Below, one piece after another: positions 1-64,000 of a stretch of 64,000 bases of DNA (position 1 is the first letter of the stretch; each line of letters starts with the position of its first letter). Under the pieces are notes generated by a model. That model was not told where the DNA came from. It ran no database searches and saw only the letters and a program-made list of their open reading frames with translations. Both the position numbers and the translations under genes were made by a program. This DNA comes from Nostoc sp. LEGE 12450 (GTDB lineage: Bacteria; Cyanobacteriota; Cyanobacteriia; Cyanobacteriales; Nostocaceae): NCBI RefSeq assembly GCF_015206895.1, contig NZ_JADEXU010000020.1:1-64000 (forward strand), given 5' to 3'.

Positions 1-34
1 CCTTACTTTTAATTACTGGCTGCAAAGGTGATAG

Positions 35-1066
35 TTAGGGACGGAGAGCGGAGGGGTTAATGCCTGCTTTGTGTGCTACTAATACGCCTACTGCTTCTAA
101 ATATGAGTTTACCTGTATAACTTTGATCCCCAACGGTTGGGGAGGAACTTTGATTAGAGTTTTATTTTCTTCTACTGTAATTATTTGGCATCGCCTTTGG
201 CTTAAACTCAGTAAGGCACTGCTACCACAAGCATTTGCAGGTGCGATCGCAGCATCCACTTCATCTGCCCAAATATCTCCTTTTTCTGATGCAATCGCTC
301 CTTTATCTATTATAAATTGTGGGGCACGACTTAATCCGACAAGGACGCAGGGCAAAAAGGTATAGCCTAATTCTTCGGCGGCGGAACGGGGAGATAAATC
401 AGGTTGTGGGGGTTCGCTCAAAAGGGCGGGAGAATGGGCGCAAGGAATTTGAAAGGTTCGCACTAGCAAATGGCTAATTACGGCTTCTGCACCTGCTAGG
501 GGATCAACGCCTTCACCCTGGCGATATTTTTGTACTGCTTCTGAGTCCATATCATCGGGGAAACGGGCAACAACTGCGATCGCTTCAGCACCCGCTTTTT
601 TAATTAATATCTCGGCTGCCCGTAATAAACTATCCGGGTTGCCAATTGTTCCCCAACTAGCTCCCGATGCTGTAGTCCGCAATTCTACATTTAATGGTGC
701 ATCTGTAATTACATAATCTGTTAAGGTCAATCCCAGAGTTGCTCTGACTGCATCGGCTGCTTGTATATGCCGTAGCCGCAACTCTGGCTCAATAGCTTGG
801 TCTAAAAGCAAACCTACTTTGTTGTTGCGGACTGGACGTAAACCCCAGCATCCAGAGGCGAATTTGTCAAGCCCGTAACCTTCAACATAGAAAGCGTTAG
901 GAAGATTCCAGTATAAACTTGCACCATTCAGGACATTGGGGTGAGTAATTAGGCGATCGCAAACCTGTGCGATAACTTTGGCAACAGGTAAAGCATCTCC
1001 TGCATAACCCCCAATGGCAGCCCCAATGCCAGTTGGTACGATTAAGATAGCGGTGTATGGACGCAT
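35..1066 (-). CDS. DUF3326 domain-containing protein
   Basis: Recognised as the DUF3326 family, a conserved cyanobacterial and plant protein of about 340 residues whose biochemical role I do not know. The 343-residue length fits the family. The N-terminus reads MRPYTAILIVPTGIGAAIGG, with a glycine-rich segment that could bind a ligand. There is no signal peptide or membrane helix. The start ATG follows an AT-rich leader, and the next gene upstream is divergent, so it is probably monocistronic. Family assignment is from overall sequence memory; function is unassigned. Confidence 0.85.
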   Translation of the reverse strand: MRPYTAILIVPTGIGAAIGGYAGDALPVAKVIAQVCDRLITHPNVLNGASLYWNLPNAFYVEGYGLDKFASGCWGLRPVRNNKVGLLLDQAIEPELRLRHIQAADAVRATLGLTLTDYVITDAPLNVELRTTASGASWGTIGNPDSLLRAAEILIKKAGAEAIAVVARFPDDMDSEAVQKYRQGEGVDPLAGAEAVISHLLVRTFQIPCAHSPALLSEPPQPDLSPRSAAEELGYTFLPCVLVGLSRAPQFIIDKGAIASEKGDIWADEVDAAIAPANACGSSALLSLSQRRCQIITVEENKTLIKVPPQPLGIKVIQVNSYLEAVGVLVAHKAGINPSALRP

Positions 1067-1118
1067 ATTGAGTTATGAGTTATGAATCAGAAGCCATCAA
1101 ATACTAACTCCTATACCA

Positions 1119-1532
1119 ATGATTTATGGGGAAAACTATGGAGTTCATTTTCCTGCTAAAACTATTATTGCTTGGCAATAAGTGGAAGATTATCCCCAGT
1201 TGGAAGACCTTGTAGCCTTGGTTTATGGTTGGGATAAATTGGGAAATGAAACGCTAGAAGATGAAGTGATTGAGCGATTGGGTTTTGAGGATCTGGATGA
1301 TTTTTGCGATCGCATTACACCTGTAGAAGGAGATAAACTAGGGGGTTATCCAGAATGGGTACAGGGAATGGAATGTCCTGGCTGTCTCATTTGTCAGAAA
1401 CCTATGCGTCAGGTTTTTCAACTGGCTTCTAAGGATAATATCCCTTATTCGTTTGGAGATATGGGTACTGGACACATTCTTCAGTGCAAGTCACACAAGC
1501 ATGAGTTTGTGTTTGTTTGGGCTTGCAGCTAG
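1119..1532 (+). pseudogene. DUF1963 (YwqG-like) C-terminal fragment, interrupted by a stop
   Basis: The open part (from GTG 1182, 116 residues) matches the C-terminal end of DUF1963-type proteins: CPGCLICQKPM, a zinc-knuckle-like Cys pair, then the FGDMGTGHI and VWACS ending. The same frame is open upstream from ATG 1119 for 20 codons (MIYGENYGVHFPAKTIIAWQ) up to a TAA at 1179-1181, directly before the GTG. Family members are usually well over 200 residues, so this is a 5'-truncated gene with an additional nonsense codon. A short product starting at the GTG cannot be excluded. A TA-flanked repeat begins about 30 nt after the stop. Confidence 0.6.
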
Positions 1533-1565
1533 GAAATCTTTATGAGCCTGATTATTAATTTACTA

Positions 1566-1630
1566 TAAGACTCATATTTGATTTTTGAAAAAACAACTCA
1601 AAAGCCTTCTTTCCTATTGCCTATTGCCTC
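1566..1630 (-). repeat. Truncated TA-flanked miniature element (type II)
   Basis: Begins TAAGACTCATATTTGATTTT after a TA dinucleotide, followed by the CAACTCAAAAGCCTTCTT block and CCTATTGCC heptamers. It is the same family as the copies at 18809-18967, 32656-32788, 33387-33501 and about 56925-57064, but here the other end is missing. It lies between the stop of the DUF1963 fragment and the end of the STAND gene. Confidence 0.6.
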
Positions 1631-1657
1631 ATTCAGAAGCTACAAGCAACCCATATT

Positions 1658-4075
1658 TTATATTTTATCACTGTTACAATGCCTGTTAGCGCAGATAAAT
1701 AAACCAGATTGTGAAGTTGAAATTTTTTCAACTTGCTTCGGAGCTTTTATTTCAGTAAAAAGCTGAATTCCTTGATTAAAATTAAATTTACTTTCATCAG
1801 TCTTTGCCATCTTTTTATAAGTTAAACCTAATTGATAATAAGCTTCAGCTAGATCGCACTTAGCACCTATTTTATCCAACAGTTCGATTGCTTCTCTATG
1901 ATGAGCCAGGGCTAATTCAAAATCTGCTTGTTGTCGATTTATTTCTGCTAAACCATTGAGTGTTTTTGCTTTCACCTGCATATAGTGGCTTTCTTCCGCA
2001 AAAGTTAAAGCTTGGTGTAATATTTGATTTGCTTGATAGAACTCTCCTAAATTGACGTATGTTTGACCCAAAATTTGCATGAAATAGACAAATCTCCCAG
2101 TTTGTTCTACCAGTTTTTCGTTAGTAATATTCTGATAAGCTACATCTGCTAATCCAAAGGAGGCATCACGCAAACCTAAATAAGAATACACCAAAGCTAA
2201 ACAAACTGATGCTTTCTCTGCCCAGCGATGATGCTCGGTATTTTGAGCTAAATAAATTACTTGTTGAAATAACTTTGCGGCTGCCTCTAGTTCCCACAAA
2301 TCTATCTTGTAAAGACCAATACTTAATAAAGAATCTACCTCTAGCATCCTCAGATAGTAAACTGGATGTTTATTTTCTGGCTGAGGTATAAGTGATTTTA
2401 GTGCTTGAGTTGCCAAAGTAATAGTCTTTTCTTGACAAGCGATCGCTTTACTAATTTTACCTGTTATCCAATATAGATCGCCCAGTATATTATAGAGTTC
2501 GCTGAGGTTTTGGTTATTTTCCAGATTGTTAACAACTTGATTAATTGCCGCCAGTATCGGTTGAATTAAACCCATCCGATACAACGTACTACCAAGAGGC
2601 AAAAATTGTTGCCATTGATTATTCCGGCTTTTTAAAATTACCTTACCTGCTAACTCAAATTCATTAATTTCTATATAATGATAATATGCTTCCAGAGCTT
2701 GCAAAGCATCTTTAAAGGTTTCAATTTGTTTAATACTAGCTGTCCAAAATTCTGCGGCTTTGTGATTGGCAATTCTCCATTCATCGCTGGGGCGTAAACG
2801 TGCGATCGCTTCAGCACGAATCACCGGATGCAGCCAATATTCGCCTTTATCGCACTCCACTAAAGACCGATTTCTCAAGGAGGCGATAATTTGCCGATGT
2901 TGTTCGGGTGGAACATCCCACAATAAGCAAAATAACCCCTGTGATGGGATGGTGGGTATATCTTGGTAACGATAACATCCCAAACGGCAAAGCAGGCGAT
3001 ACGCTTGGAGATCGAGGGCTTGCAAACGATTGATTTGACTAACCGCTAAATTTTTTAAGTCCGTTGCGGCTAAAGGATCGGCATGATTTTCTTGCCAATA
3101 AAGAACCATGTCACCGCCAAAATCCTCCTGAATCGAACCACAGAGAATTCCCATTGCTTTAGCATTACCGCCATAGGTGCGATGTATGATTTCCAAGGTT
3201 GGCGAGTCGATGGCTAACCCACGGTTGCTAAAAAACTTTTGCCATGCGCTTTGATCCAAACCAGGAAGCCGATAGTGATTCACATTCAACCCAGGTTCAC
3301 AAAGGCGATCGCGGCTAGTAATTAGAGTAACAGATTGCACTCTGGCATCAGCTAACACCCGCAATAGTTCTACATAGTTGCGGTGAGAAGCAATCAACCC
3401 ACCTTGTTGATCTAATGCAGGTTCGAGATTGTCAATTAACACCCCAATGCGCCGATTGTGAAGTTCGCGCTTGAGTCGCCCCAATGTAACCCCGAATTCT
3501 ACCCCAGGTTCTTGAGCAAAGTCTTGTTTGAGCCATTCTTCTACAACTCGTTCGGCGGGGGTGATATTCTGCGTTTCCTTTGCCATCAGCAGTTCTAAAA
3601 CCAAGTCAAATTCTTGATGGAGATATTGCTGCGCTAGAGTGGTTTTCCCTAAGCCTCCCTCACCTTGGATAACAATGACTTTTGATCCTTGATTTACCAA
3701 AGTATTCAGGTGAGCGATCGCTTCTGTTCGCCCAATAAAATTGGTATCCTCTAATTTTGGGGTGGGTTGTGGCGATCGCGAATAATCAATCAGACTTGAT
3801 GATATTGCAGTCGTTTTTCTCAGAACCCGTTCCAAAGTAGCACGACAATTACTTTTGGTAATCTTTTCTCGCAATACTTTAGAAAGCAACTTCCATAACT
3901 GAGAACCAGCATCCTTGGCGTGTCCTTCGGTACAACCGTAAGAATGAGCGATATCCAAGTATTTTCTACCCAACCAAACTTGCACAAGAATCACTTTTTG
4001 CAAATCGCTCAACCGTTCCCCTGTCTGCGGGGGAATTGTGGCATCTAACCATGCTAATGCTGCTTCAGCGTCCAT
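1658..4075 (-). CDS. STAND ATPase: vMAP-type N-terminal HTH, NB-ARC domain, TPR repeats
   Basis: An 805-residue multidomain protein. Residues ~1-85 (RLSDLQKVILVQVWLGRKYL, then a second helix pair with KDAGSQLWKLLSKVL) match the HTH domain found at the N-terminus of vWA-MoxR-associated proteins. An NB-ARC NTPase follows: FIGR at ~113, P-loop GEGGLGKT at 138-145, Walker B-like VLIDNLE, and a TLITSRDRL sensor motif. The C-terminal ~330 residues are helical TPR-like repeats (for example LAEAYYQLGLTYKKM). Such STAND proteins work as inducible switches in signalling or conflict systems; the trigger here is unknown. No dedicated effector domain is visible. It is divergent from the phoX-like gene across a 523-nt gap. 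Confidence 0.85.
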   Translation of the reverse strand: MDAEAALAWLDATIPPQTGERLSDLQKVILVQVWLGRKYLDIAHSYGCTEGHAKDAGSQLWKLLSKVLREKITKSNCRATLERVLRKTTAISSSLIDYSRSPQPTPKLEDTNFIGRTEAIAHLNTLVNQGSKVIVIQGEGGLGKTTLAQQYLHQEFDLVLELLMAKETQNITPAERVVEEWLKQDFAQEPGVEFGVTLGRLKRELHNRRIGVLIDNLEPALDQQGGLIASHRNYVELLRVLADARVQSVTLITSRDRLCEPGLNVNHYRLPGLDQSAWQKFFSNRGLAIDSPTLEIIHRTYGGNAKAMGILCGSIQEDFGGDMVLYWQENHADPLAATDLKNLAVSQINRLQALDLQAYRLLCRLGCYRYQDIPTIPSQGLFCLLWDVPPEQHRQIIASLRNRSLVECDKGEYWLHPVIRAEAIARLRPSDEWRIANHKAAEFWTASIKQIETFKDALQALEAYYHYIEINEFELAGKVILKSRNNQWQQFLPLGSTLYRMGLIQPILAAINQVVNNLENNQNLSELYNILGDLYWITGKISKAIACQEKTITLATQALKSLIPQPENKHPVYYLRMLEVDSLLSIGLYKIDLWELEAAAKLFQQVIYLAQNTEHHRWAEKASVCLALVYSYLGLRDASFGLADVAYQNITNEKLVEQTGRFVYFMQILGQTYVNLGEFYQANQILHQALTFAEESHYMQVKAKTLNGLAEINRQQADFELALAHHREAIELLDKIGAKCDLAEAYYQLGLTYKKMAKTDESKFNFNQGIQLFTEIKAPKQVEKISTSQSGLFICANRHCNSDKI

Positions 4076-4498
4076 TGTGTAACGACGAGGGGAGTTCAGA
4101 TTTTAGGGACAACTATAAATTACTCTACAGTTATATTGCTAAAGTTTTCGGATAAGATTCTGTAAATCCGACTTTTTTCCCGACTTTTGCAAACTTTATT
4201 CAAAATTCAGCCGCAATTTTCATTGCTTCTTGTGAGTGCAACTAATGGAGTCTCTTGCAAAAGCCACTTAATCGACCCAAAAAATTAATTTAGCATCACT
4301 AGTTTTTTAATACGTTTGTCAATTAGCTCAATCTTGTAATAGTCAAAATGAAAGTTCTATGATTGTTAAAATACATTATTGGAACATCATTGAACTGGAA
4401 CTTCACTCATTACATACTAATAGTCGCTTGTCGAAAAAAAAAGATTAAAGAGATAAGTTTAGAAATTTGTATTACTTAAATGCCTTGAATAATCTTTT

Positions 4499-4517
4499 TT
4501 TAACCTCTTATTAATTT
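4499..4517 (+). promoter_or_regulatory. Possible Pho box (two octamers) upstream of phoX-like gene
   Basis: TTTAACCT (4499-4506), three bases, then ATTAATTT (4510-4517) fits two of the three 8-bp repeats with 3-bp spacers described for cyanobacterial PhoB/SphR boxes; the second octamer is weak. It lies about 80 nt before the TTG start of a PhoX-family gene, where such a box would be expected. The rest of the 4076-4598 gap is AT-rich with an A-run/T-run inverted repeat (AAAAAAAGATTA near 4437 and TAATCTTTTTTT near 4491) and no gene. Confidence 0.3.
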
Positions 4518-4598
4518 GGAAAACCTGCTCCTCCTAGATAATTAAGGCTGGCTATTTGTAACAAATTAAGCCTCGTTCAAAATATCAGGGAGTATACA

Positions 4599-5855
4599 TT
4601 GAATATATCAAGACGGCAGTTTTTTACCCTGGCAGGGGCATCTGCTACAGGTGCTGTCCTTCTATCTCCTTTGCAAGCATTCTATGCTAAACCTGCGATC
4701 GCTGCGGGTCCCTACGGCAATTTAGTGACCGACCCCAACGGAGTATTAGATTTGCCAGCTGGATTCACTTACCGCAGACTCTCCGAAACAGGCCAAACGA
4801 TGAATGATAGTTACCTAGTACCGGGTGGTCACGATGGTATGGGTGCTTTTGCCGGGTCTAATGGCAATACGATTCTAATTCGCAATCATGAACTCGGTAC
4901 TTCTGGCAATGGTGTGGGCGCTCCTAGTGGCAGCAAGTACAACACAAATGGGAGGGGCGGTTGTACTAAATTGGTTGTTAATTCTTCCCGCAACCTGGTA
5001 GAACATCGGGGTGTCCTAGCGGGAACTATTCGCAACTGTGCTGGTGGCCCTACGCCTTCAGGGTCATGGTTAACCTGCGAGGAAACTTTTGAAACCAATA
5101 ACGGCAAGAAGCATGGTTATGTTTTTGAAGTTCCCAGTAGTGCAAATACTTTTGTCACCCCCGTCCCACTAACCGCTATGGGGCGTTTTAATCACGAGGC
5201 TGCTGCTGTAGACCCCAACACAGGGTATATCTATATGACAGAAGACCGGAGTGATGGGCTTTTCTACCGCTTCATTCCCAACCAAAGCAACAACTTGAGT
5301 GCTGGCGGCACGCTATACGCTTTAAGGATTACGGGGTCGTCTGGAATCAACACAGCTACGGGTTTCCCAAAAAATACGCCTAGGGCGGTGAACTGGGTAC
5401 AGATTAGCAATCCTGATCCCACATCTGATACTGTCAGAACAGCAGGGTATAACAGCGGTGCCGCCAGGTTTTCAGGTGGGGAAGGCATCTTTTATGGCAG
5501 TGGTTATGTCTACTTCACCTGTAAGAGCGGTGGTAGTTCTGGAGATGGGCAGATTTGGCGTTATTCGCCCACTAATAATACTGTTGAGCTATATATTGAA
5601 CCCAACAATTCTGGTGTGCTAGACAATCCAGACAATCTTGTGGTTTTCCCCAACCGGGACATCTTCCTCTGTGAAGATGGGGATGGAACGGATTATATTC
5701 TGGGCATTACTCCCAGTGGCAGTCTTTATAAGTTTGCTAAAAATGCCCTCAACACATCAGAGTTCGCCGGGGTCTGCTTCTCCCCCGATGGTCAGACGAT
5801 GTTTGTCAATATGCAGAGTCCAGGAATAACCTTTGCTATCTGGGGGCCCTGGTAA
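4599..5855 (+). CDS. PhoX-family (DUF839) phosphatase, Tat-exported
   Basis: A 418-residue protein starting MNISRRQFFTLAGASATGAV, a textbook twin-arginine signal with cleavage probably near the Ala-rich segment after residue 28. The mature part has PhoX-family motifs: NHELG, the SWLTCEET segment, FNHEAAAVDP, YMTEDRSDGLFYRF, and FAGVCFSPDG near the end. PhoX enzymes are periplasmic or extracellular Ca/Fe-dependent phosphomonoesterases that release phosphate from organic esters. The start is TTG, chosen because AGGGAG lies at 4587-4592, six bases upstream, and because it exposes the Tat motif. The activity of this paralogue is inferred from family membership only. Confidence 0.82.
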   Translation: MNISRRQFFTLAGASATGAVLLSPLQAFYAKPAIAAGPYGNLVTDPNGVLDLPAGFTYRRLSETGQTMNDSYLVPGGHDGMGAFAGSNGNTILIRNHELGTSGNGVGAPSGSKYNTNGRGGCTKLVVNSSRNLVEHRGVLAGTIRNCAGGPTPSGSWLTCEETFETNNGKKHGYVFEVPSSANTFVTPVPLTAMGRFNHEAAAVDPNTGYIYMTEDRSDGLFYRFIPNQSNNLSAGGTLYALRITGSSGINTATGFPKNTPRAVNWVQISNPDPTSDTVRTAGYNSGAARFSGGEGIFYGSGYVYFTCKSGGSSGDGQIWRYSPTNNTVELYIEPNNSGVLDNPDNLVVFPNRDIFLCEDGDGTDYILGITPSGSLYKFAKNALNTSEFAGVCFSPDGQTMFVNMQSPGITFAIWGPW

Positions 5856-5920
5856 CGCTACATCCTGTTTCAGCCTAGCTAGAGCGATCGCCCTGGCTAG
5901 GCTCAGACAACCATATTTGC

Positions 5921-6041
5921 TATAACCAACTTTTTCCCCGACTTTTGCAACCCCATCACATAAAACTGCCGACTTCAGCCGACTGACAAAACGAAGTGCG
6001 TAGGCGTAGCCAGCCGTAGACATCGCTTAGGCTATTGGGCA
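5921..6041. repeat. Direct repeat, left copy, flanking the toxin-antitoxin pair
   Basis: Positions 5921-6000 match 6833-6912 over 80 nt with one difference (CCCCATCACA against CCCTATCACA). The identity resumes at 6022-6041, matching 6913-6932. This left copy carries a 21-nt insert (6001-6021) that the right copy lacks. A partial third relative of its core (TTTTTTCCCGACTTTTGCAA) occurs at 4173-4192. Confidence 0.9.
6001..6021. mobile_element. 21-nt small dispersed element inserted in a HIP1 site
   Basis: The 21 bases TAGGCGTAGCC/AGCCGTAGAC split a HIP1 octamer into GCG (5998-6000) and ATCGC (6022-6026). The homologous place in the right-hand repeat is an intact GCGATCGC at 6910-6917. A near-identical 21-mer sits in the same position of another HIP1 octamer at 62542-62562. 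Very small dispersed repeats of this kind are known from Nostoc genomes; the way they move is not established. Confidence 0.75.
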
Positions 6042-6058
6042 AAGTTTTGTACAGTGTG

Positions 6059-6472
6059 TTATTCCCTCACATCACAAACTAACCTTTTAAATAAACACAG
6101 AGAAATAATAGTTGTGTTTAATAAAGTTTGCGCTTCATTAAAATCAGCATCACCCGTAATAAAAAAATCTGCTTCTGCTGCAATAGCACAAGCTAAAAAC
6201 TTTCCATCTTTCCTATCTCTGGGGAAATCAATTTCCACATCCACATTAATTAGTGTTGTCACTGAATCAATTAAATAAACCCATCTTTTGTATTGTGCCT
6301 CAGTTAATTTTAAACGAGGACGCTTTAAAACTTCCTTATACTCTGCGATAATCTCTGCTGATACAACCCACTCAAAAGCAGAATTAGCAATCACAAATAA
6401 AATCACTGCCTCTGGATTTTTATTAGCTATAGCAGCAGAGACTACGATATTAGTATCAATAATAACTTTCAT
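6059..6472 (-). CDS. PIN-domain toxin (putative ribonuclease)
   Basis: 137 residues beginning MKVIIDTNIVVSA, the conserved acidic first strand of PIN nucleases. The other acidic positions are E64-region (SAEIIAEYKEVL) and the DGKFLACAIAAEADFFITGD block, giving the usual three to four Asp/Glu for Mg-dependent RNA cleavage. Its start overlaps the end of the upstream antitoxin gene by 4 nt, the standard antitoxin-toxin coupling. It belongs to the PIN family of predicted toxin-antitoxin modules rather than classical VapC. The pair is enclosed by an 80-nt direct repeat, suggesting acquisition or duplication. Confidence 0.85.
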   Translation of the reverse strand: MKVIIDTNIVVSAAIANKNPEAVILFVIANSAFEWVVSAEIIAEYKEVLKRPRLKLTEAQYKRWVYLIDSVTTLINVDVEIDFPRDRKDGKFLACAIAAEADFFITGDADFNEAQTLLNTTIISLCLFKRLVCDVRE

Positions 6473-6708
6473 TCTCCACGTCTATAAGCTTCAATTTCTG
6501 CTGCTATCTCTTCATCAGTTAAAGGATTATCTGCGTGTATCGCTTGTATTTCTTTGAATAAATTTTTTAATTCTTCTGCTAAAGGAACCCTTTGATTATC
6601 GTCTGTCAGAATAATCACCTCAACCCTCTGTCCTGCTTTAAATGGTAAATCAGATAATACTAACTGCTTTGGATCTGCAATGGTGATATATGTTTTATAA
6701 GCGTTCAT
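6469..6708 (-). CDS. Antitoxin partner of the PIN toxin
   Basis: 79 residues, acidic at the C-terminus (EEIAAEIEAYRRGE), with an N-terminal beta-rich part (YITIADPKQLVLSDLPFKAG) that resembles AbrB/DUF-type small antitoxins. It precedes the PIN gene with an ATGA overlap, so the two are translationally coupled. Such proteins bind and block the toxin and usually repress their own promoter. No operator could be recognised in the 120 nt upstream. The assignment rests mainly on the gene arrangement. Confidence 0.75.
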   Translation of the reverse strand: MNAYKTYITIADPKQLVLSDLPFKAGQRVEVIILTDDNQRVPLAEELKNLFKEIQAIHADNPLTDEEIAAEIEAYRRGE

Positions 6709-6832
6709 GATTTATCCTGTTACTCAACTTTTATCTACCCTTGTTCTAACAATTTCGTCACATTCTCTGCAATTCTCTCTTCTAACTTTGTAAAGTCGTC
6801 TTAGAAGGGCGAGGTTTGAAACCAAAATTTTC

Positions 6833-6932
6833 TATAACCAACTTTTTCCCCGACTTTTGCAACCCTATCACATAAAACTGCCGACTTCAGCCGACTGACA
6901 AAACGAAGTGCGATCGCTTAGGCTATTGGGCA
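6833..6932. repeat. Direct repeat, right copy, with intact HIP1 site
   Basis: Partner of 5921-6041. It contains GCGATCGC at 6910-6917, uninterrupted. It also forms the leader of the diiron gene, whose ATG is at 6959. Confidence 0.9.
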
Positions 6933-6958
6933 TAGAGATAAAATTTAAGTATAAAAAT

Positions 6959-7900
6959 ATGCTTAACACCCTCAGCCCAATCACAGAAGACTTAGCAGGT
7001 CAAAGCTATCCCAGTCCTCATTATTTGCAAACACAGCGCCGCATCTGTTCCCTCATAGACAAATATATTGCAGTCGAACAACTACATAACCGCCTGCAAG
7101 ATTTACCGATACAGTTTGGCAATCCCCAACCGCGTCCCTGGAAACCCATTGATTGGCAAACAATTAACCGCAATCAAATTATCGGCTTAGACGCAGAGGT
7201 ATTTTTATCTATATTGATAGGTGCGATGGATACAGAAGCACCAATTCGCGGCTATACCCAAACCAGTCGCCAGTATTTAGAAAAATTGCATCCTCAAATG
7301 GCTCGGTTTGTTGGTGGAACTGTCGGTGAAAATGGCGAACTGCTGGAACTTGGTTTGTGGGAAAAGGAAGAACGTCAGCACACACCTGCATTAATCAAAG
7401 TCTACACCCAATTAACAGGCGAGAAAATTACCCCAAAATTTCGTACTGTTAGAAGCTATCTCCCCACAGATGACGCTCACGAAGACTTATATCGCCACGG
7501 CTTACACCGCATTGCCACAGAATATGGTGCAACCTGTCTTTATATTTGGTTGATGGCTCACACCACTGGCGCACTCCAGGATGTTTTAGAGGAACTAGCA
7601 CACGATGAAATCAACCATACGACCAAATTCTGGGGGTTTGGGGCCTGGACTTTTCCTGATACTGGCTTGATGCGAATTGGACGCACACTCATCAAAACGC
7701 GATCGCAAAATTATCAGCGCAACAACCTCATGCGTACCCTCCGCCGCATGATGGCTACCCTCAATTGGAATGCTTGGTCATTGACTAACAAAGCAACTCT
7801 CCTCTTCACCTTCACTTACACAATGCATCGCCTGTGCAGTTGGAACAACACCCTCACACCAAAGTACTTACAAAATTTATTTGAAATAAATCATCAGTAA
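6959..7900 (+). CDS. Ferritin-like diiron protein (putative oxygenase/desaturase-like)
   Basis: 313 residues from ATG 6959; an alternative start upstream at 6908 would lie inside the repeat and is less likely. Two ExxH motifs on long helices, EERQH (with LGLWEKE before it) and DEINH (within VLEELAHDEINHTTKFWGF), plus earlier Glu residues in LDAEVFLSIL, give the ligand set of a carboxylate-bridged diiron centre as in acyl-ACP desaturases and related oxidases. No membrane helix is obvious. The stop is 6 nt before the uppS start, so the two are almost certainly one operon; this suggests oxidation of an isoprenoid or membrane-linked substrate, but that is inference. Confidence 0.7.
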   Translation: MLNTLSPITEDLAGQSYPSPHYLQTQRRICSLIDKYIAVEQLHNRLQDLPIQFGNPQPRPWKPIDWQTINRNQIIGLDAEVFLSILIGAMDTEAPIRGYTQTSRQYLEKLHPQMARFVGGTVGENGELLELGLWEKEERQHTPALIKVYTQLTGEKITPKFRTVRSYLPTDDAHEDLYRHGLHRIATEYGATCLYIWLMAHTTGALQDVLEELAHDEINHTTKFWGFGAWTFPDTGLMRIGRTLIKTRSQNYQRNNLMRTLRRMMATLNWNAWSLTNKATLLFTFTYTMHRLCSWNNTLTPKYLQNLFEINHQ

Positions 7901-7906
7901 TAACAA

Positions 7907-8653
7907 ATGACAAAATTACCCAGCGATTTAAACCCTCAAAAAATCCCCCAACATATCGCCGTCATTATGGATGGTAACGGAAGATGGGCAACCAGCCGAG
8001 GATTACCGCGCATTGCTGGACATCGCCAAGGAGCAAAAACACTCAAAGAACTATTGCGTTGCTGCAAAGATTGGGGAGTCAAAGCGTTGACAGCCTACGC
8101 TTTCTCAACAGAAAATTGGCAGCGTCCCGTTGAAGAAGTGGATTTTCTCATGCATTTGTTTGAGCGATTACTACATCGCGAGTTGGCTCAAATGCATCAA
8201 GAAGGTGTAAGAATCTCCTTTATTGGAGATTTATCAGCTTTACCCAAATCGCTACAGACAGAAATGGAACGTTCAATGGCGGAGACGTTGAACAATCAAG
8301 CAATCCACTTTACTGTTGCAGTCAATTATGGTAGCCGCAACGAAATTACCAGAGTTTGCCGTCAAGTAGCTCAACTCGTAGAACAGGGCGAACTCAGTGC
8401 GGAACAAGTGAATGAAAGTGTTGTAGAACAACACCTCTATACGGCAGATACTCCAGAACCAGATTTGCTGATTCGTAGCAGTGGTGAGATGCGATTGAGC
8501 AATTTTCTCTTATGGCAAATGGCGTATACAGAGATGTATTTCAGCGATATTCTTTGGCCAGATTTTAATCGAGAAGCATTTCATCAGGCTTTGTTGAGCT
8601 ACCAAAGTCGCGATCGCCGTTTTGGTCAAGTTAAAGCTTCACTGTCAGCTTAG
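7907..8653 (+). CDS. uppS: Isoprenyl transferase (undecaprenyl diphosphate synthase family)
   Basis: 248 residues with the complete cis-prenyltransferase signature: [13 protein letters not shown] (catalytic Asp22), [23 protein letters not shown], and the C-terminal [18 protein letters not shown] followed by [14 protein letters not shown]. The enzyme condenses isopentenyl diphosphate onto farnesyl diphosphate to give long Z-polyprenyl diphosphates, the lipid carrier for peptidoglycan. Length is normal. The 6-nt spacing from the diiron gene implies co-transcription, so this may be a second, specialised cis-prenyltransferase rather than the housekeeping one. Product chain length cannot be read from the sequence. 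Confidence 0.93.
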
Positions 8654-9783
8654 GGTATTTGGAAAACCTCTCTCTTAAATTTTCCCCTTTCCCGCGTCGG
8701 GGAGGGGACTAGGTTTTTTGCTGCCATCAAGCATAAAGTAAAAGCACCCACAGTACCAGGATGGTATATGAGCGCTAATAAATTAAAACATTATTGAGGA
8801 TAATCTATCTGCTATGACAGACCGAAGTAACTATAAGAATAGCAGGCGGTGGGTAAATAAACTGCAAGGGTAGTTACAAATGTTTTGTTAAAAATATTAC
8901 TTACTGTAAGGTATTGCTTTTTTACAAAAATGTGATATATTACGCTCTTAGTTGAAAAATTTTCTGTATGCGATCGCTACAAAGCTTCTCTTGGATGAAA
9001 CTGGTTAACAACCGTAAGAGAACTTATTTGCACCGTTTTCCTCTCGATCTTACCTGCACCCCAATCGATCTGCGATCACAGTCTCTTAATTTTTTTGAAT
9101 AAATTATCCTTTGGTAGGTATTGAGCCGAAATCCTGCTACTGCTGGCGAAAGTATTACAACTAAAAGCTGCAACGGCAGATTGAAGGTTTGAGCTTACAT
9201 AATACTTTTAAATACAAATATGTATTACATTCGCTAACAATATCAAATCCTTGGCTCAATATTTATATTCTTTATCACAAAATCAGACTTAAGTAAGTTG
9301 GCGTTAAAAAAAACCAAGTATCTTACGAAACATAAATATGCTTAAAACCCTTACTAATGACCAATGACAAAGGACAAATGACAGCCTTAGCCAGTTAGCT
9401 TTAATTTCACCGGCCTACTTATTTAATTATTATTTTGTCAATATAGCAATCCGATTTTAGATTTGAACAGAGAAAATTTGGAAGGCTTATGAATCAGGCA
9501 TCCTACGGAGCTTACTGTTCAAAAACCATTTATTATTTACTATAGTAATTATAAAAACTATCAATATGATAAATTGTTAATTCTTTCCAAAAATAGTATT
9601 TACTAGAATTTAATACTTGCGATATAAACTGATGTTTTGGTAAGTTAATTCAGAAAGAATCCTGATATCAAAAATTTAAAGTTCACAAGACTTTCTTGCT
9701 AAATCTACTTTAAATTTACTTATCAATACATTTTAAAATCGCAATCAATTTTTTCACTATTTTATTAGGTGTTGGGAGTTATG
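8654..9783. other. 1.1-kb intergenic region without a gene
   Basis: No convincing ORF or structured RNA was found. It starts with a pyrimidine/purine palindrome-like stretch after uppS (CCCCTTTCCCGCGTCGGGGAG, 8684-8704). There is a short ATGACCAATGACAAAGGACA heptamer-type run near 9357-9380. The remainder is AT-rich and forms the long leader of the porin gene, where an iron-responsive promoter would be expected; no Fur box could be assigned with confidence. Confidence 0.5.
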
Positions 9784-11703
9784 ATGGCAAAATATCTACT
9801 AGCTTCTGCTAGTGGGATGGGCTTTTTGTGTTTAATTGCTGGGTTATCACCTGTGCAAGCCCTTCCTAGTTTAGAAATTGCAGATCAAAACGTAGCTGTT
9901 AATCAAAACGATGGTAGCTATGAGAATAATTATTCTCATCAAAGCAATTTAGCAAAAAAAATCTCCAGAAAATTGCTGATAGCTAATGAAACTCAAAAAA
10001 ATTTACCCTCAATCAATCAACAGCAAAAAAATCAAGATTTAGAAGTAGATTCTGCTGTTAACTTGTGGCAGCCAATCACACCACAACCTGTAAGTTCATC
10101 TCCAACCTCATACAAACTTGCACAAGTAACATCCGTATCACAATTGTCTGATGTACAGCCGACTGATTGGGCTTTTCAGGCACTTCAATCTTTAGTTGAG
10201 CGCTATGGTTGTATCGCAGGTTATCCGAATCAAACCTATCGCGGTAATCGAGCGATGACTCGCTATGAATTTGCTGCTGGCTTAAATGCTTGTCTAGACC
10301 GAATTAACGAACTGATTGCGACTGCAACTGGTGATTTGGTCAAGAAAGAAGATTTAGCCGCGTTGCAGAAACTACAAGAACAATTTGCGGCGGAATTGTC
10401 AACATTGCGTGGTCGAGTAGATGCTGTAGAAGCTCGCACAGCAGAACTAGAAGCAAATCAGTTTTCTACTACAACCAAACTCAATGGAGAGGTAATTATT
10501 GCTGGTGTTGGTGCTAGCGGTGGCGCTCCTAATAACAGCGACTCAAACATCATCTTAGTCAATAGAGTGCGGTTAAATCTCACCACTAGCTTTACTGGTA
10601 AAGATTCATTAATTACTGGATTACAAGCCTATAACTTTTTGGGTGGAGCCACTGGAGAGGGTAGCTTACAACAAAGTTTAGGATTAGCTTCGCCGCTTTT
10701 AAGTTCTAGTAGCGCTCGTACCAGTTTTGAACCGCAATTTCCGGGGTTAAATGTCAATACTTTGTCGAGTGTTGGCGCAAACAGCGTTCAGCTTTACAAA
10801 TTGCTGTATATCTTTCCCGTCGCTAATAAATTAACCTTGTTTGCGGGAACTGCTGCGGAAACATCCGATGCTTTCCCAGCAATTACGCCTTTTTATGGTG
10901 AAGGACAAGAATCAATATCTCGTTTCGCCGGCTTAAATCCTGTGCTACGGGTTTCTGGTGGGACTTCGGGTACTGGTTTAGCATCGGCGGCGGGATTTAT
11001 TTTTAACATTTCGCCAAATTTGGATTTAAGAGCTTTATACGGCAGCGTAAATGCCAATTTACCCGAAAAATCTGCTGCTGAGGCATTACCAGGAGTTTCT
11101 ACTACACCTTTGGGAGCAGGTTTATTTAGTGGTAGTGGTATTATTGCCACACAGTTAACCTTCAAGCCTAGTCCTGACCTAGATATTGGTCTAAACTATG
11201 CCAATAGTTATCATGAAATCAATATTTTAGGTACAGGATTAATTAGTGGTGATATTGGTGCTTTAGCTGGTGTTGAGGCTGGGACACCAGTCAAACTCAA
11301 CTCTGTTGGAGGTACGGTAACATGGCGATTGTCTCCCAAGATAGCTTTATCGGGTTACGGTGCAGCAATATTTGTTGATGCTGCTTCAAATAGCGTCAAT
11401 GCTTCCACCACTTTTACAAGTTGGATGGCGGGAGTTCACTTCAGAGATTTATTCAAGTCAGGAAACACTGCTGGGATTCTTTTTGGTCAGCCGCTTTTCC
11501 GTAGTGATACTGGTGGTTCTGCTCAACTTACCCCCACAGGCGAGAATCGGGCAACTCCTTACCATTTAGAAGCCTATTATCGCCTTCAAGTTAGCGATAA
11601 TATCAGCATTACCCCTGGTGCGTTTGTTCTCTTTAACCCAGAAGGTAACAGCAACAATGAGACTACGACTGTAGGCGTACTTCGGACTACTTTTACCTTT
11701 TAA
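9784..11703 (+). CDS. Iron-uptake-type porin (SLH domain + OprB-like barrel)
   Basis: About 639 residues from ATG 9784, chosen because GGGAG lies at 9774-9778, five bases upstream; ATG 9781 and GTG 9769 are alternatives. A signal peptide (MAKYLLASASGMGFLCLIAG) is followed by a low-complexity linker. An SLH domain comes next (SVSQLSDVQPTDWAFQALQSL, GYPNQTYRGNRAMTRYEFAA), then a coiled coil (KEDLAALQKLQEQFAAELST), and an OprB-type beta barrel ending in the aromatic TTFTF signal. This architecture is the cyanobacterial outer-membrane porin family, several members of which conduct inorganic iron. The SLH part anchors to peptidoglycan-linked polymer. Confidence 0.9.
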   Translation: MAKYLLASASGMGFLCLIAGLSPVQALPSLEIADQNVAVNQNDGSYENNYSHQSNLAKKISRKLLIANETQKNLPSINQQQKNQDLEVDSAVNLWQPITPQPVSSSPTSYKLAQVTSVSQLSDVQPTDWAFQALQSLVERYGCIAGYPNQTYRGNRAMTRYEFAAGLNACLDRINELIATATGDLVKKEDLAALQKLQEQFAAELSTLRGRVDAVEARTAELEANQFSTTTKLNGEVIIAGVGASGGAPNNSDSNIILVNRVRLNLTTSFTGKDSLITGLQAYNFLGGATGEGSLQQSLGLASPLLSSSSARTSFEPQFPGLNVNTLSSVGANSVQLYKLLYIFPVANKLTLFAGTAAETSDAFPAITPFYGEGQESISRFAGLNPVLRVSGGTSGTGLASAAGFIFNISPNLDLRALYGSVNANLPEKSAAEALPGVSTTPLGAGLFSGSGIIATQLTFKPSPDLDIGLNYANSYHEINILGTGLISGDIGALAGVEAGTPVKLNSVGGTVTWRLSPKIALSGYGAAIFVDAASNSVNASTTFTSWMAGVHFRDLFKSGNTAGILFGQPLFRSDTGGSAQLTPTGENRATPYHLEAYYRLQVSDNISITPGAFVLFNPEGNSNNETTTVGVLRTTFTF

Positions 11704-11761
11704 CAATAGCTCCAAAGAGCGATCGCACCATAACTAGCAAGCAAATATCCTCCTAAAAGTA

Positions 11762-11781
11762 ACACTCCTGAAAAGGAGTGT
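11762..11781 (+). terminator. Hairpin downstream of porin gene
   Basis: ACACTCCT-GAAA-AGGAGTGT is a perfect 8-bp stem with a GNRA tetraloop, 58 nt after the porin stop. No T-run follows, so it may be a 3'-end stabiliser rather than an intrinsic terminator. From here to 12260 the DNA is AT-rich and I see no gene in it. Confidence 0.5.
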
Positions 11782-12260
11782 CGAGGATAAAATAATCACT
11801 AATAAATTAAGTAGAAATTTGGTGGACGATTATCGAATAATAATATTGTCTTTTTGCCCAGAATCTTTTATGGAAAACTGTTGAAATGCTTAGGTTCGCT
11901 ACGCTAAGAATAAAGTGCGTAGCCCATTATATATATCGCCTCACACATAACCTAATTGCTTCTTTTACCTGAGTTACCAGTTTGATTTGAAAGTTGGTGC
12001 TTTTGTATAACCTGCTCAATCTGGCAAGTCACCGCATTTATTCTGTATTTAACCTTATCAAAATCAATATTTACCCAAATATAGGCTTTGTCAGATTTTT
12101 CCTGTTTATTATTCATATACTGCTTTTTTTGTCAAGATATTTTGTTATATCTATACAATATAGCTATCTCCATTTCTAAACTACTTTCTCTAGACATATA
12201 AGTAAATATGCTTAATATTTACTTAAGATTTTCTCTGCTAGAAGTTCAACTACTATTTAC

Positions 12261-12288
12261 TAAAAGAGACGCGATATTTCGCGCCTCT
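12261..12288 (-). terminator. Hairpin terminator of the thioredoxin gene
   Basis: On the minus strand AGAGGCGCGA-AATA-TCGCGTCTCT followed by TTTTA, a 10-bp stem with one wobble, 32 nt past the thioredoxin stop. The same GAGACGCGA/TCGCGTCTC core recurs as a palindrome elsewhere in the window (20716, 26500). Confidence 0.7.
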
Positions 12289-12319
12289 AAGAAGCAAAAC
12301 CCAAATTCTAAGTATTAGC

Positions 12320-12637
12320 TTAAATCTTTGTTTGTAGATATTGCACCAACTGCGGTGCTTGCATCACTCCCTCTATCCTATCCACAGGTTGACCTTGCTT
12401 AAACAATACTAAGGTTGGGAGAGAGGCAATTTTGTACTCAGTAGCCAAATCTGTGTATTTCTCTGTATCAATTTTGACAATCCGTAGGCGATCCTTAAGT
12501 TGGAGATTGACTTGCTCTAAAATTGGCACCATCATTTGGCATGGGCCACACCAGTCAGCGTAAAAATCTACTAATACAGGTACATCAGAAGCAGACAGCA
12601 TCTCTTCAAAGCTGTTAAATTGTTTTTTAGTTGCCAT
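12320..12637 (-). CDS. Thioredoxin
   Basis: 105 residues from ATG 12637 (MATKKQFNSFEEML); a start 7 codons upstream is possible but adds an atypical MKIGVCH leader. The active site WCGPC is at residues 29-33, followed by the cis-Pro loop SLPTLVLFKQG. It is a soluble dithiol-disulfide oxidoreductase reducing target disulfides. The length is that of a single-domain thioredoxin; the type within the cyanobacterial set (m, x, y) was not resolved. It is monocistronic, with its own hairpin terminator. Confidence 0.93.
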   Translation of the reverse strand: MATKKQFNSFEEMLSASDVPVLVDFYADWCGPCQMMVPILEQVNLQLKDRLRIVKIDTEKYTDLATEYKIASLPTLVLFKQGQPVDRIEGVMQAPQLVQYLQTKI

Positions 12638-12853
12638 GTGACACACGCCGATTTTCAATTGTTTGTTTCAATAGTAATTCTTAGTAAATAAAATCGGTAC
12701 AAGTTTATGGGTTTTGTTGGGAAAATATTAGATTACTCAATATAGATTGATTTACCCGCAAAAATCTTAAATAATTATAATAAAATCAATATATAGTGTG
12801 TTTTTATGTATATAGATTAGATATGTATTTCAACCTATCTTAGCTGCCTAAAT

Positions 12854-12958
12854 AAGGTAAGTTGGCACAATAAAATCATACCATGTAAAGAAAAATGAAC
12901 TAGATTAAAACCCTTATAACTATTGCCTGTTGTCTATTGCCTATTGCCTTATCCCAAA
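12854..12958 (+). repeat. Type I miniature element (heptamer-containing), one end
   Basis: Reads AGGTAAGTTGGCACAATAAAATC, then ATGAACTAGATTAAAACCC, then CTATTGCC heptamers and TTATCCCAA. It is the same family as 15555-15667, 18780-19063 and 59026-59147; here the right inverted terminus is missing. It lies 160 nt upstream of fabG. Confidence 0.65.
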
Positions 12959-13118
12959 GCTAAATACAAGGGATAGCTTATCTATAAAATATATAATTTG
13001 CAGGATGACAGCAAGATTGTCTCCCTAAAGAGTGAGATTTTATCCAGACAATATTCAGATGTTCCCTAAATCACCATAAGATAATTAGCGCGGTATTTCT
13101 AAGATTGAGGAACATTAA

Positions 13119-13865
<747 letters not shown>

Positions 13866-13902
13866 ATAGTTCTGAGTTAAGAGTCATTGCAAGGAGACAG
13901 GA

Positions 13903-14017
13903 CAATACTTTTCGGTTAAACCCAATAATCTCTCTTTTGGTCTGGGGAAAGGTTAAAGGGGAAAGGGAAAGGGTTTGAATTTCCCTTTCCCCTTTCCCCC
14001 TTAACCGAAAAGTATTG
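13903..14017. repeat. 115-bp palindromic repeat with 17-bp perfect terminal inverted repeats
   Basis: CAATACTTTTCGGTTAA at 13903-13919 is repeated as its exact reverse complement at 14001-14017. Inside, purine-rich GGGGAAAGGGAAAGGG faces pyrimidine-rich TCCCTTTCCCCTTTCCCCC, so almost the whole element can fold into one long hairpin. No coding capacity. It is a MITE-like or extragenic palindromic element between fabG and chrA. The rest of the 13866-14264 gap holds nothing else recognisable. Confidence 0.8.
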
Positions 14018-14264
14018 GGAGGCAGGAGACAGAGGGTAGTTTTCCTCCTGCCTTCATCTGAAGATACATATTTACGTTGACAGACAACATAATTCTTCTG
14101 TAGAGTGAGTGCGTAATACCGTTTCACTTTCAGGTTGATAGAAATAGACCGCAGGGGACAGAATTAGAGACAAATCTATTTGTATCAAGCATTTCATGAA
14201 ATGGTATCAGCCCTAATCTTTTAAGATTAGTCTAAAACTGAATGAAAAATATTCCCTAGCAAAA

Positions 14265-15485
14265 ATGACTAACTCAACACCAAGTCGTTTGGGTGAACTC
14301 GCCAAACTGTTTTTTAAACTTGGCGTTATCGGCTTTGGGGGCCCGGTTGCCCATATTGCCATGATTGAAGATGAAGTGGTTAAGCGTCGTCAGTGGTTGA
14401 CAAGGGAGCATTTTCTGGATTTGCTGGGCGCAACTAACCTAATTCCTGGGCCAAATTCCACAGAAATGGCTATCCATATAGGATACATATATGCAGGTTG
14501 GCTGGGGCTGATTGTCTCAGGTGTCTGTTTTGTCTTACCTGCGGTTCTAATTACTGGGGGGTTTGCTTGGGTTTATGTTGCCTATGGCACTTTACCTCAA
14601 GTAGCTCCGCTCCTTTATGGCATTAAACCGGCTGTTTTAGCAATCATTATTAATGCCCTCTGGGGCTTGGCAAAAAAGGCTGTGAAAACTCGCCAATTGT
14701 TAGTGATTGCTTTGGCTGTGGCATTAACGACATTATTATTCAAACTAAATGAAGTAATTGCCCTGTTAGTTGGAGGATTGCTGGGTATGGTTTGGTTACA
14801 TTCTGGCGATAAAAACGACAAACCAGGAGATAAAGCCAACTTTCTAATTGCTACTCTCACTACAGGCGCGACTTTAAAGGCATCAACAGTTGTTGCTGCA
14901 TCGGTAGCTACCGCATCTACTGTAACCAACGTTTCTTTATGGCAGTTGGGTTGGTTTTTTCTGAAAGTCGGTAGTGTCTTGTTTGGTGGTGGCTACCTTT
15001 TGGTGGCTTTTCTCCAAGGAGGATTAGTTCAAGAATATGGCTGGCTGACACAACAGCAATTACTAGATGCGATCGCAATCGGTCAATTTACTCCTGGGCC
15101 AGTACTTTCCACTGCTACGTTTATTGGTTATATCATTGCCGACATCCCTGGCGCAATTATTGCCACAATCGGAATTTTTCTACCTTCTTTTGTTTTCGTT
15201 GCTGCCCTGAATCCCTTAATTCCCCGCTTACGGGCTTCTTCTTGGAGTAGAGCATTTTTGGATGCTGTGAATGTTAGTGCTGTAGCGCTAATGGTTGTTA
15301 CCACCCTGCAACTGGGTGCAGCCACCTTAACATTACCACAAGCCCCATTTGTAGATTTTCTCGGTTTAGCGATCGCGATCGTCTCAGCCATTTTAGCTAT
15401 TCGCTTCCGCATTAATGCTGCATGGCTAGTCTTTGGTAGCGCTTTTATTGGATGGGGCGCTACACTATTGGGCTACACTCGTTGA
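14265..15485 (+). CDS. chrA: Chromate transporter family protein (ChrA)
   Basis: 406 residues, hydrophobic throughout, made of two homologous halves typical of long-chain CHR proteins. The first half has FKLGVIGFGGPVAHIAMIED and LIPGPNSTEMAIHIGY; the second repeats them as LKVGSVLFGGGYLLVAFLQ and FTPGPVLSTATFIGY. The halves are joined by a polar linker around residues 180-220. ChrA proteins export chromate from the cytoplasm; some homologues carry other oxyanions, so the substrate is inferred. There are no chrB-like regulators nearby. It appears to be monocistronic. Confidence 0.9.
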   Translation: MTNSTPSRLGELAKLFFKLGVIGFGGPVAHIAMIEDEVVKRRQWLTREHFLDLLGATNLIPGPNSTEMAIHIGYIYAGWLGLIVSGVCFVLPAVLITGGFAWVYVAYGTLPQVAPLLYGIKPAVLAIIINALWGLAKKAVKTRQLLVIALAVALTTLLFKLNEVIALLVGGLLGMVWLHSGDKNDKPGDKANFLIATLTTGATLKASTVVAASVATASTVTNVSLWQLGWFFLKVGSVLFGGGYLLVAFLQGGLVQEYGWLTQQQLLDAIAIGQFTPGPVLSTATFIGYIIADIPGAIIATIGIFLPSFVFVAALNPLIPRLRASSWSRAFLDAVNVSAVALMVVTTLQLGAATLTLPQAPFVDFLGLAIAIVSAILAIRFRINAAWLVFGSAFIGWGATLLGYTR

Positions 15486-15554
15486 AATTGCATATTTTCT
15501 CAAAACAGAATTTTGGAGTCATGCGATTTCTGGGTGAGGCTGCGCCAAATTTTC

Positions 15555-15667
15555 TAGGCAATAGGCAATAGGCAATAGGCAATAGGCAATAGGCAATAGG
15601 TATAAGGGTTTTAGCCTAATTTATTTTTGTTTACATAGTTTGATTTTATTGTGTCAACTTACTTACG
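15555..15667 (-). repeat. Type I miniature element with six GGCAATA heptamers
   Basis: A tandem run of TAGGCAA heptamers (15555-15600) followed by TATAAGGGTTTTAGCC, then ATAGTTTGATTTTATTGTGT and the terminus CAACTTACTTAC. It is in the opposite orientation to the copy at 12854. It preserves an uninterrupted version (…CAAACTATGTAAA… read on the minus strand) of the site that carries an insertion at 18809. Confidence 0.75.
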
Positions 15668-15792
15668 TTCCTCATATAGTTTGGCGCATCTTCATACAGA
15701 ATTGGGATCATGAGCTTCGCCAGAGCTTCTTAAATAAGCCAAAAATATAGATATGCTAAATCTTGCTTTCAAACTATTTTCATGTGATAATC

Positions 15793-15840
15793 ACCATTAA
15801 CTCCGGTAATATAGTAAAGTTACCGGAGTTTATGATGGTT
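15793..15840. promoter_or_regulatory. Long inverted repeat between chrA and the GST gene
   Basis: AACTCCGGTAA (15799-15809) and TTACCGGAGTT (15820-15830) form a perfect 11-bp stem with a 10-nt loop, and ACCATT/GATGGT extend it outward. No T-run follows, so it could be an operator for a dimeric regulator or an RNA hairpin. No adjacent regulator gene points to a ligand. Confidence 0.45.
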
Positions 15841-15927
15841 GAGCAGTTAAGTTTTTATCTGTTTAAAGGCTATAAGCATGGTAATAGACATACCAGTTTC
15901 TAGCTTGAGGGCTGCTATTCAGAAAAA

Positions 15928-15953
15928 GTTTGCTACTACACAAAGTAGCAAAC
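15928..15953 (+). other. Second hairpin in the GST leader
   Basis: GTTTGCTACT-ACACAA-AGTAGCAAAC, a perfect 10-bp stem with a 6-nt loop, 110 nt upstream of the GST start. It could be part of a 5' leader RNA structure. No riboswitch class was recognised. Confidence 0.4.
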
Positions 15954-16064
15954 ATCATATTTGTGCATATTTTAGTTTAAGGTTCTAAATATTTAAAAAC
16001 AAATTATTGGTGCCAATTTTTATCTATATTTCCATTACCTAATCTAAATTTGTCAAGGTGAAAT

Positions 16065-17282
16065 ATGTCAATTCAAGACACCGTATCTAATTGGGAAGAA
16101 CTATTAGAAATTGCCCAAAAAAATACTCCTGCTCGACGGGTGCGTAGACCAGGGCAATCCCCTTCCACCGCTCCCATTCCTAGCAGCCTTCATAAACTAC
16201 CACCAGATACAGAACCGCCAGTATTGCTCTACCGCGATACTAACTCTTGGTGTCCATTTTGCGAACGGGTTTGGTTTGCTCTTGAAGAAAAAGAAATTCC
16301 CTTTACAACGGAGTTTATTGACTTAACTAACAAGCCTAAATGGTATACGGATTTAGTTCCTACAACCCTTGTTCCGGCTGCCAGAATTGAAGGAAAGTTA
16401 GTCTATGAATCTAAAGATATTCTGTTAGCATTAGAAGAACGATTTGGTTCAACTTTGCTTCCTGAAGACCCAGAGGAAAACGCAGTTGCTAGGCAGTGGC
16501 TTGAAGAAGCTGAAACCAATGGTGTGAGAGATATCGCTTATAAATTCCTCCGACAAGCCCCGGAAGATCCTAATGAATTAGCAAGCTTACAGACAGCTTT
16601 TGAAGCTAAATTAGACGAACTTGAGCAACTTCTAGGAAAGTATTCTGGCCCTTACTTTTTATCTACATTTAGCGTGGTAGATATTACCTATAGCCCCCAT
16701 TTAGATCGCTTGGCGGCTAACTTACCTGTTTATCGGGGATATCACCTCAAGGGAAATCCTCGGTATCCTCGCATCAACGCTTGGTTTGAAGCACTCAAAC
16801 AGCGTCCTGCTTATCACCGCGTCAAATCGGATGATACCACCAACAATTTACTTCTACGTCGCCGATGGGGTGTGATACCAATCAGCAATCCTTTGCCCCC
16901 AGATCCAGCAATTAGCCAGGAAATCCAATTTAGGGCAGAGGCGGCTGAGAGATTGGCTGATAACCGAGAAGTTGCTTTAGGAGACATCCTGAAAAACTCC
17001 GGGGTGCAAGCATTGGCGGTTAATGGCGACACAACAGCCGTTAAAGAAGCGGTTGATTTCCACCTCAGATTGCTGGCTGACTATCTAATTACTGGCAACG
17101 GTGCAGCATTACCGTGGGGGCGCGTGGGCGGCAAAGACAACGCCGATCCGACTGTGGCTGCGGTTGGAGCCATCACACTTGCCTATGTGAGAAATCGCAT
17201 CTGTGCGCCACGGGATATGAGCGCTGGTGCAGCAGCTGCATTCCGGGCAGCAGCAGATAAGGTGTTGGCATCTCTTTATTAG
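16065..17282 (+). CDS. Glutathione S-transferase family protein with CPFC active site
   Basis: 405 residues. After a basic, Pro-rich N-terminal extension (residues 1-50) comes a thioredoxin-fold domain with NSWCPFCERVWFALEE, the VPAARIEGKLVYESKDI cis-Pro region and a C-terminal helical GST domain up to about 265. The CPFC motif resembles glutaredoxins and Cys-type (omega/xi) GSTs, so thiol transfer or glutathionyl reduction is more likely than classical conjugation. Residues ~290-405 (rich in Ala, with WGRVGGKDNADPTVAAVGAI) form an extra C-terminal segment not found in standard GSTs. The ATG follows AAGGTG at 16055-16060. Confidence 0.82.
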   Translation: MSIQDTVSNWEELLEIAQKNTPARRVRRPGQSPSTAPIPSSLHKLPPDTEPPVLLYRDTNSWCPFCERVWFALEEKEIPFTTEFIDLTNKPKWYTDLVPTTLVPAARIEGKLVYESKDILLALEERFGSTLLPEDPEENAVARQWLEEAETNGVRDIAYKFLRQAPEDPNELASLQTAFEAKLDELEQLLGKYSGPYFLSTFSVVDITYSPHLDRLAANLPVYRGYHLKGNPRYPRINAWFEALKQRPAYHRVKSDDTTNNLLLRRRWGVIPISNPLPPDPAISQEIQFRAEAAERLADNREVALGDILKNSGVQALAVNGDTTAVKEAVDFHLRLLADYLITGNGAALPWGRVGGKDNADPTVAAVGAITLAYVRNRICAPRDMSAGAAAAFRAAADKVLASLY

Positions 17283-17516
17283 CGATCGCTACCGACAGGT
17301 TAAGAGTCCTTTTGCCGGTATCAAAAGTTTTATATCCCAATACAGTTCAGTTAAGCATTTCTTTCTTCTCTCTGCGTTCTCTGCGCCTTGGCGGTTCGTT
17401 AAAAAAAATACTTTTCAAACAACCTTTTAGGAGAAAGATTTAGAGAGAGGTTTTTCTGATGCCGTGAAAAGTCAGTTCCCAAACATCTTGCAAAAATAAT
17501 TTTTGTAAGATGTCTA

Positions 17517-18779
17517 TTACTTTAAAGGTAGGAAAATTTCTAAAGTTGTCCCTTTTCCTACTACACTTCTGAGACTAATCTGTCCGCCGTGAGATTGAAT
17601 TATTTGTTGAGCAATCGCTAACCCTAAACCGAATCCTCCGGTTTTGCGAGAGCGTTTCTTATCTACCCGATAAAATCTCTCAAATATATATGGCAAATCA
17701 TCTTTGGGAATCCCAACTCCATTATCTATAACTTGAATTACAGCAGAATGAGACTGAGTAAATAAGTGCAACTGCACTTCTCCTCCAGCAGGAGTATATT
17801 TACAAGCATTATTAACTAAATTTACAACTGCTTGATAAAGCAAGTTAGCATCACCAAGCACAGTTACACTGTTATTAGGCAATTTAGAAATTAAACTAAT
17901 ATGTTGTGCATCTTGGTGTGTGACATAATCATTTTTTATCTGCAAAAGTAAACTGTTGAGGTCAATTTCTTTTAGCGATTCGGTGGGTAATTGACCTTGA
18001 GAACGTGCTAGAAACAATAGATTAGTCACCAGAATACTCATTGACTGTCCGATATCAAAAATCTTTTGAAAGCGTTGACGCTGCACCTCAAGGTCGGTAG
18101 ATTTAGACAGAAAGCCAAACTGAGCATTGCTAATAATTGCTGTCAAAGGCGATCGCAATTCATGGGAAGCATCAGCTGTAAACCGTTGCAGGTGATCGTA
18201 GCTGTGACGAATTGGTTGCATCGCTAGTCCTCCCAACCACCAACCAGTCAGGGCAATTGCACCCAAGGTAATCGGCACTGAAATCGCCAAAACTAGCCGA
18301 AATTCAGCTAAAGCACTTTCAATAGATGTGATTGGCATCGCTGCTTGCATATAACCAATTAATAAACCATCCTGGTAAACAGGCAACGTTACCTGACGCA
18401 GCCATGCTTTATCATCGGTTTTGATAGTATCAAATCCACCTAATACCGAAAGGCGATCGTTCGGAATGGTACCAAAAAATTGCACTAGTTGCTTTTGGTT
18501 GTCATACCAACTTGCATACACTAGTTGACTATCTACCAATGGTTCTACCATGCTTCCCAATAACGGCACATGTTCCAAGTCTATTTGTCGGCGACCATTG
18601 TATAGTTCTGACTTAACATTCGCCGCCATCACACTAGTTTTTTTATACAGTAATATATCCAATTCCTCTAACTCATCTATGACTTCCACATAGTAAACTA
18701 CCGCCGCAAACCCAATTAAAATACTACCCATTGTTAGGGTGAACCAACTTGCAAGATTATGACGGCTACGATTAAACAT
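17517..18779 (-). CDS. rppB: RppB-like sensor histidine kinase
   Basis: 420 residues: an N-terminal membrane helix (ASWFTLTMGSILIGFAAVVYY), a ~130-residue extracytoplasmic sensor, a second helix (LAISVPITLGAIALTGWWL), HisKA with FTADASHELRSPLTA (phospho-His), and a HATPase with VVNLVNNACKYTP, DNGVGIPKDDLPYIFERFYR and GGFGLGLAI. It partners the RppA-like regulator encoded just upstream on the same strand. In Synechocystis the homologous pair is linked to redox and nickel responses; the signal here is not known. Its start codon directly abuts a nested repeat (18780-19063), so no Shine-Dalgarno site is visible. Confidence 0.85.
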   Translation of the reverse strand: MFNRSRHNLASWFTLTMGSILIGFAAVVYYVEVIDELEELDILLYKKTSVMAANVKSELYNGRRQIDLEHVPLLGSMVEPLVDSQLVYASWYDNQKQLVQFFGTIPNDRLSVLGGFDTIKTDDKAWLRQVTLPVYQDGLLIGYMQAAMPITSIESALAEFRLVLAISVPITLGAIALTGWWLGGLAMQPIRHSYDHLQRFTADASHELRSPLTAIISNAQFGFLSKSTDLEVQRQRFQKIFDIGQSMSILVTNLLFLARSQGQLPTESLKEIDLNSLLLQIKNDYVTHQDAQHISLISKLPNNSVTVLGDANLLYQAVVNLVNNACKYTPAGGEVQLHLFTQSHSAVIQVIDNGVGIPKDDLPYIFERFYRVDKKRSRKTGGFGLGLAIAQQIIQSHGGQISLRSVVGKGTTLEIFLPLK

Positions 18780-19063
18780 AAGTAGGTTGGCACAATAAAA
18801 TCAAACTATAGCGAAGCGGTAGCGAGTCAGACGCTCCTGCGTCGCTAACGCTGCGCTATCGAGCGTCTTTGATTTATGAAATTATTTGCGTAGGAAGGCA
18901 ATAGGCAATAGGCAAGAAGCCTCTTTGAGTTGCACTGAATTTTTTCAAAAATAAAATATGAGTCCTATATGTAAATAAAAATGAACTAGGCTAGAACCCT
19001 TATGCCTATTGACTATTGCCTATTGCCTTATCCCAACGACAATTATTTACGCCCACTTACTTA
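18780..19063. repeat. Type I miniature element interrupted by a type II element
   Basis: Outer element termini are AAGTAGGTTGGCACAATAAAA at the left and CGCCCACTTACTTA at the right, an imperfect inverted repeat (compare the intact copy at 59026-59147). The outer sequence is continuous with that copy if 18809-18967 plus one TA is removed. It fills most of the 338-nt gap between rppA and rppB and directly touches the rppB start codon. Confidence 0.8.
18809..18967 (+). mobile_element. 159-bp type II miniature element, TA target duplication
   Basis: Flanked by TA at 18807-18808 and 18968-18969. The empty version of this site is seen in the type I copy at 15555-15667. The right end AATATGAGTCCTA-like terminus (reverse complement TAGGACTCAT) is shared with the other type II copies. 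A TA duplication is the mark of IS630/Tc1-mariner-type transposition; no transposase of that family lies in the window. The left end is diverged and carries extra CGCTA-rich palindromes. Confidence 0.7.
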
Positions 19064-19117
19064 ACTTGTCATTGATCGTTGAAAGAAAAATTTCAAGGCT
19101 TCTAATTCTCAATTTAA

Positions 19118-19789
19118 TTATTGGGGATTTAAGCGATAGCCCATACCGTAAACTGTTTTAATCCAGTCTGCTGCACCCAATACTTGCAAGCGCTGTCGCA
19201 ACTTGCGTACTAGCACAGTTAAAGCATTGCTTTCCGGTTCCATACCCCACTCCCACAATGCCTCTTCAATCTGGTTGCGATTTAAAACCTGATTAGGATG
19301 ACGCATCAGGTATTCTAATAATTTTGCTTCACGAGGAGATAATTCGACTTTTACGTGACTTCGTTCTACATTTAATTCAGCTAAATCCAATTGCAAATCT
19401 GCTACCCGTAGACTATCTCCCTGCCAATTGGGGACTCTCCGCCCTAAAGCACGCACCCGCGCCAAGAGTTCCACTAAGTCTGCGGGTTTGACTAAATAAT
19501 CATCTGCTCCCGCATCTAAAGCCATAACTTTATCAGGCGTGGTGTCTTTAGCTGTCAATATCAACACCGGCGCAGTTTTACCAGAGAGACGATACTGGCG
19601 ACACAGACTTAAACCGCTAATTGTCGGTAACATCCAGTCTAAAATTAATAGATCGTAATGTTTTTGGGATATCAGCCACTGTGCAATTTCCCCATCTTCC
19701 GCAGCATCTACAATATATCCAGCTTCCGATAGAATACCTTGTAATGGCTCTAATTGTTCAAAATTATCTTCTACTAATAATATCCGCAT
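19118..19789 (-). CDS. rppA: RppA-like OmpR-family response regulator
   Basis: 223 residues. The receiver domain (1-~118) has the acidic pair in LLVEDN, the phospho-acceptor Asp in DLLILDWMLP, Thr in ILTAKD and Lys in DDYLVKPAD. The winged-helix DNA-binding domain follows (LSPREAKLLEYLMRHPNQVL, ESNALTVLVRKLRQRL, GMGYRLNPQ). It is transcribed ahead of the RppB-like sensor. Its targets are unknown, and it is divergent from the membrane-anchored unknown at 20016 across 226 nt. Confidence 0.88.
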   Translation of the reverse strand: MRILLVEDNFEQLEPLQGILSEAGYIVDAAEDGEIAQWLISQKHYDLLILDWMLPTISGLSLCRQYRLSGKTAPVLILTAKDTTPDKVMALDAGADDYLVKPADLVELLARVRALGRRVPNWQGDSLRVADLQLDLAELNVERSHVKVELSPREAKLLEYLMRHPNQVLNRNQIEEALWEWGMEPESNALTVLVRKLRQRLQVLGAADWIKTVYGMGYRLNPQ

Positions 19790-20015
19790 ACAACCTTTGG
19801 AGGTAAATTCATGACAGGGTAATTTCCCGCACTATATTAATAAGAAGGAAGTCAATTATCTCTTATATGTTGTATTAGTACTATCCCAGGTTAAAAATTT
19901 AAAGTGTTCTATCAGAAGGCATATCATGAATGCGCCAATAGATAGTTTTTGGTATTGATCGCTCCGTAAGTATCAGACCAATTAGTATTATATATAAACT
20001 AAAAATTAAAGTATT

Positions 20016-20645
20016 ATGCCTTATTTAAAACCACAGATTTTACTAATTGTTCTACCTATGATATTGCTAGGCATTGCCTTTTGGACTGGTAGTGATTTGT
20101 TAACAAAAAAAATGTTAGGATTCTCCTATAGGACACTGGATAAGTTGCAAGCTGATACACTACCACAGGTGGAGCTAACACTTAATTTTACAGTGGTTGA
20201 TATGAAAGTAGAGAAAGAGCAAAAATTTACTCAAGTGAAGATTAAAACAGCAAATTCTCTGCTAAAAAGGTTAGAAATTGAAATTCCTAACTCCAAATTT
20301 CCAGAAGTAGCGATCGCACAAAAATTTGGATTAGATCCTCAACAACAAGAGCTGAAGCTTAATAAACAAATACAAGTAAAAATTCCTGTGATTTTAAAAG
20401 TAATCAAAGCTGAAATTCAAAAAAAGCAAGGACTTAGCTTTATTGAGGTTAGAACCGCTAACAATACTCTACGGAAGTTGGATTTTGTTCTACCGGTAAC
20501 TGAGATTAATATGGTAGAAGCAATGACTGCTAAGTTACTAAATCTGTCTCCTGAAGAAGTCAGAAAGCTAATACGGTATCAAGTTCAAAATCAATCTTGG
20601 TTAAAACCTAAAATAAAGAAAGCAGCTAAAACTGAAATAATTTAA
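20016..20645 (+). CDS. Membrane-anchored protein of unknown function
   Basis: Not recognised. 209 residues with one N-terminal hydrophobic helix (ILLIVLPMILLGIAFWTG), then a soluble, Lys-rich part with alternating beta-type strands. Two segments look related: VKIKTANSLLKRLEIEIP and IEVRTANNTLRKLDFVLP, each preceded by a Lys-rich strand, suggesting an internal duplication (residues ~70-95 and ~140-165). The tail is strongly basic (KPKIKKAAKTEII). Probably inner-membrane anchored with a periplasmic domain. It is divergent from the rppA-like gene. Confidence 0.6.
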   Translation: MPYLKPQILLIVLPMILLGIAFWTGSDLLTKKMLGFSYRTLDKLQADTLPQVELTLNFTVVDMKVEKEQKFTQVKIKTANSLLKRLEIEIPNSKFPEVAIAQKFGLDPQQQELKLNKQIQVKIPVILKVIKAEIQKKQGLSFIEVRTANNTLRKLDFVLPVTEINMVEAMTAKLLNLSPEEVRKLIRYQVQNQSWLKPKIKKAAKTEII

Positions 20646-20715
20646 AATACCAATAACGAGTAAATTAGTAGAGACATATTAGTCAATACAGTTCAGATAA
20701 GACCAAAACACTTGT

Positions 20716-20740
20716 AGAGACGGCGATTTATCGCGTCTCT
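20716..20740. terminator. Bidirectional hairpin between convergent genes
   Basis: AGAGACG-GCGATTTATCGC-GTCTCT forms a stem of about 10 bp in the gap between the convergent genes ending at 20645 and 20796. The T-run is short (TTG). It is of the same GAGACGCGA palindrome type seen elsewhere in the window, so it may be a dispersed repeat used as a terminator. Confidence 0.45.
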
Positions 20741-20795
20741 TTGAACCGTATTGACATATTAGTATAGGGGCGCAAAGTGCAATTTCGCGTTGCTA

Positions 20796-22121
20796 CTAAA
20801 GTTGATTCCGCGCTTTGAGTTGCAGATATCGCTCAACTACCTGATCGGCAATTTGATTTGCTGGTGCATCTAGTACTAATACACCTTTTTGTTTCAATTG
20901 AGCGAATGCGACTTGTCTTTGCATTAATAAATCGAGTGCGACTGCACGGGCATAAGCTTCTGTAACATTATCTGTAAAAGTGTGTGCCAAATGGTCAACT
21001 TGTGGATCTCGCAAAGTAACACAAAATGGTAAATAGCGAGGCGCTAACTTCGAGAGTGCAGCCAGGAGTTCCGTAGAGGCGGTGACATCAACTAAGTCGG
21101 TAATTACGACTACAAGCGCCCTCCGAGTTTGACGTTGCAAAACATTTGTCACCGCCCCCAAATAATCAGATTCAAATAATACTGGTTGAATTGGAGTTAG
21201 GCGATCAATTAGCTGATTTAAATGATGTTGACCGCGTTCTGGGGGAATCCAGGTATGCATTTGGCGGTCAAATACACCAATACCCACGCGATCGCCTCGA
21301 TGTAAGCCCGCCAATGCTAAGGATAAAGTTGCATTCAAACCCCAGTCAAATCGCTGCAAGTTCTGCACCTTTGCAGTCATCAACCGCCCGCGATCGAGCA
21401 AGATTAATAAAGTTTGTTCCTGTTCGGGTTCTAGAACCCTCACCAGTGGCGTTGCATTTCCATAAGCCCCAACTCGACGGGCGGTAGCTTTCCAATCAAT
21501 AAAGCGCAAATCGTCACCAGTGCGATAGTTCCGCAGTTCGGCAAACTCTGTACCAATACCAGTTTTACGAGATTGGCGCATTGATCCTGATGATTGCAAT
21601 GTTAAACGAATTGTAAGCGATCGCAATCCCACCAAATCAGGATAAACTTTCACTGGCAGACTTTGGGGAATTTGCCAATCGTCCCAAGCTAATCCCCAAA
21701 TTCCCAACTGTCGGACTTGAATATTTCCCCAAGGAAACTCACCGCGCTGTTTTGGGTTGACGGTATATGTCAATTCCTGTGTGGTATTACTGGGAATAAT
21801 AGCTCGGTGTGTGGGTGCTGATACACCAAAACCTGTTGGGTAGTAATCGCAGATTTCAATTAAGGCGTTGGTATTTGGCGATGTTACTTTTAGCATCACC
21901 GGATTATCCCGCCCAATGGATAATCGTGAGGGTAATTCGCGGGTAATTTGCACGCGAGAACGCCGCACCTGCAAACCGTCTGCAACCATCAATCCAAGAA
22001 TTATGGCATTAAATAGCACAATGATGGCGATGGTTACTTTAATGCCAAGAAAAAGGCATAGGATCGGGGCGATCGCTATACCTAAAACCAGCAATACATA
22101 AACTCGTTTGGAAGGAAGCAT
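20796..22121 (-). CDS. DUF58 domain-containing membrane-anchored protein
   Basis: 441 residues with two N-terminal helices (VYVLLVLGIAIAPILCLFLG and VTIAIIVLFNAIILGLMVAD), a beta-rich middle part, and the DUF58 signature GIGTEFAELRNYRTGDDLRFIDWKATAR around 190-217, followed by a vWA-like fold with LLILLDRGR in place of a full MIDAS motif. DUF58 proteins usually work with MoxR ATPases and transglutaminases as chaperone-like or envelope assembly systems; no MoxR gene is in the window. It starts 28 nt after the transporter gene cmpD and is probably co-transcribed with it. Confidence 0.85.
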   Translation of the reverse strand: MLPSKRVYVLLVLGIAIAPILCLFLGIKVTIAIIVLFNAIILGLMVADGLQVRRSRVQITRELPSRLSIGRDNPVMLKVTSPNTNALIEICDYYPTGFGVSAPTHRAIIPSNTTQELTYTVNPKQRGEFPWGNIQVRQLGIWGLAWDDWQIPQSLPVKVYPDLVGLRSLTIRLTLQSSGSMRQSRKTGIGTEFAELRNYRTGDDLRFIDWKATARRVGAYGNATPLVRVLEPEQEQTLLILLDRGRLMTAKVQNLQRFDWGLNATLSLALAGLHRGDRVGIGVFDRQMHTWIPPERGQHHLNQLIDRLTPIQPVLFESDYLGAVTNVLQRQTRRALVVVITDLVDVTASTELLAALSKLAPRYLPFCVTLRDPQVDHLAHTFTDNVTEAYARAVALDLLMQRQVAFAQLKQKGVLVLDAPANQIADQVVERYLQLKARNQL

Positions 22122-22149
22122 TTTAGAAATTAGGAGAATGACGATTAGT

Positions 22150-23007
22150 TTAACCTACGTCATCATGGGCAAAGCGATTAAAGAGGAAATCTAAAGCATA
22201 ATTACGTAGTTGGTAATATTGTGGATCTTCCATGATGCGGGCGCGATCGCGGGGACGAGAAAAAGGAATTTCCATGACTTCGCCTATTTTCGCGTGTGGG
22301 CCATTGGTCATCATTACCAATTTATCTGCTAAAAATAGTGCCTCGTCGATGTCGTGGGTAATCATCAGCACTGTACAACGGTTATCACCCCAAATTTTCA
22401 GCAATTCTTCTTGTAATTCTTCTTTGGTGATGGCATCTAGCGCCCCAAAGGGTTCATCTAAAATTAAAACTTTCGGACGAATCGCCAAAGCACGGGCGAT
22501 AGAAACCCGTTGTCTCATCCCACCGGACATTTGCATTGGTTTCTTTTCCATTGCATCAGCCAGTCCCACCATTGCTAGATGATCGCGCACGATCGCTCTT
22601 TTTTCGGCTTGTGGTTTGTTGGGATAAACGGCGTTAACAGCTAAATAGATGTTTTCAAAAGCAGTTCGCCAAGGTAGCAAGGCATAGTTTTGGAAGACAA
22701 CCATCCTGTCTGGGCCTGGCTTGGTAATGGGTTCTCCTTCGAGTAACACTTGACCGGAGGTAGGAAAGTTAAAACCGGATACCATATTTAGTAGTGTCGA
22801 TTTGCCACAGCCAGAGTGACCAATGACGCAAATAAATTCGCCCTGTTCGACGTTAAGGTTAACGCCGTCGAGTACGGTGAAGGGGCCTTTCTTTGTGGGA
22901 TAAACTTTGGTAACGTCTTTAATTTCTAGAAAAGGTCTGCGACTGGTGGTTGCAGTGACGAATGGTTTTCCTAGTGTGTTTGTTGCTGTTGAGTTGCGGT
23001 TTTGCAT
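22150..23007 (-). CDS. cmpD: ABC transporter ATPase, CmpD/NrtD type
   Basis: 285 residues: Walker A GHSGCGKSTLLN, Q-loop VFQNYALLPWRT, signature MSGGMRQRVSIARALA, Walker B VLILDEPFGALDA and H-loop ITHDIDEA. It is the stand-alone ATPase that pairs with CmpC to drive the CmpB permease. It is the last transporter gene of the operon; a 472-nt repeat-filled gap separates it from cmpC. Both the bicarbonate and nitrate systems have this subunit, and the bicarbonate assignment comes from CmpA (26530-27912). The DUF58 gene follows after 28 nt. Confidence 0.85.
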   Translation of the reverse strand: MQNRNSTATNTLGKPFVTATTSRRPFLEIKDVTKVYPTKKGPFTVLDGVNLNVEQGEFICVIGHSGCGKSTLLNMVSGFNFPTSGQVLLEGEPITKPGPDRMVVFQNYALLPWRTAFENIYLAVNAVYPNKPQAEKRAIVRDHLAMVGLADAMEKKPMQMSGGMRQRVSIARALAIRPKVLILDEPFGALDAITKEELQEELLKIWGDNRCTVLMITHDIDEALFLADKLVMMTNGPHAKIGEVMEIPFSRPRDRARIMEDPQYYQLRNYALDFLFNRFAHDDVG

Positions 23008-23069
23008 GGTATTTGGTATTTGGGGATTAAAAAGCTATGTGAAAATGAATATTCTGACCTCTCTCCAAA

Positions 23070-23092
23070 CCTCTCCCCTAGAAGGGGAGAGG
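23070..23092 (-). repeat. CCTCTCCCC palindrome in the cmpC-cmpD gap
   Basis: CCTCTCCCCT-AGA-AGGGGAGAGG, a perfect 10-bp stem, 63 nt upstream of the cmpD start. It is a common cyanobacterial extragenic palindrome type. On the mRNA it could act as a partial terminator or a 3'-stabilising stem for the cmpABC part of the operon. Confidence 0.6.
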
Positions 23093-23179
23093 CTTTGAAT
23101 TATCCCCCTTCCCTTGTAGGTAAGGGGGTAGGGGGTTAGGTTTTTTGTTGGTTTTTCCAAATGACATGAAAAGTCAAAT

Positions 23180-23431
23180 CATAATGGAGTTCAAAGACTC
23201 ATTAATGGAGTTCAAAGACTCATTAATGGAGTTAAAAGCCTCATTAATGGAGTTAAAAGCCTCATTAATGGAGTTAAAAGGTTCATTAATGGAGTTCAAA
23301 GGCTCATTAATGGAGTTCAAAGGCTCATTAATGGAGTTAAAAGACTCATTAATGGAGTTAAAAGCCTCATTAATGGAGTTAAAAGGCTCATTAATGGAGT
23401 TCAAAGGCTCATTAACGGAGATAAAAGACTC
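23180..23431. repeat. Tandem array of twelve 21-bp units
   Basis: Exactly 252 bp: twelve units of ATTAATGGAGTTnAAAGnCTC with no indels. Position 13 is C or A and position 18 is A, C or G; the first and last units are slightly diverged (ATAATGG, ATTAACGGAGAT). Because 21 is a multiple of 3 and the unit has no stop in some frames, both strands are open across it (MEFKDSL- and FNSINE-type repeats), but no ribosome-binding site or flanking coding sequence supports translation. It lies in the cmpC-cmpD gap. Confidence 0.95.
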
Positions 23432-23479
23432 GCGCGTGATGTCCTACTTCTCCCACTTCCTCTTTCTCTCACCAGTTTT

Positions 23480-25480
23480 TTATGATGCGAGTCTCCTTCT
23501 CGGTGCATCAAGAACAACTTCCGCGACTGAAAAATCACGTTTAATTTTCAAGCTGTTGAGATAAGCGATCGGATCATCGGCGTTAAAGGGAGTACCATCG
23601 AACAGTTGGATTGGTTGGCGAATATAGCTAATGTCCAAACCTAATTCTCGTGCGGCGGTGCTGAAAACACGAACTCGACACACCCGTTCAACAACTTCTA
23701 CCCAATTTCTGGGGAAGGGAGTATCACCCCAACGCGCCAATTGACTCATAATCCAAATTTGTTCGGTGCGACTGGGGCGGTTAATGGCAGACTCAGAATA
23801 AAACTGGTGATGGGCATAGTCTCGCAACGGATGGTTTAAGTCACAGGTGAGACTATCTGGATCTTCGAGTTGAATGTATTCTAAATCAGTGCTGACGTAA
23901 TCTCGCCCTGCTAAAATTCGGCGAATTTCTTGGGTATTTTCGGGATTTGCACAATACACGCAAGCTTCTAATAAAGCTTTCGTTAAGGCAATATGCGTAT
24001 TTGGATAATTTTCTGCCCAATCTTCCCGCACACCAAGAACTTTACCGGGGTGTCCTAGCCAAACTTCTAAGTCGGTAGCGATGGTAAAGCCGACATTTTC
24101 TACAGCAGCGCGGTAGTTCCAAGGTTCGCCTACGCAGTAACCATCAATGCTTCCAGTTTTTAGGTCGGCTACCATTTGCGCTGGGGGAATGGTCTTCATA
24201 TCCACATCGCAATCCGGGTCAACTCCACCAGCCGCTAGCCAGTAACGCAGCAACAAGTTGTGCATCGATGCGGCATGTACTACTCCCATTGTGTGCCGTT
24301 GTTCACGGGTGCGAAGTAGGTATCTTTTAAAATCTGATAAGGTTTGTACACCTTCGTCATAAAAGTGTTTTGCCAAGGTGATGGCGTTACCGTTGCGAGT
24401 CATAGTAAGCGCGGTAACAACGGGCAGAGGTTGGTTATTATGTCCTCCCAAAGTTAACCACATCGGCATCCCTGAAGGCATTTGCGCCGCATCTAAATAA
24501 CCACCACTTATGCCATCTTCTATACCCCGCCAGCTACTTTCCCGCACGAGGTTAACTTCATCTAAACCATGTTTGAGGAAGAAGCCTTTTTCTTTAGCAA
24601 CTGCTAGGGGGGCGCAAGCTGTCAGAGGTAAAAAGCCAATTTCTAGGTTAACTTTTTCTAATCCATGACGGGCAACGTCGGCAGTTTTCCGCGCCCGAAT
24701 TTTCTTGATGCGTTTCTGCTGATTGAGGAAGTAAATCATCTCACTCCGCAAGCTGTAGTAGCTGGGATGTTCTACTACTTCCATCCGCTTGCGGGGTCTG
24801 GGAATATCCACTTCTAAAATGTCACCAATTTTAGATTCGGGGCCGTTGGTTAGCATCACGATTCTGTCAGACAACAGCACTGCTTCATCTACATCATGTG
24901 TCACCATCACGGCGGTAACTTGATTTTCTTCGCAGATTTGCATGAGTTGTTCTTGCAAATTGCCGCGTGTGAGTGCATCCAACGCACCAAATGGTTCATC
25001 TAGCAATAGTAATTTGGGACGAATCGCTAAAGCGCGGGCGATCGCAACTCGCTGTTTTTGCCCACCTGATAACATCCCCGGTTGTTTGTCAGCATGGGGA
25101 CGCAAACCCACCATATTTATATGTTTTTCGATGATAGCGTTGCGTTCCTCGGCGGATATACCCTTCATTACCGAGTCCACAGCAAGAGCAATATTTTCTC
25201 TTACCGTCCGCCAAGGTAATAGCGAATAATTTTGGAACACCACCATTCTATCTGGGCCAGGTTTGGTGATTTTTTGTCCTTCTAAGGTGACAATACCTTC
25301 AGTTGGCAAATCCAAACCCGCAATCATATTTAATAGAGTGGATTTGCCGCAACCGGAGTGACCAATCAAAGAAACGAATTCTCCTTTTTTTATTTGGAGG
25401 TCGATTCCTTTAAGGGCGATATATTTGCCACCACCAGTTAATTCAAAAACTTTGTCAATTTGATCAACAGCTACAAACAT
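23480..25480 (-). CDS. cmpC: ABC transporter ATPase fused to substrate-binding-like domain, CmpC/NrtC type
   Basis: 666 residues. Residues 1-~265 are an ABC ATPase (GHSGCGKSTLLN, VFQNYSLLPWRT, LSGGQKQRVAIARALA, LLLLDEPFGALDA, VTHDVDEA). A basic linker (RIKKIRARKTADVARHGLEK) joins it to a CmpA/NrtA-like binding domain ([49 protein letters not shown]). In the characterised systems this C-terminal domain is regulatory and senses substrate in the cytoplasm. Length is normal. It starts about 127 nt after cmpB, across a heptamer repeat. Confidence 0.87.
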   Translation of the reverse strand: MFVAVDQIDKVFELTGGGKYIALKGIDLQIKKGEFVSLIGHSGCGKSTLLNMIAGLDLPTEGIVTLEGQKITKPGPDRMVVFQNYSLLPWRTVRENIALAVDSVMKGISAEERNAIIEKHINMVGLRPHADKQPGMLSGGQKQRVAIARALAIRPKLLLLDEPFGALDALTRGNLQEQLMQICEENQVTAVMVTHDVDEAVLLSDRIVMLTNGPESKIGDILEVDIPRPRKRMEVVEHPSYYSLRSEMIYFLNQQKRIKKIRARKTADVARHGLEKVNLEIGFLPLTACAPLAVAKEKGFFLKHGLDEVNLVRESSWRGIEDGISGGYLDAAQMPSGMPMWLTLGGHNNQPLPVVTALTMTRNGNAITLAKHFYDEGVQTLSDFKRYLLRTREQRHTMGVVHAASMHNLLLRYWLAAGGVDPDCDVDMKTIPPAQMVADLKTGSIDGYCVGEPWNYRAAVENVGFTIATDLEVWLGHPGKVLGVREDWAENYPNTHIALTKALLEACVYCANPENTQEIRRILAGRDYVSTDLEYIQLEDPDSLTCDLNHPLRDYAHHQFYSESAINRPSRTEQIWIMSQLARWGDTPFPRNWVEVVERVCRVRVFSTAARELGLDISYIRQPIQLFDGTPFNADDPIAYLNSLKIKRDFSVAEVVLDAPRRRLAS

Positions 25481-25484
25481 CTTA

Positions 25485-25607
25485 TTTGTCCTTTGTCATT
25501 TGTCCTTTGTCATTAGTCTTTTGTCTTTCGCCATTAGCCCTTAGTACGTGGTCATTAGTCCTTAGCTTTCTACAAATGACCAATGACTAATGACCAATGA
25601 CTAATGA
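25485..25607. repeat. Heptamer repeat tract in the cmpB-cmpC gap
   Basis: Alternating TTTGTCC/TTTGTCATT and, after a centre at about 25550, GACCAATGACTAATGACC heptamers in the complementary sense, so the tract can fold on itself. It is the short tandemly repeated type found in heterocyst-forming cyanobacteria. Related runs occur near 9357 and 61098. Confidence 0.75.
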
Positions 25608-26447
25608 CTATTTCTGTTCTGCTGGTAAAATCTTGTTTTGCAGCCAACCCATTGCTTTATCCAAAAGCAACCCAACAACACCGATATAAACTAGAGCCAA
25701 AATAACTTCGCTGACGTTGTTATTTTGATAAGCGTCCCAGATAAAGAAACCAATGCCGACAATACCGGACATGACGATTTCGGCAGCGATAATCGCTAGC
25801 CAAGCTAAACCGATCGCAATTCTCAAGCCAGTAAAAATGTAGGGTAATGCCGCCGGAATCAAAATGTTAGTGAAATATTCTTTGCGGCTAAGTTGCAGAA
25901 CTTTGGCGACGTTGTTGTAATCTTGGGGAATTTGGGTAACGCCGACAGCAGTGTTAATTAAGATGGGCCAAATGGCGGTAATAAAAATTACGAATAAGGC
26001 TGCGGGTTCGTTTTGTCGTAAAGCTGCTAAAGAAATGGGTACCCAAGCTAGAGGTGGTACAGTCCGCAGTAGTTGGAAGATGGGGTCTAAAGCTTTGGAC
26101 ATGGTTTTATTAACCCCAATCAAAACGCCTAAGCCAATACCAACGATCGCAGCTAGGGTATAACTGATTGCAACCCGTTGCAGACTGGCGAGAATCTGCC
26201 AAAACAGACCTTTATCGAGGCCACCCCGGTCATAAAATGGCCAGAAAATCAGAATCCAAGTGTCTTGAACAACTTGTATTGGCCCTGGTAATGTAGCGCC
26301 CGGAGTCCAAGAGAAGAGTTGCCAGATAATGAGGAAGATTGCGATCGCGATCGCAGGTGGTATCAGGTCAGGAAATTGCTTTTTCAAGCTGGATATAAAG
26401 CCATTACTCAATCTAGGGCTTGCAGGGCGTTTTTGGGCTATTGTCAT
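25608..26447 (-). CDS. cmpB: ABC transporter permease, CmpB/NrtB type
   Basis: 279 residues with six predicted membrane helices (for example LIPPAIAIAIFLIIWQLF, YTLAAIVGIGLGVLIGV, VILALVYIGVVGLLL) and the cytoplasmic coupling loop of binding-protein-dependent permeases in the region WLAIIAAEIVMSGIVGIGFF. Length matches CmpB and NrtB. It forms the membrane channel with ATPases CmpC and CmpD and receives substrate from lipoprotein CmpA. The gap to cmpA is 82 nt and contains a palindromic repeat. Confidence 0.88.
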   Translation of the reverse strand: MTIAQKRPASPRLSNGFISSLKKQFPDLIPPAIAIAIFLIIWQLFSWTPGATLPGPIQVVQDTWILIFWPFYDRGGLDKGLFWQILASLQRVAISYTLAAIVGIGLGVLIGVNKTMSKALDPIFQLLRTVPPLAWVPISLAALRQNEPAALFVIFITAIWPILINTAVGVTQIPQDYNNVAKVLQLSRKEYFTNILIPAALPYIFTGLRIAIGLAWLAIIAAEIVMSGIVGIGFFIWDAYQNNNVSEVILALVYIGVVGLLLDKAMGWLQNKILPAEQK

Positions 26448-26490
26448 GATGTTGTATTCTCCGCAAATTTTATTTGTTATTTGTTCTAGA

Positions 26491-26529
26491 CGTGATTCAT
26501 CGCGTCTCTACAAGAGATGAATCGCGTCT
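26491..26529. repeat. Palindromic repeat in the cmpA-cmpB gap
   Basis: GTGATTCATCGCGTCTCTA then GAGATGAATCGCGTCTCTA: two copies of ATCGCGTCTCTA in tandem, whose flanks GATTCATC and GATGAATC are mutually inverted. On the mRNA it forms a hairpin directly after the cmpA stop codon, a possible processing or stability element raising the amount of binding protein relative to permease. Confidence 0.5.
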
Positions 26530-27912
26530 CTAAACACTGACCTTTTTGATTTTCAAATTCTTCAAATATTCTTCTGGCTTTTCGGGGTCAAATTTGATGC
26601 CATCAAAAAACTCTTCTACACCACGGGATGTATTTGTGGGAATATCAGCAGCAGCAATCCCAGCTTCTTTGGCAGCTTCTTTCCAAATATCTTCGCGGTT
26701 GACTTTGTTGATAAGTTCCTTAGCTTTTGCACCATTATTGTCAATGTAATCTTTTGGCAAGAATCCCCAGCGAACGTTTTCAACTATGAACCATAAATCG
26801 TGACTCTTATATGGATATGAAACACTACCTTTTTCATCTTTCCAGTAGTAAGCCGCCATTGATTTATCATCAATTTTGCGACCATCACCCATGTCATACT
26901 TACCTTGGTATGGATCAGCCAGTATTTCAGGTGAAGAAAGATTGAAATAATTCCGTCCAGCCAGAATTTGAGCAGCTTCTTTGCGGTTGTCAAAATTATC
27001 TAGCCATTGCTGTGCTTCCATAATTCCTTTTAAAATTGCTTTGGTAGCCTTGGGATTTTTATCAACCCAATCGCCTCTCATGGCAAGATATTCTTCAGGA
27101 TGATTCTTCCAAATCTCTGCGGTTAATGCTGCTACGTAGCCAATTTTGTCTTGCACCAGGCGATAAGGCCAGGGGTCACCTGTACTAAAGGCATCCATTG
27201 TTCCTGTTTTCATGTTGGCCACAGTTTGCGCTGCTGGTACTGTGAGCAACTTGACATCTGCATCTGGATCTAAGCCGCCTGCTGCTAACCAGTAGCGAAT
27301 CCACAAATCTTGGTTGACGTGGGGAAAAGTGAATGCAGCAGTGAAGGGTGTTGAAGATTTTAATTCCTTAAATAAAGACTTCGCGCCGGCAAGTTGTAGA
27401 CTAATACCTTTGCCTTGGTGCTTACTTGCGATCGCAATTCCATTCCCATGTGTAATTAATTGACATAAGACATACATGGGAATTTTTTTATTTCCCTTGG
27501 TGATTAAACCTTCTGTAATTAAATGTGGCATTGGCATCTGCCATTGACCGCCATCTATACCACCACCAGCAGAACCAATTTCTACGTTGTCTCTGGCTGC
27601 ACCCCAAGAAGCTTGTTTGGAAAGGCCAACATCAGTCATGCCATACTTTGCAAAAAATCCTTTTTCTTTAGCAATAATTAAAGGAGCTGCTTCTACAATG
27701 GGTATATATCCTAGCTTGACTGTAGTAGTTTCTGGTGTTTGTTCTGGGCTAATATTAACAACTGATTGAGCAGCTGGTTGTGCTTGAGTGCTTCCACCGG
27801 TGAGGTTGTCAGGAGGATTGCCCAAACAGCCTTTTAGAAATACAGCACTCGCAGATGCTCCGGCTGTAAATATGAATTTGCGACGGGAAATTTGATTAAA
27901 AAATTCTGTCAT
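26530..27912 (-). CDS. cmpA: Bicarbonate-type ABC transporter substrate-binding lipoprotein, CmpA
   Basis: 460 residues. The N-terminus combines a twin-arginine motif ([10 protein letters not shown]) with a lipobox (VFLKGC, Cys29), so it is a lipid-anchored periplasmic binding protein. CmpA and NrtA are close relatives. Features favouring CmpA are [17 protein letters not shown] instead of the GIDGAHILTPMPYLI of NrtA as I remember it, STGDPWPYR instead of GEPWN, and HPEEYLAMR, where nitrate binders have Lys (HPEK); Glu274 would match the Glu reported as a bicarbonate ligand in CmpA. No nirA or narB gene is near. Nitrate binding is the alternative. Confidence 0.82.
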
Positions 27913-28227
27913 AATATCTCCTTTGAAGGTAAATTTTATTTTTTATAGCTATGACAATTTAGGCAAGGAATACAACATCTTTCTTGCATTGTCTAATGAT
28001 TGTTCGAGCTATATTTGACAAGGTAAACGCAGCCATTTCATCAATGACACGTCTACTTATATAAAAACTCGGCTAATTTATTGGCTCTGCTCTAGTGTGA
28101 CGCAGAGGCATCATTCACCTTGTTGAAATCAGTTTACAGCCTTTGAAGCCAAATTAGTCCACTCGGTATCTCGAATTATTAAACAAATATTAGATTGGAT
28201 GTATAAGGAAAAATTTATCTATTTTCC

Positions 28228-28240
28228 TTAACTATAGTAA
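28228..28240. promoter_or_regulatory. Possible CmpR site upstream of cmpA
   Basis: TTA-ACTATAG-TAA matches the TTA-N7/8-TAA consensus of the LysR-type regulator CmpR, about 315 nt before the cmpA start. The motif is short and AT-rich, so chance occurrence is likely. No GTA-N8-TAC (NtcA) site was found in 27913-28663, in line with a carbon-regulated rather than nitrogen-regulated operon. Confidence 0.3.
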
Positions 28241-28250
28241 TAATTTCTAA

Positions 28251-28391
28251 TATATAAGCTCTTGTTTATGGAGACTATTATATTTACACTATGATTTACT
28301 CTTTTTGCTTATTTTATAACTTCCTTTTAGCCGTAATTGGTCATATATAAACTCTTATTTATGGAGACTATTATATTTAAATTATGATTTA
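28251..28391. repeat. Two 48-bp direct repeats in the cmpA upstream region
   Basis: Copies at 28251-28298 and 28344-28391 differ at 4 of 48 positions. The core is CTTnTTTATGGAGACTATTA. They are 93 bp apart, just upstream of the candidate promoter region of cmpA. They may be a duplicated regulatory segment. The rest of the 751-nt gap is AT-rich, apart from a CCCCCTGCCCCCTGC tract near 28456. Confidence 0.6.
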
Positions 28392-28663
28392 TATCAAGTC
28401 CGGTCAATCACTTATGATTACCGCATCTGTGCAAAAATCGAAAAAGCCTCTTTCCCCCTGCCCCCTGCGGTCTAAATGATAAGTCTTTAGCCGGACACGA
28501 TATTACAGGTACATAGTTTCCCTCACAACGTATTTGTATCAACCTTAAAATCAAATGGTATTATGAATTTCCAATATGTATGGGGTAGACATCTTTGCCC
28601 ACCCCATACATCTTGAATAATTTATTTCTTGCTTGAAAATCCCTTGTAGCTTTTGTGAGCAGT

Positions 28664-29905
28664 TTACGTAGTATATTCGGCGTTAATCCTCACGTAGTCA
28701 TAACTCAAATCACAACCCCAAGCTTTACCCACACCATTACCGTTGCCAACATTAACGGAGATTAACACCGTATCATCTTGGAGATAAGCACCCGTCGCTG
28801 CTTTTTTCAAATAAGCACTCGCTGCTGCACGATCAAAAGTTAAGGGTTGCCCATTTTCTAACATTAAGAAATTTCCTAACTTAATTTGCAGGTTTTCTTG
28901 CTCAAATGGTATACCTGCACGTCCGGCGGCGGCGGCGATGCGTCCCCAGTTGGGATCTCGTCCAAAGATTGCAGATTTAACTAAGGATGAACCAGCGATG
29001 GTTTTGGCTATTTGCCGGGCTGAGAGTTCATCATGGGCCCCTGTTACTTCCACTTCTATTAGACAAGTTGCGCCTTCACCATCACGAGCGATCGCTTTGG
29101 CTAAATGCTGGCAAACTGCTGTTAACATGGCTTCTAATTTTTCTGCTTCTGCGCCCCATTCTATAATTGCTGGGGTACGAGATTGACCATTTGCCAAGGC
29201 GATTAAGCTGTCGTTGGTGCTGGTATCACCATCTACAGTAATGGAATTAAAGCTTCTATCAGCCGCCCTTGTTAACATCTGTTGCCAAAGGGCTGGCGAA
29301 ACCACAGCATCACAAGTAACAAATGCCAACATAGTTGCCATGTTGGGGTGAATCATGCCGGAACCTTTAGCAATACCACCAATTCGTACCGGGCGTTCAC
29401 CTACAATTGTCTCTAGGGCAATGGATTTTGTTACCAAATCTGTAGTGATAATCGCCCCAGCTGCGGCATCTGAACCTGTTGCTGATAGTGCTGCTACTAC
29501 ATTGGGAATCCCGCTTCGCAAAGCATCCATCTTAATTCTTTGACCGATCACGCCAGTGGAAGCCAATAAAACAGATTCAGACGAGATGTTTAGTGCGTGA
29601 GCTATTGCCAGAGAAGACTCTAGGGTATCAAGGTAGCCTTGATTACCTGTAGCAGCATTTGCTTGTCCAGCGTTGCAAAGGATGGCACGAGCGCTAGGTT
29701 TGGCTAGCAAGCGTTGACGACAATATTCTACACAGGCAGCTTTGACTTGACTGGTGGTGAATACACCAGCTGCGATCGCTTCCACCTCTGAAAATATCAA
29801 TGCTAAATCCGGCAACCCCGAAGGTTTCAACCCTGCGGTTATTCCCGCCGCCTGATACCCCCTTGGTGCTGTGATGCCACCTGTGATTTTTTGCCAATCT
29901 GCCAT
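28664..29905 (-). CDS. argJ: Bifunctional ornithine acetyltransferase / N-acetylglutamate synthase
   Basis: 413 residues with the ArgJ signatures ITAPRGYQAAGITAGLK, AILCNAGQANAATG, and the autocleavage site GSGMIHPNMATMLAF, where the Thr of ATML becomes the N-terminal nucleophile of the beta chain. FGRDPNWGRIAAAAGRAGIP is the C-terminal active-site segment. It transfers the acetyl group from N-acetylornithine to glutamate, and from acetyl-CoA in bifunctional forms, in the arginine cycle that also feeds cyanophycin. Length is normal. It stands alone, with the tandem small-RNA locus upstream. Confidence 0.95.
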   Translation of the reverse strand: MADWQKITGGITAPRGYQAAGITAGLKPSGLPDLALIFSEVEAIAAGVFTTSQVKAACVEYCRQRLLAKPSARAILCNAGQANAATGNQGYLDTLESSLAIAHALNISSESVLLASTGVIGQRIKMDALRSGIPNVVAALSATGSDAAAGAIITTDLVTKSIALETIVGERPVRIGGIAKGSGMIHPNMATMLAFVTCDAVVSPALWQQMLTRAADRSFNSITVDGDTSTNDSLIALANGQSRTPAIIEWGAEAEKLEAMLTAVCQHLAKAIARDGEGATCLIEVEVTGAHDELSARQIAKTIAGSSLVKSAIFGRDPNWGRIAAAAGRAGIPFEQENLQIKLGNFLMLENGQPLTFDRAAASAYLKKAATGAYLQDDTVLISVNVGNGNGVGKAWGCDLSYDYVRINAEYTT

Positions 29906-30131
29906 TTTCTTCCTTACAACTATCAGGTTGGATAAATCAATTTGTGCTTTAAAAAAATGCGAAAAGACGCGATTAATCGCATCTGTACAAGAGTTATGAG
30001 TTTCTCCTCAGTTCCCTTGCTCCCCAATTCCCAGTGACTATTATGAGTTTATTTGCTGATGGCAATAATAATGCACCAGTTGGCGATTAGCATAATTGTT
30101 TTACCTTTCTTATGACGAAAGACAAATTATG

Positions 30132-30182
30132 AAAAAAGAGAGCTGCCTAAGTAGCTCTCCAGATCATTACGGTGCATCTTTT
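30132..30182 (-). ncRNA. Candidate ~50-nt small RNA, copy 1
   Basis: On the minus strand: a TATACT -10 box (30194-30189), a predicted start near 30182, then AGATGCACCGTAATGATCTG, then a hairpin GAGAGCT-ACTTAGGC-AGCTCTC (30159-30138) directly followed by six T. This is a complete promoter-to-terminator unit too short to encode a peptide. The -10 to hairpin distance is 30 nt, identical to copy 2. I do not recognise it as Yfr1, 6S or a named Nsi RNA. A pure terminator duplication is the main alternative. Confidence 0.6.
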
Positions 30183-30283
30183 ACTCACAGTATATATTTG
30201 ATTATCTAAGAGTTAATACTTATTGATTAAGATTTATTCTACAATTTGAATGAAGCTACTCCGTAAATACCACAAAACTAGAT

Positions 30284-30334
30284 AAAAAAGAGAGCTACTT
30301 AGGCAGCTCTCCAGATCATCAGGGTGCATCTACT
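30284..30334 (-). ncRNA. Candidate ~50-nt small RNA, copy 2
   Basis: On the minus strand: TATAGT (30346-30341), then AGATGCACCCTGATGATCTG, then GAGAGCT-GCCTAAGT-AGCTCTC (30311-30290) and six T. The linear part matches copy 1 except for two substitutions (G to C and A to G in the TG/GATGATC region). The hairpin is the exact reverse complement of the copy 1 hairpin, so the two loops are complementary. It lies 152 nt upstream of copy 1 in the same orientation. Confidence 0.6.
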
Positions 30335-30540
30335 TACCACACTATATCATTTTAGGTATGCGGGTAGTCACCAGTTTTTATATGAAGATTTTATGAAGAA
30401 ACACCGAGAAAATACTTACTTTAGGTAGGGGACATTGGGCATTGAAAAGAGGCAGAGGGGAAAACTCTTCTCCCTTACTCCCTGCTCCCTTGCCCCCTGC
30501 TCCCTACTCCCTCACGCTTCAAACCTGCTTTGACAGACTA

Positions 30541-32016
30541 CTAAGCATTCAGTTTCTTTTCTACCAATTCGTTAGTCAGCTTGGGATCGGCACGTTTAGC
30601 TGTCTTTTTCAGAACTTGTCCGACAAAGAAGCCTTTAAGGTTGGTATTACCGTTGCGATACTTTTCTAGTTCTTTAGGATTGGCGGCTATGACTTCATCA
30701 ACAATAGGTTCTAGTACAGTAGGATCGGTAATTAACTCAAGACCTGCAAAGGCTTTTTCAGGAGAAATCCCACTGAGCAAATCTGGCAGTTTTTCTTTAG
30801 CTTGAGCATTACTAATTTTGCCCGTTTCAATGCGAGTAATGATCTCAGCTAAATTGGTGGGAGTCAGCCCGATTTGAGTAATAGTGAGTTTTTGCTTATT
30901 AAGATGGGCTGCGATATCTTGAGTAATCCAGTTTGCAGCAGCTTTGGGATTTGCTCCAGATGCGATCGCAGTTTCAAAATATTCGGCTATTGAACGATCT
31001 TCTGTCAACACTCGCGCATCGTAAGCCGAAAGCCCCAACTCACTTTCATAATGATGGCGTTTTTGGGCTGGTAATTCTGGTAATTCGCTGCGCCAGTTCT
31101 CTAATTCTGAATCCGTCACCTCAATTGGTGCTAAATCTGGTTCAGGGAAATAGCGATAATCGCTAGAACCTTCCTTTACCCGCATACTACTTGTGCGTTG
31201 AGCGCCTTCTTCCCACAGCCGAGTTTCTTGAATAATGCGATCGCCTGCTTCAATGGCGGCGATTTGGCGCTCAATTTCATAGTCAATCGCTCGTTGGATG
31301 GCGCTGAAGGAGTTCATGTTTTTAATTTCCACCTTGGTGCCAAATTCCTCTCGTCCCACCGGACGCACAGAAATATTGACATCGCAGCGCAGAGATCCTT
31401 CTTGCATATTACCGTCACTCACGCCGAGATAGCGGACAATCCGGCGTAACTCTTCGGCATATTCAGCAGCTTCTAATCCAGAACGCAGATCGGGTTCCGA
31501 GACAATTTCGACTAACGGTATACCTGCGCGATTGTAGTCTACCAGAGAATAGGAAGAACCGGAGAGGCGATCGCTACCGGCGTGTACCAATTTTCCCGCA
31601 TCTTCTTCCATGTGCAGACGTGTAATACCAATGCGTTTACGGGTGGGATTCCCCTCAGCATCTACCAACTCAATTTCTAACCAACCATGTTCTGCGATCG
31701 GTAGATCGTATTGAGAAATTTGGTAATTTTTGGGTAAGTCAGGATAAAAATACTGTTTCCGGTCAAACTTACTATATCTGGCAATTTGACAATTCAGTGC
31801 CAAACCAGTTTTGACAGCGTATTCTAATACTTTTTCATTGAGTACAGGTAAGACCCCAGGTAAACCCATACAAACCGGGTCAATGTTAGTATTTGGGTCA
31901 GCACCAAATGCCGTAGAGCTATTAGAGAAAATTTTGGTCTTGGTACTCAGCTGACAATGGGTTTCTAGACCAATAATCGCTTCATACTCAGTTTTTACAG
32001 TTGTAGCAGTCGTCAT
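30541..32016 (-). CDS. gatB: Asp-tRNA(Asn)/Glu-tRNA(Gln) amidotransferase subunit B
   Basis: 491 residues, the usual length. EYEAIIGLETHCQLST at the N-terminus, CMGLPGVLPVLN, YSKFDRKQYFYPDLPKNYQI, the HMEEDAGKL motif, DYNRAGIPLVEIVSEPD and the GatB/Yqey tail (EKAFAGLELITDPTVLEPIV) are all present. Subunit B is the kinase/tRNA-binding part of GatCAB, which converts misacylated Glu-tRNA(Gln) to Gln-tRNA(Gln). No gatA or gatC lies nearby, which is normal for cyanobacteria. The 30347-30540 gap downstream holds only a CTCCCTGCTCCC-type low-complexity repeat. Confidence 0.97.
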   Translation of the reverse strand: MTTATTVKTEYEAIIGLETHCQLSTKTKIFSNSSTAFGADPNTNIDPVCMGLPGVLPVLNEKVLEYAVKTGLALNCQIARYSKFDRKQYFYPDLPKNYQISQYDLPIAEHGWLEIELVDAEGNPTRKRIGITRLHMEEDAGKLVHAGSDRLSGSSYSLVDYNRAGIPLVEIVSEPDLRSGLEAAEYAEELRRIVRYLGVSDGNMQEGSLRCDVNISVRPVGREEFGTKVEIKNMNSFSAIQRAIDYEIERQIAAIEAGDRIIQETRLWEEGAQRTSSMRVKEGSSDYRYFPEPDLAPIEVTDSELENWRSELPELPAQKRHHYESELGLSAYDARVLTEDRSIAEYFETAIASGANPKAAANWITQDIAAHLNKQKLTITQIGLTPTNLAEIITRIETGKISNAQAKEKLPDLLSGISPEKAFAGLELITDPTVLEPIVDEVIAANPKELEKYRNGNTNLKGFFVGQVLKKTAKRADPKLTNELVEKKLNA

Positions 32017-32146
32017 AATATCACTAATTTCGGCATAATCCTTGTAGTGGTACTATTGTAGCGGCGTATTGAGTTGCGCTGAAGACGGTTATTTGGGTGA
32101 GTAATGCTTACCCTGATGAGCTTGAAAAAGAAGGTGCAAACCTAAG

Positions 32147-32671
32147 ATGAAGAAAATCTTGATTATTGGTTCTGGGGGTGTTGGTAAATCTACCCTAGCC
32201 CGCGAACTGGGAACCATCTTAGGCTTACAAGTCATTCACTTAGATGCTTGGTACTGGAATCCTGGCTGAGTTGAGACTCCAAAAGCTAAATGGCAAAGTA
32301 TTATCCAAGACCTAACCTTGCGAGAATCTTGGATTATGGATGGTAACTATGGCGGTACTCTCGACATTCGTTTATCGGTTGCAGATACGGTAATATTTTT
32401 GGATTTTTCTCGGATTTTATGTTTGTCGCGGGTGATTAAGCGTCGCTTCATGTATGCTAGACAATCCAGACCTGATATGGCATCAGATTGTCCTGAAAGA
32501 TTGAATTGGGAATTTCTCAAATATATCTGGTCATACCCAATTACTCGTCGTCCTATAATTTTAGAAAAACTTAATCAACTAACACAAAATCAGCAAGTCA
32601 TTATCCTCCACGAGCCCAAAGAAGTTAGAGAGTTTTTGCAAAAATTTTCTCACTATAGCAATCCGATTTGA
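32147..32671 (+). pseudogene. P-loop kinase (topology-modulation/FlaR-like), nonsense-interrupted
   Basis: From ATG 32147 the frame reads MKKILIIGSGGVGKSTLARE (Walker A) and IHLDAWYWNPG, then TGA at 32267-32269, then VETPKAKWQSIIQDL to LHEPKEVREFLQKF. Relatives have a Trp at the stop (NPGWVETP), so this is a single TGG-to-TGA change at codon 41. The second half is open from 32270. The last codons and the stop (32656-32671) come from an inserted type II element, so the original C-terminus is also lost. It is an adenylate-kinase-like small ATPase family of unknown substrate. Confidence 0.8.
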
Positions 32672-32788
32672 CTTCTGTTCGCGCAGCGTGGCGTAGCCAT
32701 ATTTATTTGCGTGGGCAGGTAACAGGCAATGGTCAAGAAGGCTCTTTGAGCTATACTGAATTTTTTCAAGAATCAAATATGAGTCCTA
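32656..32788 (+). mobile_element. Type II miniature element, TA-flanked
   Basis: 133 bp between TA at 32654-32655 and TA at 32789-32790. The left end is TAGCAATCCGATTTGAC, the right end ATCAAATATGAGTCCTA. It includes the GTTCGCGCAGCGTGGCGTAG block and a degenerate heptamer run. It supplies the stop codon of the upstream broken kinase gene. The rest of the gap to 33020 is AT-rich, without a gene. Confidence 0.75.
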
Positions 32789-33020
32789 TATAATTAAAAC
32801 TATATACAAATTTTAATCAATATCTTAAACTATTTAATAATAAATTAAAATTTAAAACATTAGCACTCAAGGCTTGTTAGTGCTAATATTCAACAAAATT
32901 TTAATACCTATGATATAGAGCAAAGGTCTACTTTTTATAGATGCTTAAGTTAGGTTAAAAGCATTATAATAGAGAAAAAGTAAAGCTTCCTGCAAGTAAT
33001 TTATAACTCGGAGTACTAGC

Positions 33021-33371
33021 ATGAAATACACTTTTGATATTGTAGGAGTATCTCCACTTTTGCAGTTTTTTAATCACCAACAGCAAAATGAGCAAAAACT
33101 ACCCCACCAAGGCGTGGAATACTTGGGAATGTATACGTGTACACTAGATACGTTTCTAGAATCGGTAGAATCAGTTCCAGCCAAGTGGGGTTGGAATCTA
33201 GATCAAGTGGTAGATACCGTTATTCAGTTTTGGCTGAACAACTCAGACAGTATTAGTTATTGGAAAGTACGTTTAAGTAATGCTGGTAAAGATAATTTAA
33301 TAGTCGCAAGATTGGCAGATATAACCGCCTTACAAGCTGAATTTGAATCCCTTCTAGATAAGAAATGGTGA
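33021..33371 (+). CDS. Small conserved-looking protein of unknown function
   Basis: Not recognised. 116 residues with no signal peptide or membrane helix. It starts MKYTFDIVGVSPLLQFFNHQ, has a Trp-rich centre (VPAKWGWNLDQVVDTVIQFW) and an acidic C-terminus (LQAEFESLLDKKW). GGAGT occurs 13 nt before the ATG. Codon use and frame are consistent with a real gene. It is a single gene between two type II elements (ending 32788 and starting 33387). Confidence 0.6.
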   Translation: MKYTFDIVGVSPLLQFFNHQQQNEQKLPHQGVEYLGMYTCTLDTFLESVESVPAKWGWNLDQVVDTVIQFWLNNSDSISYWKVRLSNAGKDNLIVARLADITALQAEFESLLDKKW

Positions 33372-33386
33372 ATAGATAGCTAGATA

Positions 33387-33501
33387 TAGAACTCATATTT
33401 GATTTTTGAAAAAGCTCAGTACAACTCAAAAATTCTTCTTGCCTCTTGCCTCTTACCTGTCAATACCACACTGCGCGAACAAAAATCAAAGCTGATTCCT
33501 A
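33387..33501 (-). mobile_element. Type II miniature element, TA-flanked, best-preserved termini
   Basis: 115 bp between TA at 33385-33386 and 33502-33503. Termini TAGAACTCATATTTGATTTT and AAAATCAAAGCTGATTCCTA form a near-perfect inverted repeat of about 20 bp, with mismatches mainly at the GCT/ATA positions. The internal part has CTTGCCTCTTGCCTC heptamers. It sits 33 nt from the end of the ATP-grasp gene. Confidence 0.8.
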
Positions 33502-33534
33502 TAGGAGTATGAATTGCTGCGCCTCCAGCCAAAA

Positions 33535-34545
33535 TCAATACTTTTCTCTTTTATTTTCGTTTTCAAGTATTTTGAGAATTTTGAGATATAGATTTTCTAC
33601 TCTCTTGGTCTGAACTTCACCAAAAGATGCATAGTGAGTTAAGCTAGGAGCGCCATTTACTTCAAGGATTGTATAATCTACTATTGATGAGGTTATATCA
33701 CTAGCAAGAATGTCCACACCTGATAATCTCAGTTGCATATCTTTTGTAATACTTACTGCGAGTTTTTGAAAATCAGGATGAATGCTTTCTGTAAAGTCTA
33801 CTGCTTCACCTCCAGTTGATAAATTTGCATTATCTAAAAGATATATAATATTATTCTTAGGTATCACACTACTAAAATTTAGCTTCCGTCTTCGTAAGTT
33901 TTTTTTAATTCTGTAATCATCAAAATCTATAATTTCTTTTCTACCATTTTTGATAAAACTTTCTTGCTTCTGTTGCATAAGCTCTAAAACATTAGACTGG
34001 CCATCTCCGGTTATAAATAAGGGAATTCTTTGATATGCTGAAACTACTTCATCATCAAGTACTACAATTCTGTAATCATTGCCATTATAAAATCGTTCAA
34101 CAATAAAGCCTGAGACTTTTTGCAAGATTTTCTTGGCTATTTGATAGTATTCTTGTTTATTATGAACCTTGGTAACAAATATTCCTTGACTGAGATTAAT
34201 TGGCTTGACAATTACAGGAAATCCTAACTCTTTAGCATAATAGAATCCTTGATCTATATTTCTGATATTACCTATCTCTTCGCATAATTCTTCACTAAAG
34301 AATGTTTTTCCTTCGGTAACTTTGTAGCCAAAATTATTCAAAAAAAAGCTGGAAACACTTTTATCTTTTGCTATTGCTGTTGAACCCGAAGAATTAATAC
34401 TAAATCTGGTATTTCTGAAAAAACTTTTATTCCCGTTTTTAAAGGTAATCAGCCCCACAAAGGTACATTCTGGGTCTACTAAAACTACTGCTCCTATTTC
34501 TTCTGCTACTTTTTGAATGATTGATGTTACAAATGGTGTTTCCAT
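33535..34545 (-). CDS. ATP-grasp ligase, cyanophycin-synthetase-like
   Basis: 336 residues. The ATP-grasp core resembles the central domain of cyanophycin synthetase and GshAB: YAKELGFPVIVKPINLSQGI, VERFYNGNDYRIVVLDDEVV, a GDGQSNVLEL loop, NLSTGGEAVDFTESIHPDFQ and the metal-binding YTILEVNGAPSLTHYA. The N-terminal domain and the Mur-ligase half of CphA are absent, so it is not a cyanophycin synthetase. Such stand-alone enzymes ligate an amino acid or peptide to a carboxylate; the substrate is unknown. No peptide precursor gene could be recognised next to it. The 34546-34928 leader shows no other gene. Confidence 0.75.
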   Translation of the reverse strand: METPFVTSIIQKVAEEIGAVVLVDPECTFVGLITFKNGNKSFFRNTRFSINSSGSTAIAKDKSVSSFFLNNFGYKVTEGKTFFSEELCEEIGNIRNIDQGFYYAKELGFPVIVKPINLSQGIFVTKVHNKQEYYQIAKKILQKVSGFIVERFYNGNDYRIVVLDDEVVSAYQRIPLFITGDGQSNVLELMQQKQESFIKNGRKEIIDFDDYRIKKNLRRRKLNFSSVIPKNNIIYLLDNANLSTGGEAVDFTESIHPDFQKLAVSITKDMQLRLSGVDILASDITSSIVDYTILEVNGAPSLTHYASFGEVQTKRVENLYLKILKILENENKREKY

Positions 34546-34928
34546 TATGATAACTATAATTTTATCGGGGGAACGTTAATATTCATTCTCAAATGAACTT
34601 TTGAGAGTCTCTTTTAAGACATTAGCGTTAATTTTACCACTGATACTGATTTTACTTCTGCGTATGCAAACAAATCATGAAAACTGAATATTTGGCGAAC
34701 CTTCTGCTTGAAGATTTTTTTGTGCTGAAAACAGTTGTAAATTAAGGCTTTGAGATTCATAGCTACCTGAAAATTACAACTTAGTTGGTCTAAAATTTAG
34801 CGCTAAGTGTTGACAACTTATTAATAATCGAATAACAAGGTGGCAGCAGCATAAAAAAAAGCGTTAGTGCATTCCTACTTAGAAACTAATTAACGCCCTT
34901 CATTAAACTTCATACGGATAACATCATT

Positions 34929-35165
34929 ATGCCAGAAAATACGGTTAACCAAGCTTCTAAATCAGACAATCAGCCTATTGCTTATAAAGAACGCCTCAAT
35001 TCTTGGGCGATCGCTCGTCAGCTTCCTAATACGCAACGGGAAATTGTTGCTCGCTTCCGCAGCCGTTCTGATGCCGATGGCTATATGCGACACCTCCCCC
35101 AGGAAATTCCAAATGCTTCCTATATGGTTGTTTTTGATTGCCAACGTGAAGCATCTGTGATTTAA
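34929..35165 (+). CDS. Small cyanobacterial protein of unknown function
   Basis: 78 residues, not assigned to a family. After a polar N-terminus (MPENTVNQASKSDNQPIAYK) comes a compact alpha/beta-like segment: WAIARQLPNTQREIVARFRS, then DADGYMRHL and SYMVVFDCQRE. The alternation suggests a small SPOR- or ferredoxin-like fold, but this is a guess. It appears to be a single gene, divergent from the ATP-grasp gene across 383 nt. Confidence 0.65.
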   Translation: MPENTVNQASKSDNQPIAYKERLNSWAIARQLPNTQREIVARFRSRSDADGYMRHLPQEIPNASYMVVFDCQREASVI

Positions 35166-35795
35166 AGTACAAATTTCGGCAATAGACCTATTTTGGAAAT
35201 AGGGAACAGAGAAAGAAATTTTCGTTCTAGATTGTGTTCGCGTAGGGGGTGCTTTGTCCTTACTCTGTTCATTAGTATCTTTTTACATTCTTGTGGTGAA
35301 AAGGGAAGGGTTAAGGGGAAAATCCAATCCCTTTAACCCTTGCTCTTAATCTCTTCTTTTGCGAGTAAAAAATTAAAAATTTGTAGGTGTAGCCCGTCGA
35401 AAGGGAACAGCATTGACTAGAGACTAATTTCAATACAGCAGTTTTCCTTTGCATGAAATACAAAGCTACTGGTTTAGAGGCAGGGGACAGATTGCTTTTA
35501 GTGTCTCCCTTTCGGAGAAGGTAGAAGGTAGAAACTCTTTATATATGATGCATGAGTTCTGAATTTTTCACATTACTTACTTGAAATCTGCTATATTTAT
35601 TACATTACTTAACTTCCTTTGATTTCTTCTCGCCTACTTACTTAATTAGAACCAGAAGTTATTAAATTTTTTTACCATTATATACAAATATATTACTAGG
35701 AATTACGTACTGTACAAAAGAGTCATGTTGCGAATCAACATAAATACGTCGTTTCAAATTTATATTAATCATTAATTGATGGTAAATATACTCGT

Positions 35796-35829
35796 GTCGT
35801 AGGGGCAATTCATGAATTACCTCTACGAC
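35796..35829. repeat. 34-nt palindromic repeat in a gene-poor gap
   Basis: GTCGTAGGGGCAATTC and its partner GAATTACCTCTACGAC make a near-perfect inverted repeat centred on ATTCATGAAT, a type widely dispersed in Nostoc-like genomes. The 829-nt gap 35166-35994 otherwise holds a CCCTTAACCC-type stretch near 35315, a partial TGCGTAAGTCCT terminus at 35874-35885, and no gene. Confidence 0.65.
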
Positions 35830-35994
35830 GGGTCTGGTTTTTCAAATCATCTATACTTGCCCTTTCCTGTCAATGCGTAAGTCCTAATTACTTCAAAAAA
35901 TCCGTAATTGCCCCCTTGCTATTGATATTTTAAATTACTTAAAAGTAAAGGTTAGTGTAATAAGCCCTGAAAGGAAGTGCTTGAGGGTTAATAA

Positions 35995-38900
35995 GTGGTC
36001 AAACAGCGCCGATATCACTCGTTAAAAGCTGTGATATTTTTCCGCAAACGAAAATTACTAGCTTTGTTGTTGGGGATTTTCTTCTCAATCTCTGTAGTTT
36101 TACTCTGGCAGAGACTTTCAATTCAGACTCCAGGGTTATTAAAACCAGTAGTATTGATTACAGGGTTATTGGTTGTCGCGCTGACATTATCAATCTGTTT
36201 TGCCCTGGCGATAAAAGTAAATAGTCAGCAAATAGCACTCATAAATCAGGAGCTAACTCATAGGATTTTAGAGCAGAAACAGGTAGAAATTACCCTCCGC
36301 GCCAGCGAAAATCGTCTGCGCCAGTTACTGGAAACTGTCAAAGTCATCCCTTGGGAATTAGACTTGAAAACTTGGCGATTTATTTACGTTGGGCCACAAG
36401 CGGTAGATTTGTTAGATTATGCGATCGCAGAGTGGTACGAAGAAAACTTTTGGATCAATCATCTGCATCCGCATGATAAAGAAAAGTCTGTTCGTTTTCG
36501 TCAAGAAGCAGCTGCTAGATGTGAGAATCACGAATTAGAATACCGGATGTTAGCAGCCGATGGGCGAGTTGTTTGGCTACGAGACGTTGTTAGCGTAGTT
36601 GAGGAAGCAGGAACTCCTACTATGCTAAGGGGGTTTATGTTTGACATTAGTGATTTAAAGCAGGTTGAAGAAACCTTGAGACTCAGAGAGAGGGCACTTG
36701 CTGCTACCAGTAATGGAATTATTATTGCCGATGCCAGACTTCCCTATAATCCGATTATTTACGTCAACTGCGCTTTTGAGAAAATAACAGGCTACAGTGC
36801 TGCTGATGTGATTGGGCAAAACTGTCGATTTTTGCAACGCATAGATCGCCAGCAACCAGCACTCAATGAACTGCGTTCATCTCTTCAAGCTGGAACAAGT
36901 TGCAAAGTTATTCTCCGTAACTATAGTAAAGATGGTATCTTGTTTTGGAATGAATTGAGTATTTCTCCTATTCATGACGAAAATGGCAAATTAAGCCACT
37001 TTATTGGAATTCAGACAGATATTAGCCAGCGCAAGCAAGCCGAAGCCAGTCTGCGGCGGCAAGCCCTCACTTTTGAAAACATGCATGATGGCGTAATTAT
37101 CACAGATTTAACCGGCAATATTATTGACTGGAATCCTGCTGCCCAAAGCATGTTTGGCTATACCAAAGCCGAGGTTTTGGCTAAACATATCAGTATTTTG
37201 CATCAGCCGGAAGTAGCCGCAACATTAAGCGCCAAAATTCTCGAAAAAATCAACCAGCAAGCACGCTGGTCAGGGGAAATACACTTTCTTTGTAAAGATG
37301 GTAGTCAGGCAATTTGTGAAACAACAGTAGTCTCTTTACAGGATGAACAAGGAGAAACTGTTGCCACAGTTGGCATCAATCACGACATTACCGAAAATAA
37401 ACGAGCTAAAGAAGCATTGCAACGGCAATTGCATCGCACCCTACTACTTGAACAAATTACTCAAGAAATTCGTCAAAGTCTGGATAGCAGCAAAATCTTT
37501 GAGACGGCTGCTACCCAAATTGGAAAAGCTTTTAAAGCCGATCGCTGTCTAATCCATTCTTACATTAGCGACCCTACACCTCGAATTCCCCTAGTAGCAG
37601 AATATAATACACTCCCCGGTTATTGCTCCATGCTGAAATTGGAAGTTCCCATGACTAACAATCCTCATGCAGAGCAGATGATGGCCCAAGAAAGTGCGAT
37701 CGCCTCTCCAGATGTGTATGCCGATCCTTTACTCCAGGCGGCTGAACCTATCTGCCGAAAAATTCAACTGAAGTCTATGCTGTCAATCCGCACCTCCTAT
37801 CAAGGTGAACCCAATGGTGCGATCGGATTACATCAGTGTAGCTATTTTCGCAAGTGGACATCAGACGAAATCGAATTACTAGAAGCAGTGGCGGCTCAAC
37901 TGGGTATTGCTCTAGCACAGGCTCACTTACTGGAACAAGAAACTCGCCGACGGGAAGAACTTACCTTGAAAAACTTTGCCTTGGAGCAGGCAAAACGTCA
38001 GGCTGAAGCCGCAAATCGGGCAAAAAGTGAGTTTTTGGCAATGATGAGCCACGAAATTCGGACTCCAATGAATGCTGTTATTGGCATGACCGATCTCCTG
38101 CTGGATACTGACCTCACCCCGCAACAGCAAGACTTTGTAGAAACAGTTCGCAGTAGCGGAGATGCTTTGCTCACCATCATCAACGACATTCTAGATTTCT
38201 CCAAAATTGAGTCGGGAAAGCTGGAATTAGAAGAACAGCCTTTTGATTTGAGAGCTTGTGTAGAACAGGCTATTTCTCTATTAGCCCCGAAAGCTGCCCA
38301 AAAAGATATCGAACTAGTTTACCTAATCCAACCGCAAGTTCCGGCTCAGATCGTTGGCGATATGACACGTCTGCGCCAAGTCTTAATGAATCTCCTCAAC
38401 AACGCCATTAAGTTTACTGAACATGGAGAAGTGGTACTCTCTGTTGAACTGGAGACTGTGAGGAGCAGGGGAGCAGGGGAGCAGGGTGAAAATTCCTCTC
38501 CTCTGCACCCTTCCCCCGTTCGGCTACGCTCACGGCAAGCCCGCCCCTCTGCCTCTTCCGAGTCCCCAATCCAAATTCAATTTGCCATCAAAGATACAGG
38601 TATTGGCATTACACCAGAAAAGATAGAGCGGTTATTTCATCCTTTCACTCAGGCTGATGTCTCCATGACTCGACGATATGGCGGCACAGGGCTAGGGCTA
38701 GTCATTAGCAAGCGGCTCAGTAAGATGATGGGGGGCAGTCTTTGGGTGGAAAGTCAAGGGATTGTTGGTGGCAATCCTAGTCCTAGATGGAAAAGTAGAA
38801 AATTATTATCTCCTTACTCTTCCCAAGGTTCAACATTCTACTTCACCATTACTGCCCAAGTGCCTGCTGTACCAGAAGGTGAATTTAGTAATTCGCCGAT

Positions 38901-40167
38901 GCAGCTTCAGGGAAAGCGCCTGTTGATTGTGGACGACAATCTGACTAACTGTCAAATTATCAGCTTGCAAGCAGAGTCTTGGAAAATGGAAACTTATGCT
39001 GCCAAATCTGCTAAAGAAGCGTTAGCTCAACTTGCTCAAGGAACACAGTTTGATATTGCCATTTTAGATATGGAAATGCCAACAATGGATGGCATAACCC
39101 TAGCTCGTCAAATCCGCAGGCAATCTGGTTGTCAAAATCTACCTTTAGTGATTCTTACTTCTTTAGGTAGAGGAGAAACGTTCTCTGACTTTGGTGATAT
39201 CGAGTTTGCTGCCTGTTTGAGCAAACCCATTAAACAGTCTCAACTCTACGATGTTATAACCCGTGTTTTAGGAAATCAGCCAAGCCAAGCGAGTATTACT
39301 GATTTTCCCTTGGTTGATCGGCGTTTAACCCATCCACTGCCACTACGGATTCTTTTGGCAGAAGATACGGTTGTTAATCAGAAAGTTGCCTTACTGATGC
39401 TACAGAAAATAGGTTATTCGGCTGATGTCGTAACTAATGGGGTAGAAGTACTCAAGGCTTTGCAAAAACAGCCTTATGACCTAGTGTTGATGGATGTCCA
39501 CATGCCCGAAATGGATGGGTTAGAAACAGCTCGGAGAATCTGTCAAGAATGGAAGGTCGGTTTTCGTCCCCATATCATTGCGATAACTGCCAATGCAATG
39601 CGAGGCGATCGCGAAATTTGTCTTGCTGCTGGTATGGATGACTACATTAGCAAACCGATTCAGCTTCAAAAGTTAGCTCAGGCACTCAGCAAATGCCCAC
39701 GCCAAAGAAGTCTTGAAGTCACTCCCATAGTCAAACAAGATCGAGCGATGTACTTAGAATTACAACCTTTGCAAAATATTCTCCAAGAAGGGCAAAACCA
39801 GACATTCAAAAGTGGCAAAATTGATGCCAAAATTCTCCAATCCATACGGGATATAGTCAGAGGCGATCGTGTTGTATTTGCTGAACTAATTAAGTGTTAT
39901 CTTACAGAGACACCGAGACTGGTACAAGATATTAGCACTGCGATCGCAAATCGGGATGCTCAGACTATATGGAAGGCAGCCCATCAACTTAAGTCTAGCA
40001 GTGGTTCAATTGGAGCGATCGCTTTAGCACAGCTTTGCAAGGTTTTAGAAGCACAGGGACGGAGCAGTGAATTAGAAAACACCATAGAATTACTCCCGCA
40101 GTTATACCAGGAATATGAACAGGTTAAAACTGCCTTAGAAAAAGAACTTGCGAAGGAAACACCATGA
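35995..40167 (+). CDS. LOV-PAS-GAF hybrid histidine kinase with two receivers and HPt
   Basis: 1390 residues from GTG 35995, which directly follows an in-frame TAA. Two membrane helices (~20-40, 50-75). Then PAS (105-220); a LOV domain (~230-345) with GQNCRFLQ (Cys277), LRNYSKDG (Asn309), FWNELSISP (Asn319) and FIGIQTDI (Gln340), the residues that bind flavin and form the photo-adduct; PAS (355-475); GAF (500-645); HisKA with [16 protein letters not shown] (His686); HATPase; REC1 (Asp1025); REC2 (Asp1167); and HPt (His1330). It is likely a blue-light or redox sensor running a four-step phosphorelay. It overlaps the next gene by 4 nt. Confidence 0.9.
38455..38570 (+). repeat. Intergenic-type repeat inserted in frame in the kinase ATPase domain
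   Basis: GGAGCAGGGGAGCAGGG, a complementary CTCTCCTCTGCACCC tract and CGGCTACGCTCACGGCAAGCC lie inside the coding sequence (residues ~821-858), encoding [20 protein letters not shown] and a basic tail. The same low-complexity and CGTAGC-type repeats are otherwise found between genes (for example 30440-30520). The segment falls between the N-box ([13 protein letters not shown]) and the G1 box (IKDTGIGI), and the reading frame is kept. Confidence 0.75.
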
Positions 40168-41132
40168 CAGCTACTGCTCAAGAAAGCCAATCTTTAGTTC
40201 TAATTGTTGATGATGAGCCTTTTATCCGCATGATACTTCGGCATTTCTTGGAGCGGGAAGGCTATAAAATAGCGGAAGCTCAAAATGGCAGAGAGGCTTT
40301 AACTGCTTTTAAGGAACTGCACCCTGACATAATACTTCTTGATGCCATCATGCCGGATATGGATGGGTTCGAGTGTTGCACTAACTTAGAACTTCTTGAT
40401 TGCAGCAAGCACACTCCAGTTTTAATGATTACAGGACTTGAGGATCAAGAGTCAGTTGATCGGGCATTTGCAGTGGGAGCAATGGACTATGTTACCAAAC
40501 CGATTCACTGGCCAGTTTTGCGACAACGGGTAAAACGCTTGATTGAGCAATCTCAGTTACAACAAAAACTGGAAACCGTTAATTTGGAATTGCAGCGATT
40601 AGCTACTATTGATGGATTAACTCAAGTAGCTAACCGCCGACGCTTTGAAGAGTATCTTAACCAAGAGTGGCAGCGCCTAAAACGGGATCAACGGCCTCTT
40701 TCCCTGATTCTTTGCGATGTTGATTTCTTCAAATTATATAACGATACTTATGGGCATCGAGTAGGCGATCGCTGTCTTCAAGAAATTGCTAAGGCTATCA
40801 AAAATATTATTAAACGTCCTGGAGATTTAGTTGCCCGTTATGGTGGGGAAGAATTTGCTGTGATTTTACCTAACACAGACACTGAAGGGGTGACTCATGT
40901 TGCCAAGAAAATTTGCCATACTATCCGAACATTGGCAATACCTCATGAAAATTCCCAAGTTAGTCCTTATGTAACCATTAGTGCTGGGTTTACGACAGAA
41001 ATTCCTCAGTCAGATTCTGACTTGGAAGAAATGATTGCCGCAGCAGATCGGGCATTGTATCAAGCAAAGGCAGCAGGACGCGATCGCTTTGTGCAAGATA
41101 TTCTACTACCCAAAAATAAAAAATTCCGCTAG
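40164..41132 (+). CDS. Response regulator with GGDEF output (diguanylate cyclase)
   Basis: 322 residues. The N-terminal receiver has [20 protein letters not shown] (phospho-Asp), and a Lys in YVTKPIHWP. The GGDEF domain (~155-310) has [31 protein letters not shown] and the active-site [13 protein letters not shown]. The upstream inhibitory RxxD motif is not clear. It makes c-di-GMP in response to phosphorylation, most likely by the LOV hybrid kinase, whose stop codon overlaps its start (ATGA). The cluster of HIP1 sites after it (41205-41268) contains no gene. Confidence 0.92.
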
Positions 41133-41395
41133 TGCGACAGTTTGGCGCACATTAAGGTTTGTGGCAAAAGCCTTATAGGTTCGGTGGCGCGGAATTTGTA
41201 AAGTAGTGCGATCGCGGCTTGATTCAGTAGAAAAGCGATCGCGGTTCCGTATGAGCGATCGCTAGATTAATCCCTAACCACAGGGATTGATTCTGACAAT
41301 TATATTTGTTGCAGTACTTTAACGATTGCAGTGCTAGCCCCCTCATCCCGACGCTCTTAAAAGATAAAAAGAATTACTCTACTGACTCTAAAGCT

Positions 41396-42310
41396 TCAAA
41401 ATTTGGGTTCCTTTTCCGATACCATTATTTGTCTCAAAATAGCCGTACACAATGGACTATCACTATCCAAAAAACCATTCACGATCGTAAAGTGGTTTTC
41501 ATCAGGCTGTGGTAAATATTCACCAGGCAATTCTTTTTCTTTCCATGCAGCCAGAAAATCTAGCGATTGTCGTTCAAACTCTGAAGTCTCTTTGCCGCCA
41601 TAAGTTACAAGTAGAGAACCAGCTTTTTCAGGAAGATGACGGATAGGACTATTGCGAAGAACTTCACCCCAAGTAAATTGGATTTTGGGTTGTAGCCAAG
41701 TGTAGGGAAATGGCATCAAATCAAACAAACCACTAATAGCACAACCACCTTTAATAATGTCATCTGGTAGCCCATAGTCGTTTTTCCAGTCTGTAGGCAT
41801 GAGCATCGCAGTTAAGTGACCACCGGCTGAGTGACCAGCTACATGGATGCGATTGGGGTCTGCACCAAAGCTTTCTGCATTATTATAAATCCAGGCGATC
41901 GCTGAACGATTTTGGCGGACAATCTCATCAATGGTTACTTTGGGACACAAGGCATAGTTGACCACCACCACCGTAACATTCGCAGCTACAAGACCTTGGG
42001 CGACAAAGCTAAAATCTTTACTGTCGGACATTATCCAATAGCCACCGTGGATAAATACCAAAATTGGTGCTTGTGGTTGCGTTGCCGGAAAAATATCTAG
42101 ATGTTCAACTACGGTAGAACCAAAAAAAACATTTAGATGACAGCGTAGTTTTTCACGCACCTTAGCACTGTTTGTGGCATACAAATTCATGTATCCAGGT
42201 ATATCAAGACCTAGTTCACTGGGATTGTATTGGTAATCTAGCTCGGCTTGAGTTTGAAAATTGTGGTACAGCATTGAGTTTTCTGGTTTAGGGCAAGTGA
42301 TTTTAATCAA
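41396..42310 (-). CDS. Alpha/beta hydrolase (kynurenine-formamidase-like esterase)
   Basis: 304 residues: oxyanion-hole motif VFIHGGYW, nucleophile elbow VAGHSAGGHLTAML, catalytic His in PDENHFTIVNGFLDSDSP, and the acidic residue probably in TYGGKETSEFERQ. This pattern and length fit the arylformamidase/carboxylesterase branch. Substrate is not known; no tryptophan-degradation genes are adjacent. No signal peptide, so it is cytoplasmic. It is convergent with the GGDEF gene. Confidence 0.8.
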   Translation of the reverse strand: MIKITCPKPENSMLYHNFQTQAELDYQYNPSELGLDIPGYMNLYATNSAKVREKLRCHLNVFFGSTVVEHLDIFPATQPQAPILVFIHGGYWIMSDSKDFSFVAQGLVAANVTVVVVNYALCPKVTIDEIVRQNRSAIAWIYNNAESFGADPNRIHVAGHSAGGHLTAMLMPTDWKNDYGLPDDIIKGGCAISGLFDLMPFPYTWLQPKIQFTWGEVLRNSPIRHLPEKAGSLLVTYGGKETSEFERQSLDFLAAWKEKELPGEYLPQPDENHFTIVNGFLDSDSPLCTAILRQIMVSEKEPKF

Positions 42311-42365
42311 AACAAATTAATTCATTCTGTTAGTGGATAGCTAGGGTTTAGCCCATTCTAACCCT

Positions 42366-42456
42366 GAACGAAAAAGCGGATAGCGTAGCGTAAAGCTTGC
42401 GGCATAGCAATTAGAGACGCTACGCGCAGCGTCTTGTAGAGAGCGTCGCGTCTTGA
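42366..42456. repeat. GCTACGC-rich palindromic repeat
   Basis: GACGCTACGCGCAGCGTC is a near-perfect palindrome next to AGCGTAGCGTAAAGC and GAGAGCGTCGCGTC. It is the same base vocabulary as the blocks in the type II elements. It is extragenic, just upstream of the hydrolase gene. Confidence 0.5.
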
Positions 42457-42987
42457 TTCTGACTTCTGAATTCTTCTTCAACTAAATTTTTGGGTGAATT
42501 AATTCCTTATAAAATAAAAGTCTTACGTTGTTTTAAATTAGTCAGAATAATCGCTAACCAATTACATGAAGTTTGATATGAAAAACAGCCTGTAATATTA
42601 CTGAAATATTACTGAAATGATCATCATGAATCTGATTGAAGTAAGTGATATTAGAGAGCGCAAAACCTTCCCACCACGGATTGTATTACTGAATTGCATA
42701 GGATATTTATAAAGGATTTAAAACATTTATTCACACAAATCAATAAGATACAAAAGGTAAATAATCTCGTATGATTTCGGTGTAAGTCTTTTGATAAATT
42801 TACTGCTTTTACGTTCTATTACGCAAGTTTAATTTTCATTCTTGAATAAAAATTCACTATTTTCTAACGTTTGTAAAGTTTAGATCAAATTATTGGAATA
42901 ATTGATCTACTCCTTATGGCAGTTGCGGTGGTAAGCGCTACCTGATCAATCTTTAGCTTGAGCAAGACAAACTAAGTAGGTTGATTC

Positions 42988-43335
42988 ATGTTGTGTATTG
43001 AAGAATTGATCAACTTAGATTTGTTTGAACAGCTTTCTACAGTTTTCTAAAGAGCAATTAGAGTGGATTTGCGATCGCGCTCAAACGGATGAACTAGGCA
43101 CCGCAGAAGTATTGAATGACACATAAGGGAGAATCGGAATATGGCTTATTTAGCCTAGTCAAAGGTAATGAATCTTACCCGCTAGACAGAAAGAGTTGAA
43201 ATTCCTATTGGGCAACATGAAGCCTCATAATTTTTTAGTGAAATTCCAGTACTTACCGATGGTATCTGTGACAGTGCAGGCATTGGCAAATTATCAATTC
43301 TATGAAGTTAAGCAGATATTACACCGTCAAAGTTA
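42988..43335 (+). pseudogene. Cyclic-nucleotide-binding-domain protein, frameshifted remnant
   Basis: From ATG 42988 one frame reads EELINLDLFEQLSTVF to a stop; the next frame continues SKEQLEWICDRAQTDEL, as expected for the start of a cNMP-binding domain. Later fragments are VEIPIGQHEA/EIPVLTDG and VSVTVQALANYQFYEVKQI, which match the rest of such a domain in yet other frames. At least three frame breaks mean the gene is dead. It was probably a CRP-like domain within a larger sensor or kinase. Assignment is from hand translation. Confidence 0.6.
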
Positions 43336-43359
43336 AGGATGCGTAGTTTACCTATGTAG

Positions 43360-43660
43360 GCATCGCTCTCTTATGTGAGGCGTAGGCGATCGCAGTCGAT
43401 CTCAAAATTTGCGAAATCACTGCTGATGTGGGTCATTGGAGTGGGAAGTTGGCGGGAAATCTGGCGCGAAGATTTGGTTTGGCAGATCCTTTTGGTATAA
43501 AAGCATCTGCTGAGGGAAGACTTAAAACAAGACCCTGTACTAATGGGATTCAAATTACAAATTATCGAGGATGAAAGTATTACCCCACAATACCTTTACG
43601 ATTTTGACACTTCATATACTGACTGTAGTTCTGCAACGGCTAAATACAAAAGCTGAACCT
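43360..43660 (+). other. Decayed coding sequence, unidentified
   Basis: One frame reads SWREIWREDLVWQILLV, stop, KHLLREDLKQDPVLMGFKLQ and IEDESITPQYLYDFDTSYTD, with protein-like composition but an internal stop and no start. It may be the continuation of the preceding remnant or another dead gene. No family was recognised. Together with 42988-43335 it fills the centre of the gene-poor stretch 42311-43877; the remainder of that stretch is AT-rich and empty. Confidence 0.35.
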
Positions 43661-43877
43661 ACCAAAACATTTAGATTCTCTATGTAGCCAAATTTATGGA
43701 CAAAACCATGATTATTCACAGCTTCCCCGCACCACAGAAAAGCTTAAAACGCACTTAATATAAGCATTTTTAAGCATTTTTCCAAAATTTCTAATTTTAA
43801 TAAGGACAAATTAAAACTCTTTTGACACAATAGGACAGAAACAGAGAGGTATCTAATATTCTCATCTCTCTGTATAT

Positions 43878-45164
43878 ATGACTAGGCAACTAGACTGGTA
43901 TAAAAAAACCAAGCCACTTATCCAAAATACGATGAACCCCAACAACCCTTTGCAGACAATACAAACAAGTTTCCATACGGCTTTAGGTGCTGTTAGTGAA
44001 TTTACGGCCCTACTTCAAGAGCCCCAAAAACTCACGAATTACTTTACCAGAATGCAACAAAGGCCGGATCAATTGTTCCAAGATTTAGCAGTAAAAGGCA
44101 AAAATATGGAACAAGATATGAATAGTTTTTTCAAAAATTACTTTTGCGGAGGTGGTGACAAATCACCATATCCCAAATATATAGAACGGGCAGATGGACA
44201 GGCTTTTAACCAACCCTATGAAATCAAAGGGACAAAAATGTACGGCTTTGTCGTTGAGGGTTCAATGGCGAAGTTGCAAGAGGTCTGTGATAAATATCTC
44301 AACGATCCCAATAACGGAGAGATTGAATATCGCCCAGCAATGAACTATCTCGTCCTGACGTTCAACAAGATAGATTCTTTAAGTTCCATCTATCCTCCCG
44401 ACTATGACAAAGGAACTGTGCATGAAGAAGAAGCCATCTTTTGGATGTTAACAGTGGTAGGTAAAAGAGTCGGGCCTTTATTTATAGCCGAACGCCTAGC
44501 TTGGTTTATGCCTTACGTGTACGTGAATAATTCTCCCATCCTAGTTTCGGGTAGAGAAGTCTATGGCTTCTTTAAAGAACTTGGCCTATTTCAAATCCCT
44601 GAATTAAATCAAGAACCGGATTTATTTACTGTAGACACCTTAGTATTTAAAGAATTTTCTCCTACAAGCCAATCTATAGATGCTCGCCTGCTGGAAGTTC
44701 AACGCATCAATACAGGAGAGAATCAAACCATCAAGACATGGGATACCTTTGAGGAAGCAGCAAGAGCGATCGCTAGTTTATTATTTGACAATAACGAAAT
44801 TCTGATTCCTGGCTTACAGTTACCCTTCAATCTTCTCGAATATCTCCTAGAAAAAATCGTCCCTCTCGTTACCCTCAAACAAATCCGCGACGTAGAAAAC
44901 AGCAAAAAAGCCTGCTATCAAGCACTGATTGAATCCCCCATGCAGCTACAAACCTTCTATGGCGGAAAACTCTTTGGCGATCAATTTCAACTAAAAATCA
45001 ATAATTTCGCTAGTCAACCAATTGTCCAAGACTTAGGACTACACAAAGGCTATCCCGCAGGTAGCGAATCCATAACTATCCCCGTAAAACTTGGTTTCGT
45101 GCTGCACTTCGACTTCACCCTCAAAGATGGGAAAGCCGTTTGGCAAGCACCACAGAAAAATTAG
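43878..45164 (+). CDS. Acetoacetate-decarboxylase-family protein
   Basis: 428 residues. After ~100 helical residues the core shows YEIKGTKMYGFVVEGSMAKL, YRPAMNYLVLTFNKID, HEEEAIFWMLTV, FMPYVYVNNSPILVSGREVYGF and, near the end, LGLHKGYPAGSESITIPVKL, an arrangement typical of the ADC superfamily fold. Which Lys could act as the Schiff-base residue is not clear, so catalysis is uncertain. It is followed after 146 nt by an FAD oxidoreductase gene in the same direction, suggesting a joint metabolic role. ATG 43878 was used; an internal ATG (MNPNNPLQTI) is possible. Confidence 0.72.
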   Translation: MTRQLDWYKKTKPLIQNTMNPNNPLQTIQTSFHTALGAVSEFTALLQEPQKLTNYFTRMQQRPDQLFQDLAVKGKNMEQDMNSFFKNYFCGGGDKSPYPKYIERADGQAFNQPYEIKGTKMYGFVVEGSMAKLQEVCDKYLNDPNNGEIEYRPAMNYLVLTFNKIDSLSSIYPPDYDKGTVHEEEAIFWMLTVVGKRVGPLFIAERLAWFMPYVYVNNSPILVSGREVYGFFKELGLFQIPELNQEPDLFTVDTLVFKEFSPTSQSIDARLLEVQRINTGENQTIKTWDTFEEAARAIASLLFDNNEILIPGLQLPFNLLEYLLEKIVPLVTLKQIRDVENSKKACYQALIESPMQLQTFYGGKLFGDQFQLKINNFASQPIVQDLGLHKGYPAGSESITIPVKLGFVLHFDFTLKDGKAVWQAPQKN

Positions 45165-45224
45165 CATTGGGCAAATATAATTCCCTACTACACAAGCAAA
45201 GTCCATCTAATGCAAAATCAAGGG

Positions 45225-45280
45225 TTTACTAACCTGCGAAGGCAGGTTTTGCCTGTGTAGCCGCGACTTCTAGTCGCTTT
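45225..45280. repeat. Double-palindrome repeat in the ADC-FAD gap
   Basis: AACCTGCGAAGGCAGGTT and GCGACTTCTAGTCGC are two adjacent palindromes, a combination dispersed in Nostoc-like genomes. On mRNA they form two hairpins between the ADC-like and FAD genes, which could separate or stabilise the transcripts. Confidence 0.65.
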
Positions 45281-45310
45281 CTCAACTCGCATCTATCACA
45301 AAAAACAAAT

Positions 45311-47620
45311 ATGTCTGAAACCTTTAAGCCCAAAAAAATCGCTATTTTAGGCGGTGGAATATCATCCCTAACCACTGCTTATGAATTAACCAGTCAACCA
45401 GGGTGGGATAGTCTCTACGATATTACTATTTATCAAACAGGTTGGCGTTTGGGTGGTAAATGTGCAACTGGACGCAACATCAAACCCCATACACCCAATT
45501 CTGAACCAGACTATCGCATCGAAGAACACGGACTGCACATTTTTTTTGGATTCTACGAAAATGCTTTTCGTCTACTCAAGCAATGCTACGACGAATTAGG
45601 TGGTAACGGGCCTTTCAGCACCATAGAAGACGCATTCAAACCTCACAGTCTCATCGTCTTAGAAGAATACATCAATAAAAATTGGAAAACTCTGCCTTTT
45701 AATTTTCCTACCAATTCTCTAGTTCCTTGGGAAGGTGGCGGCATTTCTTCCCTTTGGGAACATATCTGCACAACCATTGAATTCGTCATTCAGACTTACG
45801 GAGTAATTGATGATTATAGTCAGTTAAAGTCTACTAAAAGTTCTTCAACATCTGTTGCCAAACAAATAGCATTAGGCAAAGAGGTAATGGAATGTTTATC
45901 AGATAGTAGTCTCTTACAGTTTCCTAGCCAGTTGATTCAGTTATTTCTCCAACAACCCATGTTTTGGGGAGGATGGCTGAACAATATCAACCAATTTATT
46001 GGTAATATCCTTCAAAACCTAGATTTTACTTCTGAAAAAGTATTCTTAAATATTGCCTACAGCCTAGCTAAATCACTGCCCAAAAATACCAAAACTCACA
46101 GACGCGAACATCATCAGTTAATTCTTAAGCTCATAGACCGCTTTAAAGAACAGTTAATCTGTCAGATAGAATCTAAGATTGGGCAAAATCCTGATATGTT
46201 TTGGCGTTTAACACTCATCGATTTAGCATTAGCAAACATCCGGGGTTTGTTTGTGGATGAGATAATTGATTTTCGTTCCCTAGATAGTTTAGATGAGTAC
46301 AACTACAGAGACTGGCTACTAAAACACGGGGCTAGAGAATCAAGCGTTAAATCAGCCTTTATTCGCGTCTTATACGATTTAGTGTATGGTTTTCCAGAAG
46401 GTAATACCGATAAACCTCAACTAGCAGCCGGAACAGCTATTCGTGTCCTCACAACTATCTTGTTCAAATACAATGGCGCAATCATGTGGAAAATGCAATC
46501 AGGGATGGCAGAGGTAGTCATCACTCCACTATATGAAGTGCTAAAGCGTCGTGGTGTGAAATTCGAGTTCTTCCATGTTATCAAGCAGTTGCATCTGGAT
46601 AAAAATCAGCAATCAATTGCCAGTATCACTTTAGCTCGTCAAGTAAATTTAAAAAACCCAAAGCAAGAATATCAACCACTTATCACAGTTAAAGATATTC
46701 GTTGTTGGCCTAGCGAACCTCTCTACGATCAGATTGTCGATGAAGAAGCCCAAAAACTTCAAGATCAAGAAATTAACCTTGAGTCATATTGGACACCTTG
46801 GCAGAATGTAGACAAAATTACCCTCACCAAAGGCAATGATTTTGATATTGTGTTGCTGGGAATTTCTATAGCCGCCTTACCCTCCATTTGCAGTGAATTG
46901 CTCCAAGCTAAAAAAAATCCGGCTCACCAAAAATGGAGTGAGATGTTAACGCAAGTCAAAACAGTAACTACTCAAGGCGGACAAATATGGCTTAAGCCTA
47001 CCTTATCGCAATTAGGATGGCAACAATCTAGCCCTGTGCTAGGAGCTTATGTTGAACCACTCGATGTCTATGCAGATATGAGTGAGTTAGTACAACGAGA
47101 AAATTGGCCTGCCGATCATTATCCTTACAATGCAGCTTATTTCACCGGTGTAATTGCAGATCCAGGGATTCCTCCCCACACAGCTTATGATTTCCCAGCT
47201 AAAGCCCAAAAAAAAGTAGAGCAAGAGGCAATTAACTTCCTCAACAATCACATCGGACAGCTTTGGCCTAATGCTACTCAGCCAAAAAATCCCCAAGGTT
47301 TGAATTGGGATTTATTAATAGATTTTCAAAACCGTCAGGGAGTAGAACGCTTTAAAGCTCAATACTGGCGAGTTAACATTAACCCATCAGAACGCTATGT
47401 ACTATCTGTACCTGGAAGTAGCAAGCATCGACTCAAAACTGATGAATCTGGGTTTGATAACCTTTATCTAGCTGGCGACTGGATTAACAACGGTTACAAT
47501 TCCGGTTGTGTGGAAGCGACAGTAATGTCTGCAATGCAAGCAACACGAGCTATTCTAAATCAATGCTTCCATATAAAATACACCAAAGAAATTATTGGTG
47601 AGTGGGATTCTTGGTTATAA
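45311..47620 (+). CDS. FAD-dependent oxidoreductase (amine-oxidase/phytoene-desaturase fold)
   Basis: 769 residues. N-terminal dinucleotide-binding motif KKIAILGGGISSLTTAYELT followed by YQTGWRLGGKCATGRN, and the C-terminal FAD motif NLYLAGDWINNGYNSGCVEA, as in carotenoid desaturases and hydroxysqualene dehydroxylases. A long helical insertion (~170-330, for example HRREHHQLILKLIDRFKEQL) makes it larger than those enzymes. It is soluble or membrane-associated. The substrate is unknown; the neighbouring ADC-like protein suggests a decarboxylation/desaturation pair. The repeat-filled 146-nt gap makes an operon plausible but unproven. Confidence 0.78.
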   Translation: MSETFKPKKIAILGGGISSLTTAYELTSQPGWDSLYDITIYQTGWRLGGKCATGRNIKPHTPNSEPDYRIEEHGLHIFFGFYENAFRLLKQCYDELGGNGPFSTIEDAFKPHSLIVLEEYINKNWKTLPFNFPTNSLVPWEGGGISSLWEHICTTIEFVIQTYGVIDDYSQLKSTKSSSTSVAKQIALGKEVMECLSDSSLLQFPSQLIQLFLQQPMFWGGWLNNINQFIGNILQNLDFTSEKVFLNIAYSLAKSLPKNTKTHRREHHQLILKLIDRFKEQLICQIESKIGQNPDMFWRLTLIDLALANIRGLFVDEIIDFRSLDSLDEYNYRDWLLKHGARESSVKSAFIRVLYDLVYGFPEGNTDKPQLAAGTAIRVLTTILFKYNGAIMWKMQSGMAEVVITPLYEVLKRRGVKFEFFHVIKQLHLDKNQQSIASITLARQVNLKNPKQEYQPLITVKDIRCWPSEPLYDQIVDEEAQKLQDQEINLESYWTPWQNVDKITLTKGNDFDIVLLGISIAALPSICSELLQAKKNPAHQKWSEMLTQVKTVTTQGGQIWLKPTLSQLGWQQSSPVLGAYVEPLDVYADMSELVQRENWPADHYPYNAAYFTGVIADPGIPPHTAYDFPAKAQKKVEQEAINFLNNHIGQLWPNATQPKNPQGLNWDLLIDFQNRQGVERFKAQYWRVNINPSERYVLSVPGSSKHRLKTDESGFDNLYLAGDWINNGYNSGCVEATVMSAMQATRAILNQCFHIKYTKEIIGEWDSWL

Positions 47621-47804
47621 TGAGGTGCATTTTGACAAACTCAACAAAAATTAGCATTATTTAGGTTGTTAAAACCTATACTATTTGATAGACCGATACA
47701 TTTTTAATGTTTGTTTTATAACAGACTTTAAAAATGTATTTATTATTCTCTGAAGAATAGAACGTTAGTTGAAAATTTAAAATTTTATTAAAATATTATT
47801 ACCA

Positions 47805-50800
47805 ATGATTGTATTATCGAATTACCAAATTATAGAATTAATTGATGAGGGAATAAAAACTGCTGTTTATCGAGCCAGGAGAAATCAAGATGGTCAAATA
47901 GTAGTTATTAAACTTTTAAAAACAGAATACCCTGAGCTAAGAGAAATAGCAGCGTTAAAACATGAATATGAGCTAATCAAAAATTTAAATATCCCAGGAG
48001 TTATTCAAGCTCATAGTTTAGAAAAATACAACAATGGTTTTGCTATTGTTTTAGAAAATTTTGATGGAGTTTCTCTCTACAAAAGTATCCAGGCAGAAAA
48101 AGTTGAGTTACAAACTTTTCTCGATGTAGGCATTCAAATTACTCAAGCTTTAGGTGAATTACACCAAAATCATATTATCCATAAAGATATTAAACCACAA
48201 AACATTATTGTTAATTTAGCTACCTGTCAAGTTAAAATCATTGATTTTTCTATCTCATCATTGCTTTTTCAAGAGAAACCCAAACTTAGCAACCCTGATT
48301 TGCTTGAAGGAACTCTAGCCTATATGTCTCCAGAGCAAACGGGAAGAATGAATCGGTCAGTTGATTACCGTACAGACTTTTATTCGTTGGGTGTAACTTT
48401 TTATGAAATGCTCACAGGTCAGTTACCATTCTCAGCAACCGATCCAATGGAGTTAGTCCATTGTCATATTGCTAGACAACCCGTAGCAGTAGAACAATTA
48501 AATCCACAAATCCCTCAAGTAATTTCTGCAATTATTATGAAATTACTCAGCAAAACTGCTGAGGGAAGATATCAAAGTGCTTTTGGGATTAAAGCGGATT
48601 TAGAAACCTGTCTCGATCAATTAGAGCAAACTAACTCTATAAGCAGCTTTTCTATTGGCCAGCAGGATAATTCTAGCCAACTGCAAATTCCCGAAAAGTT
48701 GTATGGACGAGAAGCAGAAATAGATATCTTAATGAATGCTTTTGAAAAAGTTAATCAAGGAAATAAAGAATTAATATTGGTTGCAGGTTACTCAGGTATT
48801 GGTAAATCAGCATTAGTTAACGAAATTCATAAACCTGTTATCAAAAACAGAGGCTATTTTATTGCTGGTAAATTTGAGCAATTTCAGCGTAATATTCCTT
48901 ATGCTTCACTGATTCAAGCATTTCAAGAGTTAATGCAGCAATTACTGGCAGAGAGTGAAGCACAATTATCTACTTGGAAAGAAAAACTTTTAGAGGCTTT
49001 AGTTCCGAATGCTCAAATTATTATTGATGTTATTCCTGAATTAGAACTGATTATTGGTAAACAAACAGAAGTCCCACAACTAGCTTCAGCAGAAGCACAG
49101 AATCGCTTTAACTTGGTTTTCCAGAAATTTATCAATGTGTTTGCTCAAAAACAACATCCATTAGTTGTATTTTTAGATGATTTACAATGGGCAGATTTAG
49201 CTTCATTAAAATTAATTCAGTTATTGACTACAGAGGCTGAAATTCAATATTTATTGCTCATAGGGGCTTATCGAGATAATGAAGTTGATGCTAGTCATTC
49301 TTTAATGTTAATTTTGCAGGAAATCGAAAAAAATAGTAGCCCTGTCCAGATTATCCACTGTCAAAATCTAAAAATTACTCATGTTTGCCAATTAGTTAGC
49401 GACACTCTAAAATCTAGTTTAGAAAACTCCAAAGAATTAGCAAAATTGATTTTCAATAAAACTGCTGGTAATCCATTCTTTATCAATCAAATACTCAAGT
49501 TTATTCATCAAGAAAATTTGCTTTTGTTTGATTTTATCACTGGTAAATGGCAATGGGATATTCAGCAGATTCAGATGCTAGGAATTACTGAGAACGTTGT
49601 TGAATTAATGATAGGTAAAATTAAAAAGCTCAAAGATACTACACAAAATATTTTAAAAATAGCTGCCTGTATTGGCAATCGATTTAACTTAAGTATACTT
49701 TCTTGTGTTAACGAAAAATCTCATAATGACACAGCTTTAGAGATTTGGGAAGCATTACAAGCTGGTTTAATTCTACCTTTAAGCGATAATTATAAACTGC
49801 CACATTTATTAGATTATGTTGATATTTTTGTAATTGATTATAAATTTCTTCACGATCGCGTGCAACAAGCTGCTTATGCTTTGATACCCGATGAGCAAAA
49901 AAAGGAGATTCATTTAAATATTGGTAGACTGCTATTAAAGAATATAGACGAAAGTTTACTAGAAGAAAGAATATTCGATATTGTTAACCAATTAAATATT
50001 GGTATCGAACTGATTAACTCTCCAGAAGAAAGATATAAACTAGCTAAGTTAAATCTTATTTCTGGAAGGAAAGCTAAGGATTCTGCTGCTTACGAATCTG
50101 CTGTAAATTCTCTGAGGCAAGGTCTAAGTTTACTTCCAGTCGATTGTTGGCAAAACTATTATGAATTAACTCTTGACCTCCATGTAGAAACCGTAGAAGC
50201 AGAGTATTTAAATACAAATTTTGAGCAAGCAGAAGCATTATTTATTAGTGTTGTAAGGAATAGCAAAAGTATCCTTGATGCTGTTAAAGTATATGAGAAA
50301 AAAATTCAGTTTCATGTTGCTCAAAATCAAATGCGAGAAGCATTAGATTTAGATTTGCAGGTGCTAGCGATGCTGGGAGTTTCTTTATCTGAAACTCCAC
50401 CAGTAGAATTAAAAGTTGAAGAATTAGTCAATCTGCCAGAAATGACTGATGCTCATAAGCTAGCTGCTATGAGGATACTAATGACAGCTATGCCTCCGGC
50501 TTATTTAGCCGATCCTGCACTTTTACCATTGATTGCTTTTACAATGGTTGATTTATGTGTGCAGTATGGCAATTCATGTTTTGCAGCTTACGCCTATGGT
50601 TTTTATGGGCTAATTTTATGTGGGCCTCTTAAGGAAATTGAAGCAGGTTATAAATTTGGTAAATTATCTTTGCAGATTTTAGATAAATTCAACGCTAGAG
50701 AAATCAAATCTAAAGTTTATGCACTATTTAATATTTTTGTTAGACATTGGAAAGAACATCTTAAATCAACTATAGAACCTTTACAAGATGGTGTTCAAAG

Positions 50801-53141
50801 TGGTTTAGATACAGGTGATATTGAGTATGTGGGTTACAATGGATTATTAGTTTGTTGGCATCCTTTTTGGGTTGGAGAGAACTTAGAGATTGTTGAACAA
50901 AGACTAGAACAATATATTAATTTAGCACACAAGATAAAACAAGAGCATTTTACCATTTGTTTGCTTATTTTAAAGCAAATGCTAATCGAACTAGTTCAAG
51001 ATACTGAGAATAAATCTCACTTAGAAGGTAATAGTTTTAATGAATCTGTAATGCAGAGAATGGCAGGAAATATTACAGCTATCTTTTATAGTTATCTTGC
51101 CAAAAGTATTTTGAGTTATTTCTTTAAAGATTATAGCCAGTCTGTTAAAAATGCTCAATTAGCACAACAGTATGAAGTTGCCGTTGGTGGGACTGTTTAT
51201 CTATGTGAATATAAATTTTATTATTCTCTGGCATTGTTAGCCTTCTTTTTAAAGACTACTTCTCAAACAGATACAAAAGCTGATATAGAGATAGTAGAAC
51301 AAAATCAAAAACAATTAAAACAATGGGCAGATCATGCACCTGTAAATAATCAGCACAAATACGATCTAGTAGAGGCAGAAAAAGCACGATTTTTAGGCCA
51401 AGTCTTAGTAGCGATGGAACACTACGATCGCGCCATTCAAGGGGCTCATAATTTTGGATATATTCATGAAGAAGCTCTAGCTTATGAATGTGCAGCAGAA
51501 TTTTATCTTAGTCTAGGAAGAAATGAATTTGCCTCACTATACATGACAAAGGCACATTATGGTTATCGCCGTTGGGGAGCAAGTGCTAAATTTAAGGATC
51601 TGGAATCAAAATACCCAGAATTAATTGCTAAGGTTTCTGCTCACTCCCAACTAGGCTTTACAAGTAATACTATTACTACTTCTACCGCTAATGAAAAGTC
51701 AAGCGGACTAGATTCTATTACAGTTATTAAAGCATCGCAAGCTTTATCAGAAGTAATTTTATTAGAAAGTTTGCTAGAAAAATTAATGACAATTGTAATT
51801 GAGAATGCTGGCGCTCAAACTGGTATTTTGCTTCTAGAGAAAGGAGGGAAATTATTTATTGAGGCTCAAGCAGATGTAGACCAAGATGATTTGACTGTTG
51901 GTCAATCAATACCAGTCGAAAATAGCCAGAAATTGCCTGTATCTGTAATTAATTATGTCACAAGAACAAAAAAAGATGTGGTTTTATCTGATGCCAGTAG
52001 TGAAGGAAGTTTTACGATAGACCCGTACATTATTGAGCATCGTATAAAATCTCTCATGTGTACTTGTATTGTGAATCAAGGCAAACTAATTGGGTTACTT
52101 TACTTAGAAAATAATTTAACAGTAGGAGCATTTACGTCTGATAGAATACAAGTATTAAAAATACTATTTTCGCAAGCAGCTATTTCTTTAGAAAATGCCC
52201 GACTTTACGCCAATTTAGAGGAGAAAATTGAGGAAAGGACGAGGGAGCTAAATGAAAAAAATGTGCGATTAAATCAAACACTGCATGAATTAAAATTAGC
52301 TCAAGCTCAACTAATTCAAACAGAAAAAATGTCCAGTTTGGGTCAAATGATTGCTGGTATTGCTCATGAAATTAATAACCCTGTAAGCTTTATTCATGGC
52401 AATTTAGATCACATTAATAATTACACACAGGATTTACTTAGTTTAATTAATATGTATCAAAATGTCTACCCCAATGTAGCACCAGAGATTGAAGAGTTTT
52501 TAGAGAATATTGATGTTAATTTTATTAAAGAAGATATACCTAAAACTTTATCTTCGATGAAAATTGGTACGCAACGTATTCGAGAAATTGTGCTGACATT
52601 GCGTAATTTCTCTCGGTTGGATGAGGCTGATATGAAACCTGTTAACATTCATCAGGGAATTGAGAGTACGTTACTAATTTTGCAAAGCCGTCTTCAAGTC
52701 AAACCAGGTAAGCCTGCAATTGAGATTATCAAAAATTATAGTGAGTTGCCAAACGTGGAATGTTATGCTGGGCAACTCAATCAGGTATTTATGAATATTC
52801 TGAATAATGCGATTGATGCTTTAGAAAGGTCAAATCAGGAAACAACAGCAGAGGAAATTAAGAGTGATTCTAGTGCGATCGCTATTCGTACCCAAGTAGT
52901 AAATCCTGATGTAGTGGCTATTTTCATTAGGGATAATGGGGTTGGTATGAGTGATAGTGTCAGACAAAAAATATTTGATCCTTTTTTCACTACTAAACCT
53001 GTGGGACAAGGTACAGGTTTAGGATTATCAATCACTTATCAAATTGTAGTAGACAAACATCACGGGACAATAGAGTGCATTTCTGCACCTGGACAGGGTG
53101 CAGAGTTTATTATTCAAATTCCCTGTCGGCAAAAGCGGTAA
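47805..53141 (+). CDS. Trifunctional Ser/Thr kinase - AAA ATPase - GAF - histidine kinase
   Basis: 1778 residues. Residues 1-~270 are a protein kinase with VVIKLLK, HIIHKDIKPQNIIV, IIDFSISS (DFS where DFG is canonical) and GTLAYMSPEQTGRMNRS. Then an AAA/STAND ATPase (~295-600) with AGYSGIGKSALVNEI and VVFLDDLQWADLASLKL; a long helical TPR-like region; a GAF domain (~1320-1475); a coiled coil; HisKA with MIAGIAHEINNPVSF; and HATPase with FIRDNGVGMSDSV and GQGTGLGLSITYQIV. The family is known from heterocystous cyanobacteria; several members are linked to heterocyst or stress functions. There is no receiver gene next to it. Confidence 0.92.
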   Translation: MIVLSNYQIIELIDEGIKTAVYRARRNQDGQIVVIKLLKTEYPELREIAALKHEYELIKNLNIPGVIQAHSLEKYNNGFAIVLENFDGVSLYKSIQAEKVELQTFLDVGIQITQALGELHQNHIIHKDIKPQNIIVNLATCQVKIIDFSISSLLFQEKPKLSNPDLLEGTLAYMSPEQTGRMNRSVDYRTDFYSLGVTFYEMLTGQLPFSATDPMELVHCHIARQPVAVEQLNPQIPQVISAIIMKLLSKTAEGRYQSAFGIKADLETCLDQLEQTNSISSFSIGQQDNSSQLQIPEKLYGREAEIDILMNAFEKVNQGNKELILVAGYSGIGKSALVNEIHKPVIKNRGYFIAGKFEQFQRNIPYASLIQAFQELMQQLLAESEAQLSTWKEKLLEALVPNAQIIIDVIPELELIIGKQTEVPQLASAEAQNRFNLVFQKFINVFAQKQHPLVVFLDDLQWADLASLKLIQLLTTEAEIQYLLLIGAYRDNEVDASHSLMLILQEIEKNSSPVQIIHCQNLKITHVCQLVSDTLKSSLENSKELAKLIFNKTAGNPFFINQILKFIHQENLLLFDFITGKWQWDIQQIQMLGITENVVELMIGKIKKLKDTTQNILKIAACIGNRFNLSILSCVNEKSHNDTALEIWEALQAGLILPLSDNYKLPHLLDYVDIFVIDYKFLHDRVQQAAYALIPDEQKKEIHLNIGRLLLKNIDESLLEERIFDIVNQLNIGIELINSPEERYKLAKLNLISGRKAKDSAAYESAVNSLRQGLSLLPVDCWQNYYELTLDLHVETVEAEYLNTNFEQAEALFISVVRNSKSILDAVKVYEKKIQFHVAQNQMREALDLDLQVLAMLGVSLSETPPVELKVEELVNLPEMTDAHKLAAMRILMTAMPPAYLADPALLPLIAFTMVDLCVQYGNSCFAAYAYGFYGLILCGPLKEIEAGYKFGKLSLQILDKFNAREIKSKVYALFNIFVRHWKEHLKSTIEPLQDGVQSGLDTGDIEYVGYNGLLVCWHPFWVGENLEIVEQRLEQYINLAHKIKQEHFTICLLILKQMLIELVQDTENKSHLEGNSFNESVMQRMAGNITAIFYSYLAKSILSYFFKDYSQSVKNAQLAQQYEVAVGGTVYLCEYKFYYSLALLAFFLKTTSQTDTKADIEIVEQNQKQLKQWADHAPVNNQHKYDLVEAEKARFLGQVLVAMEHYDRAIQGAHNFGYIHEEALAYECAAEFYLSLGRNEFASLYMTKAHYGYRRWGASAKFKDLESKYPELIAKVSAHSQLGFTSNTITTSTANEKSSGLDSITVIKASQALSEVILLESLLEKLMTIVIENAGAQTGILLLEKGGKLFIEAQADVDQDDLTVGQSIPVENSQKLPVSVINYVTRTKKDVVLSDASSEGSFTIDPYIIEHRIKSLMCTCIVNQGKLIGLLYLENNLTVGAFTSDRIQVLKILFSQAAISLENARLYANLEEKIEERTRELNEKNVRLNQTLHELKLAQAQLIQTEKMSSLGQMIAGIAHEINNPVSFIHGNLDHINNYTQDLLSLINMYQNVYPNVAPEIEEFLENIDVNFIKEDIPKTLSSMKIGTQRIREIVLTLRNFSRLDEADMKPVNIHQGIESTLLILQSRLQVKPGKPAIEIIKNYSELPNVECYAGQLNQVFMNILNNAIDALERSNQETTAEEIKSDSSAIAIRTQVVNPDVVAIFIRDNGVGMSDSVRQKIFDPFFTTKPVGQGTGLGLSITYQIVVDKHHGTIECISAPGQGAEFIIQIPCRQKR

Positions 53142-53153
53142 TCTAGCATAAAC

Positions 53154-53244
53154 AGGACTTACGCAAAATCATGAAAAAACGAACCACAGAGGGCGCAGAG
53201 GGCACGGAGAAATAAGAGTTCCAGAGAGTTCTTGCGTAAGTCCT
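53154..53244. repeat. 91-bp MITE-like repeat, termini AGGACTTACGCAA
   Basis: AGGACTTACGCAA at 53154-53166 and its exact reverse complement at 53232-53244 enclose GAACCACAGAGGGCGCAGAG. A second, inverted and longer copy is at 59248-59373. It lies directly after the giant kinase gene. Confidence 0.85.
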
Positions 53245-53318
53245 AATAAAATAACGCGATGTACGACCTATTCTTGGAACCCTACTTCTATTCCTCTCCC
53301 CGAAAGGTCAAGAGGCTT

Positions 53319-53613
53319 CTAATTTGTGCCTACAGAATATGCTGCGATCGCCATTCCTTCCAAAACGCGATCCATAAATGCCCCCGGATCTCTCTCATCG
53401 TCGTTACAAATTACGAATTTGCGATCGCTTTGTTCGCTACTTTTTGCTTTGGCAACTGTTGCCCATTTTAAACCTGTAGGATAACCTGCACTACCACATC
53501 CCCTTAAACTTTTCTAAATAGCCAAAAAGTTCCTGCGCTTTATGCAATATCTCAATGAGTGCATCCTGTTCAGACTGGTAGCGTTTGATACTTGCTTCCA
53601 GCATTGCTTTCAT
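53319..53613 (-). pseudogene. hoxEF: hoxE-hoxF remnant (bidirectional hydrogenase diaphorase)
   Basis: On the minus strand ATG 53613 opens 40 codons whose middle, [19 protein letters not shown], is the N-terminal motif of HoxE; it stops at 53491. In the next frame [18 protein letters not shown] and [18 protein letters not shown], then [13 protein letters not shown], are the NADH/FMN-binding region of HoxF, ending at TAG 53319. Thus most of HoxE and the first and last parts of HoxF are missing. The FMDR-VLEG junction lacks about nine residues (SVLExDPHR) present in intact proteins, as if deleted between the two VLE-coding repeats. NuoF is the alternative source of the second part, but the HoxE piece and nearby hoxY/hoxH favour hox. 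Confidence 0.82.
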
Positions 53614-53634
53614 GTCAAAGTGAATTTTGGGTAT

Positions 53635-54390
53635 TCATTTCTCCAGAGGTGTTAGTTTTAAAGGATACAATGGCTCAGATCCATTTAATTGCCAAATTCT
53701 AAATACCAATACAGCAGCTACAGTTAGCCATACACAAGAAAATGATAAAGTCATTCCCGCTACAGGATTAGTTTGCCAATAAATTGCCGTCACCACTACA
53801 GCAGATAACCAAGGGCCTAAAATAACTACAGGAACAGCAGCACCTAATCTCCGTTCTACAGTAAAAATCGTATTCCAAGTATCCCCTAAAGCCAGATGTA
53901 CCACAAACAAAATTAAAGGCAGCACTAAAAATTGGTGATTCATTTGCTGCCAAACCAATACAGAAGAAATTACCCGCAAAGCGGCAATTATCATCCAAAC
54001 TATGGGAAATACTAAAGGTGGAGGAGACCATCTTGGTCTAATTACCTGGTCATAAGTCTGGCGAGAACGGGTATTATCTAAAAGAGAAAAAACTCGTGAA
54101 CGAATACTTAATAGAGCAAAAAGTAATCCAGTCAATAAAGTACTAAACCAACTGGGTAAAGAAGAATTGCTATCAATTAACATTACTAATTTTTCCATTC
54201 CCAGTAAGACGAGAATCATAACTACTATTTGTAGGATAGTTCCTAGTGTATAAACTAAAATTGCTCTGATATCTAGTTCTTGTGTAGTAGCTATTGATGT
54301 ATCTCGATATTTTTGTTGATTCCCAGTTTTTACCCCCATCACCGTATTGACAAACTGTTCAAGCATTCCACTCTTATTGGGTTGATTCAT
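53635..54390 (-). CDS. TspO/MBR family membrane protein
   Basis: 251 residues with about seven hydrophobic segments. The TspO core of five helices occupies roughly residues 110-240, with RPRWSPPPLVFPIVWMII, LGDTWNTIFTVERRLG and WLTVAAVLVFRIWQLNG. An extra ~110-residue N-terminal part adds two helices (AILVYTLGTILQIVVMILVL and WFSTLLTGLLFALLSI). TspO proteins bind tetrapyrroles and related ligands in membranes; some act in oxidative stress. It is intact although both sides carry dead hydrogenase genes. It is likely to be transcribed alone. Confidence 0.85.
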   Translation of the reverse strand: MNQPNKSGMLEQFVNTVMGVKTGNQQKYRDTSIATTQELDIRAILVYTLGTILQIVVMILVLLGMEKLVMLIDSNSSLPSWFSTLLTGLLFALLSIRSRVFSLLDNTRSRQTYDQVIRPRWSPPPLVFPIVWMIIAALRVISSVLVWQQMNHQFLVLPLILFVVHLALGDTWNTIFTVERRLGAAVPVVILGPWLSAVVVTAIYWQTNPVAGMTLSFSCVWLTVAAVLVFRIWQLNGSEPLYPLKLTPLEK

Positions 54391-54653
54391 AATTAAGAAA
54401 TTGTGCCTAGTTTGTAATTAGTAATAATAGGTGATTATATCGCTATTCCATTACTCTAGGCAGAGGAAAATAAGAAATCTTTAGATCAGAGGTATCTAGA
54501 ATAGGATCTTGTATTCGATTCATTAATTCAGTTATTGTTAGTAATCCGATCGATAAATGTGAAAATGGAAAGACCCAAAATTAAAATTTTAGTTAATTAT
54601 TGTTAGCTAACTGTCAAAAACTCCTGAACTATTCGAAAAGTCAAGGGGCTTCA

Positions 54654-54824
54654 TTAGGCAATCCTGAAATTTTCGATTTCCTGTATGAAGACAACCGCAT
54701 TTGCGATCCCATCTTCATCTCGGATTTTTGCCCCCAAGTTAGCTGCGCGCTGACGCATTGTTTGCCAGATTACCCCAAACAAATCATCATAATCATTATA
54801 AAAATACTTCACCAGCCGTAGCAT
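54654..54824 (-). CDS. Short ORF or gene fragment, unknown
   Basis: 56 residues on the minus strand from ATG 54824: begins MLRLVKYFYNDYDDLFG, then IWQTMRQRAANLGAKIRDED and AVVFIQEIENFRIA. Composition is protein-like and the opposite-strand ORF in the same place is less so. A family was not recognised. It could be a 3' fragment of a lost hox-cluster gene. Upstream DNA (54825-55091) holds no gene. Confidence 0.35.
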   Translation of the reverse strand: MLRLVKYFYNDYDDLFGVIWQTMRQRAANLGAKIRDEDGIANAVVFIQEIENFRIA

Positions 54825-55091
54825 TAATTCAGAATTTTGGACTAAAACTTAGTGTCAAAGATTTCAAGTTTTTTTCTCTGTAGATTGATTGAATGAAGCG
54901 GCATTAAAACTTAATAACCCGTTTCTTATTTTTTCTCTAACTGTCTTATCTGTCCTTGCATTCTCACTTTAATGCTGAGAATATATCTAAATTCATACAC
55001 CAACTTGTAATTTACAAGTAAAAACAAACCATGAAAAAAATACTGTTGTGCTGTTGAACTCAACCCAAGCCATTCGTTGTGATCGCGCAAA

Positions 55092-55292
55092 CTACTCTTG
55101 TAATTCCTTTAATCCTGCTGGGTAGGAATTCTCTAAAAGATAGGTGAAAAAATCTATAACATTTAGGGATTGAGGTATATGAGAAATAGCATAATCTTCA
55201 GGAGTTCGTGTATCGATAATGACAGCCTGTGACGACTTTTTTGCTGGCGGTGACGTGAGTTCTTGAGGAGAAATGAGGAGTTTTGTATTCAC
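55092..55292 (-). pseudogene. Rhodanese (sulfurtransferase) N-terminal fragment
   Basis: 66 residues: LLISPQELTSPP, VIIDTRTPEDYAISHIPQSL and FFTYLLENSYPAGLKELQE, then TAG. This matches the first quarter of the ~280-residue thiosulfate/3-mercaptopyruvate sulfurtransferases; the catalytic Cys domain is absent. It is therefore a truncated gene. It lies on the same strand as, and just downstream of, the hoxH remnant, and shares its fate. Confidence 0.75.
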
Positions 55293-55439
55293 GCTTTTAT
55301 GCTTCTGTTATCCTAACATTAGGCATTATCGCGCCCGGTAAATTTGCGTTTTGGAATGCAAATCACAGAAGAAGAAATGTTGAATAGTACGAGATAACTT
55401 TTTTGGCTGTGTTGTTTTCAAGCAATAATTCAGAATAGA

Positions 55440-55667
55440 TTAATCTCGCCAAACTTCATTTACAATATTCCCATCAGTCCCAAATAATTGAATATGCAAA
55501 GGCATTTGACCCGCCGCATGAGTTGAACAACTCAAACAAGGGTCAAAACCACGAAATTCTGTGACATGAAAGCGAGCATCGCTCACTTGTGCTGTATCAG
55601 TCAGATAAATGCTGATTTTAGCGTGTCCTTCAATTCAGGTAACTGGGTCGATGATTACTTTTTTCAT
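55440..55667 (-). pseudogene. hoxH: hoxH remnant (NiFe hydrogenase large subunit) with internal deletion
   Basis: From ATG 55667: MKKVIIDPVT, stop (TGA where Arg CGA is expected in VTRIEGH), IEGHAKISIYL, DARFHVTEFRGF, then directly DPCLSCSTHAAGQMPLHIQL. The first part is the HoxH N-terminus and the second its C-terminal end with the DPCxxC Ni-binding motif. Around 400 residues between them, including the first CxxC nickel-binding motif, are deleted. Both the nonsense codon and the deletion destroy the enzyme. Identification is by hand from well-known NiFe-hydrogenase motifs. Confidence 0.88.
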
Positions 55668-55679
55668 AACTATCTCAGG

Positions 55680-56300
55680 TCAACCACTAGACCAGTTGTC
55701 ATAAATTCCTTTAGCTTCTGGATATTCATCGCAGTATTCTTCAAAGGCTGTTTTCACGACTTTCTCGGCCCGTTGATGTGCTATCTCGGCTTGTAATTCC
55801 TCGATCGCATCCCAAGCAACAGCACATTCTTCTGAATAGATGCCTTGGCGATCGCAAACGATATGAGCTTTTTTAATTTCGTCCTGAAGCTGTTGTTCTA
55901 GCTGGAAAGTATGGGGTTGCTCAAGAAAGTTAATATTAGCTAGAATGTCAACCAGGGAAATGATACCCAGTAGTTCGCCCTGAATAACGGGCGCTCTCTG
56001 CAAATTATGGTCGGCAAATAACCGCGCTACGTATTCTAAGGCAAGTTCAGGATTGACAACGATACAAGGCTTGGTCATCACTTCATGAACACGCACACTA
56101 AAGGGATCTTTACCATAAGCAATTACTTTATATACAATATCTTTTTCAGTAATCATTCCGTAGGCATCCTGTTTATGGCGGCGATCTACAACCAGCGCTT
56201 TCCAGTCCCTTGCTCTCAAGAGTCTAACTGCTTCAGCCACTGTTGCTGAACTGTGAATCGTAGCAACATCTCTAGTCATAATGTCAGATGCTTTCAACAT
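55680..56300 (-). CDS. CBS-CP12 fusion protein
   Basis: 206 residues, intact. Two CBS motifs (MTRDVATIHSSATVAEAVRL to ~65, and MTKPCIVVNPELALEYVARL to ~125) bind adenine nucleotides in other proteins. The C-terminal ~75 residues are a CP12 module: EIKKAHIVCDRQGIYSEECA (Cys149, Cys159), the core AWDAIEEL (162-169) and EEYCDEYPEA (Cys190); the fourth CP12 cysteine is missing (EAKGIYDN). CP12 proteins regulate GAPDH and PRK of the Calvin cycle by redox. In related cyanobacteria I recall this gene between hoxY and hoxH, exactly its place here, but both hox neighbours are dead. Confidence 0.88.
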   Translation of the reverse strand: MLKASDIMTRDVATIHSSATVAEAVRLLRARDWKALVVDRRHKQDAYGMITEKDIVYKVIAYGKDPFSVRVHEVMTKPCIVVNPELALEYVARLFADHNLQRAPVIQGELLGIISLVDILANINFLEQPHTFQLEQQLQDEIKKAHIVCDRQGIYSEECAVAWDAIEELQAEIAHQRAEKVVKTAFEEYCDEYPEAKGIYDNWSSG

Positions 56301-56390
56301 AATTGCTTCTAAAATTATTTTGTGATTGCCTCACTTTCAACTTAGATAAAGAATCTGAGTAACTTGTGAAGTTAACCAAACTTGATAAAT

Positions 56391-56645
56391 TCACGTCTTT
56401 CTAAGTAGAACAGGTTCGGCACTACCTAAAGGATTGCGTAAAGCAGTAACATTACCAGTAACAGCACAATTACCAAAAGAGACAAGAATGTGCGATCGCA
56501 CTCTTACTCTCTGAATCATTTGCAGGTAATCTTCATTAGCAACTGCACCCACCACATCCACAGCTTTGAGATATTCTTTAGCATCAGCAAAGAGACTATA
56601 AACTAAATCTACTTGTGCTGCTACAATCAATCAGTCATTCAGCAA
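56391..56645 (-). pseudogene. hoxY: hoxY remnant (NiFe hydrogenase small subunit)
   Basis: The readable part ([28 protein letters not shown], then [19 protein letters not shown] and SAEPVLL) is the central region of HoxY, with the FGxCAxxG cluster-ligand motif. Relative to intact HoxY as I remember it, three residues (LVE) are missing in VDVV-GAVAN, the Cys-containing N-terminus is lost behind a TGA, and it ends in a stop after VLLRKT with the C-terminal half absent. It is on the same strand as CBS-CP12 and hoxH, in the original operon order Y, CBS-CP12, H. Confidence 0.88.
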
Positions 56646-56924
56646 AATTTTCCCTTGCTGTGACTAGGAAATCAAGTTTGCCGCGATCGCGTTTTATTTC
56701 TCCAATGCCTAAATTTTAGTACAAAATAACACCTTTAGTGCAAGTATTAACACATACTTTATTCTTCATGGGTGCTAATAAGTTTGTCGTTGGCTGTTAA
56801 AGTTTTGACTAATCAGAATTAGCCTTTCGCTTCTGGAATGCCCTGAGTCTTGAATTATAGACAAATAGTTTGAGGAACTTGTGAATAACTTGGGTATTTT
56901 TCTCATCAATTGCTTTCTAAGCTA

Positions 56925-57064
56925 TGGGAATCCGTTTTTATTTTTGTTCGCGCAGCGTGGCGTAGCCATACTTACTTGCGTGGGAAGGCAAGAGGCAATA
57001 GGCAATAGGAAAGAAGGCTTTTTGAGTTGTACGGAGTTTTTTCACGCAATCAAATATGAGTCCT
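56925..57064 (+). mobile_element. Type II miniature element
   Basis: Left end TGGGAATCCGTTTTTATTTT, then GTTCGCGCAGCGTGGCGTAG, GGCAATAGG heptamers, AAGAAGGCTTTTTGAGTTG and the right end AATCAAATATGAGTCCTA followed by TA. About 140 bp. It lies between the hoxY remnant and the methyltransferase gene; 56646-56924 otherwise contains no gene. Confidence 0.7.
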
Positions 57065-57166
57065 ATATGTAGTCTTGAGGTAGCAAAGCAGAAAGTAGCC
57101 AGAAAATTTACATATCTGCAATTATTTTGAATTGAATTATATCCATTAAGAAATTATTTCCAGGAA

Positions 57167-57817
57167 TTATTCATTAACGGAACGTTCAAACACGACTGAA
57201 AGATTATTGGCTGGCATTTGGTAAATCTGTTTCAAGATGAAATGTTCTGCCCTAGCTGCTGCTACTACATCATCCAAGTTTCGCACACCCCATTCTTGGT
57301 TTTGGGTGTGTAAATATTCGTCAAAAGCTGCATTACTCGCTGCTGTATGTTCGCCACCTTGTTTGAAGGGCCCATACAAATAGAGGATACCTCCTGCTTT
57401 TAGGATACGACCTGCCCCTGCCATTAGCCCCAAACAGGCTGACCACGGTGAAATGTGAATCATATTAATGTTGACGATGGCGACAATTGGCTCTCTATCA
57501 AGCCACTGAGTTACTTCCCCTTGCTCCACTGCCCAAACTGGCTCTCTAACATCTAGCTCAAGCGGTGGATAAACGTTATCACAGGCGTTGTGTTCAGTCC
57601 ATGCACTAATGCTGGCTCGTAACTCTAAATTTGCATCTGTTGGTAGCCACTGGCGAGGACTTAATCTGGATGCAAAAAAGACTGCGTGTTCACCAGTACC
57701 ACTTGCTATTTCTAAAATAGTGCCACTTTCGGGTAATACCTGCAAAAGTATTTCTAGAATTGCTTCTCGGTTGCGCTCAGTTGCTGGTGCGTATTGTCGT
57801 GCGTCTTGTGGTGTCAT
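57167..57817 (-). CDS. DUF938 SAM-dependent methyltransferase-like protein
   Basis: 216 residues of the DUF938 family: N-terminal QYAPATERNREAILEILLQV, the SAM-binding TILEIASGTGEHAVFFASRL (motif I), WLPTDANLELRASI, and VNINMIHISPW, with LYLYGPFKQGGEHTAASNAA towards the end. Fold and motif I are those of class I methyltransferases; the acceptor is not known for this family. Length is normal. It is monocistronic. Confidence 0.88.
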   Translation of the reverse strand: MTPQDARQYAPATERNREAILEILLQVLPESGTILEIASGTGEHAVFFASRLSPRQWLPTDANLELRASISAWTEHNACDNVYPPLELDVREPVWAVEQGEVTQWLDREPIVAIVNINMIHISPWSACLGLMAGAGRILKAGGILYLYGPFKQGGEHTAASNAAFDEYLHTQNQEWGVRNLDDVVAAARAEHFILKQIYQMPANNLSVVFERSVNE

Positions 57818-58021
57818 TCTTATCGTGATATTTTATAATTTTTATCGCATAGTGCGCTTCCCGATAGTAACAATATAGATGATCTGACCTATGCCCATCA
57901 CAGAAATTCTTGACAAAAAAAGTATCCACCGTTCATGTATTATCACTAGATACGTTCTTTTCGTATTGACAAAACAACTTTGACAATTACATTTTAAACC
58001 TTAAACTTACATACGTGTTTC

Positions 58022-58165
58022 ATGGCTCGTAAAAAATTATCTCCATTACAATCAACTAAAGTAACTCCATTCGCCCTCTCTCAATTACATATCCGCTTGG
58101 AGTTTTTAGAAACAGAACATAAATCGCTACTTAAACAGATTAAGAGAAAGCGTCAACACCTTTAA
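58022..58165 (+). CDS. Short basic ORF, possible small protein
   Basis: 47 residues, MARKKLSPLQSTKVTPFALS then LHIRLEFLETEHKSLLKQIK and RKRQHL. The strong helix and coiled-coil-like heptads (LEFLETEHKSLLKQI) with Lys/Arg ends look protein-like. There is no clear Shine-Dalgarno site. It is next to transposase debris, so it may be passenger or remnant DNA. No family was recognised. Confidence 0.35.
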   Translation: MARKKLSPLQSTKVTPFALSQLHIRLEFLETEHKSLLKQIKRKRQHL

Positions 58166-58189
58166 AACCAAGAGATAGGGAAGTCTAAA

Positions 58190-58560
58190 ACCAATTCTTC
58201 ACTTGTTGGTGTAGCGTGGGATGATTATCTTTTAGGCTTAAAATATAATCAGAATCACCTTCTATAATTTTTTTAGCAATGGATTTCTGTGAACACAAAA
58301 GCATCAATAGTAATGATGCAACCAGATAAGTCTAGTATTTCTAAGAGTGCTGGAATTGCCGTGATTTCGTTCGATTTGGCATTAACTTTTGTTTGTCCTA
58401 ACACCAAACGGTGTTCTTTTGACCAAGCACTAACCAAATGTAAAGCTTTCAGTTGGGATTTTCGGTCATATGAGCCTTTGAGAGCTTTTCCATCTATAGC
58501 AACGACTTCTACTAGGTTTTGAGACGCGCTAACCCTGCATAGATGGAAATTGTGAGATTT
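58190..58560 (-). pseudogene. ISAs1-family transposase remnant
   Basis: Read on the minus strand, fragments in two frames match ISAs1 DDE transposases: VVAIDGKALKGSYDRKSQLK, ALHLVSAWSKEHRLVLGQTK and NEITAIPALLEILDLSGCII, then after a frameshift SIAKKIIEGDSDYILSLKD and NHPTLHQQV. Only the central third survives and no terminal inverted repeats were found. The neighbouring 58561-58800 may contain more decayed sequence (SLNWIATRTKVVGDDNEDNF on the minus strand) but cannot be assigned. Confidence 0.8.
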
Positions 58561-58820
58561 CAGAGTTTGTTTAATACATCAACATCCTCTTGTGCAAAAT
58601 TGTCCTCATTGTCATCGCCGACTACTTTGGTTCGAGTCGCAATCCAGTTTAGGCTATTGTTCGCAATGTTCTCACTGGTTAGGAGGAGCTTCTAATACTC
58701 TAGTAGTTACTCAAAACAGATGGATAGCCAAAAGTTTCTATCCCATACCAGCATGAACCCCTTCTGTTCCATTATAAAAAAATTCGGTGCTTTTCTGCTT
58801 TCTATGCTTGATTGGACTGA

Positions 58821-58969
58821 CGGCAAGCTTATCCTTCCAATTTAGACTAGCGGCAAAGTTATGGTTCCAAACTGTCAATTTTATCCAAAATTAGCTGACG
58901 CAAGAATGAGGGTTATAATGTTGTTGGCGGCAAAGTTATGCTTCCAGGTGCGGCAAACTTATGGGTAAA
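58821..58969 (+). repeat. Four direct copies of a 19-bp motif, possible transposon end
   Basis: CGGCAAGCTTATCCTTCCA (58821-58839), CGGCAAAGTTATGGTTCCA (58851-58869), CGGCAAAGTTATGCTTCCA (58928-58946) and CGGCAAACTTATGGGTAAA (58951-58969), all in one orientation. Spaced binding sites of this length are typical of one end of IS21-, Tn5053- or Tn7-like elements, where the transposase binds repeatedly. No matching transposase gene or opposite end lies in the window. Confidence 0.55.
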
Positions 58970-59025
58970 GTCACATAGATGCAGTTTCTAGCCTTCTTTA
59001 AACGATTCACAATTCTTAAGTAGCT

Positions 59026-59147
59026 AAGTAAGTGGGTGTAAATAATTGTTGTTGGGATTAGGCAATATGCAATAGGCAATAGGTATAAGGGTTTTAGCCT
59101 AGTTCATTTTTATTTAGATAGTTTGATTTTATTATGGCAACTTACTT
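59026..59147 (-). repeat. Type I miniature element, complete
   Basis: 122 bp with imperfect inverted termini AAGTAAGTGGGTGTAAATAA and AGTAAGTTGCCATAATAAAA (read inward from the other end). Contains GGCAATAGGCAATAGG heptamers and TATAAGGGTTTTAGCC. It is the uninterrupted reference for the nested copy at 18780-19063. Confidence 0.8.
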
Positions 59148-59247
59148 ACTATTAACCCATCTTGCATATCTTCAGAATAGAGAGTACTTGCTCTTGCAGA
59201 TAGGTTAGGTCTGTATTGGACTTATGGGACTTCCAGAAAATAAATTC

Positions 59248-59373
59248 AGGACTTACACCATAACTCTCTAAAACTCTTATTTCTCTGCGTCCTTCTCTGA
59301 CGAAACGCTGCGCGTTGGCGGAAGCCTCTCGTAGAAAAGGCGGTTCGTTTTCTCATTATTTTGCGTAAGTCCT
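59248..59373. repeat. MITE-like repeat, termini AGGACTTAC / GCGTAAGTCCT, with internal insert
   Basis: Inverted relative to 53154-53244 and longer: between CTCTGCGTCCTTCTCTG and GGCGGTTCG it carries extra sequence (GACGAAACGCTGCGCGTTGG and a CGTAGA end) absent from the other copy. This resembles the CGCTGCGC-type small palindromes inserted in other repeats here. The gap to eda otherwise contains only a TCGCGCTAAAACACC-type stretch. Confidence 0.65.
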
Positions 59374-59492
59374 AAAATTATTCAGTAGTTACGGAATTAA
59401 GCCTAATGCGCCGCCTACAGATAACAGGTGCGTTACGCTGTCGCGCTAAAACACCTTACTGGAATGTCCTTAATTCCTAATTCCCAGTCAAA

Positions 59493-60125
59493 ATGCCTAA
59501 TGAAATTTGGTTATCACAATTGCAAAAACATCGTGCGATCGCAGTCATCCGCGCGCCTAAAATCGAAGTGGGAGAGGAAATGGCAATGGCTGTAGCATCT
59601 GGGGGAATGCAGCTGATTGAGATTACCTGGAATAGCGATCGCGCTGGAGAATTAATCAGTCAACTACGCTCAGAATTACCTACTTGTACTATTGGCACTG
59701 GTACGTTATTCAATGTGCAACAGCTACAAGAAGCGATCGCATCTGGGGCGCAATTCCTCTTCACACCCCACGTTGACTCAGCAATGATTCAAGCAGCACA
59801 AGAAAAAGATATACCTATCATCCCAGGAGCGTTGACTCCTACAGAAATTGTTACTGCTTGGAGTCAGGGCGCTAGTTGTGTAAAAGTGTTCCCCGTACAA
59901 GCAGTGGGAGGAGCTGATTACATTAAAAGTTTGCAAGGGCCACTAAGTCAGATTCCCTTAATTCCTACAGGCGGTGTCACTCTGGAAAATGCTAAAGAAT
60001 TTTTGCAAGCCGGAGCGATCGCTGTCGGTTTGAGCGGTGAATTATTTCCCAAAAAGCTTGTCACAGAGGCAAATTGGCAAGCGATCGCATCTAGGGCAAA
60101 AAAACTCATACAACAGTTAGGTTAA
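59493..60125 (+). CDS. eda: 2-keto-3-deoxy-6-phosphogluconate aldolase (KDPG/KHG)
   Basis: 210 residues: HRAIAVIRAPK, IEITWNSDRAGELI, the FLFTPHVDSAMI strand, and ASCVKVFPVQAVGG with the Schiff-base Lys; the phosphate-binding IPLIPTGGVTLENAKEFLQA follows. It splits KDPG into pyruvate and glyceraldehyde-3-phosphate in the Entner-Doudoroff pathway, and may also cleave 4-hydroxy-2-oxoglutarate. Length is normal. No edd gene is adjacent. It is probably monocistronic. Confidence 0.93.
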   Translation: MPNEIWLSQLQKHRAIAVIRAPKIEVGEEMAMAVASGGMQLIEITWNSDRAGELISQLRSELPTCTIGTGTLFNVQQLQEAIASGAQFLFTPHVDSAMIQAAQEKDIPIIPGALTPTEIVTAWSQGASCVKVFPVQAVGGADYIKSLQGPLSQIPLIPTGGVTLENAKEFLQAGAIAVGLSGELFPKKLVTEANWQAIASRAKKLIQQLG

Positions 60126-60238
60126 ATTAGAATCAAATCATCAAAAATCCACGTCTATTAAAGTAATAGATAGGGAAATAAAAGTGAAACCTAATAAGTT
60201 TCTCAAGACTTCATGATTTGAGTGTGAGTGTATCTAAA

Positions 60239-60754
60239 ATGAAAAAACTGATTTATCCTGACTGGGTGCATCGCTTAAAAATACTGCTTACTGGTACAGC
60301 AATGTCTTTAAGTGTTTTTACTACTACTGGAACGAGTGAAGTTTGGGCAAATTCCAAAGATCAAGTAATTGCCCAAAAAATCCAGACATTACAACAATCA
60401 GATCGGCGCTGGATTCAAATTGATCTTTCAAAGCAACGATTAATAGCTTGGGAAGGTGACAGAGTGGTTTATGGAAGTGCTATTTCCTCTGGTAAAAAAG
60501 CTACTCCCACTCTTGTTGGTACTTTTAAGGTTCAATCTAAGTTCAAAACTACGCGAATGCAGGGAGAAAACTATAATGTTCCCAACGTTCCTTATGCGAT
60601 GTTTTACGAAGGTAATTATGCTATTCACGGAGCTTATTGGCATAAGAGATTTGGCACTCCAGTAAGCCACGGCTGTGTGAATATCGCACCCAAACATGCA
60701 AAATGGCTATTTCAGTGGGCATCAGTAGGGACACCAGTAGTCATCCAGAAATAG
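60239..60754 (+). CDS. L,D-transpeptidase (YkuD domain), copy 1
   Basis: 171 residues from ATG 60239 (MKKLIYPDW); the longer TTG start at 60218 is less likely. A signal peptide (ILLTGTAMSLSVFTTTG) is followed by the YkuD catalytic domain: [53 protein letters not shown] with the catalytic Cys in SHGCVN. It forms 3-3 cross-links in peptidoglycan or attaches proteins to it, acting in the periplasm. A close paralogue is encoded 530 nt downstream. Confidence 0.9.
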   Translation: MKKLIYPDWVHRLKILLTGTAMSLSVFTTTGTSEVWANSKDQVIAQKIQTLQQSDRRWIQIDLSKQRLIAWEGDRVVYGSAISSGKKATPTLVGTFKVQSKFKTTRMQGENYNVPNVPYAMFYEGNYAIHGAYWHKRFGTPVSHGCVNIAPKHAKWLFQWASVGTPVVIQK

Positions 60755-60820
60755 TAGGTGAAGCAGCCAAAAGACAATCTATGAAAAATCATTAATAACA
60801 ACAAATCAAGACAATTAAGT

Positions 60821-60850
60821 GATTCCCAGCATAAAATATTGCTGGGAATC
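60821..60850 (+). terminator. Hairpin after the first L,D-transpeptidase gene
   Basis: GATTCCCAGCA-TAAAATAT-TGCTGGGAATC, a perfect 11-bp stem 66 nt after the stop. There is only TTC after it, so termination would be without a U-tract. The following 60851-61284 holds an ATGACAAATGACCAATGACT heptamer run near 61109 and no gene. Confidence 0.55.
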
Positions 60851-61284
60851 TTCGGAGTCGAAATTACTGAATGTGAAATAAAATATATAAGAGGGGATTC
60901 ATACCAATTTTAGATTTTAGATTTGTATTGATGACTAAAAGTTTTTTCCTAACTTTGGTATTATCCAGTTTACCCCAAAGAAATAAGCGTAAATCGTGAC
61001 AATTACTGTGTGAAACTACAAATGCAAATATTAATACGGGGAAAATTTGCATTGAGGCATTTAAATTACAGATTTTTTTTGTAAAAGTTGTTATTAGTCA
61101 TTAATGAATGACAAATGACCAATGACTAATTAAATGCGGATTAGTTTAGGACTGGTTTGGAAAAGCATTAGCGGATGAATTGCGTAAATCCTTCACAGCA
61201 AATTAGTAATCACCCTGGAAATTTGTAGTTTCCAGAAAATTACTTCACTTCATGATTTTTGCGTACTTTAGAAGGTGAGGCATA

Positions 61285-61824
61285 ATGCAATCCTGGATTC
61301 GTAGTGGTGGGATTCGTTCTTCCAAAACTTTTTGTACAGGCGTAGCGCTGATGGTGGTGGCTTTATTTTCTTGGTCAGCACCATTAGCAGGCGATCGCCA
61401 TTCTACTACAGCGATCGCTGCATCAGTAGATGAAAATGGCATCACTGAGTCTAATATCAGCCAAACATCCCAACCTCGCTTGATTGAAATTGACCTGTCA
61501 GAACAACGGTTACGTGCATGGGAAGGCAAAAAACTTGTTTATTCATACCGCATTTCTGGAGGGAAGCGATCGACTCCCACACCCATAGGTAGATTTCGGA
61601 TTAATTCTAAGTATCGCACTCATCGGATGCGAGGCAGGGGCTACAATATTCCTGACGTTCCTTACACAATGTATTTTTACAGAGGCTACGCCATCCACGG
61701 TGCTTACTGGCATAATCGTTTTGGCACTCCAGTTAGCCACGGTTGCGTAAATTTACCTGTTAAGCAAGCACGCAATGTTTACAACTGGGCTAGCTATGGG
61801 ACTTTAGTAGTGGTGCATAAATAA
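61285..61824 (+). CDS. L,D-transpeptidase (YkuD domain), copy 2
   Basis: 179 residues with a signal peptide ([19 protein letters not shown]) and the same domain order as copy 1: [78 protein letters not shown]. The two proteins clearly derive from a local gene duplication; the DNA between them is unrelated to either gene and has its own hairpin. It is secreted to the periplasm. ATG 61285 has GGTGAGG about 8 nt upstream. Confidence 0.92.
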
Positions 61825-61948
61825 TTCGTAATTCGTAATTAAGAGTTGCAATTCTGCCTTTGATATATGGACGGGTGCGTTCACGGGTTAAGCACCTGTC
61901 TATACATATTGCTAAACTAAGAACACATCTTCGAAGTATTTAGGAGCT

Positions 61949-62512
61949 ATGAGCTACCCAACTACTAAACTACTTACCCTGGATGAGTTTCTGAAGCTCC
62001 CAGAAACAAAGCCTGCAAGTGAATATATTAACGGTGAGATTATTCCTAAGCCAATGCCGAAAGGGAAGCATAGTCGATTGCAGCTAAGACTCTGCAATAC
62101 TATTAACGAAGTAGCAGAAAGCCAAAAAATTGCTTATGCATTTCCAGAGTTGCGTTGTAGCTTTGATATTCGCTCAATTGTCCCTGATGTAGCGGTTTTT
62201 AACTGGTCACGAATTCCATTTGATGTTGATGGGGAAGTTCCCAACGATTTTTTGTTGTGGCCAGATTGGACAATTGAAATACTCTCTCCAGAACAGAGTT
62301 CAAACCGAGTAATTGGCAACATTCTTTACTGCTTACAATATGGTTGCCGATTAGGGTGGTTAATTGATCCAACAGATCGCTCAATTTTGGTTTTCCGTTC
62401 GGGCCAACAACCAATATTACTCCAGGGAGAAGATTTTTTGCCTGTATTACCAGAAATTGAACTTGCACTAACCGTTAATCAAGTTTTTGGATGGTTAAAG
62501 ATGGATGGCTAG
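61949..62512 (+). CDS. Uma2 family (DUF820) endonuclease-like protein
   Basis: 187 residues of the large cyanobacterial Uma2 family with a PD-(D/E)xK restriction-nuclease fold: LTLDEFLKLPETKPASEYIN, RSIVPDVAVFNWSRI (PD motif), WTIEILSPEQSS (E-x-L) and YGCRLGWLIDPTDRSILVFR. The cellular role is unknown; many copies per genome are usual and the family is sometimes linked to mobile DNA. Length is normal and the active-site acids are kept. AGGAG lies 8 nt upstream of the ATG. Confidence 0.88.
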   Translation: MSYPTTKLLTLDEFLKLPETKPASEYINGEIIPKPMPKGKHSRLQLRLCNTINEVAESQKIAYAFPELRCSFDIRSIVPDVAVFNWSRIPFDVDGEVPNDFLLWPDWTIEILSPEQSSNRVIGNILYCLQYGCRLGWLIDPTDRSILVFRSGQQPILLQGEDFLPVLPEIELALTVNQVFGWLKMDG

Positions 62513-62541
62513 AAATAACTCGCCTCGAATGAGAAGAAGCG

Positions 62542-62562
62542 TAGGCGTAGCTCGTCGTAGAC
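62542..62562. mobile_element. 21-nt small dispersed element inserted in a HIP1 site, second copy
   Basis: TAGGCGTAGC/TCGTCGTAGAC splits a HIP1 octamer at the same place as at 6001: GCG (62539-62541) before and ATCGC (62563-62567) after. It differs from the first copy at two internal positions. Confidence 0.7.
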
Positions 62563-62642
62563 ATCGCTCCATAGCAAATACCAAATTATAGACATAAATC
62601 ATGTCTATTATAGAGATGATCGTGAAGAAAAGAGGTAAGAGA

Positions 62643-62933
62643 ATGAACTGGAGAATTGCAGAAGCGAAACAGAGGTTCTCCGAACTGATTCATGCTGTCA
62701 CAAAGGAACCGCAACTCATCTATAACCGAAATGAACTGGTGGCTGTTGTTGTTGAAGCTGAGATATTTGAGGAGTTCTTGACATGGCGCAAGCAGCGCGA
62801 AAAGATTTCTCTAGCTGATGTTTTCAAAGAACTACGCCAGATAGTTGTTGAAGAAGATTATATCCTCGAAGTACCCTCCCGCCAAGACCGTCTTAACCCT
62901 TTCGCTGATGCCATCGATGACTTTTCTCTGTGA
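62643..62933 (+). CDS. Phd/YefM-type antitoxin
   Basis: 96 residues from ATG 62643; GAGGTAAGAG lies before it, and the longer start at 62601 would add an odd KKRGKR leader. The N-terminus, MNWRIAEAKQRFSELIHAVT, then EPQLIYNRNELVAVVVEAE, is the Phd/YefM dimerisation and DNA-binding fold. The C-terminal part (SRQDRLNPFADAIDDFSL) would wrap the toxin. It overlaps the PIN toxin gene by 26 nt, a typical coupled pair that represses its own promoter. Confidence 0.85.
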   Translation: MNWRIAEAKQRFSELIHAVTKEPQLIYNRNELVAVVVEAEIFEEFLTWRKQREKISLADVFKELRQIVVEEDYILEVPSRQDRLNPFADAIDDFSL

Positions 62934-63312
62934 CACTAACATTATCAGCGAATTAGTAAGACTCCAACCTAACTCTGGTGTACAGAAATGGGCAGAAAGA
63001 GTTTCTTCTATAGTTTTGAGTGCGATCACCGTTGAAGAAATATTTTACGGATTGACATTCAAGCCCAACCCTAGAATTCAAATATGGTTCGAGAGCTTTT
63101 TAGAAAATAACTGTCAAGTATTGCCTATCACGATTGAAATTGCCAAGCGCTCCGGTGAATTGCGAGGTCAACTAAGATTAAGTGGGAAAACACATACCCA
63201 AGCAGATATGATGATTGCTGCTACTGCTCAAATTCATCAATTGACTTTAGTAACGCGCAACATCCGGGATTTTGATGGCTGCGGTATCCCACTTTTAAAT
63301 CCTTTTAGTTAA
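62908..63312 (+). CDS. vapC: VapC-type PIN toxin
   Basis: 134 residues from ATG 62908 (MPSMTFLCDTNIISEL) or 131 from ATG 62917. PIN residues: Asp in LCDTNIISEL, Glu in ITVEEIFYGL, Asp in THTQADMMIAA and Asp/Asn in VTRNIRDFDGCG. It is an RNase that in other VapC proteins cuts tRNA or rRNA and is held in check by the antitoxin made just before it. It is of a different PIN subgroup from the toxin at 6059. Confidence 0.9.
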   Translation: MPSMTFLCDTNIISELVRLQPNSGVQKWAERVSSIVLSAITVEEIFYGLTFKPNPRIQIWFESFLENNCQVLPITIEIAKRSGELRGQLRLSGKTHTQADMMIAATAQIHQLTLVTRNIRDFDGCGIPLLNPFS

Positions 63313-63324
63313 ACGCACAATAGT

Positions 63325-64000
63325 TTAGCTCAACTGTGCCACAAGTTGATTCTCCAAAAGCGTGTCATTCGTTAATAAATCTTCAACGGTGATCCGCAAA
63401 AAACGTTGCTCATCAACTTGAAAAAGGATTTTGATGCGATCGCTTCCAGGATATCCAGGTGGTGTCAGTTGGGCAATTGTCCTCGCACCTTCTTGATCGT
63501 TGAGAGGTTTGACGCTGATTTCAGTATTTTCCATACGGCGAGTAATTAAGCGATCGCCATCAAAATAAACTTCAGTACTACCCGTATCTGCTCCCAATTC
63601 TCCCATAATTAGTTCAATGCTGGGTTGATTTTCCAAAGAAGCGCCTAAGACTAATTCCACTGGCTGACTCATTGGATATGCTTGTCCAGCTTTAATTAAA
63701 GAATGCCATTTGTGGCGCTGATTGCGGCGATCCCAGTAGCGGATACCATAACTATGATACAGAAAGTCTTTGATTTGTATACCTTGAGCTAACTGTAAAG
63801 CACCTTGAGCGATCGCTTCAAATGGACGTTCACAACGGATTTTTTCTGGCTCAAAATACTGTTTTATCCATGTCTGCACTGCTGGTAATTGCACTGTTCC
63901 ACCAACTAACAAAACGGCATTAATATCAGGAAGTTCTATCCCTTGGCGCTTTGCTTGCTGCAACAGTGTTGTCATCGACTCATCCAATAACTCAAAAAAT
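63325..64000 (-). CDS. Hsp70-family (DnaK-like) protein, C-terminal part, cut by window edge
   Basis: The frame is open from the stop at 63325 to the window end, giving about 224 residues of the C-terminal side; the start lies outside. The motif AVLLVGGTVQLPAVQTWIKQ is the end of the actin-like ATPase domain (the VGGxxxxP adenosine-binding segment), followed by RPFEAIAQGALQLA and a beta-rich substrate-binding-like region. It lacks the long DnaK lid, so it is probably a cyanobacterial Hsp70-like protein other than the housekeeping DnaK. It is convergent with vapC. Confidence 0.8.
   Translation of the reverse strand, partial: FFELLDESMTTLLQQAKRQGIELPDINAVLLVGGTVQLPAVQTWIKQYFEPEKIRCERPFEAIAQGALQLAQGIQIKDFLYHSYGIRYWDRRNQRHKWHSLIKAGQAYPMSQPVELVLGASLENQPSIELIMGELGADTGSTEVYFDGDRLITRRMENTEISVKPLNDQEGARTIAQLTPPGYPGSDRIKILFQVDEQRFLRITVEDLLTNDTLLENQLVAQLS

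Follow-up and report, generated by a model that had tools for sequence, protein, structure and literature searches.

Between gatB and argJ in a Nostoc genome lie two short units on the minus strand, each of which looks like a small-RNA gene and whose terminator hairpins mirror each other. What are these units, what might switch them on, and why are their hairpins mirror images? Our analysis of the window (the whole stretch of 64,000 nt) makes it probable that the two, here called U1 and U2, are tandem copies of a HetR-activated, trans-acting family of seed-bearing small RNAs (sRNAs), U2 being a decaying duplicate with an inverted hairpin.

Anatomy of the two units

The features of the locus, from upstream to downstream, are the following.

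30541..32016, minus: gatB, neighbour upstream of the units (NCBIfam NF004012, 690 bits, cut-off 338)
30361..30372, minus: weak HetR-type box of U1 at −35, GGTGACTACCCG, with 6/8 letters of GGGG-N4..6-CCCC
30341..30346, minus: −10 box of U1, TATAGT
30284..30334, minus: U1, putative small-RNA gene of ~51 nt, its start at 30334 placed from the −10 box
30318..30333, minus: 5′ seed of U1, GTAGATGCACCCTGAT, 16 letters common to NsiR1
30290..30311, minus: terminator hairpin of U1, GAGAGCTGCCTAAGTAGCTCTC, 22 nt, then T6 at 30284-30289
30189..30194, minus: −10 box of U2, TATACT, with a −35-like TTAACT at 30211-30216
30132..30182, minus: U2, second copy, with a putative start at 30182
30138..30159, minus: terminator hairpin of U2, GAGAGCTACTTAGGCAGCTCTC, 22 nt, flipped relative to U1, then T6 at 30132-30137
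28664..29905, minus: argJ, neighbour downstream of the units (TIGR00120, 531 bits, cut-off 298)

Re-reading of the sequence confirmed what an earlier note on this DNA had described, namely two minus-strand units with TATACT/TATAGT boxes, a shared body, and a hairpin followed by T6. The distance from the −10 box to the hairpin is equal in both units, as that note had said, but we counted 29 nt and not 30. The starts of U1 and U2 lie 152 nt apart, and the units are 81% identical across 64 nt, with bodies of ~20 nt that read AGATGCACCCTGATGATCTG and AGATGCACCGTAATGATCTG, respectively. Their 22-nt hairpins are indeed exact reverse complements and form one inverted repeat. The predicted fold has 4-nt loops in both hairpins, the 8-nt loops being partly paired, and in U2 the 4-nt loop is closed by a single isolated pair.

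Both units have what is expected of an sRNA gene with an intrinsic terminator: a −10 box of their own, a short body, and a hairpin with a T-run. Two terminator-like sites were observed against 0.5 (sd 0.8) in shuffled sequence, while the two promoter-like sites at the locus showed no excess over chance (1.6 in shuffles). Because the terminator-like sites exceed the shuffles, and because many other genomes have promoter, body, and hairpin as well, the pattern at this locus is more than chance.

Downstream of argJ, also on the minus strand (25608-27912), the window encodes ntrB, the permease of a nitrate ABC transporter (343 bits, above cut-off), and a substrate-binding protein that scores below its family cut-offs.

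Spread of the family and its relation to NsiR1

When U1, together with the sequence upstream of it, was used as the query of a DNA search, matches came from 187/192 Nostocaceae genomes, covering 56/56 genera. We then built a covariance model, R1, from 72 distinct units. It scored U1 at 81.1 bits (E 3e-16) and U2 at 69.9 bits, both being members of the training set, and the next-best matches in the same genome reached at most 25 bits, among them NsiR1 copies at 19-21 bits. R1 matched 161/291 genomes sampled from the order and 142/291 sampled from the class, two draws that overlap. At the place of the −10 box, TAnnnT was present in 178 of the 188 distinct family units kept by our unit filter (11% in shuffles), and the covariation of the hairpin was modest. 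The earlier note had proposed a duplicated small-RNA gene with its own promoter and terminator, to be given up if homologues conserved a terminator alone. The recurrence of −10 box, body, and hairpin across genomes supports this proposal, the body and the −10 box being among the best-conserved parts. No Rfam family reached its gathering score, either in the window or in eight loci of relatives. The literature covered (outside subscription papers, supplements, and figures) held no description of a gatB/argJ sRNA family.

gatB and/or argJ adjoin the units in many families, including family f18, in which no HetR was found, while some copies lie next to gatB without argJ, and several copies of family f15 have neither gene within ~1.5 kb. 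Multiple copies are common and often tandem, with eight at one Scytonematopsis locus (L102) and up to 14 R1 matches per genome in two f15 genomes. In three f15 loci (L185, L186, and L188), 4, 6, and 7 near-identical copies follow one another in tandem at a period of ~220-250 nt, and no gatB or argJ was found in the stretch around these arrays. In several genomes of genus g63, argJ adjoins the main unit but gatB is absent from the stretch, and the g63 loci L152-L157 have a divergent copy (TATGCACCCTAATAA... or similar) downstream of gatB. Orthologues of U2 are present in many Nostoc, and are degraded or lost in several relatives. The U2 seed, GATGCACCGTAAT, differs from that of U1.

The earlier note had found no match to known families by eye. 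This holds for Rfam at gathering score, but NsiR1 had been missed, whose 16-nt 5′ end is identical to that of U1. With relaxed thresholds, Rfam RF02399 (NsiR1) matched U1 at 32.7 bits (E 8e-5), short of its gathering score of 39, and did not match U2 up to E 10. The seed GTAGATGCACCCTGAT is complete in U1 and in 5/8 GATGCACC copies of the NsiR1 array of the same genome, and U2 differs from it at several places. The genome has 13 NsiR1 matches, and those listed sit on contig C137, in an array whose neighbour, according to the literature, is hetF. Of the eight occurrences of the 12-mer TCAGGGTGCATC (reverse complement of GATGCACCCTGA) in this genome, seven lie in the NsiR1 array and one in U1, while the reversed 12-mer occurs 0 times. 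Over 20 genomes its total was 175 against 2 for the reversed control, hits outside the genome under study being taken as counts.

NsiR1 of PCC 7120, which is heterocyst-specific, shares with the family the GTAGATGCACCCTGAT 5′ end, a length of ~50-60 nt, an intrinsic terminator, tandem copies, and probably a link to HetR. It differs in its hetF locus, its DIF1 (TCCGGA) promoter, and its hairpin. The DIF1 motif was found upstream of 0/188 family units and of 5/8 NsiR1 copies of the genome under study, and U1 and U2 lie between gatB and argJ, not in an array next to hetF. Unlike NsiR1, the family has a HetR-type box and the gatB/argJ locus, and occurs also in lineages in which no HetR was found. 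According to passages of PMC9045159, NsiR1 depends on HetR and acts as a repressor of hetF and of alr3234, a hetP-like gene. In Limnospira, which lacks heterocysts, a 57-nt RNA resembling NsiR1 is reported, in the part of PMC8400943 consulted, as regulated in RNA-seq.

Other published sRNAs of PCC 7120 were compared by their descriptions and not by sequence. Like the U1/U2 family, sRNA 4547237r and NsiR8 are short, and NsiR8 needs HetR, according to sections of PMC4734099. The same sections give 4547237r a length of 51, detection by Northern blot, and a presence in 12/27 heterocystous genomes, and state that their sRNA lengths exclude the poly-U. In contrast, the U1/U2 family is present in 187/192 Nostocaceae and U1 measures 45 nt without poly-U, counted from its putative start. 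Because the family is so widespread and of that length, its identity with 4547237r is unlikely, the two being set apart by description and not by the PCC 7120 sequence. The pipeline of that work, as described in those sections, discarded starts less than 200 nt from the next same-strand gene, and may have overlooked a unit lying so near to argJ. Yfr1 and Yfr2 are, as is the U1/U2 family, widely conserved in cyanobacteria, but Yfr1 carries another conserved motif, CACUCCUCACACC (PMC4734099, same sections).

A third kind of seed-bearing unit, GGTAGATGCACCTTAATAA, was seen in the genome under study at L111 (G000:C302:39161-39213, minus). The hairpin that follows it is different and terminator-like (AGCCC..GGGCT, T6), and R1 scored it at 18.4 bits (E 0.9).

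The HetR-type box and the occurrence of HetR

HetR is the protein that turns cells into heterocysts, which fix nitrogen. Most of the copies read outside the genus Nostoc have GGGG-N5-CCCC upstream, often extended to CCCCTCA. This dyad lies ~44 nt before GATG, which is −35 relative to the putative start. The portion of PMC4192349 used here gives the requirement of HetR as GGGnnnnnCCC and the hetP site as GAGGGGTCTAACCCCTC.

Boxes were scored in distinct units as the letters of GGGG/CCCC out of 8, with a spacer of 4-6 and a position of −48 to −40, in loci chosen among the better matches listed. A score of at least 7/8 was reached in 29/29 units of f15, 7/7 of f2, 6/6 of f12, 2/2 of f29, 1/1 of f3, and 1/1 of f33, while shuffled controls reached 7/8 in at most 0.21%. 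In the Nostocaceae genera other than Nostoc, 35/67 units reached at least 7/8 and 60/67 at least 6/8. In the genus Nostoc these counts were 1/53 and 32/53. At the locus itself, U1 has 6/8 and U2 3/8. In other orders of the class, the box was present in 20/20 loci picked from the better matches listed, 14 of them (16 units) at 8/8 by the filter and six read directly, with L260 scored separately. The unit filter, which kept the 188 distinct units, had lost L173 and L174 (f30), some f29 units, and both loci of genome G397; the box was present in these when read directly.

The dyad is common to the family and to the known HetR-box promoters (hetP, hetZ). Those promoters drive protein genes of heterocyst development, whereas the box of the family precedes a predicted sRNA, also outside the Nostocaceae. 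In most lineages examined, the dyad stands where a −35 box would be expected and agrees with the HetR site, which makes HetR the most likely activator of the gene. Within the genus Nostoc, the box of U1 is weakened and that of U2 almost gone, and for this reason U2 is read as a decaying duplicate. The part of the HetR ChIP peak table of PMC4192349 considered here names neither argJ nor gatB, the U1/U2 locus being unplaced on the PCC 7120 map.

A search for HetR (PF03574), which covered the genomes drawn from the order, found it in 163/291. With strict R1 filters, HetR and the sRNA occurred together in 133 genomes, the sRNA only in 28, HetR only in 30, and neither in 100. The Fisher test of this co-occurrence gave p 2e-25, a value uncorrected for kinship that overstates the evidence because the genomes are related.

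The 28 R1-matching genomes without a HetR match comprise 12 of f18 and 11 of f8, together with G397, G447, G042, G240, and G346, and their loci were read for all of these except G346. The RNA of f8 is intact, with the 18-mer GTAGATGCACCCTGATGA free of mismatches in 10/11 loci. The f8 loci L203-L212 have this perfect 18-nt 5′ seed behind a quite different promoter, and 10/11 f8 loci have neither gatB nor argJ within ~1.5 kb. In f18, the gatB neighbour is kept in 11/12 loci. The box was absent from its place, even at 6/8, in both families (0/7 distinct units in f18 and 0/10 in f8, 0/17 jointly). When it was allowed anywhere upstream, 4/10 f8 units reached 6/8 and 0/10 reached 7/8. In G397 (82% complete) and G447 (89%) the box is present but HetR was not matched, perhaps because part of the sequence is missing. 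In G042, which is 99% complete, a 7/8 box likewise stands without a HetR match, and this counts against the HetR reading. The R1 match in G240 (L213, f32) showed no credible unit on inspection.

Probable mode of action and the flipped hairpin

As we picture it, the family, whose genes are frequently found downstream of gatB and/or upstream of argJ, would consist of complete copies. Each has a −35 dyad, a −10 box, a predicted RNA of ~51 nt whose 5′ seed, GUAGAUGCACCCUGAUGAUC, is for the most part unpaired, and a hairpin that serves as intrinsic terminator. In the most likely mechanism, this seed pairs with mRNAs in trans, like that of the sibling NsiR1, which uses DIF1 (TCCGGA) promoters. Since the seed is common to NsiR1, shared targets are predicted.

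Candidate targets were also tried directly. For the argJ mRNA, the mean duplex energy was −16.5 with the seed itself and −14.6 (sd 1.7) with shuffled versions of it, and 11% of 200 shuffled seeds did as well over 89 distinct argJ starts, so that the pairing was not significant. A hetP-like target site, ATGTATCAGGGT, guessed from the NsiR1.4 paper, gave 11 hits in 8/17 genomes against 6 reversed-control hits. No hetP-like protein was common to the reading frames taken from these hits, of which only those of G193 and G084 were alike, and the candidate site was dropped. As for a short peptide read from ATGCACCCTGAT, several sequences enter the terminator without a stop when read by eye.

Three other accounts of the units bear on this reading. 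The units could be tandem leader terminators that attenuate the transcription of argJ, and it would fit such a cis element that in many Nostocaceae they share the strand of argJ and lie a short way upstream of that gene. But every copy has its own −10 box, some copies lie next to gatB without argJ and some loci have neither within ~1.5 kb, and the conserved 5′ seed recurs in the NsiR1 array, at a separate site of the genome, so we regard attenuation as unlikely. Still somewhat less probable is that they are NsiR1 itself, as stray members of the hetF-linked family. The identical 16-nt 5′ end, the tandem copies, and the RF02399 match (32.7 bits, E 8e-5) speak for this, but the score stays below 39, the hairpin differs, TCCGGA stands upstream of none of the 188 units as against 5/8 NsiR1 copies, and the units have a locus of their own with an old gatB synteny, while R1 gives the NsiR1 copies of the genome 19-21 bits. 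A DNA repeat that yields no RNA might likewise be tandem and dispersed, with up to 14 matches per genome; against it stand the order of promoter, seed, and terminator, the fixed spacing, and the gatB linkage, all conserved across several families, and we consider it very improbable.

The mirror-image hairpins had led the earlier note to suggest a self-pairing pair of sRNAs, one hairpin having been flipped. The flip is borne out. Among 32 U2 loci, the core was nearer to the reverse orientation in seven (the genome under study, G220, G007, G001, G027, G018, and G015), whereas the U1 core was forward in 31/31 loci passing the filter; the U1 of L007 failed the T-run filter, which leaves 31 two-unit loci, and hairpins were read in a fixed register. 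The margins were wide in G007 and G015 (9 v 4 of 10), 8 v 6 in G001, 7 v 5 in G027, and 8 v 5 in G018; those of the genome under study and G220 were 6 v 4, yet these are exact flips of U1. On a tree built from segments of argJ and gatB at 31 loci (G011 of the 32 was too short), parsimony gave five orientation changes with all seven calls, four with the genome under study, G220, G007, and G015, and two with G007 and G015 alone. The U2 core has therefore, by parsimony, changed orientation repeatedly.

The pairing itself did not stand. A kissing complex or duplex of the two RNAs would follow naturally from 22-nt hairpins that are exact reverse complements, but this complementarity occurs in only 2/31 two-unit loci (the genome under study and one other), the predicted loops are only 4 nt, copy numbers vary in relatives, U2 is degraded or lost in several of them, and reversed cores are limited to U2. 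We find such a pair barely credible. The mirror-image hairpins most plausibly arose by accident, as a mutation in a copy under relaxed constraint, and do not represent a pair made to work together. Template switching between the arms of short inverted repeats inverts the spacer, as described in passages of PMC8604942. The U2 hairpin was most likely inverted repeatedly in this way, between its stem arms, and its exact match to the flipped U1 hairpin would point to a recent event.

The identity of the family's seed with that of NsiR1 offers a handle on targets. With a HetR-type box found across the class and missing in two lineages in which no HetR was found, the sRNA is a concrete candidate target of HetR, one that can be tested in non-heterocystous strains. 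We also offer a tentative history, which is plausible though we would not quite favour it: HetR may ancestrally have driven a multi-copy gatB-argJ seed RNA before heterocysts arose, NsiR1 would be its DIF1 sibling of the heterocyst era, so that two HetR-dependent promoters would feed one RNA seed, and the lineages that lost HetR would have rewired the promoter and kept the RNA.

The U2 hairpin is, besides, a natural case of repeated inversion within a terminator. Exchange between the copies is seen as well: in at least three genomes (L028-L030), a single unit joins the U1 promoter to the U2 downstream flank, an apparent product of recombination between U1 and U2.
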